Shown piece by piece: positions 1 through 42,599 of a stretch of DNA of 42,599 bases (positions are counted from its first letter, which is position 1; every line of letters begins with the position of its first letter). The stretch lies in the NCBI GenBank assembly GCA_028868905.1, contig JAGWTQ010000007.1:1-42599 (forward strand), read 5' to 3'. Under the pieces are notes generated by a model, which was given only the letters and a program-made list of their open reading frames with translations, was not told the DNA's origin and ran no database searches. Both the position numbers and the translations under genes were made by a program. This DNA comes from Betaproteobacteria bacterium. GTDB taxonomy: Bacteria; Pseudomonadota; Gammaproteobacteria; Burkholderiales; Ferrovaceae.

Positions 1-17
1 ATTTTGCTACTGCTCAT
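1..17 (-). CDS. Start of the gene after actA (partial; perhaps actB)
   Basis: Only five codons are visible (MSSSK), running off the window edge. An ATG at 17-15 is preceded by a good ribosome binding site (AAGGGAGAG, 31-23) and lies 30 bases after the stop of the pentaheme cytochrome gene, so a co-transcribed gene is likely. In Alternative Complex III operons the gene after actA is actB, a large iron-sulfur/molybdopterin-family subunit. That identity is inferred from order alone; nothing in five residues confirms it. Confidence 0.4.
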
Positions 18-47
18 ACACGCTCTCCCTTGCTTGCCGGTTACGAA

Positions 48-674
48 TCACTTGTGGCATTGCCAGCAGTCATTCGGCCCATTGCTCGTTTTCGTGGTAT
101 TTGCATTTTCCAGATGTTCCTTCTGGTGGCAGCTGACGCACCACCCCATGGAAAGCGCCTTAACGCGGCGGGCTGTGGTCATGGATCCCACATCGCCGTG
201 GCAGTAGCCACACACTTCCCGCACCGGCCGATGTTCGCGGAAATAGAAGCGCTGGATATGGCGTTCGTGATTGAAACGCACGAAATCCGGAAGGTCGTGA
301 ACCTTTTTCCAGGGAATGGGTTCTTTTTTCTCCCAGTATTCGAACAGCTTCTTGATGCGGGGCTTGTCCTTCACCGACTCGATCATCTTGTGACAGCCCA
401 TGCACTTGTCCAGGCGGGGGATGCCGGACACGTTGCTGCGACGGGCATAGGTGTGACAGTACATGCAATTGATGCCCATTTGCCCGGGTTCGGTGCCTGC
501 ATGGGTTTTATGGGGAAATTCAAAAGGCTGCTCGACAACCGGACCCAGAGCGTTAAACCCGTCATCCGTTTGGGACCCAATCGGCCCACCCTGAACAAAG
601 GGTTCAGCGAAGGCGGTCGAGCACAAGCAACACAGCAACAGCCAGACTAAAATTTTTCTAACGTGAACTTTCAT
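48..674 (-). CDS. actA: Pentaheme cytochrome c, ActA-like subunit of Alternative Complex III
   Basis: The 208-residue product begins with a Sec signal peptide or anchor (basic start, then a Leu/Cys-rich stretch ending in TAFA) and carries five CXXCH heme motifs: CMYCH, CMGCH, CGYCH, CVSCH and CWQCH. Spacing between motifs, the early FPHKTHAG element and the FNHERHI element, whose His residues could be distal heme ligands, resemble ActA. ActA is the pentaheme electron-output subunit of Alternative Complex III, a quinol:cytochrome c (or HiPIP) oxidoreductase unrelated to bc1. I start at ATG 674, which has AGGTG just upstream; a GTG three codons earlier (683) has poorer signals. Other multiheme cytochromes of the c3/c7 type are possible. 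The next gene, cut by the window edge, should decide it: actB would confirm the complex. Confidence 0.72.
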   Translation of the reverse strand: MKVHVRKILVWLLLCCLCSTAFAEPFVQGGPIGSQTDDGFNALGPVVEQPFEFPHKTHAGTEPGQMGINCMYCHTYARRSNVSGIPRLDKCMGCHKMIESVKDKPRIKKLFEYWEKKEPIPWKKVHDLPDFVRFNHERHIQRFYFREHRPVREVCGYCHGDVGSMTTARRVKALSMGWCVSCHQKEHLENANTTKTSNGPNDCWQCHK

Positions 675-992
675 CCCAAGCACCTGTTTACAGAAAGATC
701 AACCGGCATCGGGGGACAAGTCAGCCACGCGTAATGGCGCCCACGCACGTCCCGCGAAGGGACATGCCGAAGTTGCCAAAACACTCCCGCAGCGCAAACC
801 CGTGCAACACGCGGATGCACTGGGAGCACTGGGAACGGACGGACCTGAAACCGTCAGCTTGATTCAAGCGCCTTCAGCCGGTTGATCCGCAAACGGAAAA
901 AACCGGCCCGGATGTCACCCAAAAGGCAGCATCCGGCGCCAGACACACGAAAAGGCGCCTTGCGGCACCTTTTCGTCATTTAGAGCTTTATG
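675..992. other. 318-base noncoding stretch between actA and the HiPIP gene
   Basis: No convincing gene lies here. It holds a terminator-like hairpin at 948-975 just after the HiPIP gene and a weaker inverted repeat (CCGGATG at 908-914 with CATCCGG at 930-936). The remainder must contain the actA leader and, if actA is separately transcribed, its promoter. I could not pick a convincing -35/-10 pair. Confidence 0.5.
948..975 (-). terminator. Probable terminator after the HiPIP-like gene
   Basis: Two 12-base arms (948-959 and 964-975) pair with a single C/A mismatch around a TTGC loop. On the minus strand the hairpin lies 18 bases after the HiPIP stop codon, and its 3' arm ends in TTTTCG. There is no long T-run outside the stem, so it may be a weak terminator or a 3'-end stabilising hairpin. 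Confidence 0.55.
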
Positions 993-1298
993 TTATTTAG
1001 GCTTTGCAACAAACCCGTTGCAATAACAGGTCGGGCAGATTTCATCGTCGCCGGGATACAGCTTGCATCCGTGAACGTGCCCTTTGTCATTGGGTTTGCT
1101 CTTGTTGGGGAGGAAGTTCATGCACTTGGCACATTCCTTGTCCCCATTGGGAGTGTTTTGAAACTTCAGGGCGGCACGCACAGCGGTGTTCTGATGAGCG
1201 AACGCACTGGTATTGAAACCCACCATCGGCGCTGCCACGAGGGCAATGCTGCCCATTTTCAGCAGTTGACGGCGAGATTGCTTGACGTTGTCTTCCAT
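993..1298 (-). CDS. hip: HiPIP-like high-potential iron-sulfur protein, Tat-exported
   Basis: The 101-residue product has a twin-arginine signal (SRRQLLK at 8-14) followed by a hydrophobic stretch and an AFA cleavage site near 34. The mature part matches high-potential iron-sulfur proteins: a KFQNTPNGD lead-in, C56-x2-C59, GCKLYPG with C78, and a C-terminal YCNGF resembling the usual GWCxAF. HiPIPs are periplasmic one-electron carriers of a 4Fe-4S cluster, and one (Iro) has been linked to iron oxidation in Acidithiobacillus. The family normally has four cysteines; here there are six, with C88 and C91 added just before C93, and C78 to C93 is about one residue longer than usual. The ATG at 1298 has a strong GGAGGGGG ribosome site. 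It is monocistronic or leads towards actA, and is divergent from the cytochrome c4 gene. Confidence 0.8.
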   Translation of the reverse strand: MEDNVKQSRRQLLKMGSIALVAAPMVGFNTSAFAHQNTAVRAALKFQNTPNGDKECAKCMNFLPNKSKPNDKGHVHGCKLYPGDDEICPTCYCNGFVAKPK

Positions 1299-1305
1299 GT
1301 TGTAA

Positions 1306-1320
1306 CCCCCTCCAGATTGG
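1306..1320 (-). repeat. 15-base leader repeat, HiPIP copy
   Basis: On the minus strand this reads CCAATCTGGAGGGGG and includes the ribosome binding site of the HiPIP gene. The identical 15 bases occur at 1712-1726 on the plus strand before the cytochrome c4 gene, so the two copies form a long-range inverted repeat 391 bases apart. Confidence 0.85.
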
Positions 1321-1711
1321 AATGTTTACGGTGAACGGACGAGACCGCTACTTATATTTTTTATTGGCCGGTACAGCTTTTGGCCAACGGTGTGAACGTT
1401 GCTCGGCCGACCATGGACAAGAGCGTACCACCCAAAAAAACGGCTTGTCAAACATTTCGCACACGGCTTCACCCCCTTGCTGCAACATGTTGAAACACTT
1501 GTACGGCAAGGCGGAACAAGGTATTTGCTGTATGGAAAACGACCGTGATAGACTGCGCTACCGCGCCCGGTTTACCAGCCACACTACGTACTGTTTTCGC
1601 TGGTCGAACGGGCTCAGGATCAAGGGGGGCGCTGCCGGATATGCAGTTAATGACTTAAGCCGGAAGCCGCACAAAAAGGTTTTGTTTGGCACAGTTTATT
1701 TTATCTACAAG

Positions 1712-1726
1712 CCAATCTGGAGGGGG
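1712..1726 (+). repeat. 15-base leader repeat, cytochrome c4 copy
   Basis: CCAATCTGGAGGGGG, identical to the minus-strand copy at 1306-1320. It contains the ribosome binding site for the gene starting at 1732. Identity extends well beyond a Shine-Dalgarno core, so shared post-transcriptional control or a duplicated leader is possible. Confidence 0.85.
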
Positions 1727-1731
1727 AGTAC

Positions 1732-2478
1732 ATGCGTAAGTCAATGATCAAGTTTTCGTCGGGTATGGCGCTGGTTGCCATGCTCGTCAGCGGCTCGGTG
1801 TTTGCCAGCGAAGAATCTGCAATGCCCGGCGATCTTGCCAACGGCAAGAAAATTTTCACGGAAGGGAAAGGAGCTGCTGTGGCCTGCATGACTTGCCACG
1901 GAGAAACCGGCTGGGGCACTGAAGCCATGGGTGCGCCGCGCCTTGCCAATCTGGGCTACCCCTACATCGTCAAACAACTGACCGATCTGGCAGAAGGCCG
2001 CCGCGTGCCTTCGGGCGCTGGCGCTGTCATGCCGCTGTTTGCGCAGCAGCTCACGGAGCAGGATCGTCGTGATGTGGCTGCCTATGTGAACTCCTTCAAA
2101 ACGCAGCCCGAACTGTCCGATCTCAAAGCCCTCAAAGACAGCGGAACACCTGTCGGCGAAAAATATCTGGGCCAGGTCATCGTCAAGTATGGTGTGCTGG
2201 GCAAAGTGTCCGCCTGCCAGTCCTGCCATGGATACAACGGCCGTGGCGCCGCCCCCATGTTCCCGGTCATCGGTCAGCAAAAATACACGTACCTCGTCAA
2301 CCAGCTGCACAACTGGCGTGATGCCAGCCGTGCCAACGATCCTTACGGCATGATGCGCGCCATCGCCAAGAATCTGACGGACAACGACATCATCAATGTA
2401 GCCGCCTATCTTTCGTCGGCTCCCCGCACCACCGGGGAAACCAGGGATGGCACCACTGGCAACCCGAAAGCACAGTAA
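1732..2478 (+). CDS. Diheme cytochrome c4-type protein
   Basis: The 248-residue product has a Sec signal peptide ending in VFAS and two cytochrome c domains. Each has a CXXCH motif (CMTCH and CQSCH) followed by a plausible axial methionine (GAVMPLF in the first, PYGMMRA in the second) and the LTxxDxxxVAAY helix typical of cytochrome c4. Cytochrome c4 carries electrons in the periplasm from bc1-type complexes or donor proteins to terminal oxidases. It is about 40 residues longer than the second c4 in this window, with a longer linker and a Thr/Gly-rich tail. The start has a strong GGAGGGGG ribosome site and a strong terminator follows, so it is probably a single-gene unit, divergent from the HiPIP gene. 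Confidence 0.88.
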   Translation: MRKSMIKFSSGMALVAMLVSGSVFASEESAMPGDLANGKKIFTEGKGAAVACMTCHGETGWGTEAMGAPRLANLGYPYIVKQLTDLAEGRRVPSGAGAVMPLFAQQLTEQDRRDVAAYVNSFKTQPELSDLKALKDSGTPVGEKYLGQVIVKYGVLGKVSACQSCHGYNGRGAAPMFPVIGQQKYTYLVNQLHNWRDASRANDPYGMMRAIAKNLTDNDIINVAAYLSSAPRTTGETRDGTTGNPKAQ

Positions 2479-2533
2479 CGGCTGGCTCGGGCTGAAATCA
2501 GTCCGCAGAAGCACGTTGTATTGGCTCCATCTG

Positions 2534-2570
2534 AACCCGCGCGCTCAACGGCGCGCGGGTTTTGTTTTTG
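2534..2570 (+). terminator. Strong intrinsic terminator after cytochrome c4
   Basis: Arms AACCCGCGCGC (2534-2544) and GCGCGCGGGTT (2551-2561) pair perfectly over 11 bases around a 6-base loop. They are followed by TTGTTTTTG. This is a textbook rho-independent terminator separating the cytochrome c4 gene from the operon starting at 2599. Confidence 0.92.
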
Positions 2571-2598
2571 ATATCGGTACTTTGGGAGGTTGCAGGTC

Positions 2599-3171
2599 AT
2601 GAAATTCAGCCGCTTGAAACTGGGCGAAAAAATCCTGTTTGGCATCGTCGTCCTGATTTTTGTTTTTGCCGGCCTGAGTTTTGTGATGCTGGAGGTTTAC
2701 AGGTCCCATCTGGATCACCCCATGTACCCCACGACAACCCATTTCGATTTCACTCCGGAAGGCCTCCATGGGTCGGAGCTGTTCAGGGACCGCGGCTGTA
2801 CCTCCTGCCACCGTGCGGTGCGCAATGGAACAAACAACGGTGTCAATCTGGACGGGATCGGTTCGCGCCGCAGCCTGGATTATCTTCTGAGCTTCCTGAA
2901 AAAACCCGAGACCACTTATGAATCCAAGACACTGGATCACGGTCTCAACAAGGAAGCCGCCTATGTGGCCGGATTGCCTGATGCGGACCTTCACGCCATC
3001 GCCGTTTTTCTGTCAGAATTAAAGGCCACGCAAGGCTCAGCAGATGCACGCCTTCCCATGCCGGAACGTTCTGGTTTCGTGGATGAGATGGTCAAGATTT
3101 GGGCCCCCAGCACCTGGAAGCACGAATATCATGACTTGCGCCAGGATGCGATGCAGCCGCAAAAAAAGTAA
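2599..3171 (+). CDS. Membrane-anchored monoheme cytochrome c
   Basis: The 190-residue product has one N-terminal membrane anchor (about residues 11-31) and a periplasmic domain with one heme motif (CTSCH, C67-H71) and a C-terminal LPDADLHAIAVFL helix typical of class I cytochromes c. The layout resembles NorC and other tethered cytochromes that feed heme-copper oxidases. No methionine occurs between the heme motif and that helix, where the sixth iron ligand normally sits; the first is M154. H114 is a candidate substitute ligand. The start is ATG 2599 with GGGAGG nine bases upstream; a TTG at 2590 is less likely. It heads a four-gene operon with the oxidase-subunit-like protein 12 bases downstream, suggesting the two interact. 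The function is not established. Confidence 0.75.
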   Translation: MKFSRLKLGEKILFGIVVLIFVFAGLSFVMLEVYRSHLDHPMYPTTTHFDFTPEGLHGSELFRDRGCTSCHRAVRNGTNNGVNLDGIGSRRSLDYLLSFLKKPETTYESKTLDHGLNKEAAYVAGLPDADLHAIAVFLSELKATQGSADARLPMPERSGFVDEMVKIWAPSTWKHEYHDLRQDAMQPQKK

Positions 3172-3183
3172 GAGGTCTACAGC

Positions 3184-3702
3184 ATGACACCACAGCAACC
3201 TTTGAACCCAGGCATCGTCACGCGGGAATACACGCTGTTTACCCTGCTTTTTGTCTATGCCTGCATCACCTACGCCATCATCGGGTTTTCCTGGGGCGCA
3301 TTGATGGGAGGCATTCCAGCTTTCCGCATGTTTGTGGATACCGCACCCCACGGCAAACTGATCCTGCTGGCCCATGGCCATATCAACTTGCTGGGCTGGG
3401 TGGAAATGGCCATTTTCGGGGCCATCTACTATTTCGTTCCCCGCCTGGTCAACCGCCCCATTTACAGCATGTCGCTGGTGAAAATCCACTTCTGGATGCA
3501 CAATATCGGACTGATGGGAATGGTGATTCTGTTCACCACGGCCGGCATCATCGGCGGCTATGATCCCGGTCCTGAAGTGGAGACCACGGTGACCCACCTG
3601 ATGGCTGGCGTCGGTTTTTTTGGCACGCTGGTTCTTCTGGCCAACATCATCTGGGGTTACAACATTTTCAAGACGGGCAAACACGGCTCGGACGCGCCAT
3701 GA
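3184..3702 (+). CDS. Small four-helix protein resembling heme-copper oxidase subunit I
   Basis: The 172-residue product has four predicted membrane helices (about 16-40, 56-84, 97-124, 139-160). The element HGHINLLGW followed by FGAIYYFVPRL resembles the early part of NorB/CcoN-type subunit I, where a His ligates low-spin heme b. Histidines at 56, 64, 66, 102, 106 and 138 could bind one or two hemes. At 172 residues it is far shorter than a catalytic subunit (roughly 450 or more) and lacks the later helices that carry the CuB and high-spin heme ligands, so it cannot be a complete oxidase. It lies 12 bases after a tethered cytochrome c and overlaps the next gene by four bases. A membrane heme protein passing electrons between quinone and cytochrome c is my best guess. 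Confidence 0.65.
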   Translation: MTPQQPLNPGIVTREYTLFTLLFVYACITYAIIGFSWGALMGGIPAFRMFVDTAPHGKLILLAHGHINLLGWVEMAIFGAIYYFVPRLVNRPIYSMSLVKIHFWMHNIGLMGMVILFTTAGIIGGYDPGPEVETTVTHLMAGVGFFGTLVLLANIIWGYNIFKTGKHGSDAP

Positions 3703-4223
3703 CTGCACGCTTGCGGAAGCATCTGCTGGGTATTCTGACTGCTGTTTTCCTGGCTGGATGCAGCGGCAACCAACACAACTCGGGGTTGGAGCAGGGCGAG
3801 GTCGCGCCCAGCCTGCCCACCAAAACCCTTGCCGATGTGGGAGGGGATTTGAGCCGTATCACCACCTACCGCCAACCGGATGAGCGCATGTATCAGTATT
3901 CACTGGACAAGGCCCTGGCCTTGCGCAAGCCCATCCTGCTGGAGTTTGCGACACCAGGACACTGCTCCATCTGCGATCGCCAGTTGCAAATCACAAAGGC
4001 CATGCTCGACAAGTACCAATCGCAAGTACTGTTCCTGCACATGGACCAGTACGAAAACCCTGAAGCATTCAAGGCATACCGCGTCATGGGCGATCCTTGG
4101 ACTTTCGTCATCGACAGCAAGGGGATCGTGCGCTACCAGCAGCCGGGAGCCATGCTCTATGGGGAAATGGATCGCGCCATTCAGGGCGTCCTGGCCCAGC
4201 CAAGCCACGCTTCCGTCAACTGA
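3699..4223 (+). CDS. Thioredoxin-like lipoprotein
   Basis: The 174-residue product has a lipoprotein signal with lipobox LAGC (lipid-modified Cys21), then a thioredoxin-fold domain. The segment PILLEFATPGHCSICDRQ contains the active-site-like C89-S-I-C92, and MGDPWTFVIDSKGIVRY matches the later part of the fold. Such proteins reduce disulfides or deliver copper or heme-related thiols in the periplasm (SCO, TlpA and CcmG-like families). CSIC is not the classical CGPC or CEPC, so redox behaviour cannot be assigned. Its start ATGA overlaps the stop of the oxidase-subunit-like gene, implying translational coupling and a role in maturing or protecting that membrane heme protein or its partner cytochrome. 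Confidence 0.7.
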   Translation: MTARLRKHLLGILTAVFLAGCSGNQHNSGLEQGEVAPSLPTKTLADVGGDLSRITTYRQPDERMYQYSLDKALALRKPILLEFATPGHCSICDRQLQITKAMLDKYQSQVLFLHMDQYENPEAFKAYRVMGDPWTFVIDSKGIVRYQQPGAMLYGEMDRAIQGVLAQPSHASVN

Positions 4224-4242
4224 CTGTGCTGGCTTAATTTCC

Positions 4243-4695
4243 ATGAACCAAGGCACGCGCTACCTTCTCAAACAGGACAAGCAAGGCATGGTATGGGACT
4301 TGCTGCTCTATGTTCCGACGGTCACGGCCTTGCTGGGCATTGCAGCCAATGCCTGGTTTGGCGAAAACCCGAACTTGGCCTATCTGCTGGTTTTCCTGGG
4401 CAGCTTCTTTCTGATTGCCGGGGCCAACCGCATTCTAAAAACCCGCCTGATGCTGCTGCCTACTTCACCGGTAGCCATCAATGCATCAAAGCTGCATGCG
4501 ACGCTGGAGCTTCGCAACGGGCAGCGCGTGGAACTGCTCAAGGACATCAAGCTGTACAAGGACTATTCAGGCCGCTCTTTCGGGCTGACCGGCCTTAACA
4601 GCACCGGACAGCGACTGCAGTTCGTTTTCCACAAGGGACAGTTTGCCCTCGAACGGGACTACCAGGGCCTGCAGAATATTTACAAGCCGTCCTGA
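4243..4695 (+). CDS. Membrane protein of unknown function, last gene of the cytochrome operon
   Basis: The 150-residue product has two membrane helices (about residues 18-36 and 46-64) followed by a roughly 85-residue soluble domain rich in beta-strand-like alternation (for example the stretch around LHATLELRNGQRVELL). The start is ATG 4243, 19 bases after the preceding stop; the same frame stays open upstream inside the previous gene but lacks a better start. I do not recognise the family. A two-helix anchor plus small beta domain is reminiscent of PH-like membrane proteins, but that is only a shape comparison. It ends three bases before the convergent gene at 4699. Confidence 0.6.
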   Translation: MNQGTRYLLKQDKQGMVWDLLLYVPTVTALLGIAANAWFGENPNLAYLLVFLGSFFLIAGANRILKTRLMLLPTSPVAINASKLHATLELRNGQRVELLKDIKLYKDYSGRSFGLTGLNSTGQRLQFVFHKGQFALERDYQGLQNIYKPS

Positions 4696-4698
4696 GTT

Positions 4699-4899
4699 TC
4701 AGCGCCCCCGCCGCCGGCGGTACACATCCAAGGCCATGAAGCCGATGACACCGCCGACCAACAGGCAGGCCCCTCCCATCAAGGTATATTCCGTATCGGG
4801 ACTGACCAGCCCACCCACCAGCATGTGTACCGTGTAGGCCGTGAGAAAGAGGGAGCTCATGGTAACCACCAGGTATATCGCCAGTTCACGCAACGGCAT
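4699..4899 (-). CDS. Small two-helix membrane protein, unknown function
   Basis: The 66-residue product has two hydrophobic segments (about residues 5-30 and 37-57) and a very basic tail ending RRRRGR, which should face the cytoplasm. The ATG at 4899 has an excellent GGGAGGGGG ribosome site, and the gene begins 17 bases after the stop of the polytopic membrane protein, so it is probably co-transcribed with it and the cytochrome c4 upstream. I do not recognise the family. Confidence 0.6.
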   Translation of the reverse strand: MPLRELAIYLVVTMSSLFLTAYTVHMLVGGLVSPDTEYTLMGGACLLVGGVIGFMALDVYRRRRGR

Positions 4900-4916
4900 G
4901 ACGCCCCCTCCCCCAT

Positions 4917-6395
4917 TCAGCGCGCGGAGTCGGGCGCCGTCACCGGTGCAGCGGGCAATGGCGCCAGAACCGGCGAGCGCACCTTGAGAATGACGCCTCC
5001 GGGCTGGAGCGATACCGTTTCCACGCTTGTGCCAAGCTGCGAAAGATTTTGGACCAGCCCAATATTTTTCTGTGCATTGGGCGCAAAAATCAGATGGGTC
5101 AATCCCCGCATCATCGCCAACTGGGTTTCAGGATCCTTGGCTGCAGGAGGCAGTGACAGCGCATCGCAACGACAGGCAATCATGGTCCGGGCAGGCCACT
5201 GACTGGCCACCCGGATGCGGGGCATGGGCAAGCGCTTTTCCTCCATGGCCACCCTCGTTCTGTCCACGTCGTCGGCGAACTGGCGGATCAGCTGGTCTTG
5301 TGCAGGCATTACCCCGTTTTTGCCTTGCTCGTACCAGATGCGATCACTTCGCATGAACAAGGTGGAAAGAATCACCACCAACAGCAGCAGCCATCCCCGC
5401 TGCAGGAAGAAGCCCTTCCCGGTCAGCAACTCCCTGGGTTTCAGGAGCCACTCGAAACCGCCGTAGCACAACAGTGAAACCGCCAGAAATCCCCACGAAG
5501 CATCACACAGGAACGCGCCCAGTACAGTCCCCCACCAGAGGGAACGTCCCAGCAGGTCATTCCAGAACAGGCGCCGTTGCCCTATGAGCAGCATCACCAG
5601 CAGCCCGGTAAGTACCAGGCCGGCGGCCCATTCGCCCGTATCGAGTTCTGGCGACTCCAGGTCGCTGGCTGTAATCCACGTCACCGCCTGGCGCAGGGGA
5701 TTCTGCCACCCGCCCAGATCAGGCCAGCCCCAGCGCAGCAGCAACGCAATGAAGCTGACCACGGCAATGCCGGCATAAAAGTAGCGCTGCTGGATGCGGT
5801 CCAGAGGCTTCGTGCGCCAGGCCCAGGCCAGGGACAAGGGATAGGCAAGTCCGGCCGGATGCAGGCTCACTGCGAAAGCGCACAGCGCCAGTTGCGCAAA
5901 ATACAGCCCCCCGAAATGTCTTGGCGCTTCCCGATATGCACGGTCCAGCCAGTACCCCGCCGTGAAAACGGCCAGCAGCAAAACCCCGGGGGAAAGGGTG
6001 TCGATCTGCTGCAGGCTGACCGGTGCGATCAGCAACAACCCCGTGGCCAGCAATGCAACTTCTTCGGATCCGGTTTGCCGGCGCCAGCTGTACAGGCCGT
6101 GGGCCGTCCAGGCGAGAACGGCTATCAGGACCACTTTGGCCACAATGATCTGTCCAGGCCAGAGAAACCCGAGTGGCAGCCAGAGAATGGCGCGCATATC
6201 CGGCAACCCCAGGGTGACAACCGAGCTCGCCACCTGGTCACCTATGGACCAGTCCAGCAACAGGGCCTTGGCCCCGCCCTCGTCCAGCACGTAAGGCGAG
6301 TGGCGCAGCAACAGGATCATGAGGATGGCCCATAGGGCCAACGACAGATAACCCCAAACGCGGAGAGTGATCAGGGCAGGCTTCACTTCAGTCAA
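4917..6395 (-). CDS. Polytopic membrane protein, unknown function
   Basis: The 492-residue product has roughly nine to eleven membrane helices in its first 360 residues and a soluble C-terminal domain of about 130 residues. The layout resembles GT-C-type glycosyltransferases or mannosyltransferases, and an acidic DEGGAK element lies in the first loop after helix 1, where GT-C enzymes carry catalytic acidic residues. I see no decisive motif. The start is uncertain: reading opens at a TTG (6395) three bases after the stop of the cytochrome c4 gene, with a GTG three codons later, and neither has a clear ribosome site. Translational coupling to the cytochrome gene is therefore likely. Confidence 0.6.
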   Translation of the reverse strand: MTEVKPALITLRVWGYLSLALWAILMILLLRHSPYVLDEGGAKALLLDWSIGDQVASSVVTLGLPDMRAILWLPLGFLWPGQIIVAKVVLIAVLAWTAHGLYSWRRQTGSEEVALLATGLLLIAPVSLQQIDTLSPGVLLLAVFTAGYWLDRAYREAPRHFGGLYFAQLALCAFAVSLHPAGLAYPLSLAWAWRTKPLDRIQQRYFYAGIAVVSFIALLLRWGWPDLGGWQNPLRQAVTWITASDLESPELDTGEWAAGLVLTGLLVMLLIGQRRLFWNDLLGRSLWWGTVLGAFLCDASWGFLAVSLLCYGGFEWLLKPRELLTGKGFFLQRGWLLLLVVILSTLFMRSDRIWYEQGKNGVMPAQDQLIRQFADDVDRTRVAMEEKRLPMPRIRVASQWPARTMIACRCDALSLPPAAKDPETQLAMMRGLTHLIFAPNAQKNIGLVQNLSQLGTSVETVSLQPGGVILKVRSPVLAPLPAAPVTAPDSAR

Positions 6396-6398
6396 GGT

Positions 6399-7019
6399 TC
6401 AATGCAGGCCGGCGGTAAAGTCCGCCAGTGCCTTGATTTCCTGGTTGCTCAGGCGATGGGCGACGGCTCGCATGATGCCGGAAGGGTCATTGCTGCGCGA
6501 ACCGTTCTTGAAGTGCTGCAGCTGTATTTCGGTGTATTCCTGATACTGTCCCGACAACCGGGGAAAGAGTGCGGGAATTCCGCTCCCGGTCGGACCATGG
6601 CAACCGGAGCAGGCGGGAACCCCCCGGTCGGCATCGCCTGCACGCCAAAGTTTCTCTCCCATAGCCACCAGCTTCGGGCTGGTTGCTTGCGACCTTTTCG
6701 GAGGCTGTTCGGCGTACCAGGCCGCCACGTTCCGGATATCTTCTTCCGAAAGCATCGACACAATGCCGGACATGATGGGATTGTTCCGCGCCGGAGGGGC
6801 TCCGTTGATGGATTTCATGTTGTTCAGTTGCTTGGCGGTGTAATCCGGCAACTGGGCAGCCAGGTGAGGCTGGGTGGGAATCGGGCTGACGCCGTCAGCG
6901 CCATGGCAGGCAAAACACACGGAAGTGGCAATCACTTTGCCTTTCTGCGCATCCCCCTGAAACGCCCAGGACGACGTGGATAATACAGCCAACAATGCCA
7001 GTACAGCCGTTTTCCTCAT
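6399..7019 (-). CDS. Second diheme cytochrome c4
   Basis: The 206-residue product has a signal peptide (MRKTAVLALLAVLSTSSWAF) and two c-type heme domains: CFACH and CSGCH, with axial methionine candidates in NPIMSGI and SGIMRAV. Length and layout are those of classical cytochrome c4, a periplasmic electron carrier to terminal oxidases. The start is ATG 7019 with GGAG upstream; the frame is open further upstream, but that part does not resemble a signal peptide. It leads a three-gene minus-strand group with two unknown membrane proteins and is a paralog of the longer c4 gene at 1732. Confidence 0.88.
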   Translation of the reverse strand: MRKTAVLALLAVLSTSSWAFQGDAQKGKVIATSVCFACHGADGVSPIPTQPHLAAQLPDYTAKQLNNMKSINGAPPARNNPIMSGIVSMLSEEDIRNVAAWYAEQPPKRSQATSPKLVAMGEKLWRAGDADRGVPACSGCHGPTGSGIPALFPRLSGQYQEYTEIQLQHFKNGSRSNDPSGIMRAVAHRLSNQEIKALADFTAGLH

Positions 7020-7075
7020 GCTCGCTCCTCGCAGCTTGACGCCCCATGACCGGGGGGGTGCCGGGTGACCGCAGT

Positions 7076-7081
7076 ATTTTA

Positions 7082-7084
<3 letters not shown>
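7076..7084 (-). promoter_or_regulatory. Candidate extended -10 promoter for the cytochrome c4 group
   Basis: The minus strand reads TGATAAAAT, matching an extended -10 (TGn followed by TAAAAT). Its TGA is also the uvrD stop codon. It lies about 57 bases before the cytochrome c4 start. The -35 position (GACTGA) is poor, as allowed for extended -10 promoters. Confidence 0.35.
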
Positions 7085-11764
<4,680 letters not shown>

Positions 11765-11768
11765 AGCC

Positions 11769-12275
11769 ATGCGTTCCCGGCGGCAGTTTCTGATAGTCGG
11801 CAGCGTCTTGCTGTTGTCCGGTTGCGGTTTCCAGTTGCGCGGCGCTCCCCACCTGGCCTACCAGAAGGTCTACCTGAGCGGCAACCTGGACCGTGACCTT
11901 GACCGTGAAATCCGTACCGCCCTGACGCGCGACGCCGGAGTCACGCTGGTATCACGTCCTGACCAGGCCGACGTAGTGGTTTACGTGTCCCCTCTCGTCA
12001 AGGACAAGCAGATCCTCACGCTCAATGCGCAGGGAACGGTGTCCCAGTTCACCCTGATGTCCCGCCTCAAATTCCGGGCAGCCGACAGCTCGGGAGAGGA
12101 ATTGCTGCCTCCGACTGACATCACCATATCCCGCCTGTTCAACTACAACGACGTGCAGATCCTTGCCAAACAGTACGAAGAACAGTTGCTGTACAAGGAT
12201 ATGCGCCATGATCTGGTGCAACAGATGCTGCGACGCCTGTCCGCGCTGAAACCCAAGGCTGCTGCGAGCCCGTAA
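11769..12275 (+). CDS. lptE: LPS-assembly lipoprotein LptE
   Basis: The 168-residue product has a lipoprotein signal with lipobox LLSGC and the GFQLRG start of the mature protein that is characteristic of LptE. LptE forms the outer-membrane plug-and-barrel with LptD and helps insert lipopolysaccharide. The gene lies 4 bases after leuS and 4 bases before holA, the order leuS-lptE-holA found in most beta- and gammaproteobacteria. The start is ATG 11769; an upstream in-frame codon lies inside leuS. Confidence 0.93.
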   Translation: MRSRRQFLIVGSVLLLSGCGFQLRGAPHLAYQKVYLSGNLDRDLDREIRTALTRDAGVTLVSRPDQADVVVYVSPLVKDKQILTLNAQGTVSQFTLMSRLKFRAADSSGEELLPPTDITISRLFNYNDVQILAKQYEEQLLYKDMRHDLVQQMLRRLSALKPKAAASP

Positions 12276-12279
12276 GGCC

Positions 12280-13311
12280 GTGCGCATCTCGTCGGAGAAG
12301 CTGGAACACCACTTGCGTCAGGGCCTCGCTTCCCTGTACGTCGTACTGGGAGAGGAACCTCTTCTTGCCCTGGAATCGCTGGATATGCTGCGCAGTACGG
12401 CACTGCGCCAAGACTTTACGGCCCGGGACGTGCTGGTCGTGGAAACGGGTTTCGACTGGAGCCTCCTTGTGCAGGCGTGTCGCAGCGGTTCCCTGTTTGG
12501 CGAGAAAAAAATTGTGGAACTCCGCCTCTCCTCGGGCAAACCGGGCGTCGAAGGAGCCCGTCAGCTGGAAGGGTTGCCCTCCCTTGCCGGGTCCGACATG
12601 CTGATTCTCGTGAGCCTACCGGCTTTGGATTACCGGATCCAGCAATCCGCATGGTTCCAGGCCCTCGAAAGCCAAGGCACGCTCATCCATGCGGCCACTG
12701 TCAGCCGGGAACAATTGCCATCCTGGATCACCCATCGGCTTTCGCGCCAGCAGCAGGAAATTTCCCAGGACGCGCTGGCATTCCTGTGCGACCGAGTGGA
12801 AGGCAATCTTCTGGCTGCCCACCAGGAAATCCAGAAACTGGGCCTGCTTTTTCCGACCGGTCTTTTGCCCGACCAGGATGTCCAAGATGCCGTGCTGCAG
12901 GTCGGGCGGTATTCTGCCCCCGATCTTTCGCTGGCCCTTTTTTCAGGTGACTTGCCCCGCTTTGTCCGTACACTCAGGGGGCTGCAGGGAGAAGGTGAAC
13001 CGCTGCCGCTCGTGCTCTGGTCCGTCACTGAAGATTTGCGTGCCCTGATCCACCTGGCCCGGGCACGACAGGAACGTCGACCGCTTTCCGCCGCCTTCAG
13101 GGAAGCACGCGTCTGGGGGCCGCGCCAGAAACTGCTGGAGCCGCTCAGCGCGACCCTGTCCCCGCCCTCCTGCGAACGGGCACTCGTCATGGCTGCCGCC
13201 ATTGACCGCATGATCAAGGGCGTGGATCCCAGAGACCCCTGGGACGCCTTGCTTGAGCTCGGATTGTGGTTCCAGCGACAGCGTTCCCGCACCAGAGCCC
13301 GGCTTGCATGA
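12280..13311 (+). CDS. holA: DNA polymerase III delta subunit
   Basis: The 343-residue product is the clamp-loader delta subunit, which opens the beta sliding clamp. The N-terminal AAA-like region includes LYVVLGEEPLLALESLDMLR and the later domains match HolA in length and order. It starts at a GTG (12280) four bases after the lptE stop, giving MRISSEKLEHHL, the usual N-terminus. It is co-transcribed with leuS and lptE. The next gene, proA, follows after 44 bases and may share the transcript. Confidence 0.93.
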   Translation: MRISSEKLEHHLRQGLASLYVVLGEEPLLALESLDMLRSTALRQDFTARDVLVVETGFDWSLLVQACRSGSLFGEKKIVELRLSSGKPGVEGARQLEGLPSLAGSDMLILVSLPALDYRIQQSAWFQALESQGTLIHAATVSREQLPSWITHRLSRQQQEISQDALAFLCDRVEGNLLAAHQEIQKLGLLFPTGLLPDQDVQDAVLQVGRYSAPDLSLALFSGDLPRFVRTLRGLQGEGEPLPLVLWSVTEDLRALIHLARARQERRPLSAAFREARVWGPRQKLLEPLSATLSPPSCERALVMAAAIDRMIKGVDPRDPWDALLELGLWFQRQRSRTRARLA

Positions 13312-13355
13312 CCCCACCGAACATCGGATACTGACTTTTTGAGTTGCTGACACCC

Positions 13356-14624
13356 ATGAGTTCCCACACCCTTCAATCACAAGTTGCCGCCCTGGGCCAG
13401 GCCGCACGGGCAGCTGCCCGGCATGTTGCACGAGCCAGCACCGCCGCCAAGAATGAGGCTCTGATGCTTGCAGCCTCCGCCTTGCGCCGCGACCAGGAAG
13501 CCCTGCTGACGGCCAACGCGCAGGACGTTGAACAGGCAAGAAAAAAGGGCCTCGATGCCGCATTCATCGACCGCCTTTCCCTCACCCACAAAAGCATTGA
13601 ATCCATGGCTGCAGGCCTGGAGCAGATTGCCTCCTTGCAGGATCCTGTAGGGGAAATCACGGGGCTGGCGCGCAGACCTTCCGGCATCGAAGTGGGCCGC
13701 ATGCGTGTGCCACTCGGTGTCATCGCCATCATTTACGAAGCACGGCCGAACGTCACGGCCGATGCTGCCGGCCTTTGCCTCAAGTCCGGCAATGCCTGCA
13801 TTCTGCGCGGCGGCTCGGAAGCCCTGCATTCCAACCAGATCATTGCCAAGGCCATGCACGAGGGCCTGCGCGGGGCCAACCTGCCCACCGCCGCGGTACA
13901 GGTCATGGACATCACGGATCGCGCTGCGGTCGGCGAGCTGATCACGCTTAAGGGCCTGGTGGATGTCATCGTTCCCCGAGGCGGCAAGGGACTGATCGAA
14001 CGCATTTCGAACGAAGCCCGCATTCCGGTCATCAAGCATCTCGACGGCGTCTGTCATACCTTCATTGACGCGAGCGCCGACAGGGCCATGGCCGTGCGCG
14101 TGGCCGACAACGCCAAAACCCAGCGCTACGGCACTTGCAACACCATGGAAACCCTGCTGGTACACGAGGCCATTGCCTCCGAAGTGCTGCCTCCACTGTG
14201 CGCCGTGTACCTGGAAAAAGGGGTTGAACTGCGCGGCGACGAGGCCGCACGACGGCTGGTTTCTGCCATGAAACGCGCCGAAGAGGCAGACTGGTACGCG
14301 GAATATCTGGCCCCTATACTGGCCATTCGCATTGTGCCGTCGCTAGATGCGGCGATCGAGCACATCGCCCGCTACGGCTCGCAGCATACCGACGCCATCA
14401 TCACCAACGACTGGGACAATGCAAACCGCTTTCTCAGGGAAGTGGATTCCAGTTCCGTCATGGTCAATACCTCGACCCGCTTCGCCGATGGATTCGAATA
14501 CGGGCTGGGCGCGGAAATCGGAATCTCCACGGACAAGTTGCATGCCCGGGGCCCGGTGGGCCTGGAAGGCCTGACCAGCCAGAAGTTCGTGGTTCTTGGG
14601 CATGGAGAGATACGCGGCGGATGA
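13356..14624 (+). CDS. proA: Gamma-glutamyl phosphate reductase
   Basis: The 422-residue aldehyde-dehydrogenase-fold enzyme reduces gamma-glutamyl phosphate to glutamate semialdehyde with NADPH, the second step of proline synthesis. Seen are the YEARPNVT element, the nucleotide-binding region [12 protein letters not shown], and the catalytic Cys261 in [13 protein letters not shown]. The length matches E. coli ProA (417). The start is ATG 13356; a TTG four codons earlier is in frame but less likely. Its stop overlaps nadD by four bases (ATGA). proC, the last proline enzyme, lies nearby at 18746 on the other strand; proB is not in the window. Confidence 0.96.
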
Positions 14625-15265
14625 ACGGAACTGATCCCGTAGGCATTCTGGGCGGGACTTTCGATCCATTGCATGCCGGGCACCTGGCTTTGGCCCAGGA
14701 GGCCCTGCGACAGCTGAACCTCTCCTGCGTCATCCTCATTCCCGCTGGATCACCCTGGCAACGTCACCCTGAAGCGCCTGCACGCGACCGGCTCGAAATG
14801 GTGCGCCGGGGGACACGAGACGCACCGGGGCTGACGGTGGATGATCGCGAGATCCGTCGCAGCGGTCCCACCTACACGATCGACACCATCCAGGAGCTGC
14901 GCGCGGATTGGGGCGCACAACGCCCGCTATGGCTCATTCTGGGCGCCGACGCCTTTCTTCGCCTGCCCACCTGGCATCGCTGGGCCGAGTTGCTCGATCA
15001 GGTTCACCTGGCCGTTTTTTGCCGGCCCGGTTCGCCGCTAAACCCCGCTGCGATGCCGCTCGCATTGCGTGAGGAATTCGAGCGTCGCCACCTTCCTGCC
15101 CGGCAGGCGCAGGGAGTCGGCGGAGCCATCGCCTCCTGCCACATGCCATTGCTCGAAATTTCCGCGACCCACATCCGGAATGCGCTGCATGCGGGACAGC
15201 CCCCTGCGGATTTGCTACCGCCTGCCGTCCTGGACTATATTGAAACTCATCAGCTTTATCGTTAG
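14621..15265 (+). CDS. nadD: Nicotinate-nucleotide adenylyltransferase
   Basis: The 214-residue enzyme adenylates nicotinate mononucleotide to deamido-NAD, an essential NAD synthesis step. The nucleotidyltransferase signature [12 protein letters not shown] is at 10-21, and the C-terminal [12 protein letters not shown] matches the ISSTxIR motif. The start overlaps the proA stop. The order proA-nadD-rsfS-rlmH is typical of betaproteobacteria. Confidence 0.95.
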
Positions 15266-15272
15266 GAGACGC

Positions 15273-15626
15273 ATGGACCCCCTTCGTGTCAAAGACGAAG
15301 TTGTACTCGCCCTTGAAGACATCAAAGCCCGGGACATTGAAGTTCTGGACGTACGCAAACTAACTTCCCTCTGTGACTACATGGTCATCGCCAGTGCCGA
15401 CTCCACGCGCCAGACAAAGGCGCTCGCACGCAACGTGGAAGATCGCCTCCTGCTCCTTGGGGTTCCCGTCCAAGGACCGGAAGGGCTCGCCGGAGGCGAG
15501 TGGATTCTGGTGGACGCAGGTTCCGTAGTCGTGCACATCATGCAACCGGCCGCACGCGAATACTACAACCTGTCCGAGCTTTGGGGTGGCGTTCCGGCAC
15601 AGCCTCGCCGTGCCGCCAACGGGTAA
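15273..15626 (+). CDS. rsfS: Ribosomal silencing factor RsfS
   Basis: The 117-residue product belongs to the Iojap/RsfS family, which binds uL14 on the 50S subunit and blocks subunit joining in poor nutrient conditions. Seen are the DIEVLDVRKLTSLCDYMVIASADSTRQ core and the WILVDAGSVVVHIM and REYYNLSELW elements. The ATG at 15273 has a strong TTAGGAGA ribosome site, which decides the start over the longer open frame. Confidence 0.95.
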   Translation: MDPLRVKDEVVLALEDIKARDIEVLDVRKLTSLCDYMVIASADSTRQTKALARNVEDRLLLLGVPVQGPEGLAGGEWILVDAGSVVVHIMQPAAREYYNLSELWGGVPAQPRRAANG

Positions 15627-15631
15627 GCCCG

Positions 15632-16102
15632 TTGAAAATACGCATCATCGCTTTGGGTCATCGCATGCCCCGATGGGTCAGCGATGCCTCGCAGGAATAT
15701 CTGCAACGCATGCCTCGCGAAATGCCGGTGACTCTGACCGAACTCAAACCCGAGCCCAGGCATTCAGGACGATCCACGGAGCAGATCCTCGAATTGGAAT
15801 CCCATCGCATTCTCGCCAATATTCCTGAAGACAGCCTGTGCTACGCACTGGATGAGCGGGGCTCACTGTGGTCCACCAAGGATCTCGCCGAAGCACTGAA
15901 ACAATGCATGGCCACGGCGGAGGATATCTGCTTCGTCATCGGCAGTGCGGATGGCCTTCATGCGCGCGTCAAACAGCGTGCCCGTGAACAGGTCGGACTG
16001 TCGCGCATGACCTTGCCTCATGGCTTGGTGCGTGTCCTGCTCGCAGAACAGCTCTACCGCGCAAGTGCCATTCTGAAAGGGCATCCGTATCATCGGGAGT
16101 AA
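15632..16102 (+). CDS. rlmH: 23S rRNA pseudouridine-1915 N3-methyltransferase
   Basis: The 156-residue SPOUT methyltransferase modifies pseudouridine 1915 in helix 69 of 23S rRNA. Seen are the family start KIRIIALGHRMPRWV, the SAM-knot region ICFVIGSADGL and the C-terminal EQLYRASAILKGHPYHRE. A TTG at 15632, five bases after the rsfS stop, gives exactly the usual N-terminus and length (155-156), so I use it despite being a rare start codon. Its stop overlaps the maf start (TAATG). Confidence 0.95.
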   Translation: MKIRIIALGHRMPRWVSDASQEYLQRMPREMPVTLTELKPEPRHSGRSTEQILELESHRILANIPEDSLCYALDERGSLWSTKDLAEALKQCMATAEDICFVIGSADGLHARVKQRAREQVGLSRMTLPHGLVRVLLAEQLYRASAILKGHPYHRE

Positions 16103-16704
16103 TGTCGTCCATGATTTACCTTGCCTCCAATAGCCCCCGCCGGAGCGAACTGCTGAACCGGGTCGGGGTCGCCTATACGGTGCTGATGCCTGAAGGTCAA
16201 CAGGAAGCCGTAGATGAAACGCCCCTGGAAGCAGAACTTCCGCTGGATTATGCCGTGCGCCTTGCCAAAGCCAAGGCGCTTGCAGGATGGCAGCGGCTGG
16301 AGCACACTCATTTGCCGCGCCATCCGGTTCTCGCTGCGGATACCACCGTGGCCGTCGGTCACCGGATCCTTGGAAAGCCTGCCGATGCCGGTGAGGCGAG
16401 AAGCATGCTCGAACTGCTTTCAGGGAACGTGCATGAAGTCGTCACGGCCGTAGCCATGATCAATCCACCCGGGTTTGAAACCCGTGTCTCCGTGACCCGG
16501 GTTTGGTTCCGAACGCTGTCCCGAAAAGATATCGAGGCCTTCATCAGCACCGGTGAGTATCGCGACAAGGCAGGCGGGTACGGAATCCAGGGCTTTGCTT
16601 CGCGTTTCATTGCCCGAATTGACGGCAGTCCGAGTGGCGTCATGGGATTGCCCCTGTTTGAAACGGATCAGCTGCTGTCTCTGTTTGGAAGAGGAATCCA
16701 GTGA
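16102..16704 (+). CDS. maf: Maf-family nucleotide pyrophosphatase (YhdE type)
   Basis: The 200-residue product is a Maf nucleoside triphosphate pyrophosphatase that hydrolyses non-canonical or pyrimidine nucleotides such as dTTP, UTP and m5-dNTPs. Seen are the signature ASNSPRRSELL near the N-terminus, AADTTVAVG and the YRDKAGGYGIQG motif. Position next to rng is that of E. coli yhdE, which favours the dTTP/UTP subgroup over the YceF (m7GTP) subgroup. It overlaps rlmH by one base and rng by four. Confidence 0.93.
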   Translation: MSSMIYLASNSPRRSELLNRVGVAYTVLMPEGQQEAVDETPLEAELPLDYAVRLAKAKALAGWQRLEHTHLPRHPVLAADTTVAVGHRILGKPADAGEARSMLELLSGNVHEVVTAVAMINPPGFETRVSVTRVWFRTLSRKDIEAFISTGEYRDKAGGYGIQGFASRFIARIDGSPSGVMGLPLFETDQLLSLFGRGIQ

Positions 16705-18155
16705 ACAACCAGATTCTGGTCAACATCACACCCCAGGAAACCCGCGTTGCCATCATGGAACTGGGCGTACCGCAGGAAATTCACGTGGAGCGCACCTCCG
16801 CGCGCGGATTGGTGGGCAACATCTACTGGGGCCGGGTGGCTCGCGTCCTGCCGGGAATGCAATCGGCCTTTATCGATTTGGGACTGGATCGTGCCGCTTT
16901 TCTGCATGTGGCCGACATTTGGACCCCGCGGAACTCCGAAGAACCGACGCGGCCAATTGAACAGACCCTGTCCGAAGGCCAGTCCCTGATGGTTCAGGTC
17001 ATCAAGGACCCTATCGGAACCAAAGGGGCGCGACTCTCCACGCAAATCAGCATTGCCGGCCGCTATCTGGTCTACCTGCCTCAGGAAAGCCACATCGGGG
17101 TATCGCAGCGCATCGAAAGTGAAGAAGAACGAAACCAGTTGCGCGAAAGGTTCCAGGGGCTGATACCGGCTAACGTTCAGGGCGGCTTCATCGTTCGAAC
17201 CGTGGCCGAGTCCACTTCAGACCGCGATCTTGTGAAGGACCTCGAGTACCTCACGCAGCTTTGGTCCGACATCCTGGAAGCTTGCAAGCGAACAAGCCTC
17301 CCGACTTTGCTCTACCAGGACCTCAGCCTGGCTCAGCGGGTCATTCGGGATTTTGTGATGGAAGACACCGATCGCGTGCTGGTGGACTCACGGGAAAATT
17401 TCCACAAGCTGGTGGACTTCGCCTCCCACTACTGCCCCCAGGCGCTGCCCGTACTCGAACATTACAGCGGAGCGCGACCGCTTTTCGATTTGTTCGGCGT
17501 GGAAGAAGAGATCGAAAAAGCACTGGCGCGACGCGTGGACCTGAAGTCGGGAGGGTATCTCATCATCGACCAGACCGAAGCCATGACCACCATCGATGTG
17601 AACACCGGGGGGTTTGTGGGCGTCCGCAATTTCGACGATACCGTGTTCAAAACCAACCTGGAAGCCGCGCAGGCCATCGCACGACAATTGCGGTTGCGCA
17701 ATCTGGGCGGCATCATCATTGCCGATTTCATCGACATGGACAACGAGGAACACCGCGAAGCCGTCCTTGCTGAATTCAGGAAGGCACTCGCGCGTGACCG
17801 CACCCGGGTGACCGTCAACGGCTTCACCACTCTTGGCCTGATCGAAGTCACGCGAAAGCGCACGCGGGAAAGTCTGGCGCATGTGCTGTGCGAACCCTGC
17901 CCTTGCTGTAAGGGGAGCGCGCAACTCAAGACGCCGCAAACCGTGTGTTATGAGATTCTGCGTGAAATCGTGCGCGCAGCGCGCCAGTTCGATGCCAAGG
18001 AGTATCGGGTGATTGCCCACCAGCGCGTGGTCGATCTTTTTCTTGACGAAGAGTCGCAAGGTTTGGCCGGCGTCAGCGACTTCATCGGAAAACCCATCAG
18101 TCTTCAGGTAGATGCCGGCTCCAATCAGGAACAGTATGACGTCATCCTGATGTGA
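16701..18155 (+). CDS. rng: Ribonuclease G
   Basis: The 484-residue endoribonuclease matures the 5' end of 16S rRNA and degrades some mRNAs. It has the N-terminal S1 domain (around NIYWGRVARVLPGMQSAFID), catalytic Asp299 and Asp342 with the 43-residue spacing of E. coli RNase G, and the zinc-link CEPCPCC. It lacks the long C-terminal scaffold of RNase E. It starts at GTG 16701 overlapping the maf stop. Its stop lies in a perfect palindrome shared with the convergent yggT stop. Confidence 0.95.
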   Translation: MNNQILVNITPQETRVAIMELGVPQEIHVERTSARGLVGNIYWGRVARVLPGMQSAFIDLGLDRAAFLHVADIWTPRNSEEPTRPIEQTLSEGQSLMVQVIKDPIGTKGARLSTQISIAGRYLVYLPQESHIGVSQRIESEEERNQLRERFQGLIPANVQGGFIVRTVAESTSDRDLVKDLEYLTQLWSDILEACKRTSLPTLLYQDLSLAQRVIRDFVMEDTDRVLVDSRENFHKLVDFASHYCPQALPVLEHYSGARPLFDLFGVEEEIEKALARRVDLKSGGYLIIDQTEAMTTIDVNTGGFVGVRNFDDTVFKTNLEAAQAIARQLRLRNLGGIIIADFIDMDNEEHREAVLAEFRKALARDRTRVTVNGFTTLGLIEVTRKRTRESLAHVLCEPCPCCKGSAQLKTPQTVCYEILREIVRAARQFDAKEYRVIAHQRVVDLFLDEESQGLAGVSDFIGKPISLQVDAGSNQEQYDVILM

Positions 18156-18166
18156 CTCACATCAGG
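18146..18166. repeat. Perfect 21-base palindrome over both stop codons of rng and yggT
   Basis: CCTGATGTGA (18146-18155), one central C, then TCACATCAGG (18157-18166). It contains the final codons and stop of both convergent genes, which both end Leu-Met-stop. There is no T-run on either side, so it is not a classical intrinsic terminator, but it could stop transcription in both directions or protect 3' ends. Confidence 0.9.
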
Positions 18167-18729
18167 CGTTGCACGAGCATCTCCAATCCACCCACGATGA
18201 TGGTCAGCGTCAACTGGAAGATCACCATCAAAACCACTGGCGACAAATCCACCGATCCCAGCATCGGGATGAAACGACGCAATGGATTCAGGAAAGGCCG
18301 CGTCAATGCATCGGCCGCGGGCATGACCGGACTGTAGGGGTTGACCCAGCTCAGGACGGCCAGAACGAACACAGCCCCCATCAGAATATAAAGTCCATGC
18401 CGAAGAAGTGAAACGGCGCCCATGGCAAATACCCAGGGCAGGAAGTACATCAACTCTGAAAACCTGATCATGCCAAACAGCGTGAGATTAAGGGTCAGCA
18501 GAACGCATTCAAGAACCCACGCCCACAGCAACGCCGCATAGGCAATGCCCAGCCGTCCTGGCATCACCCGTTGCAACCGCCGCACGGCAAAATCGCTCAG
18601 GGAAATTGCAAAATCGCTCACGGGATTGCGGTAAGGCGCGTCGACCAGCTGCAATAAAAAGCGCAGCAGTGCCGCAAATGAAAACAATCCGAACAGAATT
18701 TCAAGCAGTGATTCCAGGGTGCCAGTCAA
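18157..18729 (-). CDS. yggT: YggT-family membrane protein
   Basis: The 190-residue integral membrane protein contains two tandem YggT repeats, each with paired helices and a DP-like or NPY motif (APYRNPVSDF near 31-40, SWVNPYSPVMP near 126-136, FLNPLRRFIP). YggT proteins have been linked to osmotic shock tolerance and, in Gram-positives, to division (YlmG); the mechanism is unclear. It follows proC by 16 bases, the usual yggS-proC-yggT arrangement, and ends one base from rng. Confidence 0.9.
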   Translation of the reverse strand: MTGTLESLLEILFGLFSFAALLRFLLQLVDAPYRNPVSDFAISLSDFAVRRLQRVMPGRLGIAYAALLWAWVLECVLLTLNLTLFGMIRFSELMYFLPWVFAMGAVSLLRHGLYILMGAVFVLAVLSWVNPYSPVMPAADALTRPFLNPLRRFIPMLGSVDLSPVVLMVIFQLTLTIIVGGLEMLVQRLM

Positions 18730-18745
18730 CGGTTTTCTCCTTGCT

Positions 18746-19558
18746 TCACTCGCGATCCAGGCTGTCGCCTAGCTCGCAAGAACGTCTGGAAGCAGCTTGC
18801 AGCGCTTCGATGACAATCGATTCCAGCCCACTGCGTTCGAATACGGCAATGGCTGCTTCCGTGGTGCCCCCAGGAGATGTCACCTTGCGCCGTAGCGTTT
18901 CGGGACCGTCCGGGCTCGCTTTCGCCAACTGGGCTGCGCCCAGCACCGTCTCCTGGACCAGAAGGCGCGCAGCTTTTTCGTTCAACCCCAGCGACAAGGC
19001 CGCTTTGAGCATGACTTCCATGAAATAGAAAACGTAAGCCGGCCCGCTGCCGGAAACCGCAGTCAGGGCATCGAGATCGCTTTCCTTTTCCACCCAAACC
19101 ACGGACCCCACCGCACGCAACAGGGACTGGGCGTGCAGCCGGTCTTCCTCCGACACGCCGGACATGGCATACAGCCCCGCAACCCCCTGGCGAACCAGAG
19201 CTGGCGTATTGGGCATGGCGCGCACGATATTGGCATGCCCATGCAGCCAGCGGGACAGGGAATCAGTCCGGATTCCTGCAGCCACGCTGATCACCCGCAC
19301 ATCGGGCGAAAGAGGGGGCAGCGCTGCCGCGACCTCATGCAGCTGCTGCGGTTTGACTGCGAGAACCAGCGTGCCGGCCTGCTCGACGACCGGGGACAAT
19401 CGGTCGTACGTTTGAATGCCCCAGTCCTTGCGCAGCCGTTCCGCCGCTTCGGGATGTATTTCCACCACCCGGACGTCTTCGGCAGGCTGCCCGTGGGCAA
19501 TCAACCCGCCAATCAACGCCGAGGCCATGTTGCCGCCGCCAACAAACACGATGCTCAT
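18746..19558 (-). CDS. proC: Pyrroline-5-carboxylate reductase
   Basis: The 270-residue enzyme reduces pyrroline-5-carboxylate to proline with NAD(P)H. Seen are the Rossmann start FVGGGNMASALIGGL, the AVKPQ motif and the C-terminal signature (SGSGPAYVFYFME and VTSPGGTTEAAI). It overlaps yggS by four bases (ATGA) and yggT follows, so these three form one operon. Confidence 0.96.
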   Translation of the reverse strand: MSIVFVGGGNMASALIGGLIAHGQPAEDVRVVEIHPEAAERLRKDWGIQTYDRLSPVVEQAGTLVLAVKPQQLHEVAAALPPLSPDVRVISVAAGIRTDSLSRWLHGHANIVRAMPNTPALVRQGVAGLYAMSGVSEEDRLHAQSLLRAVGSVVWVEKESDLDALTAVSGSGPAYVFYFMEVMLKAALSLGLNEKAARLLVQETVLGAAQLAKASPDGPETLRRKVTSPGGTTEAAIAVFERSGLESIVIEALQAASRRSCELGDSLDRE

Positions 19559-20232
19559 GGTTTTCGTAGCCTCTCTCCAAACAGGGCCGTTCCGATCCGC
19601 ACTATTGTAGAGCCTTCCATGACTGCCGAGGCAAAGTCTTCCGACATGCCCATCGACAATGTATCAAGCGGGAGTCCAAGCGCTTGTAGCGCTTCCTTGA
19701 GCATCCGCAACTCGGAAAACCTCCGGCGTTTCAGGTCGGGATCCGGCGTGGGTTCGGGCAGGGTCATGAGCCCCCGCAACCGGATGCCCCGAAGCTCCCC
19801 GACTGCCTGCGCAAGACGCGCCACCTCGGCCGGCGGGACCCCAGACTTGCTGGGTTCCTCGCTCAAATTTACCTGAAGGCAGGCGTTAAGCGGGGGCAAC
19901 CCAGCCTCGATACGGGCATTCGAGAGGCGCTCGGCGATCTTTATCCGGTCGATGCCATGCACCCAGTCAAAATGCAACGCGACCGGAGTGGTCTTGTTGC
20001 TCTGAAGCGGCCCGATGAAATGCCACTCCAGCGCCAGCTCACTCAGGAGCGCCTGCTTGTGCAAAGCCTCCTGAACATAGCTTTCGCCAAAAGCTGTTTG
20101 CCCCGCCTGACAGGCCTCCCGTATTTTTTCAGGGGGCTGCCCCTTGCTGACCGCCACGATCTGAACCGGGCGGCCCTGTGCCAGCTGGGCCACCTGATCT
20201 CGTATCCGGTCCAGATTTTGGGCAATGGTCAT
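19555..20232 (-). CDS. yggS: PLP homeostasis protein YggS (PROSC)
   Basis: The 225-residue alanine-racemase-fold protein binds pyridoxal phosphate at Lys30 in VAVSKGQ. The family keeps PLP and amino-acid pools in balance but has no established catalytic activity. Seen also are the WHFIGPLQSNK motif and LSMGMSEDF near the C-terminus. It heads the yggS-proC-yggT operon and is divergent from the DUF971 gene over a 56-base gap. Confidence 0.94.
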   Translation of the reverse strand: MTIAQNLDRIRDQVAQLAQGRPVQIVAVSKGQPPEKIREACQAGQTAFGESYVQEALHKQALLSELALEWHFIGPLQSNKTTPVALHFDWVHGIDRIKIAERLSNARIEAGLPPLNACLQVNLSEEPSKSGVPPAEVARLAQAVGELRGIRLRGLMTLPEPTPDPDLKRRRFSELRMLKEALQALGLPLDTLSMGMSEDFASAVMEGSTIVRIGTALFGERLRKP

Positions 20233-20288
20233 GAATTCAGGCCAAATGGTTTATCATACCGGACTCAAACCCATTTTTTAGGTGCTTC

Positions 20289-20666
20289 ATGGCCGGACTT
20301 ACCCCAGAAACCCCCTGGCCTACCGAAATCACGCTGCATCAAGCCTCGCGCCGGCTGGATGTGGCTTTCAGCGACGGCCACCACTACCAGTTCCCGATCG
20401 AATACCTGCGCGTCTATTCGCCTTCCGCCGAAGTGCGCGGGCATGGCCCCGGCCAGGAAACCCTCCAGACCGGAAAACGCCTGGTTGGCATCACTGAGAT
20501 CATCCCTGTTGGAAACTATGCCATCCAGATCCGTTTTTCGGACGGCCACGACACGGGAATTTATTCCTGGGACTATCTGAAGGATCTGGGAGAAAACCAG
20601 GAAGAGTACTGGGCCAGCTACCTCAACCACCTGGAAGTGGCAGGCGCGAGCCGGGATACCCACTGA
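20289..20666 (+). CDS. DUF971-family protein
   Basis: The 125-residue protein consists of one DUF971 (gamma-butyrobetaine hydroxylase-like N-terminal) domain, seen in [27 protein letters not shown] and [17 protein letters not shown] with the usual repeat. Members are often small stand-alone proteins next to ubiE in betaproteobacteria; the role is unknown. The gene starts at ATG 20289 with AGGTG upstream and ends four bases before ubiE, implying co-transcription with ubiquinone genes. Confidence 0.9.
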
Positions 20667-20670
20667 TCCC

Positions 20671-21402
20671 ATGAGCAAGACGCATTTTGGTTTCACGGAA
20701 GTCGAGGAGTCTGAAAAAGCCCACAAGGTGGCCGAAGTATTCGATTCCGTCGCCTCGCGCTACGATTTGATGAATGACCTGATGTCGGCAGGCATGCATC
20801 GGGCCTGGAAACATTTCACCCTGAATGTGGCCGCTGTCCGCCCCGGAAACCGCGTGCTCGACCTAGCTTCAGGCAGCGGCGATCTGGCACGCGGCTTTGC
20901 ACGGAGAGTGGGCCCTGGCGGAGTGGTCATCATGACCGACATCAACTTCCAGATGCTTTCCCGCGGCCGGGACCGTCTGCTGGATGCCGGCCATGTGCTG
21001 CCCACGGTGCAGTGCGACGCCGAGCGTCTCCCTTTCCCCGACAATCATTTTGATTGTGTCAGCGTGGCTTTTGGACTGCGCAATATGACGCACAAGGACG
21101 CTGCGCTGGCCGAAATGCATCGCGTGCTCAAGCCGGGAGGACGTGCATTGGTGCTCGAATTTTCCAAAGTCTGGGCACCCCTGCAACCTTTGTATGATGC
21201 CTACTCCTTCAAGGTCATTCCAAAAATCGGCCGCTGGATTGCGGACGACGAAGCGAGTTATCAATACCTGGCGGAGTCCATTCGCATGCATCCAGGCCAA
21301 CAGGAACTCAAGTCCATGATGTCCCGGGCGGGCTTTGATGAGGTGGACTGGTTCAATCTGTCGGCCGGGGTGGTTGCGCTGCATCGGGGTTACAAATGGT
21401 GA
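20671..21402 (+). CDS. ubiE: Ubiquinone/menaquinone C-methyltransferase
   Basis: The 243-residue SAM methyltransferase performs the C-methylation step of ubiquinone (and menaquinone) synthesis. Seen are the [20 protein letters not shown] start, the SAM-binding [11 protein letters not shown] and the [20 protein letters not shown] region. The stop overlaps ubiJ by seven bases. ubiE-ubiJ-ubiB is the standard order in betaproteobacteria. Confidence 0.96.
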
Positions 21403-21977
21403 AGGATTTTCTGCGCCAGCGCCTGTCCCGGGGATTGAGCGCCCTTTTCGATACTGCCCCCTGGGCTGCCCAGCGCCTGCAACCGTTCTCGGGAAGCACC
21501 GTCGTGCTGGATCTCGGCGGGTCGCGCATTCCGTTCAAAATTGGCGCACAAGGTTATCCTGAACTGGGCGAATCCATTCCCGATCAGCCTCAACTCACCA
21601 TTCGCATGCCTTTTTCGGCCCTGCCGCTGTTTTTGACCGATGAGAGCGCCGCCTTGCGCGAACTGCATCTGGAAGGCAACAGCGGGCTTGCGCACGAAGT
21701 GGGTTTTCTTGCGCGGAATTTCAGACCCGATCTCGAGGAATTGCTGAGCCGAGTGGTTGGCGACTTGCTGGCCCATCGCATCGCCCGGTCGGCACGCAAT
21801 GCCCGAGGGTGGGCGAAAGACAGCGCCCGGCGCCTGTCTGACTCCTTGACGGAGTACATCGCTGAAGAAGGTCGGTTTGTTGCAACACGCGCAGCGTTGC
21901 AGCGATTTTCGCGGGATGTGGCCGAGCTCGACCAGGCCGTCTCCCGTTTTGAACAGCGCATGACGGGGCGGACCTGA
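21396..21977 (+). CDS. ubiJ: Ubiquinone synthesis accessory factor UbiJ
   Basis: The 193-residue product has an N-terminal SCP2-like lipid-binding domain (beta-rich region around [20 protein letters not shown]) and a helical C-terminus. UbiJ is a non-enzymatic component that binds ubiquinone intermediates in the soluble Ubi complex. It is squeezed between ubiE (seven-base overlap) and ubiB (one-base overlap, TGATG), so translation is coupled. Confidence 0.9.
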
Positions 21978-23521
21978 TGCGCGTTCTACGGCTTTTCAAA
22001 ATCCTGTCGGTGTTTGTCACGTACGGGCTGGATGAGTTCATCTTTGCCCACCCGAGCACCACAACCGCCCGCTCGTTCACCCGCGGTCTGCTTTTTTGGC
22101 GGCGCTTCGATGCCCCAAGGGCTGTCCGGTTGCGCCGCGCCCTGGAAACGCTCGGTCCCATTTTCGTCAAATTTGGCCAGGCGCTGTCCACACGCCGCGA
22201 TCTCATCCCGCTGGATATCGCGGACGAACTGGCCCGCCTGCAGGATCAGGTCCCCCCCTTCCCGGGCGAGCAGGCCAAGGCCATGCTGGAGCACATCTAC
22301 GGAAAGCCGCTGACCCAGGTGTTTGCCTCCTTCGACATGACGCCGGTGGCCAGCGCCTCCGTGGCTCAGGTCCACTTTGCAGTGCTGCAGAATGGCCAGG
22401 AAGCGGCCGTCAAAATCCTTCGCCCGAATGTTGATCGTGCCATCGCGCGCGACGTGGCCCTGCTCTATACCCTGGCCCGTCTGCTTGAACGCCTGTTTTC
22501 GGAAATGCGACGGCTGCGCCCCGTGGAAGTGGTGGCCGAGTTCGAAAAGCACCTGCACGAAGAGCTGGACCTCATGGTGGAGGCGTCCAACGCCAGCCAG
22601 TTGAGACGCAATTTTTCAGACCGCCGCCTGCTCATCATCCCTGAAGTGTTCTGGGATTACTGCGACACCCGGGTCATGGTGATGGAACGCATGAAAGGAA
22701 CGCCCATCAGCCAGGTGGATGTTCTCCGGAGCAAAGGCGTGGATATTCCGAAACTGGCTCGCGATGGCGTGGAAATTTTCTTCACTCAGGTATTCCGTGA
22801 CGGATTTTTCCATGCCGATATGCATCCCGGCAACATCCAGGTGGCCGATGACGGCCGCTATGTGGGACTCGATTTCGGCATCATCGGCACCCTCAATGCG
22901 CGGGACAAGAATTACCTGGCCCAGAATTTTCTGGCCTTCTTCCGTCGCGACTACCACCGGGTGGCCACGGCCCATATCGAGGCCGGGTGGGTCCCTTCGG
23001 ATACGCGCTCCGACGAGTTCGAGTCGGCCATCCGCTCCGTGTGCGAACCGATTTTCGACAAACCCCTGCGTGAAATTTCTTTCGGCAAAGTACTGCTGCG
23101 GTTGTTCCAGGTGTCGCGCCGTTTCAATATGGAAATCCAGCCGCAACTGGTCATGCTGCAAAAAACCCTGCTCAATGTTGAAGGGCTGGGGCGTGACCTG
23201 GACCCCGATCTCGACCTGTGGAAAACCGCCAAACCTTTCCTTGAGCGCTGGATGAGCGAACAAGTGGGATGGCGGGGTCTGGTGCGGGCAGTCCGCCAGG
23301 AAGGCGGACAGTGGGTTACGCTGGCGCCGGAACTGCCGCGGCTCGTCCACCGGGTGCTTCTGGAGCACACAGAAAACGGCAGCTTACGCCAGGAGGTCCA
23401 GGCCCTGCGCGCCCAGCAACATAGCTTGCAGCGCTGGCTAACCGGCGTGCTGGTATTGCTGGGCCTGCTGGTGGGCATGGCCCTGGCAGTGGCCTTTCTT
23501 TTTCTCCAGGGAGGCTACTAG
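21977..23521 (+). CDS. ubiB: Ubiquinone biosynthesis protein UbiB (ADCK family)
   Basis: The 514-residue atypical protein-kinase-like ATPase is required for ubiquinone synthesis. Seen are the KxGQ signature ([10 protein letters not shown] near 65-73), the Ala-rich nucleotide loop ([12 protein letters not shown]), and the catalytic-like HADMHPGNI with LDFGIIG. The C-terminus is a membrane anchor ([20 protein letters not shown]). It ends seven bases before the convergent livF stop. Confidence 0.95.
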
Positions 23522-23528
23522 CGGACGC

Positions 23529-24263
23529 TCAGTGGCCTGCGGCTCCACCCAGATAGGCAGCCTGCACCTTGGGATCGTTGCGCAACTGGGCAGCCGGTCC
23601 GTGGACGGCGATACGGCCGTTTTCCAGCACGTAACCATAGTCCGCCACCGCCAGCGCTGCGGCGGCAAACTGCTCGACCAGCAGCATGGTGATGCCCTGG
23701 GCTTTCAGCCGTCCGATGATATGGAATACTTCTTCCACCAGGATCGGGGCCAGCCCCATGGAAGGTTCGTCAAGCAGCAACACTTCGGGTTTGAGCATCA
23801 GAGCTCGCGCCATGGCCAGCATTTGCTGCTCGCCTCCGGAGAGGGTGCCTGCCAGCTGGTGCTGCCGCTCCCTCAACCGCGGAAACAGGTCAAGGGCCTT
23901 TTCAAGGTCGCCCTGGATGTCGCCCCGGGGCCGCTGTCCGCCCAACGTCAGCCGCGTGAAGGCCCCCAGCAGCAGGTTGTCTCGTACCGATTGCGTGGGA
24001 AATACCCTGCGCCCCTCGGGGCTGTGAGCCAGCCCGATTTTTGCAATGCGGTGGGCCGGCAGTCCGGTGATGTTTTTTCCGCCCAATTCGATGCGCCCGC
24101 CCGAGGGTTTGAGCATTCCGCTCACCGCCCGCATGGTGGTGGTTTTACCCGCACCGTTGGAACCAATCAGGGTCACCACTTGGCCTTGCGGCACATTCAG
24201 TGAAATGCCATGCAGTACCTGGACTTGACCGTAGGCTGCCTTGAGATCGTGAATTTCCAACAT
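23529..24263 (-). CDS. livF: Branched-chain amino acid ABC transporter ATPase LivF
   Basis: The 244-residue ATPase has Walker A GSNGAGKT, signature LSGGEQQMLAMARAL and Walker B VLLLDEPSMGLAP. It is the smaller of the two LivG/LivF ATPases. It follows the livM-livG fusion by 14 bases with a strong GGAGAG ribosome site and is the last gene of the importer operon. Confidence 0.95.
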   Translation of the reverse strand: MLEIHDLKAAYGQVQVLHGISLNVPQGQVVTLIGSNGAGKTTTMRAVSGMLKPSGGRIELGGKNITGLPAHRIAKIGLAHSPEGRRVFPTQSVRDNLLLGAFTRLTLGGQRPRGDIQGDLEKALDLFPRLRERQHQLAGTLSGGEQQMLAMARALMLKPEVLLLDEPSMGLAPILVEEVFHIIGRLKAQGITMLLVEQFAAAALAVADYGYVLENGRIAVHGPAAQLRNDPKVQAAYLGGAAGH

Positions 24264-24277
24264 GGTTCTCTCCTCGG

Positions 24278-26215
24278 TCAGGCAGAAGCCTGGCCGCCCA
24301 GGTAAGCTTCAATAACTTTAGGATCGGATTGCACTGCCGCAGGCTGTCCTTCCGCAATCTTCTGGCCGAAGTCCAGCACCGATACCACGTCGGAAATGCC
24401 CATCACCACATCCATGTGGTGTTCGATCAGGATCACGGTAATGCCATGTTCCCGGATCTTGCGGATGATTTCGATCAGATCCTTGATTTCAGGAGACGTC
24501 AGTCCTGCAGCGGGCTCGTCCAGCAAAAGCAGCGCGGGGTTAAGCCCCAGGGCGCGCCCGATTTCCAGCAGGCGCTGGCGACCATAGGGCAGGTTGCGTG
24601 CCTCTTCGTTCATGAAGGCTTCCAGCCCGACGAAACGCAGGATGCTGGCTGCGCGGGTCCGGGCAGCCGCCTCTTCGCGTCTGTAACGGGGCGTGCCGAG
24701 CATGACGTCGATCAGGTTGGACTTGTAGGTGTGATGCAACCCCACCAGCACGTTTTCCAGCGCCGTCATTTCGCCGAACAGCTGCAGATTCTGGAAAGTC
24801 CTTGCCATCCCCTGCAATGCGATGGCCGAAGGCGTGTCGCCGGAAATCGTGCTGCCGTTGAAAACGACACTCCCCTGGGTTGGCGTATAAATTCCCGTCA
24901 GCACGTTCATCATGGTGGATTTGCCTGAGCCGTTGGGCCCGATCAATCCATGAATTGAACCGCGTGCCACGGACAGATCGACCTGGTTGAGCGCCTTGAG
25001 GCCACCAAACTGCATCAGGATCTGCCGGGCTTCGAGCAAAGGTCCGGCTTTTTTCACGGCATGGTCCGGTGCGGCCCACACCTGCCCTTCCCCGTTCTTG
25101 TCGACCGCCAGCGCGCGCGTCACCCATTGCGGCCGATAATGCCCGATCACGTTGCGGGCCCATCCGATGATGCCTTCCTGCAGGTAGTACACCACGAACA
25201 GGATCAGGAAACCAAAAATGGTGATGCGCCAGTCGGTCATTTCCTGCAGCTTGTGTGCGCTCCACTCCAGCGCAATTGCACCCACCACGGGGATGGCCAG
25301 TGGCTTGAGCGAGCGATTTCGGGAAATGAAATGACGCACGACGAAAAGTACCACGCCGATGGCGATGATGTGGGCCAAAACCCGGAACAACTCGATGTCA
25401 TTCAGCACGTTGGGGAGCAACACCACAATGGCGGCACCCAGCACCGGCCCGAGCCGTGTCTTGCGCCCTCCCATGATGAGCGCCAGCAGGAACAGCACAG
25501 TCAACTCGAAGTTGAATGTGTTGGGCGCAATGTAGAGCTCGTTGAATGTGAACATGCCCCCGGCCAGCCCTGCAAGTCCTGCGCTGATGACAAATGCAAA
25601 CACCTTGTAGAAATAAACGCTGACCCCCATGCAGTCCGAGGCTACCGGGCTCCCACGCAAGGCTTCGAATGCGCGGCCCAAATGGGATTTGAGAATCCGG
25701 TTGATGAGCAGCATCGCCAACAGGAAGATCGCGATGACCACGTAGTAATAATGCTGTTCTTCCAGAATGAAGCCAAACAGCTCGGGCTTCTTGATGGTGA
25801 TGCCCAGCGGCCCGTTGGTGAGGAAGTCCATCTCGTTGATCAGGATCTGGGCAATGGTGCCAAATGCCAGCGTCACCATGGCTAGGTAAGGGCCCGTGAC
25901 CCGCAGGGCAGGCAGCGCCAGCAGCAGACCGAATGCGGCGGTGACGAAAATACTGGAAGGAATGGCCAGGTAGAAGGGCCAGCCGAGCTTCCAGTTGAGA
26001 ATGCCCGCCGCATAGGCGCCAATGCCGAATAGCCCGGCATGGGCCAGGGACACTTCCCCGGTATAGCCGACGACGATATCCAGCCCAAACAGCAGCACCG
26101 CATAGATGGCAATCAGCACCACCTGATGCACGTAGTATTCGTTGTCAATCCACTGGGGCAATACGGCCAGCAGGGCAAAAATGGCCAGCAAACCCAAAAT
26201 TCGAACAGCTTTCAT
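24278..26215 (-). CDS. Fused LivM permease and LivG ATPase
   Basis: The 645-residue protein joins a LivM-type permease (about residues 1-360; FGLDIVVGYTGEVSLAHAGLFG and a GSPVASDCMGV loop are the permease hallmarks) to a LivG-type ATPase (about 390-645). ATPase motifs are Walker A GPNGSGKST (about 426-434), the LPYGRQ signature typical of LivG, and Walker B LLLLDEP. Fusing permease and ATPase keeps them in fixed stoichiometry. Before the last permease helix there is an extra segment (about 300-330) beyond the usual LivM. The linker is DKNGEGQVWAAPDHAVKK. I start at ATG 26215; the TTG immediately before it is less likely. It overlaps nothing and follows livH by three bases. Confidence 0.93.
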   Translation of the reverse strand: MKAVRILGLLAIFALLAVLPQWIDNEYYVHQVVLIAIYAVLLFGLDIVVGYTGEVSLAHAGLFGIGAYAAGILNWKLGWPFYLAIPSSIFVTAAFGLLLALPALRVTGPYLAMVTLAFGTIAQILINEMDFLTNGPLGITIKKPELFGFILEEQHYYYVVIAIFLLAMLLINRILKSHLGRAFEALRGSPVASDCMGVSVYFYKVFAFVISAGLAGLAGGMFTFNELYIAPNTFNFELTVLFLLALIMGGRKTRLGPVLGAAIVVLLPNVLNDIELFRVLAHIIAIGVVLFVVRHFISRNRSLKPLAIPVVGAIALEWSAHKLQEMTDWRITIFGFLILFVVYYLQEGIIGWARNVIGHYRPQWVTRALAVDKNGEGQVWAAPDHAVKKAGPLLEARQILMQFGGLKALNQVDLSVARGSIHGLIGPNGSGKSTMMNVLTGIYTPTQGSVVFNGSTISGDTPSAIALQGMARTFQNLQLFGEMTALENVLVGLHHTYKSNLIDVMLGTPRYRREEAAARTRAASILRFVGLEAFMNEEARNLPYGRQRLLEIGRALGLNPALLLLDEPAAGLTSPEIKDLIEIIRKIREHGITVILIEHHMDVVMGISDVVSVLDFGQKIAEGQPAAVQSDPKVIEAYLGGQASA

Positions 26216-26218
26216 CAA

Positions 26219-27109
26219 TCACACCTTCTTGATGGTGGTCTTGCCAAACAGCCCGCTGGGCTTGATGGCCAGGACCAGCAGGAGCAGGACCAGGCCGGGC
26301 ACATCCTTGTACCCGGTGGAAAGGTAGAAACCCGTCGTGGTTTCGGCGATACCCAGCAAGATGCCGCCCACGATCACGCCCAGGCCGGAAGTCAGGCCAC
26401 CGATAATGGCCACCGCAAATGCCTTGAGTCCGAGCACGGCTCCCATGGAAGCACCCGTCAGCGTGATGGGTGCAATCAGTACGCCGGCAAAGGCCGCCGA
26501 CATGGAAGATAGCGCATAGGAAAACGTGATCACCAGGCCCGTGTTGATTCCCATCAGCCCAGCCGCGTCGCGGTCGCTGGACGTGGCAACCACCGCCTTT
26601 CCGTAAATGGAACGGCGGTTGAACAGTTCCACCAGCAACATCATGAGCAGGGCGCCCACCACCACCATCAGTTCCATCGGCAATACGTTGGCGCCAAAGA
26701 TATGGATCGGGGCCGTTGGAAGGGGCGACGGGAAAGGCATGTCATCCCGTCCCCAGATGTTTTCAGCCACGTTCCGGAAAATGATGCCCAGGGCGATGGT
26801 GGACATGATCCAGCCAAATTCCGACTTGGACTTGATGGCCGGACGCACGCCGACGAATTCCACCACCATCCCCTGCAATGCACCGAAAAGCAAAACCAGG
26901 GGAATCATGAGCCAGTAGTTCGTGTAAGGCCCACCCAGCACGTCACCGTTGAAGGACAGGCCGACCATGGCGCCCAGCATGAGCGCTTCCCCCTGTCCGA
27001 AATTCAGGGTGCCTGATGTGGCGAAGGTGGATTGGTAGCCGAAAGCGATGACGGCATAAATCATGCCGAGTGCAATGCCGCTCATCAGCAGCTGCATCAG
27101 GATATCCAT
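26219..27109 (-). CDS. livH: Branched-chain amino acid ABC transporter permease LivH
   Basis: The 296-residue inner-membrane permease has about eight helices. Seen are the family features IYAVIAFGYQSTFATSGTLNFGQGEALMLGA and the RAxASSRDRDAAGLMGIN cytoplasmic loop (here VATSSDRDAAGLMGIN) that docks on the ATPase, and the IIGGLTSGLGVIVGGILLG segment. It pairs with LivM. It lies after a terminator-like hairpin that separates it from livK. Confidence 0.95.
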   Translation of the reverse strand: MDILMQLLMSGIALGMIYAVIAFGYQSTFATSGTLNFGQGEALMLGAMVGLSFNGDVLGGPYTNYWLMIPLVLLFGALQGMVVEFVGVRPAIKSKSEFGWIMSTIALGIIFRNVAENIWGRDDMPFPSPLPTAPIHIFGANVLPMELMVVVGALLMMLLVELFNRRSIYGKAVVATSSDRDAAGLMGINTGLVITFSYALSSMSAAFAGVLIAPITLTGASMGAVLGLKAFAVAIIGGLTSGLGVIVGGILLGIAETTTGFYLSTGYKDVPGLVLLLLVLAIKPSGLFGKTTIKKV

Positions 27110-27150
27110 GGAGAATCCCAGTCGAAAATTGGACGATTATTCAAGAGGCC

Positions 27151-27184
27151 TTCAAAGAAAGCGTCCCGCCTTGGGGCGGGACGC
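27151..27184 (-). terminator. Intergenic terminator or attenuator between livK and livH
   Basis: Perfect 10-base arms GCGTCCCGCC (27161-27170) and GGCGGGACGC (27175-27184) flank a TTGG loop. On the minus strand the hairpin begins 8 bases after the livK stop and is followed by TTTCTTTGAA. Partial termination here would make more binding protein than permease. Confidence 0.85.
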
Positions 27185-27192
27185 CGGGTCAC

Positions 27193-28401
27193 TTACCGGG
27201 TGTGAAACGGATTCTTGCGATCTTCCTCATAGGCATAAACCACATGCCCGTCCTTCACTTCCCCCATCACCGGAATGTTGGCGGTAATGGCTTCATGGTT
27301 GTCATGCGAATACGGCTTGTTGTAGTTGGTCACAACACCTTCCACGGGCTGTTTCAGGTCTTCCAGTGCCGCCCGGATCGCAGGGCCGTCGGTGGTTCCG
27401 GCCTGTTTGATGGCAGCGGCCAGCAGATACATGGAGTCATATCCCTGTGCCGCGGAAACCGGCGAAGGGATGCGCCCGTTGGCCGGATGGTAGGCTTTCA
27501 CATAAGCATCGATGAAGGCTTTCCGTTTCGGCGTGTTCGGTTCCTGGATGAACGTTTGCGGCATGCGGGCGCCATTGCTGTTGGCGCCGGCATTGTCGAT
27601 GAAGTTGGCCATGGAGAGCGTCCAGCTGCCGATCATCGGCACTTTCCAGCCCAGTTTGGCCATGCCGTTGGCGATTTGCGCCAGTTCAGGCCCGATGCCG
27701 TAGGTCAAGATGGCCTGGGCACCCGCTTCCTTGGCCCGCAGCAGTTGGGCCGTCATGTCGGTGTCCTTGATGTTGAATTTTTCAACGGCAACCGGCTTGA
27801 TGCCCCTGGCTGCCAGGGCTTTTTCCAGATCTTCGCGACCCAGCTGACCATAGTTGGTGGAGTCGGCAAGAATCGCCACTTTGGTGAACTTGCGCTTGAT
27901 TATCGCCTCTTCCACGATCATGTGGGACTGGATGCCGTCATTGGCCGAGGTGCGGAAAACGTAGTTGTCCTTGTATTCGGGAGGGAGGAACTGTTTGGTA
28001 ATCAGGGAGCCGGTCGCCACGTTGTTGATGACCGGAATTTTGGCTTCCTCATAGAAACGTTGGGAAGCCAGTGCGACGCCGGTATTGATGAAGCCCACGT
28101 CGGCCACCACTTTTTCGCGACTGATGAGTTCCTGCGTCACCTGTACGCCACGTTCGTTCTTGGCTTCGTCATCACGCTCGATCAGCTGGATCTTGCGGCC
28201 CAGCACGCCACCGGCCTTGTTGATTTCTTCGGTCGCCAGGCGCACCCCATCGCGCATCGACAGACCCATCGGAGAAGAACCGCCCGTAAAGGGGCCTGAA
28301 ACACCGATTTTGATCGGTTCTGCAGCCATGGCACCCAGTGCCACAGCAACCAGCGAAACGCCCAGTACAGGGGCAGCCCATTTGGGAATTGCGAAATGCA
28401 T
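27193..28401 (-). CDS. livK: Periplasmic amino-acid-binding protein of the Liv importer
   Basis: The 402-residue product has a signal peptide cleaved after AMAA and a Leu/Ile/Val-binding-protein fold (IKIGVSGPFTGGSSPMGLSMRDGVRLA start; INKAGGVLGRKIQLIERDD). It captures the substrate and delivers it to LivH-LivM. The exact ligand (branched-chain, aromatic or other amino acid) cannot be read from sequence. Start choice: GAGGAG ends six bases before ATG 28401; the ATG two codons earlier is abutted by it. It is the first gene of the importer operon. Confidence 0.9.
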   Translation of the reverse strand: MHFAIPKWAAPVLGVSLVAVALGAMAAEPIKIGVSGPFTGGSSPMGLSMRDGVRLATEEINKAGGVLGRKIQLIERDDEAKNERGVQVTQELISREKVVADVGFINTGVALASQRFYEEAKIPVINNVATGSLITKQFLPPEYKDNYVFRTSANDGIQSHMIVEEAIIKRKFTKVAILADSTNYGQLGREDLEKALAARGIKPVAVEKFNIKDTDMTAQLLRAKEAGAQAILTYGIGPELAQIANGMAKLGWKVPMIGSWTLSMANFIDNAGANSNGARMPQTFIQEPNTPKRKAFIDAYVKAYHPANGRIPSPVSAAQGYDSMYLLAAAIKQAGTTDGPAIRAALEDLKQPVEGVVTNYNKPYSHDNHEAITANIPVMGEVKDGHVVYAYEEDRKNPFHTR

Positions 28402-28463
28402 GGTCATCTCCTCGTCTTTTAGGTTCGAGTATTCGGAACTTTGCCGAAGCCTGCGTGCCGCGG

Positions 28464-28489
28464 ATTCTAGCATGCTGCAAAAAAGCAGC
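28464..28489 (-). promoter_or_regulatory. Candidate liv promoter with adjacent inverted repeat
   Basis: The minus strand has a TAGAAT hexamer (28469-28464) preceded by GCTGC-TTTTTT-GCAGC (28489-28474). No clear -35 was found, so this is a weak call. The 219-base gap to the next gene (28402-28620) also holds AGGCCT and CTTAAG pairs at 28506-28535. Confidence 0.25.
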
Positions 28490-28620
28490 GTACAAGCAGC
28501 ACTTGAGGCCTAAAAGGCCTTAAGCTTCCCTTAAGATTCCTGTTTCCAACATTCGACTTGAATCGGAAACTGACAAAGTTTGGCACAATACGCGTTTTTA
28601 GCAAAGTTTTCAGGGGAACG

Positions 28621-29157
28621 ATGATTTACGAACTGGCCGGACAAGCTCCGGCGATAGACCCCAGCTGTTATGTGGACCCCAGTGCCATGGTCGTTGGGCA
28701 AGTGCGGCTGGGAGCCCAAACCAGCGTCTGGTGCAATGCCGTGCTGAGGGGAGACAATGACCTGATTGCCATCGGCGAACGCTGCAACATTCAGGATGGC
28801 GCCGTGCTGCATTCCGACCCCGGCATCCCGCTGAACATCGGAAACGATGTCAGCGTGGGCCATATGGCCATGCTGCATGGGTGTGCTGTGGGCGATGGCA
28901 GCCTGATCGGCATTAAAGCCGTGATTCTCAACCGCGCCGTCATCGGAAAAAATTGCCTGATCGGCGCCAACACCCTCATCACGGAAAACAAGGTCATCCC
29001 GGACGGTTCGCTGGTGGTGGGCAGTCCGGGGCGGATCCTGCGCACCCTCACTCCGGACGAAATCGCCTCCCTCAAACTCAATGCGGACAGCTACGTGGAA
29101 CGGGCGCAGCGCTTCCGGAGCGAATTGCGCCCCCTGCCCTGGCCCAATTCCGAATAG
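28621..29157 (+). CDS. Gamma-carbonic-anhydrase-family protein (YrdA-like)
   Basis: The 178-residue protein is a left-handed parallel beta-helix trimer of the gamma-carbonic anhydrase family. Three candidate zinc histidines are seen: H64, H81 and H86 (AVLHSD and VGHMAMLHGC). Many members bind zinc but lack carbonic anhydrase activity in vitro, so function is open. The start is ATG 28621 with AGGGGA upstream. It begins a four-gene plus-strand run. Confidence 0.9.
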   Translation: MIYELAGQAPAIDPSCYVDPSAMVVGQVRLGAQTSVWCNAVLRGDNDLIAIGERCNIQDGAVLHSDPGIPLNIGNDVSVGHMAMLHGCAVGDGSLIGIKAVILNRAVIGKNCLIGANTLITENKVIPDGSLVVGSPGRILRTLTPDEIASLKLNADSYVERAQRFRSELRPLPWPNSE

Positions 29158-29193
29158 AATGAAAGTTTTTCCAGGGGCCTCTTTCCCGCAACC

Positions 29194-29811
29194 ATGCACC
29201 CCCAGCACAATGCCCTCCTGATCGACGGCCCCGCCGGCAAACTGGAAACCGTGATTGCGCTCCCCAACGGAGAGGTCCGCGGGCTGGCGCTGGTGGCTCA
29301 CCCTCATCCGCTGTACGGCGGAACAATGGACAACAAGGTGGTGCAAACCCTGGCCAACACGTTCGTGCAGCTGGGACATGTCGCCGTGCGCATGAACTTC
29401 CGCGGCGTGGGAAACAGCGAAGGCACGCACGACGGCGGGCGTGGGGAAACTGAGGATTGGCTAGCGGTGCATGAATACGTGCGCGCCTACTACCCCGAAG
29501 CCCCGCTTTATCTGGCCGGGTTTTCCTTTGGGGCCTTTGTGCAAAGCGAAGTGGCCCGGCAGTTGCCCTGCCGCAAGCTGGTGCTGGTGGGCCCGGCTGT
29601 TGGCACCTGCCCCATGGGACCGGTCCCTCCCCGGGATACGCTGGTCATCCACGGAGAACGGGACGAGACCATTCCGCTCTCCCATGTGCTGGACTGGGCC
29701 AGGCCTCAGGACCTGCCCATCGTCGTGGTCCCAGGTTCCGATCACTTTTTCCACCGCAGGCTGCACATCATTCGCGAATGGGTCAGCATGGCCTGCGGCC
29801 ACCAGACCTGA
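29194..29811 (+). CDS. Small alpha/beta hydrolase
   Basis: The 205-residue product is an alpha/beta hydrolase with nucleophile elbow GFSFGAF (Ser111), a probable acid Asp157 in VIHGERDETIPL, and catalytic His184 in GSDHFFH. The HPHPLYGGTMDNKVV and MNFRGVGNSEG elements mark the family of small proteobacterial hydrolases often listed as dienelactone-hydrolase-like or YheT-like. The substrate is unknown. It lies 36 bases after the preceding gene and 9 before hemJ. Confidence 0.85.
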   Translation: MHPQHNALLIDGPAGKLETVIALPNGEVRGLALVAHPHPLYGGTMDNKVVQTLANTFVQLGHVAVRMNFRGVGNSEGTHDGGRGETEDWLAVHEYVRAYYPEAPLYLAGFSFGAFVQSEVARQLPCRKLVLVGPAVGTCPMGPVPPRDTLVIHGERDETIPLSHVLDWARPQDLPIVVVPGSDHFFHRRLHIIREWVSMACGHQT

Positions 29812-29820
29812 AGGCACTTC

Positions 29821-30243
29821 ATGATCCTCTACATCAAAGCATTTCATGTGATTTTCATGGTGACGTGGTTTGCGGGGCTGTTCTATTTGCCGCGTCTTTT
29901 CGTCTACCATGCCCTCTGTCCTGACACGGATGCGGTGGGAAGAGAACGTTTCAAGGTCATGGAACGCAAGCTCTACTGGGGCATCATGACACCTGGCGGA
30001 CTCCTGACCATCGCCTCGGGGCTTTTCATGGCTTTTGGCCTGGGGGACCGCGGGGGCTGGCTGGACGCGAAAATGGCCATCGTCCTGCTGCTCGTCGGCT
30101 ACCACGTCTGGTGCGGGCGTCTCCTGCTGGAATTCAAACACGACCGGAACCGGCACAGCCATGTCTGGTATCGCTGGTTCAATGAAGCCCCGGTGCTGGC
30201 ACTGATCCCCATCGTCATTCTGGCTGTCGCAAAGCCCTTCTGA
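29821..30243 (+). CDS. hemJ: Protoporphyrinogen IX oxidase HemJ
   Basis: The 140-residue membrane protein has four helices and the HemJ signature: IKAFHVIFMVTWFAGLFYLPRLFVYH near the N-terminus, with conserved His9, and RKLYWGIMTPGG and WCGRLLLEF later. HemJ oxidises protoporphyrinogen IX in haem synthesis in bacteria that lack HemG or HemY. The abundance of haem proteins nearby fits the need, though it is not specific evidence. Confidence 0.9.
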   Translation: MILYIKAFHVIFMVTWFAGLFYLPRLFVYHALCPDTDAVGRERFKVMERKLYWGIMTPGGLLTIASGLFMAFGLGDRGGWLDAKMAIVLLLVGYHVWCGRLLLEFKHDRNRHSHVWYRWFNEAPVLALIPIVILAVAKPF

Positions 30244-30247
30244 AACC

Positions 30248-31387
30248 ATGACCGAATATTTTTTTGCTTCCTGCCCCCGTGGCCTGGAAACCGTTCTGGG
30301 CCACGAACTGGCCGGACTGGGAGCCGATGGAGTGCAGCCGGCCGATGCCGGTGTCGCCTTTCAGGGTGACTTTGCACTGGCCATGCGAGCCAATCTGGAA
30401 AGCCGCGTGGCCAGTCGGGTGCTGTGGCAGGTGGGCACCGGAACTTATCGTACTGAACAGAACCTCTATGACGCAGCCCGCAAGCTGCCCTGGTCGCGCT
30501 GGATGCGAGTGGAACAGACGCTGCGCGTGGAAACCCGGGCCAGTCGTTGCCCCCTGCAAAGCCTAGATTTCGTCACCCTGCGGATAAAAGACGCCCTCTG
30601 TGATCATTTCCGGGAAATAACTGGACAGCGCCCGTCCGTGGACACGCGGGATCCCGCCATCCGGGTTCACGCATTCCTTACGGAAGACACCTATTTCCTC
30701 TACCTGGACACCTCGGGCGACGCGCTGTTCAAGCGCGGCGCCCGGATTGAATCCGGCCAAGCCCCGCTCAAAAAAAACCTGGCCGCAGGCATTCTGAAAC
30801 TGGCGGGATGGCAGCCCGGCCTGCCTTTGCTGGACCCTTTTTGTGGTGCCGGAACCTTTTTGCTGGAAGCGGCCGAGCAAAGCCTGGATCGCGCTCCCGG
30901 ACTGGGCCGGACATTCGGCTTTGAATCCCTTTCCGGATGGGATCTGTCTTCATGGCCCGGGATTCGTGCTGAAGCGGCAGCCCGCGCTCAACCTCCGGGC
31001 CTTCTTCCCATCTGGGGTTATGACCTGAAGGGGGACGCCCTGGATGCCGCCCGGGCCAACCTCGAAGCAGCCGGACTGGCGGACAGTGTGCAGCTCAAGC
31101 AGGTCAATGTCCTGGAATCCACGCCGCCAGCCCCCTCCGGGCTGATTGTCACCAACCCCCCCTACGGCGTGCGCATGGGGGAACAAGCCGCTCTGGCCGA
31201 ACTCTACCCCCGCCTGGGCGATACCCTGAAACAACGCTATGCCGGTTGGACAGCTTATTTCTTCACCGCAGACATGCAACTCCCCAAACTCATCCGGCTC
31301 AAGACATCCCGTCGAACGCCCCTCTACAACGGGGCGTTGGAATGCCGGCTGTTCGAAATCAAGGTCATTTCGGGATCAAATCGCTGA
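30248..31387 (+). CDS. rlmL: THUMP-domain 23S rRNA guanine methyltransferase (RlmL-like)
   Basis: The 379-residue product has an N-terminal ferredoxin-like and THUMP RNA-binding part (about 1-160) and a SAM methyltransferase domain with motif I DPFCGAGTF (196-204) and the N2-guanine catalytic NPPY (303-306). This is the m2G2445 half of E. coli RlmL, without the C-terminal m7G2069 domain, as is common in betaproteobacteria. It starts 4 bases after hemJ. Confidence 0.88.
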   Translation: MTEYFFASCPRGLETVLGHELAGLGADGVQPADAGVAFQGDFALAMRANLESRVASRVLWQVGTGTYRTEQNLYDAARKLPWSRWMRVEQTLRVETRASRCPLQSLDFVTLRIKDALCDHFREITGQRPSVDTRDPAIRVHAFLTEDTYFLYLDTSGDALFKRGARIESGQAPLKKNLAAGILKLAGWQPGLPLLDPFCGAGTFLLEAAEQSLDRAPGLGRTFGFESLSGWDLSSWPGIRAEAAARAQPPGLLPIWGYDLKGDALDAARANLEAAGLADSVQLKQVNVLESTPPAPSGLIVTNPPYGVRMGEQAALAELYPRLGDTLKQRYAGWTAYFFTADMQLPKLIRLKTSRRTPLYNGALECRLFEIKVISGSNR

Positions 31388-31409
31388 CCGGCACGCCACG
31401 CCGGTTTGG
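31387..31409 (+). terminator. Weak terminator-like hairpin after rlmL
   Basis: ACCGGC (31387-31392) and GCCGGT (31400-31405) pair around a 7-base loop, followed by TTGG. The stem is only 6 bases and the T-run is short, so it may only partly insulate the Pho promoter that follows. Confidence 0.4.
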
Positions 31410-31412
31410 TTG

Positions 31413-31446
31413 CTGTAACATTCCCGTCATACCTTGTGGGTATAAG
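31413..31446 (+). promoter_or_regulatory. Pho box and -10 element of the phoBR promoter
   Basis: CTGTAAC (31413-31419), ATTC spacer and CCGTCAT (31424-31430) match the PhoB-binding consensus of two CTGTCAT repeats separated by four bases (two mismatches in the first, one in the second). Ten bases later is TATAAG (31441-31446), the spacing used in PhoB-activated promoters where the Pho box replaces the -35. Transcription would start near 31453. Confidence 0.8.
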
Positions 31447-31489
31447 ACGCACCCATGGAAGCGACTTATCAAACCCCCACCATTCACCC

Positions 31490-31494
31490 GGAGG
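31490..31494 (+). promoter_or_regulatory. Ribosome binding site that decides the phoB start
   Basis: GGAGG at 31490-31494 lies five bases before a TTG at 31500. The competing upstream ATG at 31455 has no ribosome site and would sit about two bases into the predicted transcript. Confidence 0.7.
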
Positions 31495-31499
31495 TCCAT

Positions 31500-32189
31500 T
31501 TGGGAGCCAGCATACTGGTCGTCGAAGACGAGGCGGCCATTCAGGAAATGATCGCCCTGAACCTGAACCAGGCAGGGCACGAACCTCTGCTGGCAGCCAA
31601 CGCGCAAGAAGCCCTGGACCAGGTGCGCGAGTCGCTGCCCGACCTCATGCTGGTGGACTGGATGTTGCCCGGGCTGAGCGGCGTTGATCTTGTCAGGCGC
31701 CTGCGGGCCAGCGAACGGACCCAAAACATACCCATCATCATGCTGACCGCTCGCGCGGAGGAAGCAGACAAGCTGATGGGGCTGGAATCCGGCGCGGATG
31801 ACTACATCACCAAACCCTTTTCCATCCGCGAACTCAATGCGCGCATCAAGGCCGTTCTGCGGCGCCGCGCCCCCCAGATGACGGAAGACCCGGTCCGGTT
31901 CAAGGATCTGCTGCTGGATCCCGGCACGCACCGGGTCAGTATCCAGGGTGAGGAAATCGGCCTGGGACCAACCGAGTTCAAGCTGCTGCATTTTTTCATG
32001 ACCCACCCCGAGCGCGTTTATTCCCGCACCCAGATTCTGGACCATGTCTGGGGCGACCATGTCTTCATCGAAGAACGCACCGTGGATGTGCACATCCGCC
32101 GCCTGCGGGCTGCCCTTGAGCCCAGTGGCTCCGACGAAATCCTGCAAACCGTTCGTGGCTCGGGTTATCGTCTCACCGCACTCCCCTGA
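31500..32189 (+). CDS. phoB: Phosphate response regulator PhoB
   Basis: The 229-residue OmpR-family regulator activates phosphate-starvation genes. It has a receiver domain with acidic pocket E9-D10-E11, phospho-acceptor Asp53 (LVDWMLPG) and switch Thr (MLTARAEE), then a winged-helix domain (GPTEFKLLHFFMTHPERVYSRTQILDHVWG; RTVDVHIRRLRAAL). I choose a TTG start at 31500 because GGAGG precedes it and it reproduces E. coli numbering (EDE at 9-11, total 229). A longer version from ATG 31455 would add 15 residues. A Pho box upstream implies positive autoregulation. Confidence 0.93.
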   Translation: MGASILVVEDEAAIQEMIALNLNQAGHEPLLAANAQEALDQVRESLPDLMLVDWMLPGLSGVDLVRRLRASERTQNIPIIMLTARAEEADKLMGLESGADDYITKPFSIRELNARIKAVLRRRAPQMTEDPVRFKDLLLDPGTHRVSIQGEEIGLGPTEFKLLHFFMTHPERVYSRTQILDHVWGDHVFIEERTVDVHIRRLRAALEPSGSDEILQTVRGSGYRLTALP

Positions 32190-32208
32190 ACCCTCCCGGC
32201 TCTGGTAC

Positions 32209-32233
32209 TCTCAGGGGTAGAAATCTCCTGAGA
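32209..32233 (+). promoter_or_regulatory. RNA hairpin just before the phoR start
   Basis: TCTCAGGGG (32209-32217) pairs with CTCCTGAGA (32225-32233), nine pairs including one G-U, with a 7-base loop. It ends two bases before the phoR ATG and includes the only AGGGG in the gap, so it could limit phoR translation relative to phoB. Confidence 0.6.
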
Positions 32234-32235
32234 CC

Positions 32236-33585
32236 ATGAAACAGTTCCTTAAATATGTCCTGGGGGCCCTGCTGGCCACCCTGATTTTCAGTACGCTGAT
32301 CTCCCTGGCTTTTGGCTGGATATGGGGCATCGCATCGCTGGCGCTTTTCATGGCTGCGGCGGCGGCTCGGGATTCCTGGCAACTGCTGGCGCTCAACCGT
32401 TGGCTGACCCGGCATCAGGCCAGCGCCGGCTATCAGCCGGGCGGCATCTGGAGCCAGGTTTTCGGCAGGCTCCACGGGCTGGAAAAGCACGCCGAACAAA
32501 CTCAGCAAAAGCTGCGCGATGCGCTGGAACGATTCCAGCATGCCGGGGCCGCCCTTCCGAATGGCGTCATCGTGATCGACCGGTCAGACCGCATTCTCTG
32601 GTGCAATCCCAGCGCTGAACGTCATTTTGGCATTGCCCTCAAGCAGGACCGGGGCCAAAGCCTGACCTACCTGATCCGCCATGCGGACTTTGCGGACTAC
32701 CTTCAGTCCCAGCCTTCCCCGTCCTCCTTTATCCTGCGGCGCCGTGTCCGCGGCACCGACCTGTCCCTTTCCCTTGAAATCGTGCCGCTAGGCGAGGACG
32801 AGCGGATGCTGGTCACGCATGACATCACCCAGATGGAGCGGGACGAGCAAGTCCGCCGCGATTTTGTCGCCAACGTGTCCCATGAATTGCGCACGCCGTT
32901 AACGGTCGTTGGCGGCTACATCGAAACCCTGCTCGACGGCGATTCCCTCGATGCGCCAACGCAACGGCGCGTGCTTTCCACCATGCGCTCACAGACCCAG
33001 CGCATGCAAAACCTCGTGGAGGAGTTGCTGTCCCTGTCGCGCCTGGAAAGCCAGCACGCCCCGGCTCCGGATTTACCCGTACCCGTTGCCCCTCTGCTGC
33101 AACAGCTGTTTCAGATGGCCCGCCACCTCAGCGAAGGCCAACATGACATCGAGTGCCAATGCGACAGCAGCGACAGCATCCTGGGCTCCGAATCGGAACT
33201 TCTGAGCGCTTTCAGCAACCTGGTCACCAATGCCGTGCGCTACACGCCGCCGGGTGGCAAGATCATCCTGCAATGGCGCCGCGAGCGGGGGGACGGGGTC
33301 TTCTCGGTACAGGACTCGGGAATCGGCATCGCGACTGAACACTTGCCTCGCCTGACCGAACGCTTTTACCGGGTGGATCGCGCCCGCTCGCGCGAGACGG
33401 GGGGCACCGGGCTGGGTCTTGCCATTGTCAAACAGGTCGCAATGCACCATGATTCCAAGCTGGAAATTGCAAGCGAACCTGGAAAGGGCAGCACTTTTGC
33501 GTTTCGTGTCCCGTCCGGCCGCATCGGACCGGGCCAGCCAGCCCATGCCACGGAAAAAGAAAACCCATACCTCTCAGAATCCTGA
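32236..33585 (+). CDS. phoR: Phosphate sensor histidine kinase PhoR
   Basis: The 449-residue kinase has two N-terminal membrane helices (about 5-45) with almost no periplasmic loop, a PAS domain (about 95-205; LPNGVIVIDRSDRILWCNPSAERHFG), the DHp helix with His216 in NVSHELRTPL, and a GHKL ATPase with N box NLVTNAVRYTPPGG, G1 DSGIGI and G2 GGTGLGLAI. This is the PhoR layout, in which phosphate status comes from PstSCAB-PhoU rather than from a periplasmic sensor. No pst or phoU genes are in the window. It follows phoB by 46 bases and precedes ptsH by 3. Confidence 0.94.
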   Translation: MKQFLKYVLGALLATLIFSTLISLAFGWIWGIASLALFMAAAAARDSWQLLALNRWLTRHQASAGYQPGGIWSQVFGRLHGLEKHAEQTQQKLRDALERFQHAGAALPNGVIVIDRSDRILWCNPSAERHFGIALKQDRGQSLTYLIRHADFADYLQSQPSPSSFILRRRVRGTDLSLSLEIVPLGEDERMLVTHDITQMERDEQVRRDFVANVSHELRTPLTVVGGYIETLLDGDSLDAPTQRRVLSTMRSQTQRMQNLVEELLSLSRLESQHAPAPDLPVPVAPLLQQLFQMARHLSEGQHDIECQCDSSDSILGSESELLSAFSNLVTNAVRYTPPGGKIILQWRRERGDGVFSVQDSGIGIATEHLPRLTERFYRVDRARSRETGGTGLGLAIVKQVAMHHDSKLEIASEPGKGSTFAFRVPSGRIGPGQPAHATEKENPYLSES

Positions 33586-33588
33586 TCC

Positions 33589-33858
33589 ATGCCTGTGCGA
33601 CAAGTCGAAATCATCAACAAACTGGGACTTCATGCCCGGGCTTCCGCAAAACTGACCCAAACGGCTTCCGCCTTCCCGTGCGACGTCACGGTGTCGCGCA
33701 ATGGACGCCGGGTCAATGCTAAAAGCATCATGGGTGTCATGATGCTCGCTGCAACACGCGGCACCACCGTGACTCTCGAAGCCGAAGGCCCTGAAGCCGA
33801 AGCCGCGCTGGACGCCCTGACCACCCTCATCAACAACCGTTTCGACGAACCGGAGTAG
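33589..33858 (+). CDS. ptsH: Phosphocarrier protein HPr
   Basis: The 89-residue HPr carries phosphate on His15 (LGLHARAS) from enzyme I. Ser46 (NAKSIMGVM) is the regulatory site phosphorylated by HPr kinase in bacteria that have one, including many betaproteobacteria, where HPr belongs to an incomplete or regulatory PTS. The start is ATG 33589, three bases after phoR, and ptsI follows after two bases, so the three are co-translated. Confidence 0.95.
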   Translation: MPVRQVEIINKLGLHARASAKLTQTASAFPCDVTVSRNGRRVNAKSIMGVMMLAATRGTTVTLEAEGPEAEAALDALTTLINNRFDEPE

Positions 33859-33860
33859 GC

Positions 33861-35597
33861 ATGAGCTTTTCGATGCATGGCATCGCAGTTGCTCAGGGAA
33901 TCGCCATCGGGCGGGCCCATCTGTTCCTGCAAACCTCGCTCGAGGTGACGCATTACGCGGTTCCCGCGGAACGCCTGGACGCCGAAGTGCAACGCTTCGA
34001 CCGGGCCATCAGCACGGTGCGGAACGAATTGCGGGAGCTGGAAAAGCATATTCCTGCAGGGGCTCCGCCGGAATTTGCCGCCTTCCTGCAGCTGCATCTG
34101 ATGATCCTGAACGACGAAACGCTGTCAGGCATCCCGCGCCGGCTCATTCTCCAGCAAGGCTGCAACGCAGAATGGGCGCTCAAGCAGCAAATGGATTCGC
34201 TCATCTCCCAATTTGAGGCGATCGAGGACAGCTACCTGCGTGAACGAAAAGAAGACGTGGTGCAGGTGGTGGAACGCGTCCTCAAGGCGCTGAGTGGACA
34301 ACCCACGACGCTCGAGGCGGATCACAAGGCGGACGGCGAGAGCATCCTGGTGGCGCACGACCTGAGCCCGGCCGACATGATGGTCTTCAAGCAGCACGCC
34401 TTCCAGGCCTTTGTCACGGACATGGGGGGGGCCACTTCCCACATGGCCATCGTTGCACGCAGCCTGGGCATTCCGTCCGTGGTCGCCCTGCACCATGCGT
34501 GGGCCATGATCAGGGAAGGCGAACTCATCATCGTGGATGGCATGGCCGGGGTGATCATCGTAAACCCCGATCCGCTGATTCTTTCCGAATACCGGCTGCG
34601 CCAGGAGCAATGGCACATCGAGCGCCAGAAGCTCAAGAGGCTGCGCACCACCCGCCCCACCACCCTGGACGGAACCGACATCTCCCTGCTGGCCAACATC
34701 GAGCTGCCCGAAGATGTGGATGGCGTCAAGAAAAGCGGCGCCACCGGCATCGGCCTGTATCGCAGCGAGTTTCTTTTCATGAACCGCAGTGATCTGCCCG
34801 GCGAAGAAGAACAATTCAATGCGTATCGAAGGGTTGCCGAACAATTGCGAGGCCAGGTGGTCACGATCCGGACGCTGGACATCGGCGCCGACAAGCCGAT
34901 CGAACAGGCCCCGAAAACGCACACCCTGAACCCGGCGCTGGGATTGCGGGCCATTCGTTACTGCCTGTCAGAACCGCGGATTTTCCTCACGCAATTGCGC
35001 GCGATACTGCGCGCATCCCGCTTCGGCAACGTACATTTGCTTCTGCCCATGCTGTCCACGGGCACTGAACTGACCCAGGCGCTGGCTTTGCTCGAACAGG
35101 CCAAGGCAGAACTGCGAGTGGAAGGCATCCCTTTCAAGGAAGACATGCCGGTGGGGGGGATGATCGAAGTCCCGGCTGCCGCGCTCGCCTTGCCCGTCTT
35201 CATCGGGAAGCTGGATTTCCTTTCCATTGGCACCAACGACCTGATCCAGTACACCCTGGCCATTGACCGTGCCGACGACAGCGTGGCCCATCTCTACAAC
35301 CCGATGCATCCGGCCGTGCTTTACCTGGTAGCCAATACCATCCGGACGGCGCAAAAAGCTGGCATTCCGGTTGCCGTATGCGGTGAAATGGCGGGAAATC
35401 CCGCGCTTACCCGGCTGCTGCTGGGGTTTGGGCTGCGTGAATTTTCCATGCACCCGGCGCATCTGCCGGAGGTCAAGCAGATCATCCTCAAGACCAGCCT
35501 GCCGGATCTCAAGCCCTGGATCAGGAAAATCCTGCAGACCTACGATACGGACCGCCTGGAAGAACTGATGCTGCGGCTTAATCTGCAGAGCTGCTGA
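33861..35597 (+). CDS. ptsI: PTS enzyme I
   Basis: The 578-residue enzyme I transfers phosphate from phosphoenolpyruvate to HPr. Seen are the N-terminal HPr-binding helical region, active His194 in GGATSHMAIVARSLGIPS, and the PEP-binding barrel (GIGLYRSEFLFMNR, the LSIGTNDLIQYTLAIDR signature and VAVCGEMAGNPALTRLLLGFG). No sugar-specific enzyme II and no EIIA gene lie in the window, so the relay is probably regulatory. It overlaps the convergent pyrE by 20 bases. Confidence 0.96.
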   Translation: MSFSMHGIAVAQGIAIGRAHLFLQTSLEVTHYAVPAERLDAEVQRFDRAISTVRNELRELEKHIPAGAPPEFAAFLQLHLMILNDETLSGIPRRLILQQGCNAEWALKQQMDSLISQFEAIEDSYLRERKEDVVQVVERVLKALSGQPTTLEADHKADGESILVAHDLSPADMMVFKQHAFQAFVTDMGGATSHMAIVARSLGIPSVVALHHAWAMIREGELIIVDGMAGVIIVNPDPLILSEYRLRQEQWHIERQKLKRLRTTRPTTLDGTDISLLANIELPEDVDGVKKSGATGIGLYRSEFLFMNRSDLPGEEEQFNAYRRVAEQLRGQVVTIRTLDIGADKPIEQAPKTHTLNPALGLRAIRYCLSEPRIFLTQLRAILRASRFGNVHLLLPMLSTGTELTQALALLEQAKAELRVEGIPFKEDMPVGGMIEVPAAALALPVFIGKLDFLSIGTNDLIQYTLAIDRADDSVAHLYNPMHPAVLYLVANTIRTAQKAGIPVAVCGEMAGNPALTRLLLGFGLREFSMHPAHLPEVKQIILKTSLPDLKPWIRKILQTYDTDRLEELMLRLNLQSC

Positions 35598-36237
35598 TGC
35601 CTTCCCCGTAGCGTGCCCGGTATTCCGTCATGCGTTGCCGTTCCCCGGCCAGCGCCGGATCTTGTGCAAGATAATCCATGAGATGGTCGAGCGTGGCAAT
35701 GCTGAACACCGGCATTCCGAAATGCGCCGTCACTTCCTGCGCTGCCGATAGCGGCGTGCTGCCCCGCTCCATGCGGTCCAGCGCTGTGACGACGCCGACC
35801 GGCGTGGCTCCAGCTGCCTGCAGCAGCGCCACGGATTCGCGCACGGAAGTTCCCGCGGAAATCACGTCGTCCACAATCAGGGCACGCCCCACTGGATTGG
35901 CGCCGACCAGCGCCCCGCCTTCGCCATGGTCCTTGGCTTCCTTTCGGTTGAAGCAGAAAGGCGTATCCCGTCCCCGTTGGGCCAGCGCGATGGCAATGGC
36001 TGCCGCCAGTGGAATGCCCTTGTAGGCAGGGCCGAAGAGAAAATCGAACGAGATGCCGGAAGCCAGAATCGCATCGGCATAAAACTCCGACAGCGCGTGC
36101 AGCGAAGCACCCGTATTGAAAAGCCCGGCATTAAAAAAGTAAGGCGAAACCCTGCCCGCTTTGGTCTTGAAACTGCCAAAGCGAATCACCTGGTGCTCTA
36201 TGGCAAAGGCAATGAAACGGGCGTGAAAATCTTTCAT
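35578..36237 (-). CDS. pyrE: Orotate phosphoribosyltransferase
   Basis: The 219-residue enzyme converts orotate and PRPP to OMP in pyrimidine synthesis. Seen are the KTKAGRVSPYFFNAG substrate region, FNRKEAKDHGEGG, and the PRPP loop ALIVDDVISAGTSVRES. I start at ATG 36237 (MKDFHARF), the usual N-terminus; an upstream in-frame start would add 24 unrelated residues. The 3' end overlaps ptsI by 20 bases. Confidence 0.95.
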   Translation of the reverse strand: MKDFHARFIAFAIEHQVIRFGSFKTKAGRVSPYFFNAGLFNTGASLHALSEFYADAILASGISFDFLFGPAYKGIPLAAAIAIALAQRGRDTPFCFNRKEAKDHGEGGALVGANPVGRALIVDDVISAGTSVRESVALLQAAGATPVGVVTALDRMERGSTPLSAAQEVTAHFGMPVFSIATLDHLMDYLAQDPALAGERQRMTEYRARYGEGISSSAD

Positions 36238-36317
36238 GGGAATGGTCCGGCTGAAGTGGGGGGGAGCATACCACGTCCGGGCTTGCGTCGGCATTCCCTC
36301 GCGGGGCATGATGCGAC

Positions 36318-37556
36318 ATGCCGTTCGACAGCATGCGCAAACACCTGCCCCTTCTTTCCAGCAGCCACCTGAGAACCGTCCTTCTCCTGGGCTTTTCCTC
36401 GGGTCTGCCGCTTGCGTTGTCCGGCGCCACGCTCCAGGCCTGGATGGCGTCCGAAGGGGTTTCCATCGCCACCATTGGCTGGCTCACGCTCGCCGGGGTG
36501 CCCTACACATGGAAATTCCTGTGGGCTCCCGTCATGGACCGCTTTGCCCTGCCGTTTCTCGGACGCCGCCGCGGCTGGATGCTGGCGACCCAGCTGACCC
36601 TTGCCGCAGGCATGGCCCTGATCGGACTGATGCCCGTTTCCAGCCATCCAGTGTGGGCTGCGATAGCGGCCACCGCCCTCGCTTTCGTGTCCGCATCGCA
36701 GGACATCATCGTGGACGCTTATCGCACCGACCTCCTGAGCGCGGCTGAGCGTGGCCCCGGCGCCGGCCTGACGGTTCTGGGTTACCGGCTGGCAATGCTC
36801 TGCTCTGGAGCGCTCGCCCTGGTGATGGCTGCCCAGTGGGGATGGCCTGCCACCTATGCCCTCATGGGCGGACTCATGGGAATTGGCATTGCCGCCACCT
36901 TGAGCGGCCCCGAGCCCCCTGCGCCTCCGGCTCTCCCGCAGTCGCTGCGCGATGCCGTCCTGCTTCCCTTGCAGGAATTCCTGTCGCGACCAGGCTCCTG
37001 GGCACTCCTTGCGCTCGTGGTGCTGTACAAGCTGGGCGACGCGTTTGCCGGATCGCTGTCCACCGCATTCCTGATTCGTGGCGTCGGCTTCGGCATTGCG
37101 GAAGTGGGCGCCGTCAACAAAGGCGTTGGACTTGCGGCCACCCTTATCGGGGCCATGGCCGGCGGTGCCTTGATGGTTCGTTGGGGGCTTTACCGTTCCC
37201 TCTTTTGGTTTGGTCTGCTTCAGGGCAGTGCGGCACTGGCTTTTGCCTGGCTGGCCGCAGCCGGCCACCAGTTCGGGCTGATGGTTTTTGCCGTGTTTCT
37301 TGAAAACCTGACATCGGGCATGGGAACAGCGGCGTTCACGGCACTCCTGATGGCGCTTTGCAGCCACCGCTTCAGTGCCACGCAATTTGCACTGCTGTCC
37401 GCACTGGCCGCCACCGGCCGCGTTTATGTGGGTCCGCTGGCCGGGCAGCTGGTCGGAATCCTGGGCTGGACGCAATTTTTCATATGGGCCGTGCTGGCAG
37501 CATTGCCCGGCGTGTGGCTGGTGTGGCGGCAACGCCGCTTGCTGGTCAGCCTCTAG
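36318..37556 (+). CDS. ampG: AmpG-type muropeptide permease (MFS)
   Basis: The 412-residue major-facilitator protein has about twelve helices. Seen are the AmpG start FSSGLPLALSGATLQAWM, PYTWKFLWAPVMDRF between helices 2 and 3, and QDIIVDAYRTDLLSAAERG, all typical of AmpG, which imports anhydro-muropeptides for peptidoglycan recycling and beta-lactamase induction. It is divergent from pyrE over 80 bases and overlaps metW at its 3' end by 11 bases. A related MFS importer of other substrates cannot be fully excluded. Confidence 0.85.
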   Translation: MPFDSMRKHLPLLSSSHLRTVLLLGFSSGLPLALSGATLQAWMASEGVSIATIGWLTLAGVPYTWKFLWAPVMDRFALPFLGRRRGWMLATQLTLAAGMALIGLMPVSSHPVWAAIAATALAFVSASQDIIVDAYRTDLLSAAERGPGAGLTVLGYRLAMLCSGALALVMAAQWGWPATYALMGGLMGIGIAATLSGPEPPAPPALPQSLRDAVLLPLQEFLSRPGSWALLALVVLYKLGDAFAGSLSTAFLIRGVGFGIAEVGAVNKGVGLAATLIGAMAGGALMVRWGLYRSLFWFGLLQGSAALAFAWLAAAGHQFGLMVFAVFLENLTSGMGTAAFTALLMALCSHRFSATQFALLSALAATGRVYVGPLAGQLVGILGWTQFFIWAVLAALPGVWLVWRQRRLLVSL

Positions 37557-38133
37557 GCTGAATGCGGTAGATCGCGAGACTGCCTGTCAGGTTGGGATAA
37601 AGACTGACCGAACCTCCCTGCGGGCCGATGACCAGCCGCTCGGCCACGCGTGCCCCGATAAGGCCACACAGGGCTTCGAAATCTTCCAGGGTGCACAAGT
37701 GGACATTGGGCGTGTTGAACCACTCGTAGGGCATGGCATCGCTCTTGGGCATCCGGCCCAGCATCACCTGCAGCCGGTTTCGCCAGTACCCGAAATTGGG
37801 AAAAGTGACAATGCCTTCCCGTCCGACACGCAGCATGTCGCGCAGAATCGTTTCCGTGTGTTTGGTGGCTTGGAGAGTTTGGGACAGGATCACCGTATCG
37901 AACGAGCGGTCATCGAAGCCGGATAGCCCCGTTTCGAGGTTCATCTGCAGTACGTTCACCCCGTTCCGGATCGAGGCCACCACGCTTTGGGGGTCGATTT
38001 CAATGCCGTAGCCGCTGATCTGCTTGGCCTGCTGCAAATGGGACAGCAGCAACCCGTCGCCGCATCCAAGATCCAGCACTTTGGCGCCGGGTTTTATCCA
38101 TCCGGCAATGACGGCCAGATCGGGGCGAATCAT
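37546..38133 (-). CDS. metW: Methionine biosynthesis protein MetW
   Basis: The 195-residue SAM-methyltransferase-fold protein has motif [13 protein letters not shown] and the MetW hallmarks [26 protein letters not shown] and [12 protein letters not shown]. In beta- and gammaproteobacteria MetW is always linked to metX and is needed for full homoserine acyltransferase activity; its own reaction is unclear. It overlaps metX by four bases. Confidence 0.93.
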
Positions 38134-39269
38134 GCGCCCACCTCGTCGGCCACGCGTCCCAGGTAAGCACGGACCACGGCAAAGTAATCTTCATTTTCCA
38201 TGAGGAATGCGTCGTGGCCTTGCGTGGACTCGATTTCGGCGTAGCTCACCGCCAACGAGTTGTCGAGCAGCGCCTTGACGATTTCCCTTGAACGCGCCGG
38301 AGAAAAACGCCAGTCGGTAGTAAAGGACAAAACCAGAAACCGGGCTCGGGCTTCGGCCAGTGCAGCCGAAAGATTGCCTCCGGCCTGCGACGCGGGGTCG
38401 AAATAATCCAGCGCCTTGGTCATGATGAGATAGGTGTTTGCATCGAAACGGGTCGTAAACTTGTCGCCCTGATGGCGCAGATAGGACTCGATTTCAAATT
38501 CGACATCCAGGGAAAAACGGGGTTGGTCGGCCAACAGGTCCCGCCCGAACTTTTCCATCATGGCGTCGTCGCTGAGATACGTGATGTGACCCAACATGCG
38601 GGCAAGGCGTAGCCCCCGCTCGGGAATGACGCCCTGCGTGTAGTAGTCGCCCCCGTGAAAAGCGGGGTCGGTGGTGATGGCCTGGCGGGCCACCTCGTTG
38701 AACCCGATGTTCTGGGCTGACAGGCTGGGCGCTGCGGCGATCACGACGGCATGTCCCAGCCGGTCAGGGTAGGTCAGGCTCCACTGGAGCGCCTGCATGG
38801 CGCCCAGGCTTCCGCCCATGACGGCCGCAAAGCGGGAAATTTGCAGATGGTCTGCCAGCCGCGCTTGCGCATGCACCCAGTCTTCTACGGTCACGAACGG
38901 GAATTTCGAGCCGTAGGGATGGCCGGTTGCCGGATCGATGCTGGAAGGTCCGGTGGAGCCATTGCACCCTCCCAGGTTATTGACGCCCACGACAAAAAAA
39001 CGATCCGTATCCACCGGTTTGCCGGGGCCCACCATGTTGTCCCACCAGCCGGTGCTGCGAGGATCACCCGCATAGGTACCTGCCACGTGATGCGTTCCCG
39101 ACAAGGCATGACACATCAGGATCGCGTTGCTGCGATCGGCATTGAGTTGCCCGTAGGTTTCATAAACCAGGTCGAATTGTTGCAGCGTGACGCCGGAGGC
39201 CAGGCGCAACGGCTGATCGAACCGGGCTGTACTGGGGGTGACGTCACCCACAGAGCGGGGGGCGTTCAT
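38130..39269 (-). CDS. metX: Homoserine O-acyltransferase MetX
   Basis: The 379-residue alpha/beta-hydrolase-fold enzyme activates homoserine for methionine synthesis. Nucleophile Ser154 lies in [13 protein letters not shown]; the later [11 protein letters not shown] and GHDAFL carry the acid and histidine. Enzymes linked to metW in proteobacteria are usually succinyltransferases despite belonging to the MetX fold, so succinyl-CoA is my preferred donor, unproven here. It overlaps gatB by four bases. Confidence 0.93.
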
Positions 39270-40702
39270 TCGGCCTTAAGCCTTTGCTTGAGCACCACAT
39301 TCAGTTGTTCCGGATTGGCCCGTCCGCCGCTGGCCTTCATGGCCCGCCCCACGAAAAAGCCGAACACCTTTTCCTTTCCGGCGCGATATTCGGCCACCTG
39401 GGCCGGATGCTCCGCCATGAGCGCCTCCACGATGCGTTCCAGGCTGGACACATCGGAAATCTGCTTCAGTCCCCGGGCTTCGATGAGGGCATCCGCTTCT
39501 CCGCCTTCCCGCCACAAGACATCAAACAGTTCCTTGGCCATCTTGCCAGAAATGGTGCCATCCTGAACGCGCTTCAACAAGCCGCCTAACTGTTGCGGGG
39601 AAACGCGGCTGTCCTGTATTTCCAGGCTTTCCCGGTGCAAGGCAGCAGCGAGTTCGCCACTCACCCAATTTGCACACAGCTTGGCATCGTTCCCCGCGCA
39701 AGGCAGGAGGTCCAGAAAATAGCGGGCCATGTCCCGGGAAGCGGTCAGCACGCCGGCATCGTACATCGACAAACCGAAATCGTCGGTGAAACGCTGCTGC
39801 ATGGCATCGGGCAATTCGGGAAGCTCCGCCCGAACCCGATCGATCCAGGCCGCCTCGATGGAGAGCGGCAGCAGATCGGGATCCGGGAAATAGCGGTAGT
39901 CCTGGGCGTCTTCCTTCGAACGCATGGAACGGGTTTCATCCCGATCCGGATCATACAGGCGCGTTTCCTGCACCACGGCGCCTCCCGCTTGGATCAGCTC
40001 GATCTGGCGGCGGATTTCGTACTCGATGGCCTTTTCAAGGAAACGGAACGAGTTCAGGTTCTTGATTTCGCAGCGCGTGCCCAATTCTTCCTGGCCACGC
40101 GGACGGACGGACACGTTGGCATCGCAGCGGAAAGAACCTTCCTGCATGTTTCCATCGCAGATGCCGATCCAGGTGACCAGGCGATGCAGGGCACGGGCAT
40201 ACGCCACGGCTTCCGCAGCACTGCGCAAATCCGGCTCAGAAACGATTTCCAGCAGGGGGGTGCCGGCACGGTTGAGATCGATGCCCGACAGCCCGTGAAA
40301 ATCCTCATGCAGCGATTTCCCTGCATCTTCCTCGAGGTGGGCGCGCGTCAGCCGGATTGTCCTGGCCTGGCCTTCCACCTCGATGGTCACGGTGCCCCCG
40401 GAAACCACGGGGATTTCGTACTGGCTGATCTGGTACCCTTTGGGGAGATCGGGATAGAAATAGTTTTTCCGGGCAAAAATCGATCGGGAAGCAACGGTGG
40501 CTCCCGTGGACAGCCCAAAGCGGATGGCACAATCCACTGCAGCCCGGTTGAGCACCGGCAGCACGCCGGGGAGGGCCAGATCGACTGCGCTGGCCTGGGC
40601 ATTGGGAGCTGCCCCGAACGCCGTGGACGCGCCTGAAAAAATCTTGGAATGCGTCGCCAGCTGCGCGTGGGTTTCCAGCCCAATCACGACTTCCCAGTCC
40701 AT
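39266..40702 (-). CDS. gatB: Asp/Glu-tRNA amidotransferase subunit B
   Basis: The 478-residue subunit binds misacylated tRNA and activates its side chain for amidation. Seen are the start [19 protein letters not shown], the [15 protein letters not shown] motif and the C-terminal YqeY-like domain (about 330-478). ATG 40702 has AGGAG seven bases upstream. It follows gatA by eight bases and its stop overlaps metX, putting tRNA amidation and methionine synthesis on one transcript. Confidence 0.96.
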
Positions 40703-40710
40703 GTATGCTC

Positions 40711-42177
40711 CTAGGCGCGCGCCATGTCCGGCACCTGCCGATGCCAGTCCGTGGCCTGCTGATAACCATGGGCTGCCTGCAGCAGGCGCCCTTCGCTGAA
40801 GTAATTGCCGATCAGCTGCAAGCCCACCGGCAATCCCGCAGCACCGAAACCGGCAGGAATGGACAGTCCGGGCAGGCCCGCCAGATTGACGCTGATGGTA
40901 AAAATATCCGACAGGTACATTTGCACCGGATCGCTCGTCTTCTCGCCAAACCCGAAAGCCACCGTGGGCGAAGAAGGCCCCATGATGACGTCACAGCGGG
41001 CAAACGCTTCGCGAAAATCGTTCACGATCAGGCGACGCACCCGCTGCGCCTGCAGATAGTAGGCGTCATAGTAGCCGCGCGAGAGCACATAAGTGCCCGT
41101 CAGGATGCGTCGCTTGACCTCGGCCCCGAACCCTTCCGCGCGCGTGCGTTCGTACATGTCGTTGAGATCCCCGTATTGGGCGGCGCGATGACCGTAACGA
41201 ACGCCGTCATAACGGGAAAGATTGCTGGACGCTTCGGCCGGCGCCAGCACGTAGTAAACGGGCACCGACAGGTGACTGTGCGGCAGGCTCACCTCGACCC
41301 GCTCAGCCCCCAGCCGGTCATAGACCTCAAGGGCGGCGTCGATGGCCTGAGCCACGTCAGGGCTGACGCCTCCGCTGAAATATTCGCGAGGCAGGCCGAT
41401 GCGCAACCCTTTGAGGGGCTGGCCCAGGGCAGCCGTGTAATCTTCCGTGGGACGTTCGATGCTCGTGGAATCACGGGTATCAAATCCCACCATCGTGTTC
41501 AGCACAAGTCCCAGGTCTTCGGCGCTGGGAGCGATCACGCCGCCCTGGTCCAGGCTTGAGGCATAGGCAATCATGCCGTACCGGGAAACCAGCCCGTAGG
41601 TGGGCTTGATTCCGCTCACCCCGCACAGCGCCGCAGGCTGGCGAATGGAGCCTCCGGTATCCGTTGCCGTAGCGGCCGGAGCAAGCCGTGCCGCCACGGC
41701 AGCCGCCGACCCTCCGGAGCTGCCGCCCGGCACTTTGGCCAGGTTCCAGGGATTTTTGACCGGACCGAAATGCGAGGTTTCGTTGCTTGACCCCATGGCA
41801 AACTCGTCCATGTTGGTCTTGCCCAGAATCAGGGCTCCCGCCGCGGCGAACTTTTCGATCACATGTGCGTCGTAAGGAGACACGAAATTGGACAGCATGC
41901 GGGAACCGCAGGTGGTCAGCCAGCCTTCGGTGCAAAAAATATCCTTGTGCGCGACCGGAATGCCGGTCAGGGGTCCGGCCTCTCCGCGGGCAATGCGGGC
42001 ATCGGCCGCATCAGCCTGGGACAGGGTTTTGTCCGGGTCGACCGTGATGAATGCGCCCAGCTGTCCGTCCAGCCGTCCGATCCGCTCCAGGTAAGCCTGG
42101 GTCAGTTCACGACTGGAAATCCGGCGTTCGTGCAAGGCGGAGGCGAGCTGCCGCAAGGAAGTATTTGCGAGATCCAT
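40711..42177 (-). CDS. gatA: Asp/Glu-tRNA amidotransferase subunit A
   Basis: The 488-residue amidase-signature subunit releases ammonia from glutamine. The catalytic triad is seen as Lys78 (PVAHKDIF), cis-Ser153 (GGSSGGSA) and nucleophile Ser177 ([12 protein letters not shown]). I start at ATG 42177; a GTG three codons upstream overlaps the gatC stop and is a possible coupled start. Order gatC-gatA-gatB is standard. Confidence 0.96.
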
Positions 42178-42182
42178 GCTCG

Positions 42183-42470
42183 TCACTCGATGACTTTGGG
42201 AACCAGATAGAGACCTTCCTCCACCTGGGGGGCAACGGACTGAAAGCGGGCCCTTTGGTCCATTTCAGTCACAACGTCTTCGCGCAGCCGCGCTTCCAGG
42301 TCCAGCGCATGGGATAACGGCTCGATTCCGTGGGTATCTACCGCCTGAAGCTGGTCGATCAGCCCCAGAATGCCGGCGAACTGCTCCCGGAGCCCGGAAA
42401 TCTCGGTCTCTTCCAGCCGCAAACGGGCAAGCCGGGCAAGCCGCCTCAGGTCGGTATCAGTCAAAGCCAC
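42183..42470 (-). CDS. gatC: Asp/Glu-tRNA amidotransferase subunit C
   Basis: The 95-residue subunit stabilises the GatA-GatB interface. Seen are [19 protein letters not shown] and the [10 protein letters not shown] segment, where the family has LREDVV. I start at GTG 42470 because AGGAG lies eight bases upstream and it gives the family's usual 95 residues; an in-frame ATG at 42488 has no ribosome site. It heads the gatCAB-metXW run and is divergent from mreB. Confidence 0.92.
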
Positions 42471-42552
42471 GGCTTGGGCTCCTGGCATGGAAAGGGCTGG
42501 GGTTATGGAGTATCATGGAGAGCTTTGAAGCAAGTCACCTAAGGACGCGTTT

Positions 42553-42599
42553 ATGTTCGAATTTTTGCGTGGTTATTTTTCCACCGACCTCGCCATCGA
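42553..42599 (+). CDS. mreB: Rod-shape protein MreB (partial, 5' end)
   Basis: The first 15 codons read MFEFLRGYFSTDLAI, the characteristic MreB N-terminus, cut by the window end. The ATG at 42553 has AAGGA seven bases upstream. MreB is the bacterial actin that directs side-wall synthesis. mreB divergent from gatCAB is standard in betaproteobacteria. Confidence 0.9.
   Translation, partial: MFEFLRGYFSTDLAI

Follow-up and report, generated by a model that had tools for sequence, protein, structure and literature searches.

How iron oxidizers carry electrons from c4-type cytochromes on to oxygen has been worked out only in outline, and no recognisable CcoP occurs in their cbb3 oxidase clusters. 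In Ferrovum JA12 only subunits I and II were found, and a co-localised cytochrome c has been proposed to replace subunit III (available parts of PMC4725956). In Sideroxydans, whose genome has two cbb3 types, the homolog of Mariprofundus cyc1 is located with a cbb3 gene cluster (excerpts of PMC8788666); according to the accessible parts of PMC5513912, Zetaproteobacteria without cbb3 are also without cyc1. A conserved extra module at the cbb3 oxidase of such organisms is a direct experimental target.

The locus described here lies in a window of 42,599 nucleotides (the whole stretch of DNA that was analysed), from a Ferrovaceae-like genome of 1.75 Mb that is 87.7% complete. At its centre is a protein of 172 residues that resembles one third of the cbb3 catalytic subunit CcoN, and which we call mini-CcoN.

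The gene set and its conservation

Four open reading frames on the + strand, at positions 2599-4695, encode a cytochrome c, mini-CcoN, a thioredoxin-like (Trx) lipoprotein and a two-helix protein (Table 1). They are tightly packed: the cytochrome c and mini-CcoN genes are 12 bases apart, the mini-CcoN and lipoprotein genes overlap by 4 bases, and the last gap measures 19 bases. An earlier note, made from the letters of this DNA, had described four same-strand genes with these spacings behind a strong terminator, and all of this was borne out. With 13 pairs against 5-8, the stem ahead of the set is the longest of six terminator-like sites in positions 1500-6000; the number of such sites is itself not above chance (shuffles: mean 5.0, sd 2.6). 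A search of the same region for sigma-70-like promoters returned none, the mean in shuffles being 1.8.

Table 1. Features of the locus, with positions in the window
Feature	Positions	Strand	Remarks
HiPIP/Iro-like gene	993-1298	opposite	28.4 bits, below cut-off; left of the c4 gene
Multiheme gene		opposite	left of the c4 gene; sub-cut-off QrcA match, 70.5 of 180 bits
Diheme c4-type cytochrome c	1732-2478	+	two Cytochrom_C stretches; upstream partner
Terminator-like stem	2533-2562	+	between the c4 gene and the four genes; 13 pairs, 9 G-C, T run
Membrane-tethered monoheme cytochrome c, 190 aa	2599-3171	+	one CXXCH, N-terminal helix; PF00034, 36 bits
Mini-CcoN, 172 aa, four TM helices	3184-3702	+	partial PF00115 match; equivalent of cbb3 CcoN repeat unit 3
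Codons H64-G65-H66	3373-3381	+	within the mini-CcoN gene; H-x-H, putative heme-ligand pair, kept in relatives
Thioredoxin-fold lipoprotein, 174 aa	3699-4223	+	LAGC lipobox, CSIC (CxxC)
Two-helix membrane protein, 150 aa	4243-4695	+	C-terminal beta domain in the predicted model, perhaps PH-like

A second diheme c4-type cytochrome frame, at 6399-7187 on the - strand, groups by similarity with the c4 gene of Table 1. Elsewhere in the window, a 646-aa frame at 24278-26218 (- strand) resembles, on inspection by eye, a branched-chain amino-acid/urea ABC permease-ATPase fusion; it has an ATPase gene on one side and another permease gene on the other.

Scanning one genome per species, we found 219 relatives of the 172-residue protein and kept the best 80, so that the locus counts below describe the closest third or so. 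These 80 come from Ferrovum, Gallionella, Sideroxydans, Mariprofundaceae and many marine Gammaproteobacteria; the closest that bear a name belong to Ferrovaceae and Ferrovum, Ferrovum myxofaciens P3G (86%) among them. Counts were made over 79 loci, the one omitted coming from a Ferrovum MAG in which the mini-CcoN gene is split over two frames (L033:6001-6512), through a frameshift or an assembly error.

In profile searches the tethered cytochrome c gene stands directly upstream of mini-CcoN in all 74 testable loci, the lipoprotein gene directly downstream in 78 of 79, and the two-helix gene downstream in 77 of 79, each on the same strand. This recurrence of order and strand shows the reading frames to be real genes. 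The exceptions are L034, which is without both the lipoprotein and the two-helix genes and ends at a contig end, on a contig that is possibly mis-binned, and L022, which is without the two-helix protein. The neighbourhood proposed for checking in the earlier note is conserved, and the case that the note named as refuting, genes that do not co-occur in other genomes, did not arise. In 67 of the 69 loci where this could be tested, an open reading frame with two CXXCH motifs, of c4 type, stands ahead of the four genes. The conserved set thus includes the c4 gene at 1732-2478, and the interval 2599-4695 is too narrow.

Mini-CcoN and the units of oxidase subunit I

The 172-residue protein matches the Pfam COX1 family (PF00115) with 51.6 bits, above the cut-off of 34.8. 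The match is partial and pairs residues 29-125 with positions 308-405 of a model of 436; all 67 members of the mini-CcoN alignment (67 of the 80 sequences were used) match the same family at E up to 0.1. An AlphaFold2 model with a mean pLDDT of 88.4 predicts four long helices and some short ones. The best Foldseek hits of this model are cbb3 CcoN chains (6xkw_n, E 3.2e-4, TMq 0.77), and by VIA-align it covers residues 356-523 of 6xkw_n.

For comparison with the three repeat units of CcoN (24 sequences) in hhalign, tree and ligand counts, we used 16 of 20 fetched CcoN loci (L097, L105, L111 and L113 were dropped); 8 of 32 divergent CcoN were used in the hhalign, tree and ligand comparisons. The mini-CcoN profile meets the third unit at E 3.3e-26 in hhalign, against 2.3e-8 for the first and 2.2e-9 for the second. 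The window protein itself matches the CcoN of its own genome in three places (E 2e-11, 5e-4 and 0.02). Judged by sequence and predicted fold, mini-CcoN is one of the three four-helix units of oxidase subunit I, nearest to the third unit of cbb3 CcoN.

An origin in the heme-copper oxidases, with loss of the helices of the CuB site, had been suggested before, and the partial COX1 match, the Foldseek result and the ligand alignment agree with it. The further claim that the protein cannot on its own make up a complete oxidase or NO reductase also stands: where an oxidase core has three units and twelve helices, with the CuB ligands and the bis-His low-spin pair in one chain, mini-CcoN has one four-helix unit; it keeps the H-x-H of the third unit, and the second unit with its CuB histidines is absent. 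We reject the suggested membership of the NorCB nitric oxide reductases. A profile search of the PDB places cbb3 CcoN (3mk7_A, E 8.4e-15) nearer than NorB (4xyd_A, E 9.2e-9), a full NorB with an FeB site is absent, and mini-CcoN is a single unit.

A match to a described small oxidase subunit, which the earlier note had named as refuting its reading, did not turn up for mini-CcoN in Pfam, NCBIfam or PDB sequence searches; NCBIfam returns it as a partial ccoN, and for the other three proteins of the set gives weak, sub-cut-off matches only. Nor did we find a description of it in the open-access papers searched. Plasmid records matching mini-CcoN number 223; the best ones listed are annotated as cbb3 subunit I, and the one inspected is a full-length gene of 1731 bases, not a mini.

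The helix-2 core of mini-CcoN aligns without gaps with all three CcoN units, so the ligand positions can be read column by column. Position 64 is histidine in all 24 first units, 2 of 24 second units and all 24 third units; position 66 in 2 of 24 first units and in all second and third units (24/24 each). Both histidines are present in 67 of 67 mini-CcoN and in 12 of 12 members of a second family of single-unit proteins, described below. An HFW motif is also shared by mini-CcoN and the third unit. Two other residues, E74 and H106, are invariant in mini-CcoN and absent from the CcoN units (position 106 is H in 1 of 24 third units) and from the second mini family; mini-CcoN has thus acquired features of its own.

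In CcoN, we take the low-spin heme to be held by position 66 of the third unit paired with position 64 of the first, and the catalytic site by position 66 of the second unit (CuB) paired with position 64 of the third (b3). Each used pore would then join position 66 of one unit with position 64 of the next; with H64 in units 1 and 3 and H66 in units 2 and 3, the pore with neither histidine is empty. Such a pair is impossible within a lone unit and possible in an oligomer, and we therefore propose that mini-CcoN is oligomeric. Helix 2 carries 11 consecutive invariant residues and has no variable side (conservation moment p 0.38), weakly suggesting a buried helix; since helix 4 likewise has no significant moment (p 0.42), a missing moment alone is weak evidence of burial. 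For helices 1 and 3 the moment gives p 0.029 and p under 0.001. The oligomer might be a homotrimer, a three-fold symmetric stand-in for the oxidase core with the same bis-His heme b site formed three times, an arrangement that we consider rather unlikely. If true, nature would here use the oxidase fold, in a c4–cbb3 respiratory branch, for a membrane cytochrome that carries three identical hemes and lacks a catalytic metal.

As to its origin, we tested through unit scores and a tree whether mini-CcoN is a relic of an ancestral single unit. Against unit 1, hhalign scores mini-CcoN at 54.1 and unit 3 at 45.5; against unit 2, the values are 59.6 and 51.2. These scores favour mini-CcoN through its deeper alignment, 67 rows against 24 for CcoN. 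The mean BLOSUM per column is 0.73 for mini-CcoN and 0.42 for unit 3 against unit 1, and 1.10 and 0.70 against unit 2. In a tree of 56 columns, both mini families group with unit 3 (89/79.5, not starred, with long-branch warnings), and mini-CcoN with unit 3 alone as a clade has a p-AU of 0.482. Because mini-CcoN is by far closest to unit 3 and the tree groups them, we prefer derivation from the third unit.

Partner proteins and the divergent cbb3 oxidase

In the tethered cytochrome c, residues C67, C70 and H71 are invariant in 28 of 28 sequences. The window protein shares 27% identity with the cytochrome c in the cbb3 operon of its own genome (E 1e-11), and matches the Pfam CBB3 model weakly (16.0 bits, cut-off 27). 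None of the four proteins of the set has a match at E up to 1 to the Pfam models FixG, FixH, FixP, FixQ and FixS.

The Trx lipoprotein keeps the lipobox C21, H88, C89, C92 and P133 of its GDPW in 29 of 29 sequences, and all 29 match the AhpC-TSA and Thioredoxin models at E up to 0.01. The window protein matches general Trx-fold Pfam models below their cut-offs and has no match to SCO1-SenC (PF02630) at E up to 1.

For the two-helix protein, the AlphaFold2 model (mean pLDDT 90.5) predicts two helices, beta strands and a C-terminal helix. Structure comparison with the PDB families of the VIA lists gave PH/PTB/FERM-type folds at no better than Z about 6-7, and we tentatively regard the modelled beta domain as PH-like. 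Foldseek found nothing at E up to 0.001, a PDB sequence search nothing at E up to 5, and no Pfam family was convincing (best E 0.0065 among 43 members, the matches being scattered).

The earlier note saw in these genes a reduced or repurposed oxidase/NorCB-type module that passes electrons, although electron transfer through it is conjectural. It missed the full oxidase outside the window: the four-gene set is not free-standing but accompanies a complete, divergent cbb3 oxidase in which no CcoP could be recognised. We counted mini-CcoN at E below 1e-70, the next match in 398 genomes being at 2e-20; at E up to 1e-5, matches occur in 301 of the 398, the counted ones included, and those listed are mostly frames of CcoN length. 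In this phylum sample, mini-CcoN is present in 45 genomes and the divergent CcoO in 42: 39 have both, 6 mini-CcoN only, 3 CcoO only and 350 neither, the positives being confined to four family codes, so that the genomes are not independent and the Fisher value for these counts should not be read as a probability. In an order sample of 300 genomes, mini-CcoN is found in 13 and CcoO in 12, with 12 having both, 1 mini-CcoN only, 0 CcoO only and 287 neither. CcoO thus accompanies mini-CcoN in 39/45 and 12/13 genomes.

All six mini-only genomes of the phylum sample are less than 90% complete, and the three CcoO-only genomes are 68, 87 and 90% complete; the mini-only genome of the order sample (G466) is 99% complete. 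A family member without one gene (G545) is also without the other.

Both genes lie on one contig and strand, with starts within 8 kb, in 21 of the 39 genomes. A divergent CcoN occurs in the examined flank of 41 of 79 loci, 39 on the same strand and 2 on the opposite one. Among 46 non-Ferrovum loci with at least 4.4 kb downstream, 35 have CcoN, 13 the second mini family, 43 either or both, and 3 neither. Of the 21 Ferrovum-type loci, none shows CcoN within the flank of 6 kb, since the oxidase of that family sits at a distance of about 12 kb on the opposite strand: this is the case in 6 of the 8 family genomes with both genes, and in the other 2 they are on different contigs. In a Ferrovaceae relative (L115), the cbb3 operon, alternative-complex-III-like genes (molybdopterin, NrfD and pentaheme types), HiPIP, c4 and the four genes succeed one another in this order within 19 kb. 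In L116, a complete genome from a different family, the four genes come after CcoN and CcoO and share their strand.

The cbb3 operon of the source genome (locus L086) encodes a CcoN with 262.8 bits to COX1 and 227 of the required 583 bits to the NCBIfam CcoN model, and a CcoO that matches FixO. Further genes of the operon encode a tethered cytochrome c, a protein weakly resembling FixS, and one of 214 aa that lacks a heme motif and matches FixP_N weakly (15.6 bits, below cut-off). A SCO1/SenC gene (120.8 bits) is present separately in the genome. From the synteny in the published excerpts, we infer that the window c4 is the Cyc1 of Mariprofundus; by analogy with the available parts of PMC8788666 and PMC7029218, the divergent cbb3 is probably the 'distal' type of Ducluzeau et al.

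The second mini family consists of single-unit oxidase-like proteins of about 170-180 aa with H-x-H (L086:6364-6909, and at L027, L036, L042 and other loci), and its 12 aligned members all match COX1. In the source genome and in Gallionella-type loci, its gene adjoins one for a CcoG/FixG-like polyferredoxin (FixG_C 18.2 bits, below cut-off), in a cluster that also holds two small genes without a Pfam match. The 'Polyferredoxin and three hypotheticals' of Ca. Tenderia may be this cluster. Next to the CcoG-like cluster in L086 is an 881-aa protein (9031-11676) with a membrane part and a spermidine-synthase-like domain (24.3 bits). Two formylglycine-generating-enzyme-like (SUMF1) proteins are encoded at L086:12252-13475 and 5205-5957, one in the cbb3 operon and one beside SCO1/SenC.

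Proposed role and comparison with known systems

We tentatively propose, with a probability of roughly 45%, that the four genes and c4 encode an oligomeric accessory b/c-heme subcomplex of one c4–cbb3 terminal-oxidase branch. The tethered cytochrome c would dock c4 at the membrane and replace the missing CcoP. Mini-CcoN would bind a b heme and function only as an oligomer, since one unit gives only half of each heme site. Together they would form a small bc-type subcomplex on the periplasmic side, either inside the oxidase or adjoining it, with the two-helix protein as a possible scaffold and the Trx lipoprotein keeping heme-attachment cysteines or a metal site reduced. Against this proposal, a single heme near the periplasmic face would have no obvious electron acceptor of its own, and the co-occurrence is concentrated in few families, with mini-only (6 + 1) and CcoO-only (3) genomes.

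The co-occurrence with the divergent cbb3 also fits an assembly module, the main rival, which we regard as quite possible though short of an even chance. Mini-CcoN would then hold heme b, perhaps copper, and pass it to the divergent CcoN or template that protein while being absent from the finished enzyme, and the Trx lipoprotein would be a Sco/TlpA-like reductant for copper or c-heme sites. The invariant H88-C-x-x-C of the lipoprotein and the position of the second mini family beside a CcoG/FixG-like gene suit such a role, and to that extent count against an accessory subcomplex. However, the set opens with the gene of a c-type cytochrome, next to that of a donor-like c4, which would be superfluous for assembly factors; the genome already has its own SCO1/SenC gene, and the window lipoprotein is without a SCO1-SenC match.

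The single-unit fold with conserved putative heme ligands, and the soluble beta domain of the adjoining two-helix protein, could also suggest a sensory or regulatory membrane protein for O2, NO or redox state, with no part in electron flow or assembly; we find this very improbable, as the conserved set has no output domain or regulator gene and its partners are a cytochrome c and a Trx lipoprotein. That mini-CcoN, nearest as it is to the third CcoN unit, is what is left of a second ccoN gene, decaying and retained by chance, is scarcely credible given about 50 invariant columns among 67 sequences (identity down to 57%), intact frames with L033 alone in two, and fixed order in 79 loci.

Known relatives of the lipoprotein are the Sco, TlpA and thioredoxin lipoproteins: it shares their Trx fold, lipobox and CxxC, and differs in its lack of a SCO1-SenC match and in Trx-fold matches that stay below cut-offs. 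Another four-helix family, DUF2871 (PF11070, about 134 aa), is matched by 62 of 67 mini-CcoN at E up to 0.1 (best 3e-6), whereas the window mini-CcoN, with 15.8 bits, stays under the cut-off of 27.4. To judge from sequence, DUF2871 too may consist of one four-helix unit of oxidase type. Our search for it found none at 1e-6 in 200 genomes and 14 controls, a result that does not show absence; one control genome, Haloferax volcanii, has a below-cut-off match at E up to 0.001.

NorC/NorB has the same order of a tethered cytochrome c gene followed by one of heme-copper fold. In contrast, the window set has no unit for FeB ligands, its NorB match is weaker than that to CcoN, and a full cbb3 is present. 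The Cyc1 (c4)–cbb3 branch of neutrophilic iron oxidizers is similar in its organisms and in the c4-type gene adjoining the cbb3 cluster; the available parts of the papers (PMC8788666, PMC5513912, PMC5371394) describe Cyc1 and oxidase subunits, not mini-CcoN or the four-gene set.

Closest of all is cbb3 CcoN itself (PF00115, TIGR00780; PDB 3mk7, 6xkw, 9g6b), whose third unit shares with mini-CcoN the H-x-H, the HFW motif and the fold (TMq 0.77-0.78). Mini-CcoN differs in having four helices rather than twelve, in the lack of units 1 and 2 and of CuB ligands, and in the additional E74 and H106. Mini-CcoN corresponds to just the last third of an oxidase core. Its presence in iron-oxidizing and related bacteria, within a set of four genes that is found mostly in genomes with the divergent cbb3 oxidase, points to an accessory component of that enzyme which has gone unrecognised. 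As a natural single oxidase-fold unit, it makes the building of heme sites in the three-unit core testable, because the pairing of ligands between units becomes a pairing between chains.
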